Shown here piece by piece: positions 1-37,515 of a stretch of DNA of 37,515 nucleotides; position 1 is the stretch's first letter; every line of letters begins with the position of its first letter. The stretch lies in IMG/VR virus record IMGVR_UViG_3300023171_000028, positions 1-37,515 of that record. The stretch is one strand, 5' to 3'. The translations under genes and the position numbers were made by a program. The notes beneath the pieces were generated by a model, which was not told where the DNA came from, did no database searches, and saw nothing but the letters and a program-made list of their open reading frames with translations. This DNA is from a virus.

Positions 1-43
1 ACGGCACCCCGTACTGCAAACTCACCTCGAAAGGAGTAACGCC

Positions 44-679
44 ATGAAGACCGAACCGAAGACCGCCGCCGTTGCCATCACCTACAACGGCAAGACCTAC
101 GAAGACGCCGCAGCCGATGGCATGCGCGCTGACGACGAACGTGTGCTGGCCCGCAAGGAAGCTGCGATCCAGTCGGCCGCACACCTGACGAACGTCAAGC
201 TGCCGCTGGCGTTGTGGCGCGGCATCCTCCCGCTGATCGTCGGCGAGTTGGCGAAGCACAGTCAGCGCACCGCGATGCTGCGGCTGGCCCTGACGATGGA
301 TACCTCCGACAACCCGGACGTGACGCCGGAGCTGATCCAGCAGGCGACCGAATCGCTGAAGCACGACGAAGAGCTGGCCGGCCTGCTGCGCTGGGGTCTG
401 GACAGCGCGACGCGGCAGATTGCCGAAGAGCTGGCGGAAGTCGATCCGTTCTTCGCAATCGACTTCCCGCACTACGTCGAAGCGGTGGCACCGGGCATCG
501 TGGAAGCCATGCCGACCGCCGAAGTGGAACGTGTGCTGGCCGAAGATAACCAGCGCGCGTTCCTCGACAAAATCCACGCCCAGCGGCGGGAACAGGAAGA
601 ACGGGCCGATGACGAAGTGACGCGCGAGCTGGCAAAGTTCGCGGCGGACACCGACAACACCGGGAAGACCCTCAACTGA
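44..679 (+). CDS. Hypothetical phage protein, first gene of the plus-strand operon
   Basis: I do not recognise this 211-residue protein. It is soluble, mostly helical in appearance and rich in Ala, Glu and Asp, with a charged C-terminal third (about residues 175-200, many Arg/Glu) that could form a coiled coil. It has no signal peptide or membrane segment. The start is set by AAGGAG about seven bases upstream of the ATG. It is the first of nine closely packed plus-strand genes converging on the replication operon. The dense Glu/Asp/Arg coding with GC-rich third positions matches the other genes, which supports real coding. An early-expressed accessory or host-interaction role is only a guess from position. 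Confidence 0.9.
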   Translation: MKTEPKTAAVAITYNGKTYEDAAADGMRADDERVLARKEAAIQSAAHLTNVKLPLALWRGILPLIVGELAKHSQRTAMLRLALTMDTSDNPDVTPELIQQATESLKHDEELAGLLRWGLDSATRQIAEELAEVDPFFAIDFPHYVEAVAPGIVEAMPTAEVERVLAEDNQRAFLDKIHAQRREQEERADDEVTRELAKFAADTDNTGKTLN

Positions 680-720
680 TCGCACACGGCGCAAGGATGC
701 GCCCCTCCCGGGAGAATCGC

Positions 721-1026
721 ATGACAACGAAACGACGTAATGACGCGCTGCTGGTGCAGCCCTGCCCCATCCATGGAAGGAAGCCGGAACTGCTGCTTGA
801 TCTGGAGTTTGCACTCGGCCCGACGTACCTGCTGAAGTGCCCGGTGCCCGGCTGCGTGTGCGAAGCCGATACCGCGCCGAGTGTGGAACTCGCCATGGAA
901 GAATGGGACAGCATGGCCTACGGCCTGAGCGGCCGCGATGGCACCCCCGAATACCCGTTGCTGGCGCTGGAGAGCGGCGACGACGACCAACCTGATCCCT
1001 TCGATCCGGAGAATGACAATGACTGA
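721..1026 (+). CDS. Small zinc-ribbon-like protein (Lar-type candidate)
   Basis: The protein has about 101 residues if it starts at the ATG preceded by GGGAGA at 709-714. An earlier in-frame ATG at 697 has no convincing ribosome site. It carries a CPIHG element near residue 15 and a KCPVPGCVCE element near residue 40, followed by an AMEEWDSM segment. The order Cys pair, Cys pair, Trp-containing helix resembles the restriction-alleviation Lar family of phage zinc ribbons. That is a motif-level impression only, because the first pair is Cys-x2-His. The acidic C-terminus is Asp/Glu rich. The gene overlaps the next one by eight bases, so the two are probably translationally coupled. Confidence 0.8.
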   Translation: MTTKRRNDALLVQPCPIHGRKPELLLDLEFALGPTYLLKCPVPGCVCEADTAPSVELAMEEWDSMAYGLSGRDGTPEYPLLALESGDDDQPDPFDPENDND

Positions 1027-1339
1027 TGTGATGAAACACCTGCTGGTGGGTTCCCAGATTATCCCGGCCATCGCGCTGGAGCGCGGCGACATACAAGCGC
1101 GCCGGGACTGGGTGGATCGCGTCATCGGACAGGACGCCGGCACGCTGATCGCCGGCCGCTGGCCGCCGACCGTCACCACCGAAGAAGACGGCAACGAAAA
1201 GCACGAACTGCGCGTGTACGTGTTCGGCCCCGCCGAGCTGGCCGAGTACACCAGCAACGTGCGTGACACGGCCATCGCCGAAGTGCTGGCGCTGGGCGAA
1301 CAGCTCGCAAACACCCCGACTCTGGAGAATGACGCATGA
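1019..1339 (+). CDS. Hypothetical protein (106 aa)
   Basis: I do not recognise a family. The start is the ATG at 1019, which has GGAG at 1008-1011 with seven bases of spacing. ATGs upstream in the same frame (938, 1013) lack a usable site. The sequence has an MTDVMKHLLVG start, an Arg/Asp-rich middle and an internal stretch (LRVYVFGPAELAEYTSNV) that looks like a beta-strand and helix. It has no membrane or export signal. It overlaps the preceding gene by eight bases and the next gene by four (ATGA), which suggests translational coupling within one operon. Confidence 0.85.
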   Translation: MTDVMKHLLVGSQIIPAIALERGDIQARRDWVDRVIGQDAGTLIAGRWPPTVTTEEDGNEKHELRVYVFGPAELAEYTSNVRDTAIAEVLALGEQLANTPTLENDA

Positions 1340-1863
1340 ACGTGACTTCCGAATACCCGAACCCGTACACCGCCGAAGAAATGGCGAGCAACCTGTTCCA
1401 GACCAGCCCGGTCGAGCTGCATGCGCAGTTCCAGCCCCTCCGATTCTCGTATGCCGATACGGCCGGCGGCGGCCTGCCCACGTACTCGCCGCTGAAAGAA
1501 GCCGCCGTTCTGCCGTGGGATTTCACCACGGAGCGCGAGGGCGACGACAAGGTGGCAGTCGGCTACGTGCGCCGCGATATCTACGATGCGCAGGCAGCGC
1601 GCGTCGCCGAACTGGAAGCGCTGCTGTCGAGCTGCACGGTTGACCTCGCCAAGCTCGACGCCAGCCGCACGCGCCCGACCGATGTGTTCCTCGTGCTGGA
1701 GCGCACGCAGCGCGGCGGTGTGCCGGTCGCGTTCGCCTACAGCAAAGACGATGCGCTGATGCTGGCCGAACTCTACAGCGCAGATGATCGCGGCGCGTCG
1801 TATGACTACGCGAAGCTGCACATCGGCACCATCACGCTCGACCTGTCGGGAGAAACCGAATGA
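1336..1863 (+). CDS. Hypothetical protein (175 aa)
   Basis: I do not recognise a family. The ATG overlaps the previous stop in an ATGA and is preceded by GGAGAATGAC, the same ribosome-site context used by the gene before it. The middle (about residues 90-115) has Ala/Glu/Leu heptad-like spacing (AQAARVAELEALLSS) compatible with a short coiled coil. A PTDVFLVLERT stretch follows and may form the core of a small alpha/beta domain. No signal peptide or transmembrane helix is seen. It ends in another ATGA overlap with the next gene. Confidence 0.88.
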   Translation: MNVTSEYPNPYTAEEMASNLFQTSPVELHAQFQPLRFSYADTAGGGLPTYSPLKEAAVLPWDFTTEREGDDKVAVGYVRRDIYDAQAARVAELEALLSSCTVDLAKLDASRTRPTDVFLVLERTQRGGVPVAFAYSKDDALMLAELYSADDRGASYDYAKLHIGTITLDLSGETE

Positions 1864-2603
1864 AGACCACACTGACCGATAAAGACTTCGACCGCCTGAG
1901 CTTTTCGGCGGGCCTGCTGCAAGCCGCTGGGCATCGCGACATGGCGGCGGCGCTGGGCGGATTGGTCGAGCGCCAGCGCGCGCTGAAAGACGATGAGCCG
2001 GACGCGGGTCCGCCGCCGATGGATGGCGGCACAGTGGCCGGCGTGTTGCCGCAGGCGTTCCGGTTCATCCGTCGCAGCACGGGCGGCAGTATCATCGCCG
2101 ACTTCGACCGCCGCAACGGGGTTGCCGGTTGGCGCACCAGCGCAGACCCGAACCAGCGCCGCCAGCAGTATCCGGGCGGCGGCTGGTACACCGAACAGAC
2201 GGTGCGCGAGCGGCTGGCATCCGGTGCGTGGAAGTACAAGGAAGCCGTGCCGCCGCTGAAGTCGGTGCGCTACGAAAGCCCGGGCGATATCGTGGACCCG
2301 ATGCGCCGCATGGAAGAGAAAGTGCGCAAGGTTGAGGCTAGCGAAGTGTTCAAGACGATGACCGCTCCGCTGTTCTACTTCAAGGTGTCCAACACGGAAG
2401 CCGATCCGGGCACCTACCGGGCCGAGCGGATTGGCAACGGCTTCGAAGTGACGAACATCGACAAGCCGAACAGCTTGAACAATCGCGGCCAGCACAATTA
2501 CAAGTCGGTGGCGGAGAACCTGCAAAGCGGCGACTGGGTGGTCGTGGAGCGTCCGCTCTACAAGCGCGGCGAAGCCGACAAGGGGGTGCGCCGTGGCTGC
2601 TAA
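1860..2603 (+). CDS. Hypothetical protein (247 aa)
   Basis: I do not recognise a family. The start is the ATG of an ATGA overlap, with GGGAGAAACC just upstream. The N-terminal 45 residues look helical. Residues 65-135 are rich in aromatic residues and Arg/Gly (repeated W, Y, R and G), which may fit a small beta-rich domain. The C-terminal half contains a pattern (FKVSNTEADPGTYRAERIG) that reads like beta-hairpins. It has no zinc ligands, membrane helices or export signal. It overlaps the next gene by eleven bases in another frame. Confidence 0.88.
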   Translation: MKTTLTDKDFDRLSFSAGLLQAAGHRDMAAALGGLVERQRALKDDEPDAGPPPMDGGTVAGVLPQAFRFIRRSTGGSIIADFDRRNGVAGWRTSADPNQRRQQYPGGGWYTEQTVRERLASGAWKYKEAVPPLKSVRYESPGDIVDPMRRMEEKVRKVEASEVFKTMTAPLFYFKVSNTEADPGTYRAERIGNGFEVTNIDKPNSLNNRGQHNYKSVAENLQSGDWVVVERPLYKRGEADKGVRRGC

Positions 2604-3018
2604 CTGGCGGGACGGTCGCTGGCACGTGGTCAAGGCGTTCCCCAAGCCGTTCGTGTGGCTCCGGCGTAACTGGCTGGCGCTGCGCTGGGACGGCGAGGCG
2701 TGGGAGCGCTACGGCCAGTGGTACAGCCGGGAGCGCGCCGAAGAAGAGGTGCGCATGCTCAACGACACGGAAGAGTGGATCGACAGCTTGCACAACCGCA
2801 TCGAAGGTCGGTTCGATAGCTTCGACCCGCTGACCGGTGAGCTGTTCGAAATGAAGATCGACACCGCTCCGTCGCCGCACTGGATCAACGGCAACAACGC
2901 GCAGCGCGATGCGTACATGGGCGTCTTTGATGTGCGGCCGGATCAGCCGACCTTCCATCCGCCGCCGGGCCGCTTCCAGCTGGCGTACCTTGACCGGCAG
3001 CATCTGGGGTGCGGGTAA
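2593..3018 (+). CDS. Hypothetical protein, GTG start (141 aa)
   Basis: I do not recognise a family. Translation probably starts at GTG 2593, six bases after AGGGGG at 2581-2586, and no in-frame ATG fits better. The N-terminus is strikingly rich in Trp and Arg (WRDGRW, WLRRNWLALRW, WERYGQWY within the first 45 residues), followed by an acidic helical segment and a Pro-rich C-terminus. The basic-aromatic start could contact nucleic acid, but that is inference. The stop codon shares a base with the ATG of the next small gene (TAATG). Confidence 0.85.
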   Translation: MAANWRDGRWHVVKAFPKPFVWLRRNWLALRWDGEAWERYGQWYSRERAEEEVRMLNDTEEWIDSLHNRIEGRFDSFDPLTGELFEMKIDTAPSPHWINGNNAQRDAYMGVFDVRPDQPTFHPPPGRFQLAYLDRQHLGCG

Positions 3019-3185
3019 TGGACGGCATCATGGCCCCGCGCGACCCCTGCACGATGGGGGTCGGCTGCGAAGAGTACGGCGTCTGCTACGCCGAGGCACA
3101 CGGGGAGCCGGACCGTTGTCCGGTCCCCACCGAACAGGAGGTGCAACATGCCATTCCCGACACAGACGCGGCCGGTGCCCGGTAA
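3018..3185 (+). CDS. Small Cys-rich protein (55 aa), overlapping both neighbours
   Basis: This reading frame of 55 codons starts at ATG 3018, directly on the previous stop (TAATG), and ends at TAA 3183-3185 inside the next gene. It contains four cysteines at about residues 11, 17, 23 and 34 in a DPCTMGVGCEEYGVCYAE context ending in a DRCP element. The spacing suits a small zinc-binding or disulfide knuckle. Small proteins of this Cys pattern occur in phages but I know of no assigned function. The frame carries the strong ribosome site of the next gene, so coding and signal overlap. Coding status is supported by the start overlap and the regular cysteines, but not proven. Confidence 0.65.
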   Translation: MDGIMAPRDPCTMGVGCEEYGVCYAEAHGEPDRCPVPTEQEVQHAIPDTDAAGAR

Positions 3186-3426
3186 GCCGCACGTCTACAA
3201 GAAACCCACCGGGCGCTGGACGTTCAATCCGACGATGTGGGCCGGGCTGACGCCGAAGCAAGCGGACAAGGTAAACGCCGAAACGGTGAAGTGGGTTGAC
3301 CGGCGTAACTACTTCGTCGGCATCAAGGCTGGCATCCAGCTGGGGCGTGCGCTGGACTGCCGCGCCCGGGGTTGCCCGGTGTCTGACGACGAACGGGAGG
3401 CGCGCAGCCATGGGCCGTTCAACTAA
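3148..3426 (+). CDS. Hypothetical basic protein (92 aa)
   Basis: I do not recognise a family. The ATG has the best ribosome site of this operon (CAGGAGGTGCAAC just before it). The protein is basic and Pro/Lys-rich at the N-terminus (QTRPVPGKPHVYKKPTGRW), then carries a helical segment (LTPKQADKVNAETVKWVDRRNY) and ends with a short Cys pair (LDCRARGCPV). It overlaps the 55-residue gene by 38 bases in another frame and the next gene by 17 bases. No membrane or export signal is present. Confidence 0.85.
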   Translation: MPFPTQTRPVPGKPHVYKKPTGRWTFNPTMWAGLTPKQADKVNAETVKWVDRRNYFVGIKAGIQLGRALDCRARGCPVSDDEREARSHGPFN

Positions 3427-3760
3427 GCCGACCGCCGTCGATCCCATGGACGATCTGGAGAGCGAATCGCCGGACGGCTACGAACAGGTCTACGCCGGCA
3501 AGCCGTTCGATCAGCCGGCCGGTAAGTTCTGGGAGTTGGCGTGTTGCCACTGCGGGCTGGTGCACGCGGTCAAGATCGAACACGAGGGCATGACCCGTGA
3601 CGGCGACGAGCTGAAGATCACGATGCGGGAAAACGCCGCAGCGACGAAGCGCCATCGCAAGGTGCCGGGCGAAGCCCCCGCACTGGACGAAGCGTATCGC
3701 AAGGGATACACCGATGCACTGAGAGCCATTCGCCGAGCCAACAAAAAAGCCGCCCCGTAA
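3410..3760 (+). CDS. Hypothetical zinc-knuckle-like protein (116 aa), last gene of the plus operon
   Basis: The start is the ATG at 3410, nine bases after GGGAGG at 3395-3400. The upstream part of the frame to 3296 is out-of-frame reading of the previous gene. A WELACCHCGLVHAVKIE segment about one third of the way in has a Cys-Cys-x-x-Cys-x-x-x-His arrangement that may bind a metal. The C-terminus is basic and helical (KGYTDALRAIRRANKKAAP), as in small DNA-associated proteins, although no function can be assigned. The stop codon lies in the loop of the terminator that closes this operon. Confidence 0.88.
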   Translation: MGRSTKPTAVDPMDDLESESPDGYEQVYAGKPFDQPAGKFWELACCHCGLVHAVKIEHEGMTRDGDELKITMRENAAATKRHRKVPGEAPALDEAYRKGYTDALRAIRRANKKAAP

Positions 3761-3778
3761 AGGGCGGCTTTTCTTATT
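3744..3778. terminator. Bidirectional intrinsic terminator between convergent operons
   Basis: GCCGCCC (3749-3755) and GGGCGGC (3762-3768) form a seven-pair GC stem with a six-base loop. It is followed on the plus strand by TTTTCTTATTT and preceded by a run of A that gives the U-tract on the minus strand. It sits exactly between the last plus-strand gene and the last gene of the minus-strand replication operon, so it can serve both. Confidence 0.92.
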
Positions 3779-3802
3779 TCCGGCGTAGGAAAGTTTCCTT
3801 GG

Positions 3803-4237
3803 TTAGCCGACGCGGCTCTGCTTCGGCGTGACCTCGCGTTCCGTGAGGATTTCCACGGCGCGCTCCTGCACCGATTCGGGGATGACCTGCACCACCGGTT
3901 CGGCGTTGCGCGCGTTACGGGCTACCGGTGCGCCTTCGCGCTCCAGCTCTTCCTGAAGCTGGGCCAGCGCGCGCCATGCCACCTTGGCGCTGTGCCGGGT
4001 GTTGTCGGTGTCCATCTTGCCCGCATCGAACTGGTGTCGCAGAATCTTGTTCCCGTGATCCTTGCTCTTGCTGCGATCCCAGTGCATCGGCTGTCCGGGG
4101 TTGTGCTGGTCGTTGCCGATCTTGCTGACCTTCGCAACCTCCAGCAGCGCGGAGGCGAAGTAGCCTACCAGCCCATCGTCCAGCGGGTAGTCGTTGCGCG
4201 CCGCTGCGTCGCTTGGCAACGTCTGTTTCTCAGTCAT
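3803..4237 (-). CDS. dATP/dGTP diphosphohydrolase-like protein (DUF5664 type)
   Basis: The 144-residue protein matches from memory the phage family annotated as dATP/dGTP diphosphohydrolase N-terminal domain. The diagnostic core runs from about residue 22 to 100: GLVGYFASALLEVAKVSKIGN, then QHNPGQPMHWDRSKSKD, then a helix ending LRHQFDAG, then DTDNTRHSAKVAWRALAQLQEEL. Conserved His, Asp and Glu residues would bind a metal and hydrolyse purine deoxynucleotides. The likely role is to shape the dNTP pool during replication. The C-terminal 40 residues are charged and probably flexible. It is the last gene of the replication operon, overlaps the membrane-protein gene by eight bases and has GGAGA upstream. 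Family assignment is good; substrate is unverified. Confidence 0.88.
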   Translation of the reverse strand: MTEKQTLPSDAAARNDYPLDDGLVGYFASALLEVAKVSKIGNDQHNPGQPMHWDRSKSKDHGNKILRHQFDAGKMDTDNTRHSAKVAWRALAQLQEELEREGAPVARNARNAEPVVQVIPESVQERAVEILTEREVTPKQSRVG

Positions 4238-4502
4238 TGGTAATCTCCTTTTTGGCGGCGCGGACAGCGCGCAGTTCTGTAAGGCGGTTGAAGCCCCGGC
4301 GAAGCACGTAGCCCCGGCCGATGCTGATAGCGGTGAAGATCAGCCCCATGTGGAACGCCTGACCGCCTGTGATCGGCAAGCCGAAGAGGGGCAGGATCAG
4401 GAGGTTGGCCCACCAGTTGATAGCGAACCCGATGATGGTGTTCATCACCGTTTCGAAGGCGGACCCCTTCCGGGTCTGGGAGACGACGATTGTTTCGGTC
4501 AT
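4230..4502 (-). CDS. Small inner-membrane protein (DUF7220-like)
   Basis: The protein has 90 residues starting at MTETIVV; the longer open frame upstream is out-of-frame reading of neighbouring genes. Two hydrophobic segments are visible, about residues 22-42 (IIGFAINWWANLLILPLFGL) and 46-64 (ITGGQAFHMGLIFTAISIG), followed by a basic RRGFNRLTELRAVRAAKK tail. The pattern of a polar start, a PLFGL turn, a second helix and Arg-rich end is typical of a family of small phage membrane proteins of unknown function. The ATG overlaps the stop of the upstream zinc-ribbon gene (ATGA). Confidence 0.88.
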   Translation of the reverse strand: MTETIVVSQTRKGSAFETVMNTIIGFAINWWANLLILPLFGLPITGGQAFHMGLIFTAISIGRGYVLRRGFNRLTELRAVRAAKKEITND

Positions 4503-4729
4503 TGCTGTTTGCTCCTGAGCGGGCCTGTGCGGCGTTTTGGGGTGGGGGCTGGTACGGTGGTGGCGGGTGGGGTCTTCGGCCGGCCCCTGTGCAGCGTCTG
4601 GACGGCCTCGACGGTGGTGTAGCTCTCCCGGCAGTAGCCGCAGCGGCGACGCCGGTATAGGCCGAGGCCGTGGTGCCGGGTTTCCAGCACCGTACTCTCG
4701 GGCGAATCGCAGTATGGACAACGGAGCAT
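4499..4729 (-). CDS. NrdR-like zinc-ribbon protein without the ATP-cone
   Basis: The first 45 of 76 residues follow the N-terminal zinc ribbon of the ribonucleotide-reductase repressor NrdR closely: a CPYC knuckle, a VLETR segment, an RRRRCGYC second knuckle and an SYTTVEAV strand. NrdR continues into an ATP-cone of roughly 90 residues. Here that is missing and replaced by a Pro/Lys/Arg tail. It may be a stand-alone DNA-binding or transcription-modulating ribbon, but no regulatory function has been shown by the sequence. The ribosome site GAGGA lies ten bases upstream. It sits between the primase-helicase and a dNTP-hydrolase-like gene, a context fitting nucleotide metabolism. Confidence 0.88.
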   Translation of the reverse strand: MLRCPYCDSPESTVLETRHHGLGLYRRRRCGYCRESYTTVEAVQTLHRGRPKTPPATTVPAPTPKRRTGPLRSKQQ

Positions 4730-4740
4730 GTCGGCTATCC

Positions 4741-7128
4741 TCAGATGGCGGCGAAGTCATCGGCCCCGGCGTTGTCCGCGCCCGGTCCGGCCTTGAAGCG
4801 AATCCCGGTGAAGCCCCGGGCCGTGTTGGTCCGCATCTGCCGCCAACCCCGGCCGCGCAGTTCGCGGATAAGCGTCTTGACGTTGCGGCGATGCTCGCCA
4901 TTCTCGCCGGCCCACTCCAGCCAGTTGTCATACACGTCTGTGCTGCTGACGAACGGGGCGGTCGGGTCGTCGCGGTCGATGCGCTCTTTCAGCCACTGGC
5001 CGATGGGGTCTTCCTCATCGAAGTATTCGGCCGTGGCTTCGATCACGACTTCCGGCGGGTTCAGACCTTCGGCCATCCACTGCCGCGCACCGTCGATCAT
5101 CCATGCCAGAATCTGCGGCCATTCCTCTTTCAGCTCTTCGGCCAGTTGGGGGTTGACGCGCTTCGGCTTGACGGTGAACGGCACAAGGTGGAAGCGTCGG
5201 CGCATCGCATCGTCAAGGTTGCGAATCTCCGGTTTGTGGTTGCCGGCGAACACCAGCTTGAACGTCGGTTCGAAGGTGAAGAAGTCCTCCCGCATGAAGC
5301 GGGCCTGCACCGGATCGGCGGAGGTCAGCGTCTTGACTTTCTGCTCATCCCAGCTGCGGCCCTCCTGCGTTTCCTGCGCCGTGACCAGTCGTGCGCCGGC
5401 AAGGCCGGCCATGTCCGTGGGGTGGCGGTCGAAGCGCGATGCGGTGAATGTGTCCATGCTCGCGCCCTTACCGTAGTCCGCGAAGATCGCCTGCACGGTG
5501 TTGAGGAACACGCCCTTACCATTGCCGCCCGGCCCGTAGATGAAAGCCAGATTGTGTTCGGTCTTCAGACCGGTGAGCGCGTAGCCGGTGAGGCGTTGCA
5601 GGTAGCGGATGAGGTCGGGGTCGTTGCCCGTCGCTTCGTCCAGAAACTGCATCCACTTCGGAGCCGGTGCGAACTTCGGCGCGACGGCGGTAACGCGGGT
5701 CATCATCAACGCCGGGTTGGCGGGCGACACTTCACCTGTGCGCAGGTCCACCACACCGCCCGGGGTGTTCAACAGATGCGGGTCGGCATCCAGCTGCGCG
5801 AGGCTGACGCGGATGGCCGGGTGATCCTCCGCATAGCCGACCACGTTGCGCTTGCTGCCCACGCTCGCCAGCTTCGTCGCGATGCTCTCTGCCTTCATGG
5901 GATTTTTGATCGTCATGAGGGCTTTGTTGCTCAGGCGCTGGCACAGCCGCCCAGCGAGGAACGTCGCCTTGGCCGAGTCGCCGAAGTTCCAGCGCGCGCT
6001 ATCCCAAGCCAACCACTGCGACCGCTCGCCGCAGAAACGCAGCTCGCTGCCGTGGTCGCGGATGAACTGATGCGCGAGGTCGGCATCGGAGTACATGATC
6101 GGACCGCCTGCCGGCGTGTCGGCCAGTGACGATTCGTCCATGCTGTCCGGGTCGCCCGCTTCGAACTCATCCGCTGCGGTGTTGAAGCCGAAGTTCTGCG
6201 CCGTCTCCAGAATGTACGCTGCGCCCACTTCGAACGGCGGCTTCATGCGCTGCCAGTCGGCAGTGGCGGACGCCTCGGTGTTGCCCGGGCTATTGCCGTT
6301 GCCTTCCCACCGCTCCGCCCACTCCACGAACACCGGCAAGCCCGCATCGCCCAGCGCGCCCTTGATGGCGTAACCCATTTTCAGGTAGTCGTCGCGGCCC
6401 GGAAACAGGTCATTGTTGTTCGGGATCAGGGCGACAGCTTGGGCGATGGCGTCGGCGTCGCCCGCCAATGCCTCTTGATCCACGCCCTCGCGGTCGATTG
6501 AGGTCGCGCCGGTTCCTTCGTGGCGACTGGGAAACCCGCGCTCCAACGCAGCGGCCTCCACCGCTGCGAAGAAGCCCATCACGTCGTCGCGGCTGATCGT
6601 GGTGAGGTCGTCGGCTGCGGGCACGCCGTGCGGCCAGTGGTACGGCTTACCGGTCACGGGATGCTCGCCCGCTGCGACGAACTGCTGGCCGTCGCCAAGC
6701 ACTTCGATCAGATGCGAGTCGCCGATCCACAGACGCATGCGGCCGAACGGCTCATCGGTGCGATACAGCAGCAGCTGCTTCGGCTCGCGGCCGATGCGCA
6801 GCGGCGCAAGGCCGAGGTGCGTCACGGCCAGCTTCGCGAACAGCTCCGACAGCTCAGGGTCCAGCACGTCGATATCGACGGCGGGGAAGTGGTCGGTGCG
6901 AATGCCGGTGCCGGCGTCGCCCCACGTCGGCAGGTCATCGGCCGTGATCTGCGCGGCGTGACGCCAGTCATAGCCGCCCCAGCCGGTGCGGTATTTCTTG
7001 CCCGGCACCTTGCCGCGATCCTGCGTGCGCAGCTTCGACGTGGGGGAGAGTTGCCCGTCCGGCGGGACGATGGAAACGAGGTCGGCGTAGCCCAGCCCGA
7101 ACAGTTCGGCGGCGGTCGTGGTGGTCAT
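4741..7128 (-). CDS. Primase-helicase: PrimPol domain fused to D5-type SF3 helicase
   Basis: A replicative primase-helicase of 795 residues acting at the phage fork. About residues 40-180 form a bifunctional primase-polymerase domain with the metal-binding DID motif (D85, D87), a GREPKQLLLYR strand and an HLIEVLGDGQQFVAAG strand. Residues 230-310 resemble the PriCT linker domain. From about 360 comes the D5_N and superfamily 3 helicase region with the P-loop GPGGNGKG (532-539), an acidic LVTAQE strand (581-586) and sensor Asn in FAGNHKP (627-633). The residue after the P-loop Lys is Gly rather than Ser/Thr, which I believe is common in this clade. The start is MTTTTAAELF with AGGA upstream, overlapping the polymerase 3' end region. 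The C-terminus ends in ADDFAAI, an SSB-tail-like sequence. Confidence 0.95.
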   Translation of the reverse strand: MTTTTAAELFGLGYADLVSIVPPDGQLSPTSKLRTQDRGKVPGKKYRTGWGGYDWRHAAQITADDLPTWGDAGTGIRTDHFPAVDIDVLDPELSELFAKLAVTHLGLAPLRIGREPKQLLLYRTDEPFGRMRLWIGDSHLIEVLGDGQQFVAAGEHPVTGKPYHWPHGVPAADDLTTISRDDVMGFFAAVEAAALERGFPSRHEGTGATSIDREGVDQEALAGDADAIAQAVALIPNNNDLFPGRDDYLKMGYAIKGALGDAGLPVFVEWAERWEGNGNSPGNTEASATADWQRMKPPFEVGAAYILETAQNFGFNTAADEFEAGDPDSMDESSLADTPAGGPIMYSDADLAHQFIRDHGSELRFCGERSQWLAWDSARWNFGDSAKATFLAGRLCQRLSNKALMTIKNPMKAESIATKLASVGSKRNVVGYAEDHPAIRVSLAQLDADPHLLNTPGGVVDLRTGEVSPANPALMMTRVTAVAPKFAPAPKWMQFLDEATGNDPDLIRYLQRLTGYALTGLKTEHNLAFIYGPGGNGKGVFLNTVQAIFADYGKGASMDTFTASRFDRHPTDMAGLAGARLVTAQETQEGRSWDEQKVKTLTSADPVQARFMREDFFTFEPTFKLVFAGNHKPEIRNLDDAMRRRFHLVPFTVKPKRVNPQLAEELKEEWPQILAWMIDGARQWMAEGLNPPEVVIEATAEYFDEEDPIGQWLKERIDRDDPTAPFVSSTDVYDNWLEWAGENGEHRRNVKTLIRELRGRGWRQMRTNTARGFTGIRFKAGPGADNAGADDFAAI

Positions 7129-7136
7129 TGATTTCC

Positions 7137-9164
7137 TCACTTGCGGTACGCGGGGCCGGTCCAGCCCTCCGCCGCGATGGGACAGCCTGCGGCCCACGGC
7201 TCTGTCTGAGCCATCAGCCGTTCCAGTTCTTTGAAGTTTCCACGACCGATAGGTGCTTCGGTCAGCAGCTCATCGTGGACACTCAATATTACACTATATC
7301 CATGCGCCTCGGCAACGAACATACCGCCAGCCATGATATCGCGCGCTGTAGCCTGCACGACGTTTTCGAAGATCAGACCGCCGTAGAGGTCCACCGGCAT
7401 CCACACGCGGCCCGGGCCAACCTCACCCCAGAAACGCACGCTCTTCTGCATCGAACCCCACGGGGTGCGGCGCTCCACGATGTGCGGCTTGTAGTATGCC
7501 AGCGTGCGCTTCTTCGACGGCAGCGCGATGCGCAGGAAGTCGTCGCGCACCATGAAGGCCAGTTTGCCGCCGGCAGCATAGAACAATTTGCCCGGCTCGC
7601 TCACTGCCGCAACGGCGGCGCGTTCAATCTCCTTCCACACCGCCACGATGTTGACGTTACGCTCGCGGTACAGGTCTACGATGCGCTTCGACTCGTGCAG
7701 TTCGATCACGATGCCGTCTTTCAGCGCGGTGTCGGCGAACTTCACGTGCCCCATGCCGAACAGGCAACCCAGCGTTACGCGCTTACCCATGTCGCGCCAC
7801 GGGCTACCCTTGCCCGCCGCTTGGATCGTCGCGATGGGCAGGCGGTAGATATCGGCCGCCATGAGCATGTACGCATCGGCGTTGCTCTTGTCGGCGTCAT
7901 TGGCGCGGAACGCAGCCAGCTGCCATTCCTCGCCGGCCAGCCACGCACCGACGCGGGCCTCAATGGCCGTGTAGTCGGCGGAGTGGAACTCGCACCCCGG
8001 CGAAGCGCGCAGGCAGGCGCGCAGCATCTGCGCCAGCACCTCCATGGGTGCATAGCTCAGGGCGATGTAATCCCACGCATGCCGCATCACCAGCTCGCGC
8101 CACACCTCCGGCTTGAACTTGCCGCCCAGCGCCTTGCTGCGCGCCGGGAAGTTCTGCGGCTGCACCAGCTTGCCCGCCCAGCGGCCGGTGCCCGCGCCGT
8201 GGTACAGCAGCAGACCGCGCATGCGGTCGTCTGCGGGGTGCGCGCAAGCGAACATGGCATCCACCTTGGCAAGCGAGGACTGCCCCGCATCAGCGCGCAG
8301 CTGGAGCGCAGCGCGCACGTTCGCGGTGAGGTTCGGGTCTTCCAGCATCACGCGGATGGCTTCCTTCGCCACGCTGTCGGTCGGCACTCCATTGTCGTTG
8401 GCGAACGCACGCAGCGCGGCGGTGTTGGTTACCTTGTCCACCACTCCGCCGGTCAGCCGCTGCATTTCCTTGTCCGCGTCGCCGCGCACGCGATCAGCCA
8501 TCTTGCTGATCGCCATGGCAAGCGGTCGATCCAGCAGCACGCCGCGATCATTGATGCGCTGGTCCAGTCGGTATACCTCCAGCTCGCCCGGCGGCAGGTC
8601 GCGGACGCGGCGCTTCACCGACATTTCGGTGCGCACGTCCTGCTTGCAGTAGCCGAACAGCCGTTCTTTGCGCTCTTCGTCTTCCCACCACAGCAGCGCG
8701 CCCGGCTCTTCGGTCTTGCGCGGCTTGCGCGGCTTCGCCATCTGCATCATCAGTCGGTGGCCGGCCATGTCTTTCTGCTCGACCACCTTCAGCACCTTGG
8801 CGGTGTTGTCCAGCCCACGCGGCAGACCGCACGCAGCGGCCTCGGCGGCGGTACAGCGCCAACGGCTCAAATCAATCTCGGGGAACTTGCGCTTGCGGTG
8901 CATCTGCGCGGCCCACATGATCCGTTCGAACTGCGCATTCCACGCGCGGAACGTCACGTCGGGGTTCTTCGCCAGCTCGCGCAGAATGTACTCCACGTCA
9001 TAGCGGTCATCGGGCGTCCACAGCAGCACGTCGTCCAGCTCGGGCACGTAGAATGCCGCGCACCACAGGTCGGTCGTCTCGTGGTCGGCGTAGGGGTACA
9101 CGCCAGAGTCGCCCAGCTCGACGGCGCTACGGCTTTCAAAGTCTAGGCTGACTTCATTGGTCAT
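7137..9164 (-). CDS. Family A DNA polymerase with 3'-5' exonuclease
   Basis: The replicative polymerase, 675 residues. The N-terminal exonuclease shows motif I DFES (D8, E10), motif II NAQFE (76-80, Glu where Asp is usual) and motif III YCKQD (172-176). The polymerase domain has the TGR motif (326-328), motif A SADYTAIEAR with D397 and E402, the O-helix RDMGKRVTLGCLFG (R457, K461) and motif C VHDE (629-632). The O-helix position that discriminates dideoxynucleotides in E. coli Pol I (Phe762) aligns by hand to L465, which I think is normal for this phage clade. There is no 5' nuclease domain. The start has GGAGAG upstream, and that site follows a strong hairpin at 9181-9204. The primase-helicase follows directly. 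Confidence 0.97.
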   Translation of the reverse strand: MTNEVSLDFESRSAVELGDSGVYPYADHETTDLWCAAFYVPELDDVLLWTPDDRYDVEYILRELAKNPDVTFRAWNAQFERIMWAAQMHRKRKFPEIDLSRWRCTAAEAAACGLPRGLDNTAKVLKVVEQKDMAGHRLMMQMAKPRKPRKTEEPGALLWWEDEERKERLFGYCKQDVRTEMSVKRRVRDLPPGELEVYRLDQRINDRGVLLDRPLAMAISKMADRVRGDADKEMQRLTGGVVDKVTNTAALRAFANDNGVPTDSVAKEAIRVMLEDPNLTANVRAALQLRADAGQSSLAKVDAMFACAHPADDRMRGLLLYHGAGTGRWAGKLVQPQNFPARSKALGGKFKPEVWRELVMRHAWDYIALSYAPMEVLAQMLRACLRASPGCEFHSADYTAIEARVGAWLAGEEWQLAAFRANDADKSNADAYMLMAADIYRLPIATIQAAGKGSPWRDMGKRVTLGCLFGMGHVKFADTALKDGIVIELHESKRIVDLYRERNVNIVAVWKEIERAAVAAVSEPGKLFYAAGGKLAFMVRDDFLRIALPSKKRTLAYYKPHIVERRTPWGSMQKSVRFWGEVGPGRVWMPVDLYGGLIFENVVQATARDIMAGGMFVAEAHGYSVILSVHDELLTEAPIGRGNFKELERLMAQTEPWAAGCPIAAEGWTGPAYRK

Positions 9165-9180
9165 GCGACTCTCCGAAGAA

Positions 9181-9204
9181 GTGGGGCCGCCGAAGCGGCC
9201 CCAC
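9181..9204 (-). terminator. UUCG-tetraloop hairpin upstream of the polymerase gene (attenuator candidate)
   Basis: On the minus strand GTGGGGCCGC and GCGGCCCCAC form a perfect ten-pair stem around a C(UUCG)G tetraloop. TTCTTC follows, leading straight into the GGAGAG ribosome site of the polymerase gene. The U-tract is short, so it is more likely a partial terminator or RNA-stability element than a full stop, because essential genes lie downstream. Confidence 0.7.
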
Positions 9205-9209
9205 GGTGG

Positions 9210-9503
9210 TTACAGCACGCTGCGGGCTTTCAGGTCTTCAATGACCCGGCGGATATCCCGAATCGCGTCATCCTGCGAGGCAAGACGGCGCAGCAGCGGG
9301 GCGTCGTAACCGGGCCTCGGGCTGGCATTCTCCCCGGTATCCTGCGGGTCGCGCAGGGCCGAATTGAACACGCGATACAAGTCGGTCACTTCCGTGTGCA
9401 GCACGCCCAGCTGCGAGTCGATCTGATCCAGCAGGCTCTGCGTTACCGAATAGTCCGAATCGACCACAGCGACAGTGGCGGACGTTCCCGACAACGACTT
9501 CAC
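9210..9503 (-). CDS. Hypothetical helical protein (about 97 aa)
   Basis: I do not recognise a family. Coding is supported by its fit between the SSB and polymerase genes and by its amphipathic character: residues 20-50 (VTQSLLDQIDSQLGVLHTEV) and 75-97 (LASQDDAIRDIRRVIEDLKA) look like two coiled-coil helices joined by a Pro/Gly-rich link. The best start I can find is GTG at 9503, 26 bases after the SSB stop, but the ribosome site (GGCGGCAGC) is poor and a GCCGGC hairpin lies just upstream. A TTG or a GTG at 9467 are alternatives. It may be expressed mainly by reinitiation after the SSB gene. Confidence 0.75.
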   Translation of the reverse strand: MKSLSGTSATVAVVDSDYSVTQSLLDQIDSQLGVLHTEVTDLYRVFNSALRDPQDTGENASPRPGYDAPLLRRLASQDDAIRDIRRVIEDLKARSVL

Positions 9504-9529
9504 GTCGCTGCCGCCGGCATACGGCCGGC

Positions 9530-10117
9530 TCACAGGATATCGTCCATTTCTTCGCCGCTGATGCCAGCTGCGGCGGCCGCGTTCTGATCGGCTTCGAACT
9601 CTTCGCTCGCCGCGACGCGGTTGTCCAGACGCTCGCCCTTGCCCACGACCTGCACGTTGCCCAAGCCCATGGCGATACCGCCGCCCTGCTGCTTGTAGTA
9701 GTACGGCCGCACGCTGGCCTTGACGCGCAGGCCCGGGTAGATTTCGCCCGTGTACTGCGCCGGCTTGCCGTCCGCGCCCGGGGCGAGGCCCACGATGCCC
9801 GGCTTGTTCTTCGTCTTGCAGCTGAAGAACTCGCTGCCCTCGGGGTAGCCCTTCTTCTTCGCGTCCTTGCGGAACGGGTTTTTCAGTTCGTTGTCCTTGA
9901 ACATCTGCACCACGTCCGCGCCCGGGAACTGCTGCTTCGCCGCTTCGATCACGGCGGCCTTCATGGCCTTCAGGTCGCTGCCCGGCAGGAACACGAGGGT
10001 GCAGCTGTACCACGGGCCGCCGCCGTTGTCGTCGGGCTTCGGCGTATCGAACTGCGGGTAGCTCACGATGGCTTCCGGGGTGATGACCTTGATATCTTTC
10101 TTGTTGGCATTCGCCAT
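9530..10117 (-). CDS. ssDNA-binding protein (DUF2815 family)
   Basis: A 195-residue protein of the DUF2815 family, regarded as an OB-fold ssDNA-binding protein analogous to T7 gp2.5. Recognisable elements are the N-terminal strand (VSYPQFDTPKP), the WYSCTLVFLPG strand, the KNPFRKDAKKKGYPEG region, a YPGLRVKASVRPYYY strand and a GIAMGLGNVQVVGKGERLDN segment. The C-terminus is acidic and ends EEMDDIL, as in SSBs that recruit partners through their last residues. It would coat ssDNA at the fork and in recombination. GGAGAAACAGCA precedes the ATG. The gene follows the DUF2800 nuclease, the usual DUF2800-DUF2815 pairing in phages. Confidence 0.95.
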   Translation of the reverse strand: MANANKKDIKVITPEAIVSYPQFDTPKPDDNGGGPWYSCTLVFLPGSDLKAMKAAVIEAAKQQFPGADVVQMFKDNELKNPFRKDAKKKGYPEGSEFFSCKTKNKPGIVGLAPGADGKPAQYTGEIYPGLRVKASVRPYYYKQQGGGIAMGLGNVQVVGKGERLDNRVAASEEFEADQNAAAAAGISGEEMDDIL

Positions 10118-10132
10118 TGCTGTTTCTCCGGT

Positions 10133-11314
10133 TTAGATGAAGTCGTCTGCGGGATTGAAGCTGACGCCGGGTCGGGCATCAGTGTCACGCACGAGGTTGT
10201 AGCCACTTGATACGGATGCGGTCAGGTTCGCTTCGGCAAATGCTTTCTTGCCGACGACCTTTTCCATCTGGGCGGGGGACAGAAGCGACGGCTGTTCGTA
10301 CAGCATCTTTTTGTCGGCTACCTTCGGCCCCAGCTTTTCGATTACCTCTTCCTCCTTTGCGGCGTAGACGCGACTTGCGCGCTTCGGCACCAGCTTGTGA
10401 CCGGGCACCGTGCGGCCGGCCATCGCTTCCGCATGCAGGTACGCCCGCACGCCTTTGATCCAGTCATCCAGCAGCGTCGCCTTGTCGATCAGCGTCAAAA
10501 TCTGATCCATCGTCAGCTGTGCCGCCGGCACCATGGCGAACTCATCCTTCGCCACTTCCATTGCTCCCTCGGCGAACGTGGGGCAGGTCGCCTTTGCCTT
10601 GCACCAGTCACACCACGACCCTGCGGTACGCTTCTGCGGCTCATCGCGGACACGTTCGGCCGCTTCAATGGCCTCCTGCATGAAATCCAGCATGTCCACG
10701 GCGGTGTAGCTCGCAGATTTGATCGCCTGCTCACCGACGCGCGGCTGCACGATGGTGACGACGACATGCTCCACGTTGAAGCGGTCGTTGAAGGTGGCCC
10801 ACGACGCGAGGCCGTAGATGCGCAGTTGCAGATTGCCCTCCGCATCGACCGCTTTGCCCGCGCCGTACTTCAGGTCGATCACGTGCAGCGTTTTGGTCTT
10901 GGGGTCGTAGACCACGAAGTCGCTCGTGCCCCAGACCCCGGCCAGAATCGGGTCTACCGATGCCAGCCCTACGCGCTGCTCGACCAGTGTCACCGCGCCC
11001 ATGACGCTACCCACGGAGCGGCAGTAGTCGGTGTAGACCTTGACGTTCGCCGCCATGTCGTGATCGACGGTAAAGCTCTGCACCTGTTCGGTGCCATCCT
11101 TGTCGCGGTACGGCACGTCGAAGACGCGGCCGATGTACTTGTCCGGGGAAAGCCCGGTGGTCAGGGAAAGCTCACCCAGTGAGTGAGCGGCGGTGCCTTC
11201 GCGGGCGTACACGTTGGAGTCGTCGGGCATTCCGGCCTGTGCTGCCACAGAGCCGGAACATTCGAACCAACGATACGCCGCGCTCGGGCTGAGTTTGGCG
11301 TGTTGGTCGGGCAC
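10133..11314 (-). CDS. PD-(D/E)XK nuclease with Fe-S cluster (DUF2800, Cas4/AddB-like)
   Basis: A 393-residue DUF2800 protein. The nuclease core includes H44, GTSDFVV (D132), VIDLKYG (D147, K149) and QLRIY (Q163, Y167), the RecB-type QxxxY signature. Cys at about 19 plus C235, C238 and C244 (C-x2-C-x5-C) reproduce the split four-cysteine [4Fe-4S] arrangement of AddB and Cas4 nucleases. It probably resects or processes DNA ends in recombination-linked replication with the neighbouring SSB, SNF2 helicase and RuvC-like enzyme. Translation starts at GTG 11314 behind GGAGGTAAGAG. The C-terminus is PADDFI, resembling the tail of the SSB next door. The cluster is inferred from cysteine spacing. Confidence 0.94.
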   Translation of the reverse strand: MPDQHAKLSPSAAYRWFECSGSVAAQAGMPDDSNVYAREGTAAHSLGELSLTTGLSPDKYIGRVFDVPYRDKDGTEQVQSFTVDHDMAANVKVYTDYCRSVGSVMGAVTLVEQRVGLASVDPILAGVWGTSDFVVYDPKTKTLHVIDLKYGAGKAVDAEGNLQLRIYGLASWATFNDRFNVEHVVVTIVQPRVGEQAIKSASYTAVDMLDFMQEAIEAAERVRDEPQKRTAGSWCDWCKAKATCPTFAEGAMEVAKDEFAMVPAAQLTMDQILTLIDKATLLDDWIKGVRAYLHAEAMAGRTVPGHKLVPKRASRVYAAKEEEVIEKLGPKVADKKMLYEQPSLLSPAQMEKVVGKKAFAEANLTASVSSGYNLVRDTDARPGVSFNPADDFI

Positions 11315-11317
11315 CTC

Positions 11318-11509
11318 TTACCTCCGTTTGGCGACGACTGCCAGAATGGCCGCGAAGATCAGGAGCGCCAGCAGCAGGCCGCCCCACAGCGGCGCGGTGA
11401 CAAGCCACCAGCTCCATGCGATGACGCCGGTCAGCTTCAGCACGAGGAACACGAGGAACAGAATCGGCAGCAGGGGGAATGATGCGGTGGCGGTTGAGTT
11501 GCTTGCCAT
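11318..11509 (-). CDS. Small two-helix membrane protein
   Basis: The protein has 63 residues and is almost entirely hydrophobic: residues 11-33 (FPLLPILFLVFLVLKLTGVI), a WSWW aromatic belt, then 38-58 (TAPLWGGLLLALLIFAAI) and a KRR end. The KLTGVIAWSWW-VTAPLWGG core is widespread in phage small membrane proteins, sometimes labelled transmembrane Fragile-X-F protein, with no known function. AGGAG lies eight bases before the ATG. Its place inside a replication operon could mean membrane attachment of replication or a host-interaction role, both unproven. Confidence 0.92.
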   Translation of the reverse strand: MASNSTATASFPLLPILFLVFLVLKLTGVIAWSWWLVTAPLWGGLLLALLIFAAILAVVAKRR

Positions 11510-11521
11510 AGCTTTGGCTCC

Positions 11522-12139
11522 TTACAGGATATCGGCGGGGTCTTCGTCGGTTGCTTCTTCGTCGGCCGGCGCGATCAGCGCGGTGGCTTCCTTGATGAAC
11601 GATTCGAACTGCGAGGGGTCCAGCTCGCCGGCACGCTTCACCTTGAAGACGGTCAGCAGCGCTTTCGCCGCAGCGAGGCCCTTGACGTTCGCCACCTCGG
11701 TGATCGCGGCGGCGGCGTCTTCGGCGGTCGCCTTCACCAGCGGCTGCTGCTTGGCGTCACCCTTGGCGCTTTCGACCTTGGTTTCCGGGGTTACGGCGTC
11801 ATCCTTGGCGCTTTCCGCCGCCGCAGCTGCGGCTTCCTTTTCGGCCTTCGTCTGGCGCGGCTTGCGGGCCGGCTTGTCCACAGCGGCCGGCGGTGCGGTG
11901 TTGACGACCGGCGTCTTTTCGGCGGTGTCGGCGTTCGCCGTCTCACCATTCGGCTCACCGGTTTCCGCAATCGGCTCATCGCTGACCGGCGGTTCGGGCG
12001 CGACGGCCTGCTGCGGTGCGCCGAGCTGGCCGATGCTGTGCATGTAGGTCAGCGCGCCGTGCAGTTCGTTCACGTTGTCGGCTTCGATGTTCAGGACGCC
12101 GCCGCTGTTGAGGTTGGTCGATACGTGGAGCTTCAGCAT
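11522..12139 (-). CDS. Linker-rich acidic-tailed protein of the replication module
   Basis: The 205-residue protein has three parts. A short N-terminal domain (about 1-40, LKLHVSTNLNSGGVLNIEADNVNELHGALTYM, quoted only as a landmark region) looks beta-alpha. A low-complexity Ala/Pro/Glu/Lys linker spans about 42-130. A C-terminal helical domain spans about 137-190, with NVKGLAAAKALLTVF and ELDPSQFESFIKEATALI. It ends DEDPADIL, similar to the last residues of the SSB, DUF2800 nuclease and primase. I do not know its function. The layout of two small domains on a flexible tether suits a scaffold or a loading factor. GGAGAATAACC precedes the ATG, and the SNF2 gene ends two bases upstream. Confidence 0.9.
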   Translation of the reverse strand: MLKLHVSTNLNSGGVLNIEADNVNELHGALTYMHSIGQLGAPQQAVAPEPPVSDEPIAETGEPNGETANADTAEKTPVVNTAPPAAVDKPARKPRQTKAEKEAAAAAAESAKDDAVTPETKVESAKGDAKQQPLVKATAEDAAAAITEVANVKGLAAAKALLTVFKVKRAGELDPSQFESFIKEATALIAPADEEATDEDPADIL

Positions 12140-12141
12140 GG

Positions 12142-13464
12142 TTATTCTCCGTAGATTTCGAGTAGGGCTTTAGCCTTCCGGCTAAGAACGGTTTGGCGCG
12201 CGTCGTCTAGGGAACCGGCGAGCGCGAAGTTACGCACGAACACGGGGTGCAGCTGGCCGATGCGGTGCGCGCGCTTGGCCGCTTGAACGTTTACGTCCGG
12301 CGTCCATGCCAGTTCCAGAAAGGCTACCTGCGTTGCCGCGTGCAGGGTGATCGTGTGGTAGCCGGCGTCCAGCTGCACGAGGATGACGCGGTGTTCCGGC
12401 TTGCGCTGGAATGCGTCGATGTTGCGTTGCCGCTCCGCGTCGCTCTGGCCGCCCCGGATATGCACCGGGTCAAACGCTGCCAGCTCCTTCGCCATCGTGT
12501 CCAGCGCCGACAGATGCCGGCCAAAGACCACGATCTTGTCGTAGGCACCGTCGCCAAGTTCATCGGCGATGAGCCGGCCCACCGCTTTGGCTTTCAGCTC
12601 GGCGGTGAGCCGCGCGACTGTCGCCATGACGATGGGGTCTTCGTCAATGTATAGCTCCTGCGTCTCATCAGCTGCGGCGGCTTCGTACACCCGGCGCAGT
12701 GCGTCCACCTCCGGCGACGCTTCCAGTTTCTCCAGCTCCCGGCCGATAGGCCCAGCGTCCACCACGTAGGTGGGCATCCAGTGAATCGGCGGTAGCTCAA
12801 TGCCGGCTTGCTCCACGGTCCGGCGAAGCATGATCTGCTTCAGCGTGGCTCGCACTTCGTTGAGGTGCAGCGGATTGTTGCCGGTGATCTTGATAGAGCC
12901 ATTGGGTGCCGGTTGCCATTTGGCGTACCGGTTCGCGAACGCAAAGTGGTTGAAGGGGTCGCCAATCTCATCGGTCGGCAACAGCTCGGGGAACAGTGCG
13001 CGCAGATGCGTCCACAGCTCTGTAACGTTGTTGGGCATGAGCGTGCCTGTCAGCAGCCATACCCGCTTGGGGATCATCGCCAGTCCGTTGCCCTTGATGT
13101 AGCGGCCATAGACCTGCTGCGTGCGCTTGGCATCCTTGCTCTTCAGATAATGGGCCTCATCGCAGATGAGGGTGTCGGGTCGGAAGGCGCGAAGCTCGTC
13201 GCGGGCTTTCTTGCTGACGGCGATGCGGTCATAGGATTCGACGTACAGCTCAAACCCCCACAGCGACCACTTCGCCACCTCGCGTTGCCAGTTGATCCGG
13301 CCGATGGCTGGGCAGATGACCGCGACTCGGCGCGCCCGCACAAGGTCGCACGCCTGAATCGCCTGTATCGTCTTGCCCAGCCCCATCACGTCGGCGAGGA
13401 TTGCCCGGCGCATGCCTGCCAACCACTTCGCGCCGACGACCTGAAAAGGCATCGGCTTGTCCAC
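12142..13464 (-). CDS. SNF2-family helicase/translocase
   Basis: A 440-residue superfamily 2 ATPase. Motif I is DVMGLGKT (25-32), motif II DEAH (102-105), motif III LLTGT (137-141), and the C-terminal lobe has a VVFGRH strand, an HIRGG segment and the motif VI region QAAKRAHRIGQ. The domain is minimal, starting right at the Q-motif-like PFQVVG element, as in other phage SNF2 proteins. It probably remodels DNA-protein complexes or branch structures during recombination-linked replication. Start codon is GTG 13464, six bases after GGAG. It is sandwiched between a hypothetical gene four bases upstream and the acidic-tailed protein. Confidence 0.96.
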   Translation of the reverse strand: MDKPMPFQVVGAKWLAGMRRAILADVMGLGKTIQAIQACDLVRARRVAVICPAIGRINWQREVAKWSLWGFELYVESYDRIAVSKKARDELRAFRPDTLICDEAHYLKSKDAKRTQQVYGRYIKGNGLAMIPKRVWLLTGTLMPNNVTELWTHLRALFPELLPTDEIGDPFNHFAFANRYAKWQPAPNGSIKITGNNPLHLNEVRATLKQIMLRRTVEQAGIELPPIHWMPTYVVDAGPIGRELEKLEASPEVDALRRVYEAAAADETQELYIDEDPIVMATVARLTAELKAKAVGRLIADELGDGAYDKIVVFGRHLSALDTMAKELAAFDPVHIRGGQSDAERQRNIDAFQRKPEHRVILVQLDAGYHTITLHAATQVAFLELAWTPDVNVQAAKRAHRIGQLHPVFVRNFALAGSLDDARQTVLSRKAKALLEIYGE

Positions 13465-13467
13465 GGG

Positions 13468-13773
13468 TTACTCCGCGTCGGGGGCGGCCGGGTCGGCAAC
13501 GAACTCGTTCGCGGCGGCCTTGACTTCCTGCGGCCGGTTCTTCAGCGCTTCGGCTTCGGCCTTGCGTTCGGCTTCCTCTGCTGCTTCGCGGGCGAGGCGG
13601 TTCTGCTCGCGCTGCTCGGTCACGTCGAGGATACGGTAGTTGCTGGCCGATTCGATATCGTCGGCGGTCAGCGTGCCGTTGTCGATCAGGGCGCGGATCA
13701 CGGCGACGGGGGTCAGGCGATATTCGATATCCGGAATCTCGTTACCTTCGGCGTCTTCGAAAATGCGGGTCAT
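13468..13773 (-). CDS. Hypothetical charged coiled-coil protein (101 aa)
   Basis: I do not recognise a family. Residues 1-45 look like a small alpha/beta domain (IEYRLTPVAVIRALIDNGTLTADDIE), and about 50-85 form a continuous highly charged helix (EQREQNRLAREAAEEAERKAEA) likely to be a coiled coil. It ends in an Ala/Pro/Asp-rich tail. The ATG sits in an ATGA overlap with the RuvC-like gene, so the two are probably made together, which hints at a partnership. It has no membrane or export signal. Confidence 0.88.
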   Translation of the reverse strand: MTRIFEDAEGNEIPDIEYRLTPVAVIRALIDNGTLTADDIESASNYRILDVTEQREQNRLAREAAEEAERKAEAEALKNRPQEVKAAANEFVADPAAPDAE

Positions 13774-14270
13774 GTGATAGCTCCTAGTTGGATGGCGGTT
13801 GCGTAAGCGATGAGGGCGGCGTCTGCGCGGCCCGAGTCTTTCACGCGCTTGAACTGGTGCGCGTTGTTGGGGAACAGCACCATTGCCCGGTTGCGGGCGT
13901 TGGTCTTGATTTCAGCGCCGCCCTTGACGCGGGCGAGCGGTTGCCACTGCTGCGGGCGCAACGTCATCAGCTTGTCGCTGACGCATGCCAGTACGCCCTC
14001 TACGATGCCGGTAGCTCGGCCGAACGCGAACATGCTGCTCGTGCCCTGCCCTGACATAGCCCCGACTTTCTCGACACAGGCCACGTCAATCACGCCGGCC
14101 ACCAGTGTCATCGTGCGGGCCAGCGCCATGGCGTCTACCCGCGTCTTCTTCTTTCCCCGGCTCTGCTGCTCGACGTAGGTCGGCATGTCGATCAGCTCCA
14201 GCGTGCGGCGCTCCGTGTCGAAGATCGCCACCGCTCCCGTCGCGCCGGGATCAACCCCGGCGACAATCAT
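13770..14270 (-). CDS. RuvC-like Holliday junction resolvase
   Basis: A 166-residue RNase H-fold nuclease of RuvC type. The first acidic residue is D7 in AGVDPGATGAVAIFD, the second is E67 in ACVEKV followed by GQGTSSMFAFGRATG, and the last acidic residues are in KDSGRADAALIA (D145 and D150). These are the RuvC catalytic positions. It would resolve branched intermediates before packaging, working with the SNF2 helicase and DUF2800 nuclease in the same operon. The length fits bacterial RuvC (about 170). ATGA overlaps join it to both the upstream HTH gene and the downstream gene. Confidence 0.94.
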   Translation of the reverse strand: MIVAGVDPGATGAVAIFDTERRTLELIDMPTYVEQQSRGKKKTRVDAMALARTMTLVAGVIDVACVEKVGAMSGQGTSSMFAFGRATGIVEGVLACVSDKLMTLRPQQWQPLARVKGGAEIKTNARNRAMVLFPNNAHQFKRVKDSGRADAALIAYATAIQLGAIT

Positions 14271-14473
14271 TTGCTGTGCCGGTCAGCCAGCAGCGCGTAC
14301 AGCGCATCCTCCAGCTTCTTCAGCCCCGACAGGCGCGGTTCGTAAGTCTGGGAGCGCCACCGGGATACCTGCGCTTGACTCACCTTCGCCTGCTTGCACA
14401 CTTGCGCCATGCTGAAGCCTGACGCGCCGATCCGGTTTTCCAAATCGGCCAGTACCTTGAACGCACTGTCCAT
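14267..14473 (-). CDS. Small helix-turn-helix regulator (Cro/XRE-like)
   Basis: The 68-residue protein contains a helix-turn-helix at about residues 20-45: SMAQVCKQAKVSQAQVSRWRSQT, a scan of which shows the Ala and Val/Ser positions of the XRE family, followed by an SGLKKLEDALYALL helix. At this size it is essentially only a DNA-binding domain, like Cro proteins. It is the first gene of the minus-strand replication operon and probably regulates it. The ATG at 14473 has GGAGA eight bases upstream, yet lies two bases after the -10 box of the best promoter, so either transcription starts further upstream or a later start (TTG codon 11 or ATG codon 22) is used. ATGA overlap links it to the RuvC-like gene. 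Confidence 0.88.
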   Translation of the reverse strand: MDSAFKVLADLENRIGASGFSMAQVCKQAKVSQAQVSRWRSQTYEPRLSGLKKLEDALYALLADRHSK

Positions 14474-14475
14474 CT

Positions 14476-14504
14476 ATCATATCTCCACTAGAGGGGATCG
14501 TCAA
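14476..14504 (-). promoter_or_regulatory. Sigma70-type promoter of the replication operon
   Basis: On the minus strand, TTGACG (14499-14504) and TATGAT (14476-14481) are separated by exactly 17 bases, a near-consensus pair. It lies directly ahead of the HTH-RuvC-SNF2 operon and just beyond the terminator that ends the virion operon. Confidence 0.8.
14481..14498. promoter_or_regulatory. Candidate operator palindrome within the promoter spacer
   Basis: ATCTCCACTAGAGGGGAT is an 18-base imperfect palindrome centred on CTAG, with seven of nine base pairs symmetric. It fills the spacer between the -35 and -10 boxes. A dimer of the adjacent HTH protein bound here would block RNA polymerase. Binding is inferred from symmetry and position only. 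Confidence 0.55.
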
Positions 14505-14523
14505 CACCCCGGACCAAAGGAAA

Positions 14524-14558
14524 GGGATACGTTGCGATCCGAAGAGGCAACGTATCCC
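14524..14558 (-). terminator. Intrinsic terminator closing the virion operon
   Basis: GGGATACGTTGC and GCAACGTATCCC form a perfect twelve-pair stem with an eleven-base loop. On the minus strand it is followed by TTTCCTTT. It lies just after the last virion gene and before the replication-operon promoter, separating late from early transcription. Confidence 0.85.
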
Positions 14559-14564
14559 TAGCGG

Positions 14565-17264
14565 TTACTTCGATTTCTTGTTCTTCCGGGGCTTCGGCTC
14601 TTCGTCCGTTTCCTCGGCCAGCAGCCCCTGAATCACACCGGGGGTAACGCGACTGGTCACGCTGCCGGGTCCGTTCGCTACAGCTCGTGCGCCGATGCGG
14701 TTCAGTGCATTGAACGCATTGGCCCCCGCAATGGGTGCACCAACCATAATACCATAACCCAGCGGCGCGTTGCCCAGTACCTGACCCAACTGATTACCAC
14801 CAGCGGCCATCAAGCCGCCCGACACCAGCGGCATGTTCTGGATGCCGGTTGCCGCGCCCTTGCGGCCCAGTGCGGCAGATGCACCGCGCCCGATCTGCAA
14901 CAGGCTCTTCAGGCGGTCGGCTTCCTTCGCCAGCTCCGGATAGTGCTGCGCGATGTTCGCCAGCGCCGGGTTGCCTTCGATATCCAGCGCACGCGACGCG
15001 CTGACGGCCTTCAAGCCCTCGGGGCCGGTGTTGCTCAGGCCCTTTTCGCCGGCCTCCTTCAGCGCCTGATACGCGGCGGCCTGCTTGCCCTTCGGCGTCA
15101 TCAGCTGCAACGCCATCGCGGAGCGCTCGCCCTGCGCGGTATTGAACAGGTTGTCGTAGAGGCCCTGCGCCTCCGTGTCCACGTCGCCCTGCGGCGTGCG
15201 GCTGCTGACCAGCTTCGCCACCTTGGGGTCGGCACGGTACGGCAGGACGCGCGTCTGGAACACCTGATCGGCGTTCTGATACGCGGCCTGCACGTCTGCC
15301 GGTGCCTGCGCCATGTAGGCGTCTACATCGGCCTTCACCGCGCCGCCCAGCTGCTTCAGCGCGCCCACCTGTTTCTGCGAACCGCCGCCCATCACCGCAG
15401 CGCGCTCTGCACGGCGGGCCACGTCGGCCAGCTCGCTGCTCAGGTCGCGCGCCTGCTGCATGGTAACGGTCGGCAGCTTAGTCGTGGTGGACACGCCGGC
15501 CGCTTCCAGTGCCGCGCGCAGCTGCGGGTTCGCGGTAAGGCTGATCGGCTTGCCGCCGACCATTACTTCGTCCAGCTGCTTCGGAGTCGATGCGCCTTTC
15601 AGCGTGCCCAGAATCTCGCGCGCCTTCGTGGAGAGCGTCAGGTTCTGGAAGGTGTCGGGGAACTCATCTTCCAGCGCCTTGACCTGCGCGCGCACCGCGT
15701 CCAGCTTGATCGGCGGCAGGCCCGGGTTCGCTTCCATGACGCGGCTTACTTCCGCATACGCCTTGTTCGTCTCATCCTTCGCGGCGCGGTAGCCGCTGCG
15801 CAGGTCTTTGGCGAGGTAGCGGTCAGCACCGGTCGTGCCCGCGCCGGGGTTGAGGTCGGCGGGGCGGTAGCGCTCGGCGGTACTGCGCAGCTCGCGCTGC
15901 ACGCCCTCGACCTGACGCGCCGGCACGCCGCCGGCAGTGAGGTTGCCGAACGGCACCTTGTCCACGATGCCCTGCTTGATCTTCGCCACAGCCGGGGAAA
16001 TGTCGCTGGCCTGCACGGGGATATTCGCATCGCGCGCGGCGGCCAGCGTTGCGGCCGTCTCGGCGTTGCGCGGCACGCCGCCGACGCGGTTGCCGAGGTT
16101 CGCGCCGAAGCCGCCACCGACGACGCCCGCGCCGAGGTTGATCGCGGTACGCAGTACCGGCGATTCGACGTGCTTGCCCACCAGCTCATCGGCCACGTTG
16201 GCCGCTGCGCCGCCCGTGACGCTGCCCGTGACGCTGCCCGGGGTAACCGCACCGGCCGACAGCAGAGCGCCGCCTGCGCGCTTCGCACCGGCCGCCACGA
16301 GGCCCTTGCCCACACCACCGACCACACCGCCGCCGGCAATGCCGCTACCGACGAACTCGCCACCCTTGCCGATCATGGCTTCGGTGGCGTTGGCCGGCTT
16401 CAGGATGCGGGCGTCCACGGCCGCGTCGAGGTCATCGGCGAACCCGCGCTGCGGCTTCGCGCCGAGAGCGCTGCCGATCTTCGCGCCGAGGCGGTCAGCC
16501 AGTGCGGGGATGCCCGCAATGCCCTTGACCACGCCGCCGACGCCCGGCTGCATCTTCAGCTTGCCATCGCGCGGATCGGTCTGCACGGGCAGGATGCCCC
16601 GCAGACGCGCTCCCAGCTCATCCAAGCTGTTGGGCAGGCCGGTATCCCCGGTGTAGGGCGCGCCGGCCGCAGCGGGCTGCACACGCGCTTTGGCGGCCTG
16701 TGCAGCGGGTGCGCCGGCCGGCTCCAGCCACGACGGGTCGATGGCCGACTGCTGCGGCCCCTTCGCAACGGCCGCACGCGCGGAAGCCGGCGACTTGGCC
16801 GCTGGCTCCGATGCGCCCTCCAGCCACGAGGGATCAATGTCAATTCCGTGCTTGGGCACAGGTGCCTCCTGCTGTTGGGGTGCGGCGACCTGACCGCCCA
16901 TAAGGCCGGTGATCTTGCGCACGTAATCCTGAGTCTCGCGATAGGGCGGCACGCCGCCGTGCTTGTCCACGGCACCCGGGCCGGCATTGTAGCCGGCGAG
17001 GGCTTTCTGCGTGTCACCGCCGAAGCGCTTCAGCATCTGGCCGAGGTACTTCACGCCGCCGCGAATGTTGTCAGCCGGATCGTTGATATCCACGCCGAGG
17101 TCTTTCGCCGTGCCGGGCATCAACTGCATCGGCCCATACGCACCAGCCGGCGACCGTGCAGTAGCGCGGCCCCGGCTTTCGGTGTGCATCACGGCGGCGA
17201 CCAGTCGCGGGTCTACACCCTGCCGCTGCGCTTCCGCATTGGCGATTTCCCACAAGGTCGGCAT
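14565..17264 (-). CDS. Internal virion/ejection protein with N-terminal lytic transglycosylase domain
   Basis: An 899-residue protein. Residues 1-115 are a soluble lytic transglycosylase-type domain: catalytic Glu29 in MHTESRG, the GPMQLMP element (44-50) and AGYNAGPGAV (90-99). The rest is a long Ala/Gly-rich body with helical stretches, a glycine-zipper-like hydrophobic region (about 300-350) and a lysine-rich end (KPRKNKKSK). This layout matches large ejection proteins of podoviruses such as T7 gp16, which open peptidoglycan during DNA delivery. It would be packaged in the head and injected. It is the last gene of the virion operon. GGAGAATAAGCA precedes the ATG, and a terminator follows the stop. 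Confidence 0.93.
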   Translation of the reverse strand: MPTLWEIANAEAQRQGVDPRLVAAVMHTESRGRATARSPAGAYGPMQLMPGTAKDLGVDINDPADNIRGGVKYLGQMLKRFGGDTQKALAGYNAGPGAVDKHGGVPPYRETQDYVRKITGLMGGQVAAPQQQEAPVPKHGIDIDPSWLEGASEPAAKSPASARAAVAKGPQQSAIDPSWLEPAGAPAAQAAKARVQPAAAGAPYTGDTGLPNSLDELGARLRGILPVQTDPRDGKLKMQPGVGGVVKGIAGIPALADRLGAKIGSALGAKPQRGFADDLDAAVDARILKPANATEAMIGKGGEFVGSGIAGGGVVGGVGKGLVAAGAKRAGGALLSAGAVTPGSVTGSVTGGAAANVADELVGKHVESPVLRTAINLGAGVVGGGFGANLGNRVGGVPRNAETAATLAAARDANIPVQASDISPAVAKIKQGIVDKVPFGNLTAGGVPARQVEGVQRELRSTAERYRPADLNPGAGTTGADRYLAKDLRSGYRAAKDETNKAYAEVSRVMEANPGLPPIKLDAVRAQVKALEDEFPDTFQNLTLSTKAREILGTLKGASTPKQLDEVMVGGKPISLTANPQLRAALEAAGVSTTTKLPTVTMQQARDLSSELADVARRAERAAVMGGGSQKQVGALKQLGGAVKADVDAYMAQAPADVQAAYQNADQVFQTRVLPYRADPKVAKLVSSRTPQGDVDTEAQGLYDNLFNTAQGERSAMALQLMTPKGKQAAAYQALKEAGEKGLSNTGPEGLKAVSASRALDIEGNPALANIAQHYPELAKEADRLKSLLQIGRGASAALGRKGAATGIQNMPLVSGGLMAAGGNQLGQVLGNAPLGYGIMVGAPIAGANAFNALNRIGARAVANGPGSVTSRVTPGVIQGLLAEETDEEPKPRKNKKSK

Positions 17265-17267
17265 TGC

Positions 17268-18842
17268 TTATTCTCCAATCGGCTGCGGGGTGCCATCCGG
17301 CCCAACCTGCACCGGGTAGATCGCACCTCGCGGGGTGCGCACGAACGTCTTGCCTGCGGCCGGGGTGCCGGCCTTGCCGCGCATCACGGGGAGGTGCTTC
17401 CACATCGACGGGTAGTCAAACGTGGTCTTGCTGCCCTCGCCGCTCTGCCGCCACGCCTTTTCGAACTGCGCGCGATTGCCGTCGTATTCTTGCAGGAACT
17501 GCGCATACGCCTGCTTGCGCTCGGCGGCGATGCGCGCGATATCCACGCGCATCTGCACCGCTTCCTGCGGGGTGTCGAGGTTGCCCAGCGACTCCAGCAG
17601 GATTTTGCGCTCGCCTTCGGTCGGGTTGCCGCCGAAGGTGGATTTCAGCACCGACAGGCCGGCGGTCTTCTGCGCCATCTGGAACGCCGCAGCGTTCGCA
17701 ACCCACTTCGATTGATCGCCCTTCGCCAACCCGGTCGCGTCGAGGACGCGGCCCAGCTGGAACTGCGCGGTCTGGCCGAGGCCCGGCTTGGCTTCCGCCA
17801 GCAGGTTGGCTACGTTATCCAGACTGTTCAGCTCTTCGCTCGCGGCGCGGCTCCCGCTGATCGCCTCTTCCTTCGCTTTCAGGAACGTCTGCACGTTGCC
17901 CTTGCGCTCTTCCAGCGCCGCCGGGTCTTCCTGCGACAGAAAGCCCTGCGGGCCGCCGAGCGTGGCGACCGGCTGGCCGTTCGGCCCCATGGTGATGCTC
18001 GTGCCCATCGCACCGCGCGGCACCTTGACGACGCCCTGCCCGGGAATGACCACATCGACCAAATCCTGCGACTTGTCGGCGTAGGCTTTCTGCATGGCGA
18101 GCTGGCCCGCCGCTTCGGCGTAGCCCGGGGCCAGCGATACCTCGCCGTTCGGACCGCGCACCATGCCATTGTCGAGCTGCGCGAACTGCTTGCCCGCGAG
18201 CGACGGATCGCGCGGGTTGACCATGGTGCCGTCCGGCATCGGCTTCAGCTCGGGATTCGACATGTCGTAGATGTTCTGATACGCCGCCGCACGTTCCGGG
18301 TCCAGCAGCGTCATCGCCATGGCCTGCTGACGGGTAAACGTCGGCTCCGAACCGGCGACTGCCGCAGCGGCCGGTTCCGGCATCTGCGGCAGACCCTGCG
18401 TCATCGGATTGCCCTGCGGCGGTGCGCCCATCGGGCCAGCGCCCGGCGGCGGGCCACCGGCACCAGCGGGTGCGCCGCCCTGTGCCGGGCCGCCGCCGGG
18501 AACCTGCACGCCGGTCATCTGGCCGGCCATCTGCATCAGCATGCGCTTACGCTGCATTTCAGCGTCGCGCTGCTTCATGAGCTGCGCCTGCCCGGCGACC
18601 TGCATGGAGCGGTCGATGGATTCGCCGTAGCCCTGCTGCGCGGCTTGCAGGCCCGCGCCCAGCGCTTCGCCACCGCTGACCGGCATCGTGCTGTAGCCCG
18701 ACTTCGCCAGCATGGCGGTGCCGAGCGACAGCAGGGCGTTCATCTTCGCAGACTTCAGGCCCTCTTTGCCGACGATGGGTTCGGCAACATCGTCGCGCGA
18801 ACCCCCCAGCACGTCCAGCAGGCCCTGCATGTTGATCGCCAT
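17268..18842 (-). CDS. Internal virion protein (ejection protein candidate)
   Basis: The protein has 524 residues, starting at MAINMQGLLD with GGGAG upstream; the longer frame to 18920 is an overlap with the previous gene. Met/Gln/Ala-rich helices occupy about 30-110, a Pro/Gly-rich linker about 115-150, and a mixed C-terminal half contains charged helices. There is no recognised enzyme motif. Its position between two other internal-protein candidates and the Met/Gln-rich composition fit podovirus ejection proteins. It directly precedes the transglycosylase-bearing protein (three bases apart). Confidence 0.9.
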   Translation of the reverse strand: MAINMQGLLDVLGGSRDDVAEPIVGKEGLKSAKMNALLSLGTAMLAKSGYSTMPVSGGEALGAGLQAAQQGYGESIDRSMQVAGQAQLMKQRDAEMQRKRMLMQMAGQMTGVQVPGGGPAQGGAPAGAGGPPPGAGPMGAPPQGNPMTQGLPQMPEPAAAAVAGSEPTFTRQQAMAMTLLDPERAAAYQNIYDMSNPELKPMPDGTMVNPRDPSLAGKQFAQLDNGMVRGPNGEVSLAPGYAEAAGQLAMQKAYADKSQDLVDVVIPGQGVVKVPRGAMGTSITMGPNGQPVATLGGPQGFLSQEDPAALEERKGNVQTFLKAKEEAISGSRAASEELNSLDNVANLLAEAKPGLGQTAQFQLGRVLDATGLAKGDQSKWVANAAAFQMAQKTAGLSVLKSTFGGNPTEGERKILLESLGNLDTPQEAVQMRVDIARIAAERKQAYAQFLQEYDGNRAQFEKAWRQSGEGSKTTFDYPSMWKHLPVMRGKAGTPAAGKTFVRTPRGAIYPVQVGPDGTPQPIGE

Positions 18843-18843
18843 A

Positions 18844-19332
18844 TCAGACTCCCGTGATGTTGTATTGCGCCAGCAGGCGCTGGAGCTTGTCGTTTTGCGG
18901 CGCGCGGATGATACCGGCACCGGGGTTCAGCGGAGCGGTCGGGCCAGCCTCTTCGCCGCCTTGGCCCTGCGCCAGCAGGCCGAGGCCCTGAGAAATCGCA
19001 CCGCCCCAGTTCGGCGAAGCGCCAGCGCCAGCGCCGGTCATTTCGGCGGTGTTGTTGCCGAAGCCCAACAGGCCGCCCGGTTGCTGCTGCTGCGCCAGCC
19101 CCACGTCGAGCAACGACGGGTTCGGCTGCTGCTGCTGGCCCGGAACGCCGAAGGCCGGCATCCCACCGGGGCCGGCCTGTTGCGGTGCTTGCATCATCTG
19201 CGGGGCCATGCCCATCGCGGTTGGCTGGAGCTGGACCATGCCCTGCTGGCCGAACCGCGCGTCCTGCAACGTGGGACTGTACGCCTCACCCAGTTTGAAG
19301 CGCTGGCCGAAACCCATATTCTGCTGTGCCAT
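18844..19332 (-). CDS. Gln/Gly-rich virion-associated protein (162 aa)
   Basis: I do not recognise a family. The composition is extreme: Gln, Gly, Met and Pro runs (QQQQPNPS, QQQQPGG) dominate residues 25-110, implying a disordered chain, with a short ordered helix at the C-terminus (DKLQRLLAQYNI). AAGGAG precedes the ATG. It is located between two candidate ejection proteins and shares their compositional style, so it is probably a small internal virion component. Confidence 0.85.
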   Translation of the reverse strand: MAQQNMGFGQRFKLGEAYSPTLQDARFGQQGMVQLQPTAMGMAPQMMQAPQQAGPGGMPAFGVPGQQQQPNPSLLDVGLAQQQQPGGLLGFGNNTAEMTGAGAGASPNWGGAISQGLGLLAQGQGGEEAGPTAPLNPGAGIIRAPQNDKLQRLLAQYNITGV

Positions 19333-19344
19333 GTCTGCCGCTCC

Positions 19345-20334
19345 TTAACCGAATGCGCCGTAGAGGCCGCCCGCCACCGCGCCAATCGCGGTGCCCCACG
19401 GGCCGAAGTAGGAACCCATGGCAGCGCCTGAAGCCGCGCCGCCGAGTGCACCCGCCGTTTTGTTCTTGTAGATGGGCGTGGTCGCTGCCGTGGACGAACC
19501 GGACGGCATACCCGCGACGCTGCCCTGCAATGCGTTGAGGCCGCGCAGGCCCCAATCGCGCTGCTCTTGGAACTGGGCGAGGCGGTAGTCGTTTTCCTGC
19601 TGCGTCTGCCCCTGCAACACGCCACCGTAGCCCAGCATAGCCTGCGCATTCTGCTGCGCCATCTGCGACTGCGACAGGCCGAGGCGACCCAGCAGGTCGG
19701 CGCTGCCAAGGCCGAGATTTGCGCTCTGAAGCCCGGCGGATTGGTTGGATTGGCGCGCAGCAAGATCGCGGCCTTGATCGGCATTGAACATGCCCTGCGC
19801 GTTGCTGTACGCCTGATCGTTGAGCGTCGCGGCGGTCTGCGCCTTGATCTGATCTGCGTTGCGCTGATTCTCGGCGGTCTGCACGGCCTGACGGGTGCCG
19901 CCGAACGCGCCTGCCTGTACGGCCGCCGCGTTGGTTGCGTTGGTCGTCTGCGCAGTGTTGCGGTCGATCTGCGCGTTGGTCGTGTCGATGACGTTCTGAG
20001 TGTAAGGCGACATGTATTGCGATGCCGCGCCGCCATCCCACTGTCGCGACCATACCTGCTCGGGCTGATAGCTGCCTGCGCCGAGCGCGCTGTTCACGCC
20101 GGCCTGCACGGTCTGCCCACCCGCGTTATTGGCTGCGGCGTCTGCGCCCCAGCCGATGCCTGCCCGCTGCAAATCATTCAACGGCGCGACTGCCTGCCCG
20201 CCGTATGCCTGATACGGCTGGTCGGCGATGTTGGTCGCACGATTGAACGTCTGCTGCATCATCGCCCGCATTGCGGGGTCGAGCTGCGTGGTCGTCGTGC
20301 TGGTAGTATTTTTCGGAGTGCCGCCGCCGCCCAT
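19345..20334 (-). CDS. Internal virion/DNA-ejection protein with glycine-zipper tail
   Basis: A 329-residue protein of the type found in many P22/SU10-like podoviruses near the tail genes. The N-terminus (GGGGTPKNTTSTTTTQLDP) is flexible. About 60-270 is a Gln/Asn/Ala-rich helical body with many QNAQ/NAQG-like repeats. The last 40 residues form a glycine-zipper pattern (GALGGAASGAAMGSYFGP and GAVAGGLYGAFG) able to insert in membranes. Such proteins leave the virion and help form the channel for DNA transfer. GAGGTG precedes the ATG. The family assignment rests on composition and location. Confidence 0.88.
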   Translation of the reverse strand: MGGGGTPKNTTSTTTTQLDPAMRAMMQQTFNRATNIADQPYQAYGGQAVAPLNDLQRAGIGWGADAAANNAGGQTVQAGVNSALGAGSYQPEQVWSRQWDGGAASQYMSPYTQNVIDTTNAQIDRNTAQTTNATNAAAVQAGAFGGTRQAVQTAENQRNADQIKAQTAATLNDQAYSNAQGMFNADQGRDLAARQSNQSAGLQSANLGLGSADLLGRLGLSQSQMAQQNAQAMLGYGGVLQGQTQQENDYRLAQFQEQRDWGLRGLNALQGSVAGMPSGSSTAATTPIYKNKTAGALGGAASGAAMGSYFGPWGTAIGAVAGGLYGAFG

Positions 20335-20336
20335 GT

Positions 20337-20780
20337 TTACACCTCATACCATGTGTGGAGTTTCTTGAACTTTTCGACCCACCGGTTTTCCTGCGTGGTC
20401 GAAAAGACGATGCTGTCGATTCCCATGACTCGTGCGATCCTTCGCGACAGCTCAACGCCGAGGTGCCCTTGGGCGGGGTTCCGGCTCCAGCCGATCCAGA
20501 TGTTCAGGCGCGGCTTAAACTCGTAGGGGAAGTTCAGCACTTCATAGATTCCGAAGCCCTCGACCTCTTCCCCGTCGTAGATGACGTACAATGCCGCCCT
20601 CCCGTGAAGGAGAGCGGCATACACGTCTTCATTGATCCACGATTCGCCGTTGGTCTTTCGCACCACGTCCAGACCGTGCTGGAGCGTGGGCCACACCACG
20701 CGCAGTGTTTGCGGCGGGACGTGCTGGAAAGTCAGGCGGTCATCGTCAAGCGAATCTGCAAGGCTCGGGAACTGGATCAC
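20337..20780 (-). CDS. GNAT-like acetyltransferase-fold protein
   Basis: The best start is GTG 20780, overlapping the upstream stop (GTGA) with GGAGG seven bases away, giving 147 residues; the frame extends further upstream only through the preceding gene. The strand order LYVIYDGEEVEGFGIYEVL, then PRLNIWIGWSRNP, then a helix VELSRRIARVMGI and the strand IVFSTTQENR resembles a GNAT core. The usual acetyl-CoA pyrophosphate loop (Q/RxxGxG/A) is not clear, so it may be an inactive virion-associated relative. Similar small genes occur beside ejection-protein genes in podoviruses. Confidence 0.8.
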   Translation of the reverse strand: MIQFPSLADSLDDDRLTFQHVPPQTLRVVWPTLQHGLDVVRKTNGESWINEDVYAALLHGRAALYVIYDGEEVEGFGIYEVLNFPYEFKPRLNIWIGWSRNPAQGHLGVELSRRIARVMGIDSIVFSTTQENRWVEKFKKLHTWYEV

Positions 20781-20989
20781 GGTACGGCCTCCGTTGATAG
20801 TATACCACTGTTGTTCACCTTCAGCGCCCAACGCGAGCCGTCCGGCGCGGCGAGGATGATGCGGCCGCCAGCCATGTAGTTGTCTGTGTTGGTCTTCAGG
20901 CTGGCTTGGTCTGCTTGCTCAATGGCCCGGTTTCGGGTCGATTCGGTGGCTTGGGTGTAGCGCGGTGGGGGCGCTGGGAGGCGGATCAT
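20777..20989 (-). CDS. Small hypothetical protein (70 aa)
   Basis: I do not recognise it. The open frame is much longer, but coding begins at the ATG that overlaps the upstream stop (ATGA). The N-terminus is Pro-rich (IRLPAPPPRY), the middle is helical and polar (TESTRNRAIEQADQASLK), and the end has an IILAAPDGSRWALKV strand pair with a small ASP-GLY turn. The order of a polar helix followed by a beta-hairpin is common in short phage virion proteins. It sits between the gp10-like protein and the GNAT-like protein with overlaps on both sides. Confidence 0.8.
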   Translation of the reverse strand: MIRLPAPPPRYTQATESTRNRAIEQADQASLKTNTDNYMAGGRIILAAPDGSRWALKVNNSGILSTEAVP

Positions 20990-22488
20990 CGGCGGCCCCC
21001 CATCGTCCCGTCCAGACGCAGCGTGCCGAGGTGGAACAGGCCGTCTTCCTGCGGTGCTACCTTGACCACGGCCTGCCTGCCGGTGAACCGCGCGTCGATG
21101 TAGCCTTGGCCGTGCAGCTGGCCGTAGGGGCCGGCCACGGTCGCCGGGCCGTTCGGCGTCTGCTTCGTGGTGAAGGTGTACGCCAGTGTGGCATCGCCGC
21201 TGTTGTCGGGGATAAGCTGCTGCACGGCGAGCGTCTGATCGCCCGTGCCGATATCGACCGGGCCGCTCTCCGCGTAGATCAGGCCGAAACGATCCTCGCC
21301 GCCAGCTGTCCAGCCCTGCTCCTGCTGGTACAAGTTGCCGTCCGGAGCGGCCGCCAACGGATACGGCCACACCTCGCGGTCCGCCCACGCAGTCCGCGCG
21401 AGTGCGCCTGTCGCCCACCAATTCTCTTTGTAGCTCCAGATGACGTAGCGGTCATTCTCGGCGCTCTCCGCGCTGGGGTAGAACCACCACACCTCGCCGT
21501 ACTGGCTGTTGTTACTGGCGACGATCTTCGACGCCTGAAGGTAGTTCAGGTCGTTGAAAACGCGCTCCTGCACTTCGCTTGGCAGGGGCTTCACGTTGCC
21601 GTCGTAGATGAAGAAGCTGCGCTGCCCCATCCACGCTACGAAGTCGCCAGCCGACGCATGCGCGTGGCGACCGATCAAACCGCAATTCGTGCCGACGCGC
21701 TGGGTGCCGTAGACGAACGGCGGCCCCTGATAGCGCATGCTGTGCAGGTCCGTGTCTGTCCACAACAGCATTTCGCCCGGCAGACGGCGACCGTTCATCA
21801 GCGCGCCGTTCGTGTGCAGCTGAAGCGAGCCGGCGGTGTTTGTCGCGGTCGCGGTCCACTGCGTGTAATCCTCCTGCGAACACCACGTCACGCGGCGCGG
21901 GTCGCCATCCGCGCCCAAGGCTACGAGGTGGCGCTCATCCGACGCCAGCACCGCGCGATTGTCCTCCGGAGCGGAGGCGTGGATCACTGCGGCCTTGACG
22001 CCGGCATTGGGCGGCGTCCACTTGAAGATGCGGCCATCGGCCGGCGAGAATGCGATGAGGTCTTGACCGAAGTTGTCCAAATCCCATACGGTCGCGTCCA
22101 GCACCAAACCCGAGTTGGCACGAGGGGTGCCGTACTCATCCACACCGTAGTCATCCGCGCCGTAGCCGAGGCCCTGTGCGCCGCTATCCCGGCCGGGCAC
22201 GAGGCCGACCGGGGTAATGTCGCTGGCGATTGCGCCGTCGTGGACGTAGAGCTTGGACGCAGTGCCCATCGACAGCCGGGCGTACCCGGCGTTATCGCGC
22301 CACGTCAGCAACGCCCGCACCACTTCCGCAATCGGAGTGGGGGTGAATCGCATCCAGCCGCCCACCGGGCGCAGCAAGCCGTTATACCAGCGCACGAGAC
22401 TACCGTCGCGCCAGCGGCCCTTCGCATCGTACTCGGTGCCGTTCGCCATCATGCCCGGGGGCAGTTGCAACGGGATCAGCTTCGCCAT
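20986..22488 (-). CDS. Packaged-DNA stabilisation/tail nozzle protein (P22 gp10-like)
   Basis: A 500-residue beta-rich protein with many repeated blade-like strands and Trp/Tyr/Gly-rich turns: GGWMRFTP, YVHDGAIASDITPVG, GRIFKWTPP, HLVALGADGDPRRVTWCSQ, WWFYPSAE and VIWSYKENWWATG. This pattern matches the beta-propeller gp10-type tail component of P22 and the nozzle proteins of SU10-like podoviruses, which cap the portal channel and hold packaged DNA. The start ATG is in a ATGTTATCG context just after Rz. Assignment rests on pattern and place between lysis and ejection genes. Confidence 0.88.
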   Translation of the reverse strand: MAKLIPLQLPPGMMANGTEYDAKGRWRDGSLVRWYNGLLRPVGGWMRFTPTPIAEVVRALLTWRDNAGYARLSMGTASKLYVHDGAIASDITPVGLVPGRDSGAQGLGYGADDYGVDEYGTPRANSGLVLDATVWDLDNFGQDLIAFSPADGRIFKWTPPNAGVKAAVIHASAPEDNRAVLASDERHLVALGADGDPRRVTWCSQEDYTQWTATATNTAGSLQLHTNGALMNGRRLPGEMLLWTDTDLHSMRYQGPPFVYGTQRVGTNCGLIGRHAHASAGDFVAWMGQRSFFIYDGNVKPLPSEVQERVFNDLNYLQASKIVASNNSQYGEVWWFYPSAESAENDRYVIWSYKENWWATGALARTAWADREVWPYPLAAAPDGNLYQQEQGWTAGGEDRFGLIYAESGPVDIGTGDQTLAVQQLIPDNSGDATLAYTFTTKQTPNGPATVAGPYGQLHGQGYIDARFTGRQAVVKVAPQEDGLFHLGTLRLDGTMGGRR

Positions 22489-22489
22489 G

Positions 22490-22999
22490 TTATCGCTCCT
22501 TCGCTGCGGCCTGCTGCTTGGCGACCCACTTTTGCAGGGCCTTCAGCTGCTCGGCGACTTCGTGGTAGGTGCCGTAGTTTTCGGCGGTGACTTCGGCGAC
22601 GGCAGAGAGCGCAACGCCGGAGGCGGCGTCATCAGAAGCGTCGGCGGGGCCGGGAACTTCGTTGCGGGCTGCACCGTCGTGCACGCGGACAAAGCCGCGA
22701 GGCACAATGCAGGCAGAATCAGCTTCAGGTGTGACATAGACGGGCACCTCCTTTACGATGGTTTTGGCTTTCTCGCGGACTACGCGCACGCGGTCCACAT
22801 ACTCGGTGATGACCTTGGTCGTGACACGCTCGGCGCGGGCTTCTGCTTCGGCCAGCTTGATGGCCTGCGCCGCGTTGGCGGCGTTCCAGTCGTCGCGCAC
22901 GGAGCGCGCGCCCGTGGCGTGGCCCCACACGAAGACGGCCGCCAGCAATGCCAGCGGCCCCAGAATGCGCAGTGCCCACTTCGCGAGGATCGGGTTCAT
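22490..22999 (-). CDS. Rz: i-spanin Rz
   Basis: The inner-membrane spanin, 169 residues. An N-terminal type II membrane anchor occupies about residues 8-27 (WALRILGPLALLAAVFVWGH). A long charged periplasmic helix follows (about 45-85, Ala/Glu/Arg/Val with a KTIVKEVPVYV end), then a C-terminal helical segment. It would fuse inner and outer membranes in the last step of lysis together with Rz1. The Rz1 gene is entirely nested in it in another frame. The ATG overlaps the holin-candidate stop (ATGA). Confidence 0.93.
   Translation of the reverse strand: MNPILAKWALRILGPLALLAAVFVWGHATGARSVRDDWNAANAAQAIKLAEAEARAERVTTKVITEYVDRVRVVREKAKTIVKEVPVYVTPEADSACIVPRGFVRVHDGAARNEVPGPADASDDAASGVALSAVAEVTAENYGTYHEVAEQLKALQKWVAKQQAAAKER
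22543..22737 (-). CDS. Rz1: o-spanin Rz1 lipoprotein, nested in Rz
   Basis: A 64-residue lipoprotein encoded in a different frame inside Rz. The signal sequence (MSHLKLILPALCLAALSAC) ends in a lipobox with lipidated Cys19. The mature part is short and Pro-rich (13 Pro among about 46 residues), as usual for Rz1. A strong AAAGGAGGT precedes the ATG inside Rz coding sequence. Nested Rz/Rz1 is the lambda-type arrangement, so this identification is secure. Confidence 0.93.
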   Translation of the reverse strand: MSHLKLILPALCLAALSACTTVQPATKFPAPPTLLMTPPPALRSLPSPKSPPKTTAPTTKSPSS

Positions 23000-23259
23000 T
23001 CTTCACTCTCCTTTTTGCGCTCCACAGCCGCCTTGACTGCGACCGCTGCACCGATGGCGGCGATGATGGTGGACAGGCCGATGCCGAACGCCTCGTGGGC
23101 GAATGCCACCTTGTTGACCACCACGTCCCACGCCGACAGCGTGAGGTATTCGATGCCGCCCAACAGTGCCAGCACACCGCCAACGATACGCACGACCTCG
23201 GGGGTGCGGTTGTCGCGTTCGCTGAAAATGTGCAGCAGCATTGCGCGGAACTTGCTCAT
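22996..23259 (-). CDS. Holin candidate (two transmembrane segments)
   Basis: The likely start is ATG 23259, sharing a base with the lysozyme stop (TAATG) and preceded by AGAGGAAG; an earlier ATG at 23277 lacks a spaced site. The 87-residue product has two hydrophobic segments, about 22-44 (VVRIVGGVLALLGGIEYLTL) and 53-75 (AFGIGLSTIIAAIGAAVAV), separated by a polar stretch, and a charged RKKESEE end. Size, topology and position between endolysin and Rz are those of a holin. No sequence family is certain. Confidence 0.85.
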   Translation of the reverse strand: MSKFRAMLLHIFSERDNRTPEVVRIVGGVLALLGGIEYLTLSAWDVVVNKVAFAHEAFGIGLSTIIAAIGAAVAVKAAVERKKESEE

Positions 23260-23687
23260 TATTTCTTCCTCTGCCATTCACCGGTTTTCATCTGATCGGC
23301 CATGCGCTGCGCGCGGCCGGGCGTTTGCTTGGCCCACAGACTGAGCATCATGTTCTTCCCGGCCTCGGCGTACTTGCCGGCTTGGATGAGCTTCAGCGTG
23401 TTCGTGAAGTCCAGCAGGCCATCCAGCCCCATCTGGAATGCCATGCCGATCAGCACGGCGCGGCGCGGCTCGTTGAGCGCCTTGGCCCACGGCAGCGCCT
23501 TGTCCACTTCCGCGCCCTTCAGCGCGATGCGGTTGTCGAGGATGAAATTGATTTCCTCGGGCCGCAGATGGCCGCCTTTCCGCTTGTCGATAAGGATTCC
23601 GACGCCGATGGTCCAGAAACCCAGATGATCCTGATAGGCGTAAGGAATGTTGCCCTCTTCGGCGATGAGCTGTTCGCGTAGGTTCAT
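23259..23687 (-). CDS. Endolysin, T4-type lysozyme (GH24)
   Basis: A 142-residue muramidase. The catalytic triad matches T4 lysozyme in both motif and numbering: Glu11 (AEEGN), Asp20 (YQDHLG) and Thr26 (WTIGVG). Later helices contain FQMGLDGLLDFTNTLKL and a WAKQTPGRAQR end typical of GH24 (where GRA/RR precedes the C-terminus). It has no signal peptide, so it would need the holin for export. The ribosome site (GGAAATGG) is weak, consistent with coupling to the metallophosphoesterase gene through an ATGA overlap. Confidence 0.95.
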   Translation of the reverse strand: MNLREQLIAEEGNIPYAYQDHLGFWTIGVGILIDKRKGGHLRPEEINFILDNRIALKGAEVDKALPWAKALNEPRRAVLIGMAFQMGLDGLLDFTNTLKLIQAGKYAEAGKNMMLSLWAKQTPGRAQRMADQMKTGEWQRKK

Positions 23688-24811
23688 TGCACCATTTCCG
23701 GGTTGATGGTCAGGCGGCCGACTTCGCCGTGCTTTTTGTGGTACGTGATGACCTTCGCGTCGCGGCCACTGAGCCAGCCGCCTCGGCTCGCGTAGGCGTC
23801 TGGGGCAGCGAGCGTGCGGTGCTGCTCGACGGTCATCAGGTTGTTCTCCACGCGCTTGTCGTGATGCAGGTGGCCGGTGTGCGCGTAGCTGTGTTTCGTG
23901 CGACCGAACACATCGCGGAACTTGGCTACGAACACGTCGCTCACCTGTTCCATCTTGCGCTTATGGCCGTGGTGGAAGAACAGCGAGGTCGCACCATGCT
24001 CGACGCAGTAGTACGGGTCCGCGCTGGTGTCGATGGTGACGCGCGGCTCATCGGCATACACCGACGACAGCCACTCACGCAGCCACACGCTGCTGGCCGG
24101 ATCATGATTGCCTTCCGCGCTGATGACATGTACGCGGTCGTGCTTTTCCAGCAGCATCGCGATGATCTGGCGCTTGGCCCGGATCGCGACGCGCACGAGC
24201 TTCTGGAACCGGGTGTCGGCATCCAGCAAGTGCTTGCTGGCCGGCGTGACCGCATCCATGCCGTCCCAGTGCATGAAGTCGCCGAGGTTCACGAAGACGC
24301 CCAGCTCTGCCGGCGGCGACGCGGCGATGGCCGCAGCGAACCACCGGACCAGCAGGTCTTCGGCGATATCCATGTCCCAGTCTGCGCCCGTCTCTTCGGC
24401 CCACGACAGCATGCCGAGGTGGTAGTCGGTCAGCACGTACACGTTGGCGAGGTCGCTGTTCGTGTGCGTCGGGGCGGGCACTGCGGCGATACGCGGCAGC
24501 TCATCCTTGTAGCCGGAGAATGCGGCCTCCAACGCCTTCGCCAAAGCGTCGCCATCCTGCTGCGACTTCACCCACTGCTGGGCGACATTGCCTTTCTTGT
24601 CGTAGAGCGTGCTGACGCCCTTCACGCTGAAGCCTTCCGGCACCGTGCGGGTCATGTCGTGTTCCGGGCTGAAGCCGCTCAGGGCGAGCTTCGTGCGCGA
24701 CGTGGTGCGCTTGCATTCCTTGTTCATGCAGATGAGGCGGCGCGTGTCGTGGCTTTTCAGCTTGCCGCCACAATGCGGGCACGCCGGGTACTGGTGGATG
24801 CTTTTGGTCAT
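23684..24811 (-). CDS. Metallophosphoesterase-fold protein with N-terminal zinc ribbon
   Basis: A 375-residue protein. The N-terminal 40 residues have Cys pairs in PACPHCGGK and CMNKEC, a zinc ribbon. A calcineurin-type phosphoesterase follows with its metal ligands in order: LTDYHLG (Asp, His; about 128-130), NLGDF (177), EGNHD (about 233-236), FFHHGHK (about 280) and HTGHLHH (about 310-316). It may hydrolyse phosphodiester or phosphomonoester bonds; the substrate is unknown. In phage genomes this family is often labelled oxidoreductase or hypothetical. GAGG lies eight bases upstream. It shares an ATGA overlap with the endolysin gene but is unlikely to be a lysis enzyme. Confidence 0.92.
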   Translation of the reverse strand: MTKSIHQYPACPHCGGKLKSHDTRRLICMNKECKRTTSRTKLALSGFSPEHDMTRTVPEGFSVKGVSTLYDKKGNVAQQWVKSQQDGDALAKALEAAFSGYKDELPRIAAVPAPTHTNSDLANVYVLTDYHLGMLSWAEETGADWDMDIAEDLLVRWFAAAIAASPPAELGVFVNLGDFMHWDGMDAVTPASKHLLDADTRFQKLVRVAIRAKRQIIAMLLEKHDRVHVISAEGNHDPASSVWLREWLSSVYADEPRVTIDTSADPYYCVEHGATSLFFHHGHKRKMEQVSDVFVAKFRDVFGRTKHSYAHTGHLHHDKRVENNLMTVEQHRTLAAPDAYASRGGWLSGRDAKVITYHKKHGEVGRLTINPEMVQ

Positions 24812-24842
24812 TGGATGCGCCTCAGTTGAGGGCTGGCTCGCG

Positions 24843-25013
24843 TTAGCGAGTCCAACCAGTTTGCGTCAGGTAGAAGTACACGAGGACGGCGAAGCCTGCT
24901 GCCGCCAAACCACGGGCCGTCCATTTGCCCAATGCCGCCCATTTGCTGTCGAGCCATTCCGTGAGCGCTTCTTTCAGCGCCTCTTTCTGCGCTTCTTTGT
25001 CGAAGTCGCCCAT
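24843..25013 (-). CDS. Small single-helix membrane protein (56 aa)
   Basis: This short gene starts at ATG 25013 (AAGGGGAAC upstream) and stops at TAA 24843. The first 30 residues are a charged amphipathic helix (FDKEAQKEALKEALTEWLDS), then one transmembrane segment at about 32-51 (TARGLAAAGFAVLVYFYLT). The layout of a cytoplasmic acidic/basic helix plus one membrane anchor is common in phages near lysis and tail genes and is sometimes regarded as holin-related. That function is not established here. A weak CTCGC/GCGAG hairpin overlaps the stop codon. Confidence 0.85.
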   Translation of the reverse strand: MGDFDKEAQKEALKEALTEWLDSKWAALGKWTARGLAAAGFAVLVYFYLTQTGWTR

Positions 25014-25025
25014 CGTTTGTTCCCC

Positions 25026-25517
25026 TTATGGAGTATGTGCGAGCGTGACCGTCACGTCGCGGGTTGCGGACGACACGCCATCCGATACGGTGATGCGGTA
25101 CACAGCGGTCTTGCTGTTGTTCGTGTTGACGCTGGCGCTCCACTGCTGGCCGAGACTGCTGCCGGCGAGGACCAGCGACATGGTGGCGTCGCCGGAAATG
25201 CGCGTCCAGCTGACCGAAGGGCCGGGGTTGCCACCGCTCACCGTGATGGTGATGATGTTGCTGTAGGTAACCTGCGAGGTCGGCGTGCCGAACGTCTCGC
25301 CATAAGCCGTGGTCGGGCCGCCGAGGCTGATCGGGGTGTATGCCACCGCGCCCGCAAGTTGCGCGAGGTTAATCGGCAGGCTAGCCGGCACGCCCGCGTT
25401 AGCTGCGGTGTTCGGCACCCACGCACCACCACGCACGAAAGCTGACAGCGGCGTAGTGGCCGGGGCACCGAACTCGGCGCATACGTCCGACAGCTTGGGG
25501 TTGCTCGGGACTGCCAT
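25026..25517 (-). CDS. Small tail protein with Ig-like/PKD-like C-terminal domain
   Basis: The protein has 163 residues. The N-terminal 60 residues follow a common phage tail motif of short repeats, here AVPSNPKLSDVCAEFGAP, LSAFVRGGAWVPN and SLPINLAQLAGA, where similar elements begin tail-tip or baseplate-like proteins. Residues 85-163 are beta-rich (NIITITVSGGNPGPSVSWTR, YRITVSDGVSSATRDVTVTL) and look like an immunoglobulin or PKD domain. It probably decorates the tail and binds a receptor or sugar. The start overlaps the stop of the S74 fibre gene (TAATG). Confidence 0.88.
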   Translation of the reverse strand: MAVPSNPKLSDVCAEFGAPATTPLSAFVRGGAWVPNTAANAGVPASLPINLAQLAGAVAYTPISLGGPTTAYGETFGTPTSQVTYSNIITITVSGGNPGPSVSWTRISGDATMSLVLAGSSLGQQWSASVNTNNSKTAVYRITVSDGVSSATRDVTVTLAHTP

Positions 25518-26521
25518 TAGATCAGCGCCTCGACGGCGGCCAGCCGCTCTTCGACCTCCAGCACGGCCGCTGCAACAAGCGCCACGACCTGCCCATAGCT
25601 CAGGGTAAGGTAGCCGTCCGCACCGACCGAAACCGCCGTGGGCAGCTCCGTCTGCGCTTCCTGTGCGATGAACCCGGCTTCGGCCACACCCTGCTTACGA
25701 TACACGCGCGGGCGCAGGCCCTTCAGCCGGGAAACGCCATTACGCAGTTCGGACACGTCCTCTTTCAGACGTGCATCCGACGTGGACTGGAAGTCTGCGG
25801 CGGTTACGAGGCCGGCGGAGTTTACGACCATGCGGTCGCCATTGACCGGGTGATAGACGCGCCAAGCATTGCCCGTCGCGTATACCGACCAGTCGATGCC
25901 TTGCGTGCGATCACGCACATTAAGGCCCGGGGTCGCGCCCACATTAGCGTTCACCGATGCAGCTGCGACATTCCCTGACAGGGTGAGAGACGTGCCGGTG
26001 ACTGCGCCGAAGAAAGCTGCGCCGGCAAGCGCTGCATAGTTGGCCGGATTGAAGTTGGCGGAATCCCACGGGGTGAGGCCGCCGCCCCACGAAGGGCGAT
26101 TTGCCAGCGTGACAAAACCGGTGGCGCGGCTGATTGCCAGCGCAGTGCCGAGGTATGCGCCCGCGTCACTGTAGCGGTTGACGGAGAAATTGGCACCGGC
26201 ATTGCCGCCGCCCTCGGCCTCGCCGGAAGCAATGACAACCTCCCAACGCGGGCTACCGGCGGAGTAGGAGACAAAGGATCGCGTCTGCCCGGCGACGGCC
26301 GAAAGGGTGAGTGAGGCCGAACCGGACGCACGAGTGATCCCAAGGTTGCCGGTCATAGTGCCACCGGCTAGGGGGAGAGCCGCGTTCGCAACGTTTGACA
26401 CCGCCTTCAAGGCGGTGTCAAGAATCCCGAGGTCCACGTTCAGCAGGCCGCCCCACGTGTCCGGCTCGCCGCCGACCTCGGGCTGCGCCAAGTTGTAATT
26501 GGGGGTGTAGGTGGTTGCCAT
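25517..26521 (-). CDS. Tail fibre with C-terminal S74 chaperone/autopeptidase
   Basis: A 334-residue fibre. The N-terminus (TTYTPNYNLAQPEVGGEPDT) is a known tail-attachment motif. The middle is a beta-rich Gly/Ala/Thr shaft. From about residue 243 comes the peptidase S74 chaperone with the catalytic Ser248 and Lys253 in TSDARLKED, then LKGLRPRVYRK and EAGFIAQEAQTELP, ending in a helix. This domain trimerises the fibre and normally cleaves itself off. AGAGGAACC lies upstream. A motif resembling an extended -10 box precedes the gene at 26562-26578. Confidence 0.93.
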   Translation of the reverse strand: MATTYTPNYNLAQPEVGGEPDTWGGLLNVDLGILDTALKAVSNVANAALPLAGGTMTGNLGITRASGSASLTLSAVAGQTRSFVSYSAGSPRWEVVIASGEAEGGGNAGANFSVNRYSDAGAYLGTALAISRATGFVTLANRPSWGGGLTPWDSANFNPANYAALAGAAFFGAVTGTSLTLSGNVAAASVNANVGATPGLNVRDRTQGIDWSVYATGNAWRVYHPVNGDRMVVNSAGLVTAADFQSTSDARLKEDVSELRNGVSRLKGLRPRVYRKQGVAEAGFIAQEAQTELPTAVSVGADGYLTLSYGQVVALVAAAVLEVEERLAAVEALI

Positions 26522-26561
26522 GCTGAAAGGTTCCTCTAGTCGAATGGCGCGAAAGTTCCAG

Positions 26562-26578
26562 CCTTACATGATACCACA
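26562..26578 (-). promoter_or_regulatory. Candidate internal promoter (extended -10 type) before the S74 fibre gene
   Basis: The minus strand reads TGTGGTATCATGTAAGG in the gap ahead of the S74 fibre gene, giving a TGG-TATCAT extended -10. No -35 box is evident. A very similar sequence occurs in another intergenic gap at 33917-33932. Confidence 0.35.
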
Positions 26579-26582
26579 ACCC

Positions 26583-26810
26583 CTACAGCTGCACCCCGGG
26601 GCCGGTTGATTCCATCCAGAATGGACCGCTCCACGGAAGGAGGGTGTTGCCCGCATCCAGCCACGGCTGGACCAGCTCCTGCATGTACCGGTGGTCGAGG
26701 GGGATATTGAACCTGATCCAGCTGCCGGGGGCGTCAGGATATCCCGCGTCCACCTGATATAGATTACCGGACCCCGGGGGGCCTTCCATATATGCGACTT
26801 CTTCACTCAT
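26583..26810 (-). CDS. Small tail-associated protein (75 aa) with PDAPGSW element
   Basis: The start is ATG 26810, eight bases after GGAG; earlier ATGs in frame are too close to it or lie in the fibre gene. I do not recognise a function. The sequence includes GPPGSGNLYQVDAGYPDAPGSWIRFNIPL and a PWLDAGNTLLPW segment (residues listed as landmarks, separated by HRYMQELVQ). The PDAPGSW element and part of its DNA recur in the 63-residue gene on the other side of the neighbouring fibre gene. It overlaps no neighbour and is probably a fibre-associated accessory. Confidence 0.8.
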   Translation of the reverse strand: MSEEVAYMEGPPGSGNLYQVDAGYPDAPGSWIRFNIPLDHRYMQELVQPWLDAGNTLLPWSGPFWMESTGPGVQL

Positions 26811-26812
26811 TG

Positions 26813-27865
26813 TCATAGCTCCGCGTCTGCTGTCCATTGAACCTCGACCGTGTTGCCGCCCGTGGCTCCCGTATTAGCCAAGCCCAGCATGAAAGCCCGC
26901 TGGCTCTGCTGGCTGGCGCTTGCTGTGCGGTCGGCAACGAAAGTGCCGCCCGTGCTGATTTCAGAAGCCGCGCTGGATGCTCCGGAGCGCGCGGCGTAGA
27001 CCGCAATAATGGGCGTGCCGCGCTTCGGATACTGAAACTTCACGCTGCCCGAGGCGACGAAGAAACCGTTGAGGATGCCGGACAGATGGGCACCCAATCG
27101 AGTGCCAGTGCCCGGCGCTGTCGCGACGTCGTAGCTCTTTTCGTAATAGGCGCTGCATCGGGCCAGTTCGTCCCAGTAGGGACGGGTGTCGAAGGCGGTG
27201 GCGACATTTCCGCGCTCCAGCTGCGGGCGGCTGTACGTCACGCCGGTCGCGGTAAGCTGCACGTTCATGTTGCCTGACCCAGAGGGGGTCAGGGTGACGC
27301 CGCGCCGGCCGGAGCCGGCGGTGATGGACCCGGATGCCCCGCCAACGCTCACGGATACCGTCCCCGAGGGGTCTTCAACGCTGATCGTCAACGGCACGCC
27401 CCACGCCTTATCCGGGGCCTCCACGATTTGCAAAAGGGGGCCGCTGGTGTGCGTGTACACCCCGGTCGAGGCATTGATCGTCACGTTGCAACCGCCGGAG
27501 CCGCCTTTCCAACGATCATAGCCGTAAACGTTGGCCGCAAGCGCGCCGCCAGCAAAACCACGCTGATTGATCGGAAGACCGCAGTTCATCAGCAGGTTCC
27601 GCCCGGTCATTTGCCGGGCCGCGCTTGCCGCAGTCTGCGCGGTGGTGGCCGCAGTCTGCGCGGTGGTGGCCGCAGTCTGCGCGGTGGCGGCGTTGGTTAC
27701 GGCGGTGTTGGCCGTGGTCTGGGCCGCATTGGCGGCATCCAGCACGAAGTTGTCGCGCTGGACTAGCGCCTCCGGTGTCAGGTTCATTTCGGAGCCATCT
27801 GCCACCGTAGCGTCGTCCCACGCCGGCACCGGCACCCACGCACTCAGTTCTGGGATGGTTGCCAT
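26813..27865 (-). CDS. Tail fibre/receptor-binding protein with heptad-repeat stalk
   Basis: A 350-residue fibre. Residues 1-40 look like a virion-attachment end (ELSAWVPVPAWDDATVADGS). About 42-85 is a coiled-coil stalk of Ala/Thr/Gln repeats (three copies of a seven-residue unit AATTAQT-like). From about 88 the RNLLMNCGLPINQRG element opens a beta-rich domain with VYGYDRWKGG, a pattern used in many phage receptor-binding or carbohydrate-binding fibres. The C-terminal half is Gly/Ser/Thr-rich beta structure. Its gene start overlaps the 63-residue gene by 22 bases. Confidence 0.9.
   Translation of the reverse strand: MATIPELSAWVPVPAWDDATVADGSEMNLTPEALVQRDNFVLDAANAAQTTANTAVTNAATAQTAATTAQTAATTAQTAASAARQMTGRNLLMNCGLPINQRGFAGGALAANVYGYDRWKGGSGGCNVTINASTGVYTHTSGPLLQIVEAPDKAWGVPLTISVEDPSGTVSVSVGGASGSITAGSGRRGVTLTPSGSGNMNVQLTATGVTYSRPQLERGNVATAFDTRPYWDELARCSAYYEKSYDVATAPGTGTRLGAHLSGILNGFFVASGSVKFQYPKRGTPIIAVYAARSGASSAASEISTGGTFVADRTASASQQSQRAFMLGLANTGATGGNTVEVQWTADAEL
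27630..27692 (-). repeat. Three tandem 21-base repeats in the fibre stalk
   Basis: The unit GCAGTCTGCGCGGTGGTGGC plus C occurs at 27630-27650 and 27651-27671 exactly and at 27672-27692 with one or two changes at the end. It encodes a seven-residue heptad each time, so copy-number change would keep frame and alter stalk length. Confidence 0.93.
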
Positions 27866-28035
27866 ACTCGTTTCACTCCGTCAAGTTTGCGCGAGCCGTT
27901 GAGGGTCCACGACCCGTCCAACAACAAAGTGCCCGGCCTCTCCACTGGGAGGGCCGGGCCGGGGGTCCAGCTACCGGGGGCGTCGGGATCAGGCGTCCAC
28001 GGATTCGCGCCGGGTGGCTGCGGAACCCAAGGCAT
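27844..28035 (-). CDS. Small Pro/Trp-rich protein (63 aa) with PDAPGSW element
   Basis: The start is ATG 28035, joined to the adaptor stop (TGATG). The protein is Pro-rich (MPWVPQPPGANPWTPDPDAP as landmark, then GSWTPGPALPVERPG) with a short WTLNGSRKLDG strand and basic end. No function is known to me. The PDPDAPGSW part is related at DNA level to the 75-residue gene downstream of the fibre gene. The ribosome site is weak, so expression may depend on coupling to the adaptor gene. Confidence 0.7.
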   Translation of the reverse strand: MPWVPQPPGANPWTPDPDAPGSWTPGPALPVERPGTLLLDGSWTLNGSRKLDGVKRVWQPSQN

Positions 28036-28670
28036 CAGCTGAAGCCCCGCGTCCGCATCTTCAGAGTCGCGCCGGAGAGCATGGCGCGGTCGTCGGTGAC
28101 ATTCAGGGCCTCCATGCCTTGATTGTAGAGCGCCTGCCACGTTGCCACTCGGTCGTCGTTCTTCAGGTAAGGCTCGGCGTGCATCAGCGTGCCGTAGAGG
28201 TACAGGCCCGGGTGTTCGCGCAGCAGCCAATTCGTCGGATTGTCTGCCGCCAGCGCCGGCACCTTGGCGTAGTATTCCATTTCGAAGGTGTATTCCTTAT
28301 CCGGCACTGGCACCATGCGCAGCTGCCGGCCAATGATCGCGTAATACAGCGGCTCGCCCGCTGTGCGGTGCGAGGCGCGCATCGCGCCGATCTGGGTGGG
28401 GGTTACCAGCCCCAGCCCCTCCGGACGCGCTGTAGAGCCAACCACGCCCAGCCGCTGCATCTGCACGTAGTCCACTGGGACCGGCGTCAGCTCGGCGGCG
28501 ATGGGCGCGGTGCTGATGACCACGGAGTCCTGCACCCGGGAGCGGGGATCGTCGTTGAAGGCCGATTCGAACAGCGCGATGAACGCCGGAATCTGCGCCA
28601 CAAGGTCCGCCCGGTTGAGCCAGTCGGCCAGCGTCGCTTTCAGGTCATCGTAGCTGTCGAAGGTTGCCAT
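28035..28670 (-). CDS. Head-tail adaptor protein (SU10/P22-like)
   Basis: A 211-residue protein. The N-terminal pattern (ATFDSYDDLKATLADWLNR, then IPAFIALFESAFNDD) and the later YYAKVPALAADNPTNWLL and YLYGTLMHAEPYL segments match the adaptor family that sits between portal and tail in SU10-like podoviruses. It would bind the lower side of the portal ring after packaging. The gene order coat, hypothetical, adaptor is normal for this group. The ATG overlaps the upstream stop (TGATG). Confidence 0.9.
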   Translation of the reverse strand: MATFDSYDDLKATLADWLNRADLVAQIPAFIALFESAFNDDPRSRVQDSVVISTAPIAAELTPVPVDYVQMQRLGVVGSTARPEGLGLVTPTQIGAMRASHRTAGEPLYYAIIGRQLRMVPVPDKEYTFEMEYYAKVPALAADNPTNWLLREHPGLYLYGTLMHAEPYLKNDDRVATWQALYNQGMEALNVTDDRAMLSGATLKMRTRGFS

Positions 28671-29008
28671 CAGACCTTGCCCTCACGAGTGCGGAAGAAC
28701 CGGTTGTCCGGGTTGTTGAGCCACGCTTTCCAGCGCTTGTTGCCTTCGCCGTCGCCGTTCTTCCCGACCTTCAGGATGCCTTTCGCCATCAGGTCTTCCA
28801 GCACCGTCAGCGGGATAGTCGCGACGTGGTGCATGCCGTCGTTGTAGCGGTCGCGGCGACCGGTCGCTGCCAGTGCCCGCTTGTTGGCTTCAATGATGGG
28901 GGTTGCGTCCTGCACGGTTTCGATGTGGATTTCGTCCTTTTCGGGGTCGAGGTATGCCCACCGGGTGATGCCGTATTCCGGGTTATGATCGAACAGTTTG
29001 CGTTCCAT
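28670..29008 (-). CDS. Hypothetical virion-region protein (112 aa)
   Basis: I do not recognise a function, but the gene order (coat, this gene, adaptor) recurs in related podoviruses. The protein begins with a strand-rich part (FDHNPEYGITRWAYLD, DEIHIETVQDATPI), then RRDRYNDGMHHVATIPL, and ends with a Lys/Arg-rich stretch (GEGNKRWKAWLNNPDNRFF). It has no membrane segment. GGAGGGCACC precedes the ATG. It starts 19 bases after the hairpin that follows the coat gene. Confidence 0.85.
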   Translation of the reverse strand: MERKLFDHNPEYGITRWAYLDPEKDEIHIETVQDATPIIEANKRALAATGRRDRYNDGMHHVATIPLTVLEDLMAKGILKVGKNGDGEGNKRWKAWLNNPDNRFFRTREGKV

Positions 29009-29026
29009 GGTGCCCTCCAGCAGAAA

Positions 29027-29050
29027 GGGGAGCCGGTTTCCCGACTCCCC
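29027..29050 (-). terminator. Hairpin terminator (GAAA loop) after the coat gene
   Basis: On the minus strand GGGGAGTCGG and CCGGCTCCCC pair over ten positions, one a G-U pair, around a GAAA tetraloop, then TTTCTG. It follows the major coat gene and precedes essential virion genes, so partial termination is likely. Confidence 0.78.
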
Positions 29051-29069
29051 GCTTGGCCTACGCTGACGA

Positions 29070-30047
29070 TTAGGTCAGGTCGGCGACGACGCCCTGCGCT
29101 GCGGCGTTGTGGACCTTCAAACCGTACTCCACCAGCAGCTGACGCTTTTCGCTGTCGCCGGTCTTCGCCAGTTCGATGGTCTGGAACGGGCGGAGATAAG
29201 CAACGGCCGCGTACTGGGTGTCCAGCAGCAGCGCGGTGCGGTTGCGCTGGAAGCGGTTCGGCACGATGGTCACTTCGCCGAAGTCGCCCACGTACACGTC
29301 GGCAGCACCGATGATCTGGGCCTGCTTACCGGCCGGCACGTCGCGGAAGCGGGTGGCGATGCCGGTGAAGCCGCTGACGGTCTGCTTGTTGCCAGCGCCG
29401 ACCATGACGATATCCGTGTCGCCACCGGCATTCCACACGACCTGCAAACCGGCCTTCAGCAGCGTCTCGGTGAAGGCTCGCGCGGTGCCATCGGTCGGAC
29501 CCGCGTTCGGGTAGCCGGCGGTGGTGCCGCTCAGGGTCGGGTCGAGGCCGCCCGTGCCACGCAGGGTGTTCGCCACCGATGCGCCCTGCACGAAGGCTTC
29601 GAAGCCGGCGGTCTTGCGAGCCACCGAATCCGTACCGGCGACAGCCGGCTGGTTGCCCACAAGGATGGCTTCCATGTCGCGCTTCAGTTCCGCACCACGC
29701 TTCGCCAGCTGGTAGGCCAGTTCCGACTTGCGGCCGGCCTTGTTGACGGCTTCCATGGTGCCGGTGATGACCACGGTCTTGGTGCTGATCTGGGTGTAGT
29801 TGCCCAGACGGGTGGTCGGGGACGAGGTGACGCCAACGGCGTCGTCGCCTTCAACCGCCGCATTCGACGTGTTCACCGCCGCCAGCGCGTCGGTCTGCCA
29901 TTCGAAGTACGTGTTGCTCGCCGTGTCACGCCCGATGTTGTTCATGAACGGGGTGTCGATGGGCGAGATATTGTAGATCACATCTGCGAGGTTTTCGCGG
30001 ATGCCCTTGCCCTGATAGGTGCTGAAGGAACCAGTCGGCTGTGCCAT
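29070..30047 (-). CDS. Major capsid protein (SU10/DUF5309 type)
   Basis: A 325-residue coat protein of the DUF5309 type. Landmarks are the N-terminus with YQGKGIRENLADVIYNISP followed by DTPFMNNIGRD, the FEWQTD strand, a long E-loop-like VEGDDAVGV segment with RLGNYTQISTKTVVITGT, helix GAELKRDMEAILVGN and the C-terminal AYLRPFQTIELAKTGDS. These are typical of the HK97-fold coat of SU10-like podoviruses. The upstream acidic protein is its scaffold. GGAGAGCGATAA precedes the ATG. Confidence 0.95.
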   Translation of the reverse strand: MAQPTGSFSTYQGKGIRENLADVIYNISPIDTPFMNNIGRDTASNTYFEWQTDALAAVNTSNAAVEGDDAVGVTSSPTTRLGNYTQISTKTVVITGTMEAVNKAGRKSELAYQLAKRGAELKRDMEAILVGNQPAVAGTDSVARKTAGFEAFVQGASVANTLRGTGGLDPTLSGTTAGYPNAGPTDGTARAFTETLLKAGLQVVWNAGGDTDIVMVGAGNKQTVSGFTGIATRFRDVPAGKQAQIIGAADVYVGDFGEVTIVPNRFQRNRTALLLDTQYAAVAYLRPFQTIELAKTGDSEKRQLLVEYGLKVHNAAAQGVVADLT

Positions 30048-30064
30048 TTATCGCTCTCCTAAGA

Positions 30065-31072
30065 TCAGTCGGGGAGGAAGGCGAAGATTGCCGCTGCGGC
30101 ATCGTTCACCTTGCCAGTTTTCGCGAGGCGCTGACGGGCGCGGGTCTGTTCGCTGTGCTTGTTCGGGGCGGTGGCAGCGTTGCCGGGCTTCGCCGTCTTC
30201 GGCTGGCCGGCTTTGGCAGTAGTGGGCTTCAGGGCCTTTTGCTTGGCGACGATTTCGTCGTATTTCATGGCCTTGATGGCAGTGAGGACGGCCCGGTGGT
30301 CGGTGAGGTTGCCCAGCTCTTCGGCACTGAAGCCGTTCTGGGTGCCCCACTCCACGAACTTGTCCCGCACTTCCTTTTTGCTCCACTCCGGCAGCTTTTC
30401 CTTCAGCTTGGCAGCTTCTTCGGTCACGTAGGCTTTCAGCTCGCGCTTGTAGTCTTCGTGCGACTGCTGCATGATCCGCTGACGTTCCACGTTGAGCTGT
30501 ACCTGCTGCTCTTCGTAGCTCCGGTGCAATTCGCGTTCTGCCGCATACCGGGCCGGGTCGGTCTGATACAGCTCCGCCCAATTCGGTTCCTGCGGCTTCA
30601 GCGAAGCCAATACCTGCTGCACTTCCCCGAGCTGCGCGGCGTACTGAGCGCGCTCGTTTCGCAAGCCATCAACCTCGGTCCGTGCCGCTTCCTGATGGAC
30701 GCGACGTTCTTCGGCCAGAGCCTGAGTCTTGCGGGTGTAATCCGCTTCACGGAGGAAACCGCGCTTCAGCTCGTGCAGGGTCACTTCTTCGTCGCCGATC
30801 TTTACCTTGGCGTCGTCGGGAAGCTCCTGCGCGGGTTCGCCGTCGTCTTCGTCTTCTTCCTGTTCGGATTCGGATTCGTCGTCATCGCCGGCCTCGCTGC
30901 CGGTATCGACTTCTTCCGCATCGGCAGTTTCGTCCACCTCTTCGGTGTCCTCGGTGCCTTCAGCCTCGCCCTCGGCCTGCGTACCGTCTTCGACGGACAG
31001 GAGAGACGCGATTTCGTTTGCTGCTTCGTGCGTGTTCAGGCCAGTTGCGGGTGCGGTGCTGGTCGTGTTCAT
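30065..31072 (-). CDS. Scaffolding protein
   Basis: A 335-residue protein (one more if the ATG at 31075 is used; the second ATG has better spacing to GAGG). Residues 25-90 are an acidic low-complexity region (many Glu/Asp), followed by helices of charged residues (YTRKTQALAEERRVHQEAA to about residue 190) and a basic C-terminal part with PTTAKAGQPKTAKPGNAAT-like linkers and a KTGKVNDAAAAIFAFLPD end. Acidic N-terminus plus coiled coil plus basic tail, directly upstream of the coat gene, is the signature of a podovirus scaffold that leaves the procapsid. Confidence 0.92.
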   Translation of the reverse strand: MNTTSTAPATGLNTHEAANEIASLLSVEDGTQAEGEAEGTEDTEEVDETADAEEVDTGSEAGDDDESESEQEEDEDDGEPAQELPDDAKVKIGDEEVTLHELKRGFLREADYTRKTQALAEERRVHQEAARTEVDGLRNERAQYAAQLGEVQQVLASLKPQEPNWAELYQTDPARYAAERELHRSYEEQQVQLNVERQRIMQQSHEDYKRELKAYVTEEAAKLKEKLPEWSKKEVRDKFVEWGTQNGFSAEELGNLTDHRAVLTAIKAMKYDEIVAKQKALKPTTAKAGQPKTAKPGNAATAPNKHSEQTRARQRLAKTGKVNDAAAAIFAFLPD

Positions 31073-31111
31073 CATTGTACCTCGTTTGGGGTCAGTTGTG
31101 AAGGGTGTTGC

Positions 31112-31390
31112 TTATCGGCGCTTCTTCAGCTGTTCGATTGCGGCAGTTGCTACCTGCCCATTGCCCACTACAGCGCGGAGGTGGGCGTTCACTTCGTCAA
31201 CGATGGTCGCGGCGTTGTGCAGCCGCTCCCGGGCTTCCACTTCTTCCGGCTTGGATTTCAGCCATTCCGCGAAGTAGCGTTCTTTCAGCACGCTGATGGC
31301 CTCGGCCAGCAGCGGGCTTTCCAGCAGTTCAGTCGCCTGCCGACCGCGCTCGGCGTCGGTCAGCAAGGCGGGCAGATTCGGTTCACTCAT
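31112..31390 (-). CDS. Small helical protein between portal and scaffold (92 aa)
   Basis: I do not recognise a function. It is all-helical with charged residues: LPALLTDAERGRQATELLES, LAEAISVLKERYFAEWLKSK, EVEARERLHNAATIVDEVNA and an IEQLKKRR end. A strong GGAGGTAACTACCC precedes its ATG and it overlaps the portal gene by eight bases. The position between portal and scaffold suggests a packaging or assembly factor, and it is small enough to be a terminase small subunit candidate, but I see no specific motif. Confidence 0.86.
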   Translation of the reverse strand: MSEPNLPALLTDAERGRQATELLESPLLAEAISVLKERYFAEWLKSKPEEVEARERLHNAATIVDEVNAHLRAVVGNGQVATAAIEQLKKRR

Positions 31391-33647
31391 GGGTAGTTAC
31401 CTCCGGTTTGGTTTCCTTCGCCTGCGCGTTGCGTTCAGCAATGCGCTCCTGTGATGCCAGCTTGGCAGCGCCTGCGGCCATGTTCGCCAGATGCGCCATC
31501 AGCTCGCGGTCGTCCTCGTGCTGCTGCCGCATGCCCTCTGCGGACAGGTTGAGCTGCGCGGCGTTCTCGTTGCCTGCTGCGTTGATTGCGGCCGACTCCA
31601 CGCTGCCCTTGTACTGCATTTCCATCTGCTTGCGGCGGAGCAACGTGTCGGCGACGATGCGGTCGCGTTCGCGGTGTTCGGTCCACTGCGCTTTTTGCGC
31701 TTCCAGTTGCAGCTTCTGCATGCCCAACTCCATCTGCATCCGGGCAATCTCGACCTTGGGGTCCGGCGGCGGAGGCGGCGGGGGTGCCGGCTTCCAGTCG
31801 GGTGGAACATCGCTGAAGAACTGGTCGCTGTTGCGCCAGCCGGAGAGCTGCGCAAACCGCTTCAGGGCGGTCGCGTACTGCTGGGGCGTCACGATGGGCT
31901 GCTCCATGCCCATGGTGGTCAGGATCAGCTCCTGCTTCGCGATGACCCACGTCAGCGATTGCAGCTTCTGCGACACGCTGCCGACGATGCTGGTCACGTT
32001 GATTTTGACACCCACGTCTGCGTTCCACGTGCGCGGGTCCATCGGCACGAACTTGCCTTGCAACTGGATGATGCGCGGGCGGTCCTGATTCTGCACGGTG
32101 AGGTGCAGGATGCCCGCATAGAGCTTCTGCATGCCGTTCGCCATGATGCGGGCAATCAGTTCGATCTTGCCCTGCGATCCAGTGACGGCCTGTTCGATGC
32201 CCTTTTCGGAGGTGCTTTGCAGGTCTTCCGGGTTGAGGCCCAGCGACGTGCGCGAGACGCCGGTACGCATTTCGCGCACGGAGTCGATGTAGTCCAGCAC
32301 CGGCATGGCCTGCTGGCCGACGAACGGGGTGTCCAGCGGCTGCACCATGCCCGGCGCGCGCTGGCGGATGACCGCGCCCACTTCGTTGTTCAGCACGTCG
32401 TCGTAGTTGACCTGACCCTCGACCACGGTCATGCGCGGATGGATCGACTGGGCCAGCGAATCGTACATGTTCCGCTGCACCAGCGTCTTCAAGCGCTGAA
32501 TGTCGATGGTCTTGTCCGCCGACGATTCGCCGTAGAACGTGTGCGGTTCCGGGTCCACGTGGAAGTCGGCGAACGGAACGTGATCGGTCGGCTCGCGATG
32601 CACAAGGGTGTAGCCCGCGCCCATGGTGCAGACCTTGTGCAGCTCGGCAATGCCGTCGCCGTCCGTGTCCACGTAGGTGTAGGCTTCGACGTACAGCACT
32701 TCCTGCATCGCCGGGTTCATCGCGTCCCAGCTGCCCACGGCGCGGCCGAAGGGCTGGCGGGCCAGATACTCCGGATTCGTTTGCAGCTCAGGGCTGGTGA
32801 CGAACGTGCGCACCATGTCTTCGTCGTAGCCCATGCTGACCAACTCGCCCACGGTCTTCATGGAGCGGTGGCCGGCAAGTTTGAAGTTGCTCAGGGAGGT
32901 TGCGGCGCGGTCGAGGATGAACTCTTCGCCCGGCAGCGCAGCCAGCTTGATCTGGCCGTTTTTGATGCGGCGCTTGACCGCGATATCGAACAGGGGGATC
33001 GGCTCGCCAGTGGTCGGGTCCACGCCCGGCTCTGCCTCGGTGATTTCGAAGTCCTCCAGCGTGCCATCCTGCTGGAGAATGAAAACGCTCATTTCGTCCA
33101 GACCGCTGTAATGCTCGGTCTTGACTTCCTCGCGCTCATCCCACCAGTATTTGATGATGCCGACCTTCCGCACCAGCGCATCCTTGATGGCGGCGTAGAG
33201 GATCGAAAAGCCGTCGTTGTCGCGCTCGACCACGTACTCGGCATACTGCGTGGCCTGATCGACCCATGCCTCATCCTCGGGCTTCATGGGGGCGTATTCG
33301 CAAATGCGCTCCGGACCCAGCAGGATGCGAACAAGGTCGGGCAGCTGGCCCTGCACGGTGTCGTGCACGTCGCGGCTCACGAACTGGCTGCGGCCGTCTT
33401 CTTCGTCGCCGTAAAGGTCGCCACGGTAGGCCCGGGTAGCGGCGGCGCGCACCACACCCAATTCGGTGTCGGTGTAGCGCACAGCATCCGTCAGCTCGCC
33501 CGCGATCATCGCGCCGAGCGTTTCATCGTCCATCTGTGAGCTGCTGCTGCCCTCTTCAGCCGAAGCCCCGGTAGCCGCATAGTCTGCGTCCGGGGCTTCG
33601 TCAAGGAATCGGCCAGCGGCAGCGATATCTTCGCGCCGGACCTTCAT
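31383..33647 (-). CDS. Portal protein (P22-like)
   Basis: A 754-residue portal, close in length to the P22 portal (725). Landmarks are VRAAATRAYRGDLYGDEEDGRS near 65-85, PDLVRILLGPERICEYAP, a IIKYWWDERE strand, the clip and stem region with YVDTDGDGIAELHKV, ADKTIDIQRLKTLVQRNMY, and a C-terminal helical barrel part with repeated KVEIARMQMELGMQKLQLEAQ. It forms the packaging vertex and joins to the adaptor. The region after 600 is highly helical and Gln/Glu rich. AAGGGG precedes the ATG. Confidence 0.95.
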   Translation of the reverse strand: MKVRREDIAAAGRFLDEAPDADYAATGASAEEGSSSSQMDDETLGAMIAGELTDAVRYTDTELGVVRAAATRAYRGDLYGDEEDGRSQFVSRDVHDTVQGQLPDLVRILLGPERICEYAPMKPEDEAWVDQATQYAEYVVERDNDGFSILYAAIKDALVRKVGIIKYWWDEREEVKTEHYSGLDEMSVFILQQDGTLEDFEITEAEPGVDPTTGEPIPLFDIAVKRRIKNGQIKLAALPGEEFILDRAATSLSNFKLAGHRSMKTVGELVSMGYDEDMVRTFVTSPELQTNPEYLARQPFGRAVGSWDAMNPAMQEVLYVEAYTYVDTDGDGIAELHKVCTMGAGYTLVHREPTDHVPFADFHVDPEPHTFYGESSADKTIDIQRLKTLVQRNMYDSLAQSIHPRMTVVEGQVNYDDVLNNEVGAVIRQRAPGMVQPLDTPFVGQQAMPVLDYIDSVREMRTGVSRTSLGLNPEDLQSTSEKGIEQAVTGSQGKIELIARIMANGMQKLYAGILHLTVQNQDRPRIIQLQGKFVPMDPRTWNADVGVKINVTSIVGSVSQKLQSLTWVIAKQELILTTMGMEQPIVTPQQYATALKRFAQLSGWRNSDQFFSDVPPDWKPAPPPPPPPDPKVEIARMQMELGMQKLQLEAQKAQWTEHRERDRIVADTLLRRKQMEMQYKGSVESAAINAAGNENAAQLNLSAEGMRQQHEDDRELMAHLANMAAGAAKLASQERIAERNAQAKETKPEVTTHE

Positions 33648-33650
33648 GGA

Positions 33651-33890
33651 TTACCCCTTCGTCTGACCAATGCCCTTGGGGGCGTTCAGCGCGTGGTTCT
33701 GGCCCTTTACGCCCTGACCACCGCCGGAGCTGTTGCCGAACGGAGTGGGGCCGCCGTTCTGAGGCTTGCCGCCGTCTTTGCGGCCCATGCCCGCCTTGGG
33801 GGCGGAGGTAGCAGCGCCCTTGGAGCCGCCGCCACTGGAGTTGCCTACGTTGCGCTTGCTGGATGCCAGCCAACCGGTATCTTTCGACAT
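33651..33890 (-). CDS. Glycine-rich small protein (79 aa)
   Basis: A low-complexity protein: Gly, Ser, Lys and Asn fill nearly the whole chain (NSSGGGSKGAATSAPKAG, GRKDGGKPQNGGPTPFG, SSGGGQGVKG), with no strands, helices or cysteines evident. It is basic overall and probably disordered. I know no function. It lies between terL and the portal gene and starts six bases after GAGGG. A motif resembling an extended -10 promoter lies in the gap just ahead of it. Confidence 0.8.
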   Translation of the reverse strand: MSKDTGWLASSKRNVGNSSGGGSKGAATSAPKAGMGRKDGGKPQNGGPTPFGNSSGGGQGVKGQNHALNAPKGIGQTKG

Positions 33891-33916
33891 TTTGGACCCT
33901 CGGGGGTTGCAGTAGT

Positions 33917-33932
33917 CCTACAGAATACCACA
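33917..33932 (-). promoter_or_regulatory. Candidate internal promoter (extended -10 type) after terL
   Basis: The minus strand reads TGTGGTATTCTGTAGG in the gap between terL and the Gly-rich gene, giving TGG-TATTCT. It resembles the sequence at 26562-26578 in eight leading bases and in TGTA. No -35 box is evident, and transcription is not proven. Confidence 0.35.
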
Positions 33933-33942
33933 GCCGGCCAGC

Positions 33943-35418
33943 TTACGCCATTGGGAGGCCACGGCGCAAGGGCTTGTTCCACTTCGTGCCCCCGGTGCTG
34001 CCAAACCGCGCGCTGAAGCCGTCCGAAGCGAGGCACAGGAGGAAAGCATCGGCATAATCGGGGCTGCGGCGCAGGCGCTTCTTCGTGACTTCCTTCGGCT
34101 CGGCCAGCATTAGGCCGTTGCTGTCGGCGATCTGATATTTGACGCTCACGAGGTCCGCCACGAGCGTTTCGCAGCCCAGCGGGAGGCTTCCCGTGCCGCT
34201 GGCGAACCACTCGCGGCCCTTGAACCACAGTTCGGTGCGCAGATTCTTGTACTGGCCCTTCAACGCGGGCGATTCGCTCACGTTGATGGCCCGGGCGGGC
34301 AGGCCCAGCTCGCGGAGGCGATCCGCGACGCCCGCGCCGAGGCCGATGGCATCGACGTTGATTTCCTCGGGCCGATCCGCGAACACGCAGGCATCCCATT
34401 CGGCCTTGACGCGCCCTGCGAGCTGCATCGTGTCCAGCTTGACCCACTTCTGCGGGATATGGCGCACCACGGTGCCCTGCATCTTGACCAGCACGCTGCT
34501 GTCGTCGCCGAATCGGGCGCAGTCGAGGCCCCAGATGTGCGGTGCGCTCGGCGATGGCTCAATTTCGCGCCCTACGGCCGCCTCCGCCGTTTCCAGCGGG
34601 ATGATGGTGTCGTCGTCGCTGTTCGGGAACTCGCCCAGTACACGCACACGGTAGGCGTTTGACAGCTCGCCGTAGGTATCGGCCACTTCCCGCACAAAAT
34701 CCTTGCTGACGCGCTTGGATTCCGCGCTGTTGACGCGCAGCGTCCACCAGCGGTCGCGGTTTTTGTTGTGGGTGTCGTAGAAGAACCCCGAGGTGCGGGT
34801 CGGGTTGCCCAGCAGCAGCGTGGTCGCCGCGTCGCCGGACATGGAACCGATGGCCGCTTCGAAGATGGCTTCCGGCACACCGGATGCCTCATCGACCACC
34901 AGCAGCACGTTGTCGGCGTGGACGCCTTGCAGCGCCTCGGGCGTTTCCGCGCGAGCGGTACGGGCCGAGATAAACGCCTTGTCCGGGGCGTTGATGAGGT
35001 CGATGCGGTCGCCCTTGACGTTCAGTAGGCCAGCCCACGCTTCCGGCAGCACGGCGATCCAGTGCTTGACCTCGGCGAACAGGGCATCGAACAGCTGCGC
35101 GCTGGTGGGCGCGGTCACGACGACCTTGACTGTGTAGCGGGTCAGCAGATACCAAATCATGATCCACGCTGCGCAGGTAGACTTGCCGACACCGTGGCCG
35201 GAGCGCACGCTGATGCGGCGCTCGCCCTTGCTCACGGCCAGCAGCACTTTCTGCTGCCAGTCATCGGGCTCGACGCCCAGCACTTCGGTCACGAACAGGT
35301 ACGCACCGTTGGGGCCGCGATAGCGGGCCAGTGCGTCGAGGAAGGGGTTTTCGGTGTCTGCGGGCCGCGCCGGCAAATGCGAGGCAATGGCACTGGCAAG
35401 TTGGGTATGCTGCGTCAT
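33943..35418 (-). CDS. terL: Terminase large subunit
   Basis: A 491-residue motor of DNA packaging. The ATPase part has Walker A SGHGVGKS (73-80) and Walker B VLLVVDEA (171-178, catalytic Glu177), with a coupling TLLLGNPTRTSG segment (200-211). The RNase H-type nuclease has Asp299 in GLDCARFGDD, Asp355 in NVDAIGLG and a late acidic SPDYADAF. I placed the start at MTQHTQ (35418). A frame extension to TTG 35460 overlaps the promoter region and is not convincing. The ribosome site is weak. No small subunit gene was recognised nearby. Confidence 0.95.
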   Translation of the reverse strand: MTQHTQLASAIASHLPARPADTENPFLDALARYRGPNGAYLFVTEVLGVEPDDWQQKVLLAVSKGERRISVRSGHGVGKSTCAAWIMIWYLLTRYTVKVVVTAPTSAQLFDALFAEVKHWIAVLPEAWAGLLNVKGDRIDLINAPDKAFISARTARAETPEALQGVHADNVLLVVDEASGVPEAIFEAAIGSMSGDAATTLLLGNPTRTSGFFYDTHNKNRDRWWTLRVNSAESKRVSKDFVREVADTYGELSNAYRVRVLGEFPNSDDDTIIPLETAEAAVGREIEPSPSAPHIWGLDCARFGDDSSVLVKMQGTVVRHIPQKWVKLDTMQLAGRVKAEWDACVFADRPEEINVDAIGLGAGVADRLRELGLPARAINVSESPALKGQYKNLRTELWFKGREWFASGTGSLPLGCETLVADLVSVKYQIADSNGLMLAEPKEVTKKRLRRSPDYADAFLLCLASDGFSARFGSTGGTKWNKPLRRGLPMA

Positions 35419-35448
35419 TAGGCCATCGTTCGTGGGCGGGAAGCGACT

Positions 35449-35457
35449 ATTATCCCA
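35449..35457 (-). promoter_or_regulatory. Candidate extended -10 promoter of the virion operon
   Basis: The minus strand has TGGGATAAT, an extended -10 (TG-n-GATAAT), about 30 bases ahead of terL and ten bases after the terminator at 35467-35488. There is no good -35 box. The placement of a terminator followed by a promoter suits a new transcription unit. Confidence 0.42.
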
Positions 35458-35466
35458 CAAAACGAA

Positions 35467-35488
35467 ACGCCCAGCGAGGGCTGGGCGT
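35467..35488 (-). terminator. Intrinsic terminator upstream of terL
   Basis: ACGCCCAGC and GCTGGGCGT form a nine-pair stem with a four-base loop, followed on the minus strand by TTCGTTTT. It would end transcripts coming from the tRNA/protease/recombinase unit and isolates the virion operon. Confidence 0.85.
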
Positions 35489-35665
35489 CCGGTGAGGGCC
35501 TGACTGGTGTCCGTCGTCGCGCCACGCCATGTGGACGCGACCGCCGCAACGCGGCTCAGTTATCCCCCACTGCCGGGGTTTTCGGTGATGACCCGCACCG
35601 GGCACTTGGGTGGCTCTGATGGCCGCCGGCTGATCCCACCGCGATAGGCTCGTGGCCGGCCAAAC
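35489..35665 (-). other. Structured non-coding stretch between tRNA and terL
   Basis: No supported gene lies here; an 80-codon frame through it is an artefact that runs into the tRNA. On the minus strand there are successive stems: CGGTG/CACCG (35583-35600), CCCC/GGGG (35565-35578), GCCGC/GCGGC (35543-35555) and GTCGCG plus CCAC pairing with GTGG plus CGCGAC (35516-35541, one bulge). All precede the terminator at 35467-35488. It may be a small RNA or the tRNA 3' leader, or a packaging site next to terL. Confidence 0.45.
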
Positions 35666-35743
35666 TGGTGGTGAGGGGTGGATTCGAACCACCGACCTTG
35701 GGGGGTATGAACCCCGCGCTCTGCCAGACTGAGCTACCTCACC
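35666..35743 (-). tRNA. tRNA with CAT anticodon (Met or Ile2)
   Basis: Acceptor GGTGAGG pairs with CCTCACC, followed by an encoded A-CCA (35666-35669). The D arm is GCTC...GAGC, and the T arm GGTGG/CCACC has a TTCGAAT loop. The anticodon loop reads TTCATAC, giving CAT. The anticodon stem is CGGGG/CCCCC with a C-C mismatch at its first pair (27-43), and the variable loop is six bases, making 78 bases in all. Met versus lysidine-type Ile cannot be told from sequence alone. Confidence 0.88.
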
Positions 35744-35750
35744 GATGCGG

Positions 35751-36377
35751 TTACTTCGTGGCGCGTGCCATCACTTCAGGGCTGAAGTTCAGCGGCAGCG
35801 CAACGGCGATCTTTGCGTAGCTACCGTCCTGCGTCAGATTCAGCAGGCCCGACAGCACCGCGACGACTTCGCCGGCATCGTTGAAGATGCCAGAGCCGGA
35901 ATCGCCGAGGAAAACGTTGAGGTCAAACATGGTGAGCGGCTGGTTCGGGCGATCCCGGTCGGTGCCGATCATCTGGCCGGTGCGCAGCACGTCGCGCAGA
36001 CCAGCGGGGTTACCCCAGATGCGCACGGTGTCGCCGGAGCTGACGGCCTTGCGGGCCAGCTTCACCGGGGTGCCCATCTTGCGGTCCACCCAGATGATCG
36101 TATGGTCGTTGCCGTCGTCTTCGCGCTTCATGATCGTGACCGCGCTGCCGTTGACGGTCGGGTCGCCGGAGCCGGCGCGGAAGCAATGGGTCGCGGTCAG
36201 GATCGCGCGGGAGCCGATGACGGTGCCGCTGCAAACGCCGTTGGACCAGTCGAGCCGAACGGTCGCGGCGTGGGCGCGGCCCAGCGGGCTGCGGTCGCGT
36301 GCGGCATCGGCGTTTGACGGTACGCACGCCGCGAGGGCAAGCACGAACATCACAAAGGCGGATCGTAGGACGTTCAT
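35751..36377 (-). CDS. Trypsin-like serine protease lipoprotein
   Basis: A 208-residue secreted protein. The signal MNVLRSAFVMFVLALAAC ends in a lipobox with lipidated Cys18, so it should sit in the inner or outer membrane facing the periplasm. The protease fold shows all catalytic residues: His64 in TATHC, Asp91 in DHTIIWVD and Ser160 in GDSGSG. Cys49 and Cys65 are 16 residues apart around His64, like the conserved trypsin disulfide Cys42-Cys58. It may cleave a cell-surface or incoming-phage protein. A GGGAGCC site precedes the ATG, which overlaps the upstream stop. Function is inferred; the family is clear. Confidence 0.93.
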   Translation of the reverse strand: MNVLRSAFVMFVLALAACVPSNADAARDRSPLGRAHAATVRLDWSNGVCSGTVIGSRAILTATHCFRAGSGDPTVNGSAVTIMKREDDGNDHTIIWVDRKMGTPVKLARKAVSSGDTVRIWGNPAGLRDVLRTGQMIGTDRDRPNQPLTMFDLNVFLGDSGSGIFNDAGEVVAVLSGLLNLTQDGSYAKIAVALPLNFSPEVMARATK

Positions 36378-36562
36378 GGCTTGGCTCCCGGGGTGGTGAT
36401 TCCAGTGTACTGCTGGGTGAACTCGGCGTCAATGGCGCGGTACGCCGTCAGGCCGAGCGCGAGGGTAATCAGCAGGCCGGTGAGCGAGCTGAAGGGGTAC
36501 AGGTGCAACGCGGTCGCCGCGCCCGACGCGGCTGTCAACAGGGCGAGGGTCCGGGCGGTCAC
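36374..36562 (-). CDS. Small membrane protein, GTG start (62 aa)
   Basis: The start is GTG 36562, overlapping the recombinase stop (GTGA) and preceded by GGAGG. Two short hydrophobic segments appear, about 3-19 (ARTLALLTAASGAATAL) and 24-42 (FSSLTGLLITLALGLTAYR), then an acidic-polar tail (IDAEFTQQYTGITTPG). A membrane-spanning hairpin is likely. I know no family. It is co-transcribed with the recombinase and the protease lipoprotein and could assist the latter at the envelope, but this is only context. Confidence 0.8.
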   Translation of the reverse strand: MTARTLALLTAASGAATALHLYPFSSLTGLLITLALGLTAYRAIDAEFTQQYTGITTPGAKP

Positions 36563-37242
36563 GACTGTGCCTCCGCCCGGGCGATGATCTTGCCTATGGT
36601 GACATGGCTGACCTTCGCGTCCGGGTGCATGCTGGCGATCAGCGACTTGACCTGCCGCAGCGACATACCGGCGCGGTGGCCGCGCAGGATGGTCGCGATG
36701 ACCGCCTGCTGGTCGTCGTCTTTCTCCAGCACCGATTCCTTGCCCTGCCCGACGCGGCGGTAGCCGTAGGGCACGACGCCGCCAAGGTAGCCGCCGGCTG
36801 TGCGCTTGGCCGTCTTGCCGGCGGAGACGCGCTCCGCGATCCGGGTGCGCTCCAGCTCCGCGAACGAGGCCATCATGTTGAACATGACCTTGCCCACGCC
36901 GTCGCCGTTGACCGGTTCGGTGGAGAGGTCCATCAGGATCAGGTCCACGCCGCGTGCCTTCAGCTCTTCGGCGACGTTGATCGCATCGCGCGCACTGCGG
37001 AACAGGCGGTCCAGCTTTGCGGCGACGATGGTGTCGCCCCGGCCGGCACGCTGCATCAGTTCGAAGCCGCCCGGGCGGTCGGCGAGGGGGATGGACCCGG
37101 ACACGCCGGGATCGGTGATGATGGTCGGCTCGGGCAGGCCGAGGCCGACGATCAGCGCGGCGATGCGCTTGACCTGATCGTCCAAGCTGGTGCCGTTGGT
37201 CTGCTCTGCGGTCGAAACGCGGGTGTAGGCGAAGGTGGTCAT
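36559..37242 (-). CDS. Serine recombinase (resolvase/invertase family)
   Basis: A 227-residue site-specific recombinase. The catalytic domain has Arg8 and Ser10 in YTRVST, the KLDRLFR motif (76-82, active-site arginines), ASFAELERTRIAERVSAG (125-142, dimer E-helix) and a GGYLGGVVPYGYRR junction. The C-terminal 45 residues resemble an HTH DNA-binding part. The size is that of small resolvases/invertases, not of large serine integrases (over 450). Possible jobs are resolution of dimers, plasmid-like prophage maintenance or DNA inversion. AGAGGAT precedes the ATG, and a strong promoter lies upstream. Confidence 0.94.
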   Translation of the reverse strand: MTTFAYTRVSTAEQTNGTSLDDQVKRIAALIVGLGLPEPTIITDPGVSGSIPLADRPGGFELMQRAGRGDTIVAAKLDRLFRSARDAINVAEELKARGVDLILMDLSTEPVNGDGVGKVMFNMMASFAELERTRIAERVSAGKTAKRTAGGYLGGVVPYGYRRVGQGKESVLEKDDDQQAVIATILRGHRAGMSLRQVKSLIASMHPDAKVSHVTIGKIIARAEAQS

Positions 37243-37280
37243 GGGCGATCCTCTTGGGTGCGGGGTGGGTTGACGTTCCC

Positions 37281-37309
37281 AGTATCGGCCGCATCGCTGC
37301 CCGTGTCAA
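37281..37309 (-). promoter_or_regulatory. Sigma70-type promoter of the recombinase/protease cassette
   Basis: Consensus -35 TTGACA (37304-37309) is followed after 17 bases by GATACT (37281-37286). The recombinase ATG is about 30 bases past the expected start of transcription. The promoter separates this cassette from everything else. Confidence 0.8.
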
Positions 37310-37515
37310 GGTGCTTAGGTTTATCGCCTTAACTGTTCACCGCCGTGACGAACCCCAATTTTTTTGGGAATCCGGCCGGGCCGCCGATTCGGCGGTTGGG
37401 TGGGTGAGGGGGTCCGTATACAGACCGCACCCCCGAGGTGGTCCCCCACCCGGGGGGCCTATCGCCTCCCCAGTTATCCCCCTGAATGCGCGGATCGTTG
37501 CATCACCGTACCTGA
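37310..37515. other. Non-coding end region with palindromes
   Basis: I see no gene. It contains an A/T tract (seven T at 37359-37365) flanked by CCCAA and TTGGG, the stem CCGCCGA/TCGGCGG (37381-37395), and a 16-base near-palindrome GGTCCGTATACAGACC (37411-37426) centred on TA. If the genome is circular this region would join base 1 and form the divergent control region between the recombinase and the plus-strand operon. That continuity cannot be shown from one window. Confidence 0.5.

Follow-up and report, generated by a model that had tools for sequence, protein, structure and literature searches.

Genes and features at the locus

The stretch of DNA analysed here, referred to as the window, covers the 37,515 nucleotides of IMG/VR record IMGVR_UViG_3300023171_000028. 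The record is that of a phage, with genes for the terminase large subunit (TerL), portal protein, major capsid protein, DNA polymerase and primase. Upstream of TerL lies a unit in the order recombinase, 62-aa membrane protein, protease and tRNA. The features of this unit, and those of the window to which it is compared below, are the following:

37281–37309, minus strand: promoter-like sequence TTGACA-17-GATACT upstream of the recombinase gene (consensus match only)
36559–37242, minus strand: serine recombinase of the resolvase/invertase type, 227 aa (PF00239, E 4.3e-30; phrog_125)
36374–36562, minus strand: 62-aa protein with two hydrophobic stretches, its gene sharing 4 nt (ATGA) with the start of the protease gene
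36404–36432, minus strand: promoter-like sequence TTGACG-17-TACACT upstream of the protease gene, within the gene of the 62-aa protein (consensus match only)
35751–36377, minus strand, stop codon included: lipoprotein serine protease P0001, 208 aa (open reading frame, Pfam, PHROG, AlphaFold2)
36324–36377, minus strand: predicted lipoprotein signal peptide, lipobox LAAC, with Cys18 at 36326–36324 and Val as the +2 residue
35856–36233, minus strand: Trypsin_2 domain, residues 49–174 (Pfam PF13365, E 3.5e-13)
36186–36188, minus strand: catalytic His64 (sequence and family alignment)
36105–36107, minus strand: catalytic Asp91 (sequence and family alignment)
35898–35900, minus strand: catalytic Ser160, in the motif GDSGSG (sequence and family alignment)
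35666–35743, minus strand: tRNA with a CAT anticodon, directly past the protease stop codon
35465–35490, minus strand: terminator-like hairpin in the gap between the tRNA and TerL (such sites are not above chance overall)
33943–35418, minus strand: TerL (phrog_2, phrog_5902)
23259–23687, minus strand: GH24-type endolysin lacking an anchor at its N terminus; the protease is 12 kb away (phrog_7)
22490–22999, minus strand: Rz-like i-spanin of the phage (phrog_8821)
about 22737–22543: Rz1-like small lipobox protein, nested in another frame of the Rz-like gene

The protease reading frame does not arise by chance, since it matches both Pfam and PHROG profiles and its GC content by codon position (0.63/0.50/0.85) is that usual for genes of this phage. 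The scores were 51 bits for PF13365 (curated cut-off 27.6) and 43.3 bits for PF00089, Trypsin (E 4.9e-11, curated cut-off 20.6), and the 'protease' profile PHROG 9683 was matched at E 8.5e-17. The gene product is a serine protease of trypsin fold, with catalysis predicted from its residues. An AlphaFold2 model calculated from an alignment of ten sequences had a mean pLDDT of 88.6. The top PDB matches of this model in Foldseek were DegS structures without PDZ domain (TM about 0.70, E 1.9e-10), so that the protein has the catalytic domain of the HtrA fold. Sequence matches include DegS and MucD, and the C-terminal half resembles HtrA proteins. Pfam gave no match to a PDZ domain, the C-terminal domain of HtrA and DegS, in the 208 residues, and the NCBIfam degP and degS models scored far below their cut-offs. 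According to this confident model, the catalytic domain would be DegS-like and devoid of PDZ.

The N-terminal sequence (MNVLRSAFVMFVLALAAC) consists of an n-region, an h-region and, at its end, a standard lipobox with its cysteine at position 18, which is the make-up of a bacterial lipoprotein signal. On this basis the protease is an exported lipoprotein with predicted lipid attachment. In E. coli, lipoproteins stay in the inner membrane when an aspartate follows the lipobox cysteine; in no family member with this cysteine is it followed by aspartate. The anchor is most likely inserted in the outer membrane, the enzyme facing the periplasm.

Consecutive genes of the unit overlap by 4 nt, GTGA between the recombinase and the 62-aa protein and ATGA between the latter and the protease, suggesting that the three proteins are probably co-translated. 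An earlier note on this sequence had assigned the protease its own promoter and cassette. The cassette is supported by the 4-nt overlaps and by the terminator-like hairpin at 35490–35465. The promoter fared less well, because the site at 36432–36404 matches the consensus at 9 of 12 positions and lies inside the upstream gene, and because promoter-like sites are about as frequent in the window as in shuffled sequence (6 vs 2.8 and 1 vs 2.4, not clearly commoner). The phage's own lysis genes, namely the endolysin, a 93-aa holin-like gene and the Rz-like gene with its Rz1-like frame, are found at 22.5–23.7 kb, and the protease is not among them.

MW202879.1, the closest phage record to the window by TerL, likewise has a serine recombinase ahead of its TerL region (966–1634, 34% identity); viral contigs yielded no close relatives of the window recombinase. 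None of the 16 TerL-related loci tested for a tRNA had one. A possible origin of the record's right end from host DNA adjoining the tRNA was considered and dropped, because the serine resolvase of MW202879 is similarly placed and the protease and recombinase share the codon usage of the phage.

Distribution and conservation of the protease family

Single-sequence scans with the window protease gave no match in viral or genome contigs, and its family was reached only once the first distant relatives had been aligned with it. One relative (39%) on a viral contig provided the alignment that led to a Luteibacter prophage and to a gammaproteobacterial metagenome-assembled genome (MAG). The extended search found the protease in 6 of 233 genomes in the family of the Luteibacter genome, in two more of its order and in about 47 viral contigs. 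This amounted to 55 loci in all, 37 of them non-redundant once near-copies were removed. The 37 loci are prophages and viral contigs whose named hosts are Gammaproteobacteria, mainly of the Luteibacter family. Matches on plasmids turned out to be HtrA-type or other proteases and not members of the family.

The protease was found in none of 23 phage records related to the window by TerL, several of them near full length. It is thus an accessory gene, in line with the earlier view that it falls outside the usual structural and replication genes. Cultured phage records contained no close relative of the window protease. The family is missing from cultured phage collections, or too divergent to be detected in them, which accounts for its being filed only as 'protease'.

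Across the 38 family members aligned, C49, H64, C65 and D91 do not vary, and S160 is present in all 36 members that reach this region, so that the triad is kept in every complete copy. C49 and C65 are 16 residues apart, which is the spacing of chymotrypsin Cys42 and Cys58. The lipobox cysteine is common to 28 of the 38 sequences and the lipobox is kept across the main branch of the family. The earlier note had read a complete triad, a trypsin-like cysteine spacing and a lipobox in this protein; all three are confirmed, with the coordinates and residue numbers that it gave, and the description as a phage-encoded trypsin-like lipoprotein agrees with the profile matches and the phage nature of the record.

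Nine outlying loci lack the lipobox and occur in other contexts. Five of them form a side branch located in the gap between portal and scaffold genes (L141, L142, L144, L147 and L153). Two copies depart from the rest near the active site: in the MAG prophage (L089, 901–1389) the stretch with the catalytic serine is missing, and in L110 (9638–10195) GVSG replaces GDSG.

Lysis genes and in-frame TAG codons in the relatives

A GH24 or GH19 endolysin lies upstream of the protease within 2 kb, and mostly within 400 nt, in 25 of the 37 loci (a raw adjacency count). Adding two loci in which other endolysin types were recognized upstream by eye (L121, L157) and L089, in which an Rz-like gene precedes the protease, gives 28 loci with a lysis context. 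An Rz gene is found near the protease in 17 of the 37 loci, often after it. In a representative set of loci, PHROG and Pfam searches independently confirmed the lysis genes (endolysins phrog_7 and phrog_181, Rz phrog_1327, Rz1 phrog_4306, holin phrog_920). TerL is usually located 1–2 kb downstream, the terminase genes coming next in most loci. The lipobox tracks this context, being present in 27 of 28 lysis loci vs 0 of 9 others. Within the lysis operon the protease typically occupies the endolysin/Rz gap, often with 4-nt overlaps; members of the family are found inside holin-endolysin-Rz operons. The family usually belongs to a lysis cassette, made up of holin, endolysin, small membrane protein, protease and Rz/Rz1, that precedes the terminase genes. 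No lysis-cassette protease was described in the literature searched.

In a tree of the 38 sequences, the window protease pairs with that of L133 with a support of 94/87, just below the mark for strong support. In L133, one tight operon with 4-nt overlaps runs from the endolysin through a small membrane gene to the protease and a further gene that is Rz-like by eye. In L105, a 62-aa membrane gene overlaps the protease by 4 nt. The 62-aa gene of the window is the positional counterpart of the small membrane genes of L105, L133, L158 and L118. Homology between these small membrane proteins and the 62-aa protein found no support, as no sequence similarity is detectable, and we regard the likeness as positional. 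The window thus retains the pair of small membrane gene and protease, as well as its site upstream of TerL. The lysis association of the window protease is drawn from these relatives, since the endolysin, holin-like, Rz and Rz1 genes of its own phage are 12 kb away.

The Luteibacter prophage has in-frame TAG codons in its protease, lysis, terminase, portal and scaffold genes, and none in its replication genes (initiator, DnaB and NinB type, named by eye). Ten non-redundant loci have a protease with in-frame TAG, like the adjoining lysis and capsid genes. Over 19 loci, lysis and late frames contained 150 TAG in 34,701 codons and upstream frames 28 in 21,630; the frames were chosen by length, and some of the TAG counted may be real stops. 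The clearest TAG column of the protease alignment is Gln in 14 relatives.

In-frame TAG occurs in the lysis and morphogenesis genes of L088 (7385–15608), L107, L109, L114–L120 (including L118), L131 and L136, the replication genes of these prophages and contigs being largely free of it. These codons are probably read as Gln. A tRNA with a CTA anticodon separates the lysis genes from TerL in L106, L114–L117, L120, L123–L126, L129–L132 and L135–L139. Recoding of lytic genes by suppressor tRNAs has been proposed earlier (Borges et al. 2022, as cited in PMC13059738); the literature searched had no account of TAG recoding in Luteibacter-family phages. A TAG-bearing protease should be produced at full length only alongside the suppressor, which is expected in lytic growth; for those phages, a role in lysogeny is accordingly less likely. 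Together with the position in the lysis operon, the in-frame TAG of the relatives points to late lytic expression. Expression outside lytic growth, put forward in the earlier note, is possible and is not the option that these data best support. In the window, the CAT tRNA is located, like the CTA tRNA of the relatives, in the interval from protease to TerL, one of 44 genes terminates in TAG, and the main genes of the phage contain no in-frame TAG.

Possible roles of the protease

Lysis by phages of Gram-negative bacteria is usually described in three steps, carried out by holin, endolysin and spanin. Since its relatives usually belong to the gene set that bursts the host, the protease probably cuts envelope proteins at lysis. 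The best reading, to which we give a probability of about 0.5, is that of a late lysis-cassette protease anchored as a lipoprotein in the outer membrane. This reading builds on the domain, the conserved catalytic residues and lipobox, the gene neighbourhood and the TAG-carrying lytic gene set of the relatives. From these we infer the outer-membrane location, the late expression in the window phage and the substrate. The protease would be produced late in infection and would cleave envelope proteins as the cell breaks open. The cleavage could help to dismantle the outer membrane, or rid cell debris of receptors to which progeny would otherwise adhere. Counting against this reading, many members of the family retain spanins of their own and so have no need of the protease in that capacity, and the nine outlying loci have other contexts.

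In the main rival reading, which takes up the proposal of the earlier note, the gene is an accessory 'moron': its lipoprotein product, made by the prophage or at an early stage of infection, would cleave a surface receptor and block superinfecting phage, or would alter the host surface in some other way. We regard it as possible, at roughly half the weight of the lysis reading. It owes its rank to the location of the window copy in a separate unit, apart from the main lysis genes, and to the lysis-terminase junction being a site of accessory genes; in lambdoid phages this junction carries accessory lipoproteins such as Bor. The envelope anchor and the patchy distribution, both among the TerL-related records and among the genomes of the family, fit such a role, as do the promoter-like site just upstream and the terminator-like site downstream. 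However, chance can account for the number of promoter-like sites in the window as a whole, the protease of the relatives lies in the lysis operon with 4-nt overlaps, and its in-frame TAG matches that of the lysis and late genes. Dedicated processing of a phage lysis protein, either by freeing a SAR endolysin or by maturing a spanin or holin, seems unlikely. The protease does come close behind the endolysin in many loci, many of these GH24 endolysins begin with a hydrophobic N-terminal stretch, and in phage Mu a SAR endolysin can require the helper gp25 (PMC9239132). But in L107 and L131 the protease is found behind a GH19 endolysin, in L121 and L157 behind other types, and the endolysin of the window has no anchor. 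We set aside SAR-endolysin release as a general role because several of the partner endolysins are not SAR endolysins.

The fold calls to mind a constitutively active DegS-like protease that would cut an anti-sigma factor or misfolded periplasmic proteins and thereby tune envelope stress during infection. The closest solved structures and the DegS and MucD matches, together with the missing PDZ domain, speak for it. DegS operates from the inner membrane, whereas the lipobox of the protease lacks the residue for retention there, and a position in the lysis cassette does not require a role in envelope stress; we hold this rival to be slightly less probable still than the processing one. A virion maturation or structural protease is the most improbable of these roles. 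It is suggested by the side branch in the portal/scaffold gap, but this branch has no lipobox, and the proteins of the main branch and the window bear a signal for export as well as a cysteine pair fit for periplasmic conditions.

If the lysis reading is right, the conserved membrane-anchored protease of the lysis operon suggests a further enzymatic step, acting on envelope proteins, or alternatively a protection of progeny from receptor debris. Tentatively, and with the odds somewhat against it, some Gram-negative phages may have a proteolytic lysis step carried out by an outer-membrane lipoprotein protease made with the endolysin and spanins. Outer-membrane or receptor proteins would then be cut during lysis and virion release.

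The protein can be compared with several known systems. It shares with DegS and HtrA the trypsin-like fold and an expected periplasmic location, but a lipoprotein signal replaces the transmembrane anchor, PDZ is absent, the trypsin-like pair C49–C65 is present and the family occurs in a phage lysis context. Like the outer spanin Rz1, it is an outer-membrane-type lipoprotein linked to a lysis cassette upstream of terminase genes. Rz1, however, is a short protein rich in proline whose gene is nested in Rz or overlaps it in a different frame, whereas the window protein is a 208-aa enzyme; moreover, many protease cassettes also carry Rz/Rz1, and a separate Rz1-like frame exists in the window. Lambda Bor, T5 Llp and Cor are likewise phage-encoded envelope lipoproteins, Bor being encoded near the lysis-terminase junction and Llp masking a receptor, but they are not enzymes, unlike the window protein with its complete protease active site. 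The 'releasin' gp25 of phage Mu is also an accessory membrane protein of the lysis region, but it is cytoplasmic, tethered to the membrane, and not known to contain a protease domain (PMC9239132). Finally, PHROG 9683 (category 'other') matches 9 of 10 family members, and its annotation gives no function past 'protease'. The association with lysis cassettes and the lipoprotein nature are added here, and the neighbourhood turns an orphan 'protease' gene into a testable lysis hypothesis.
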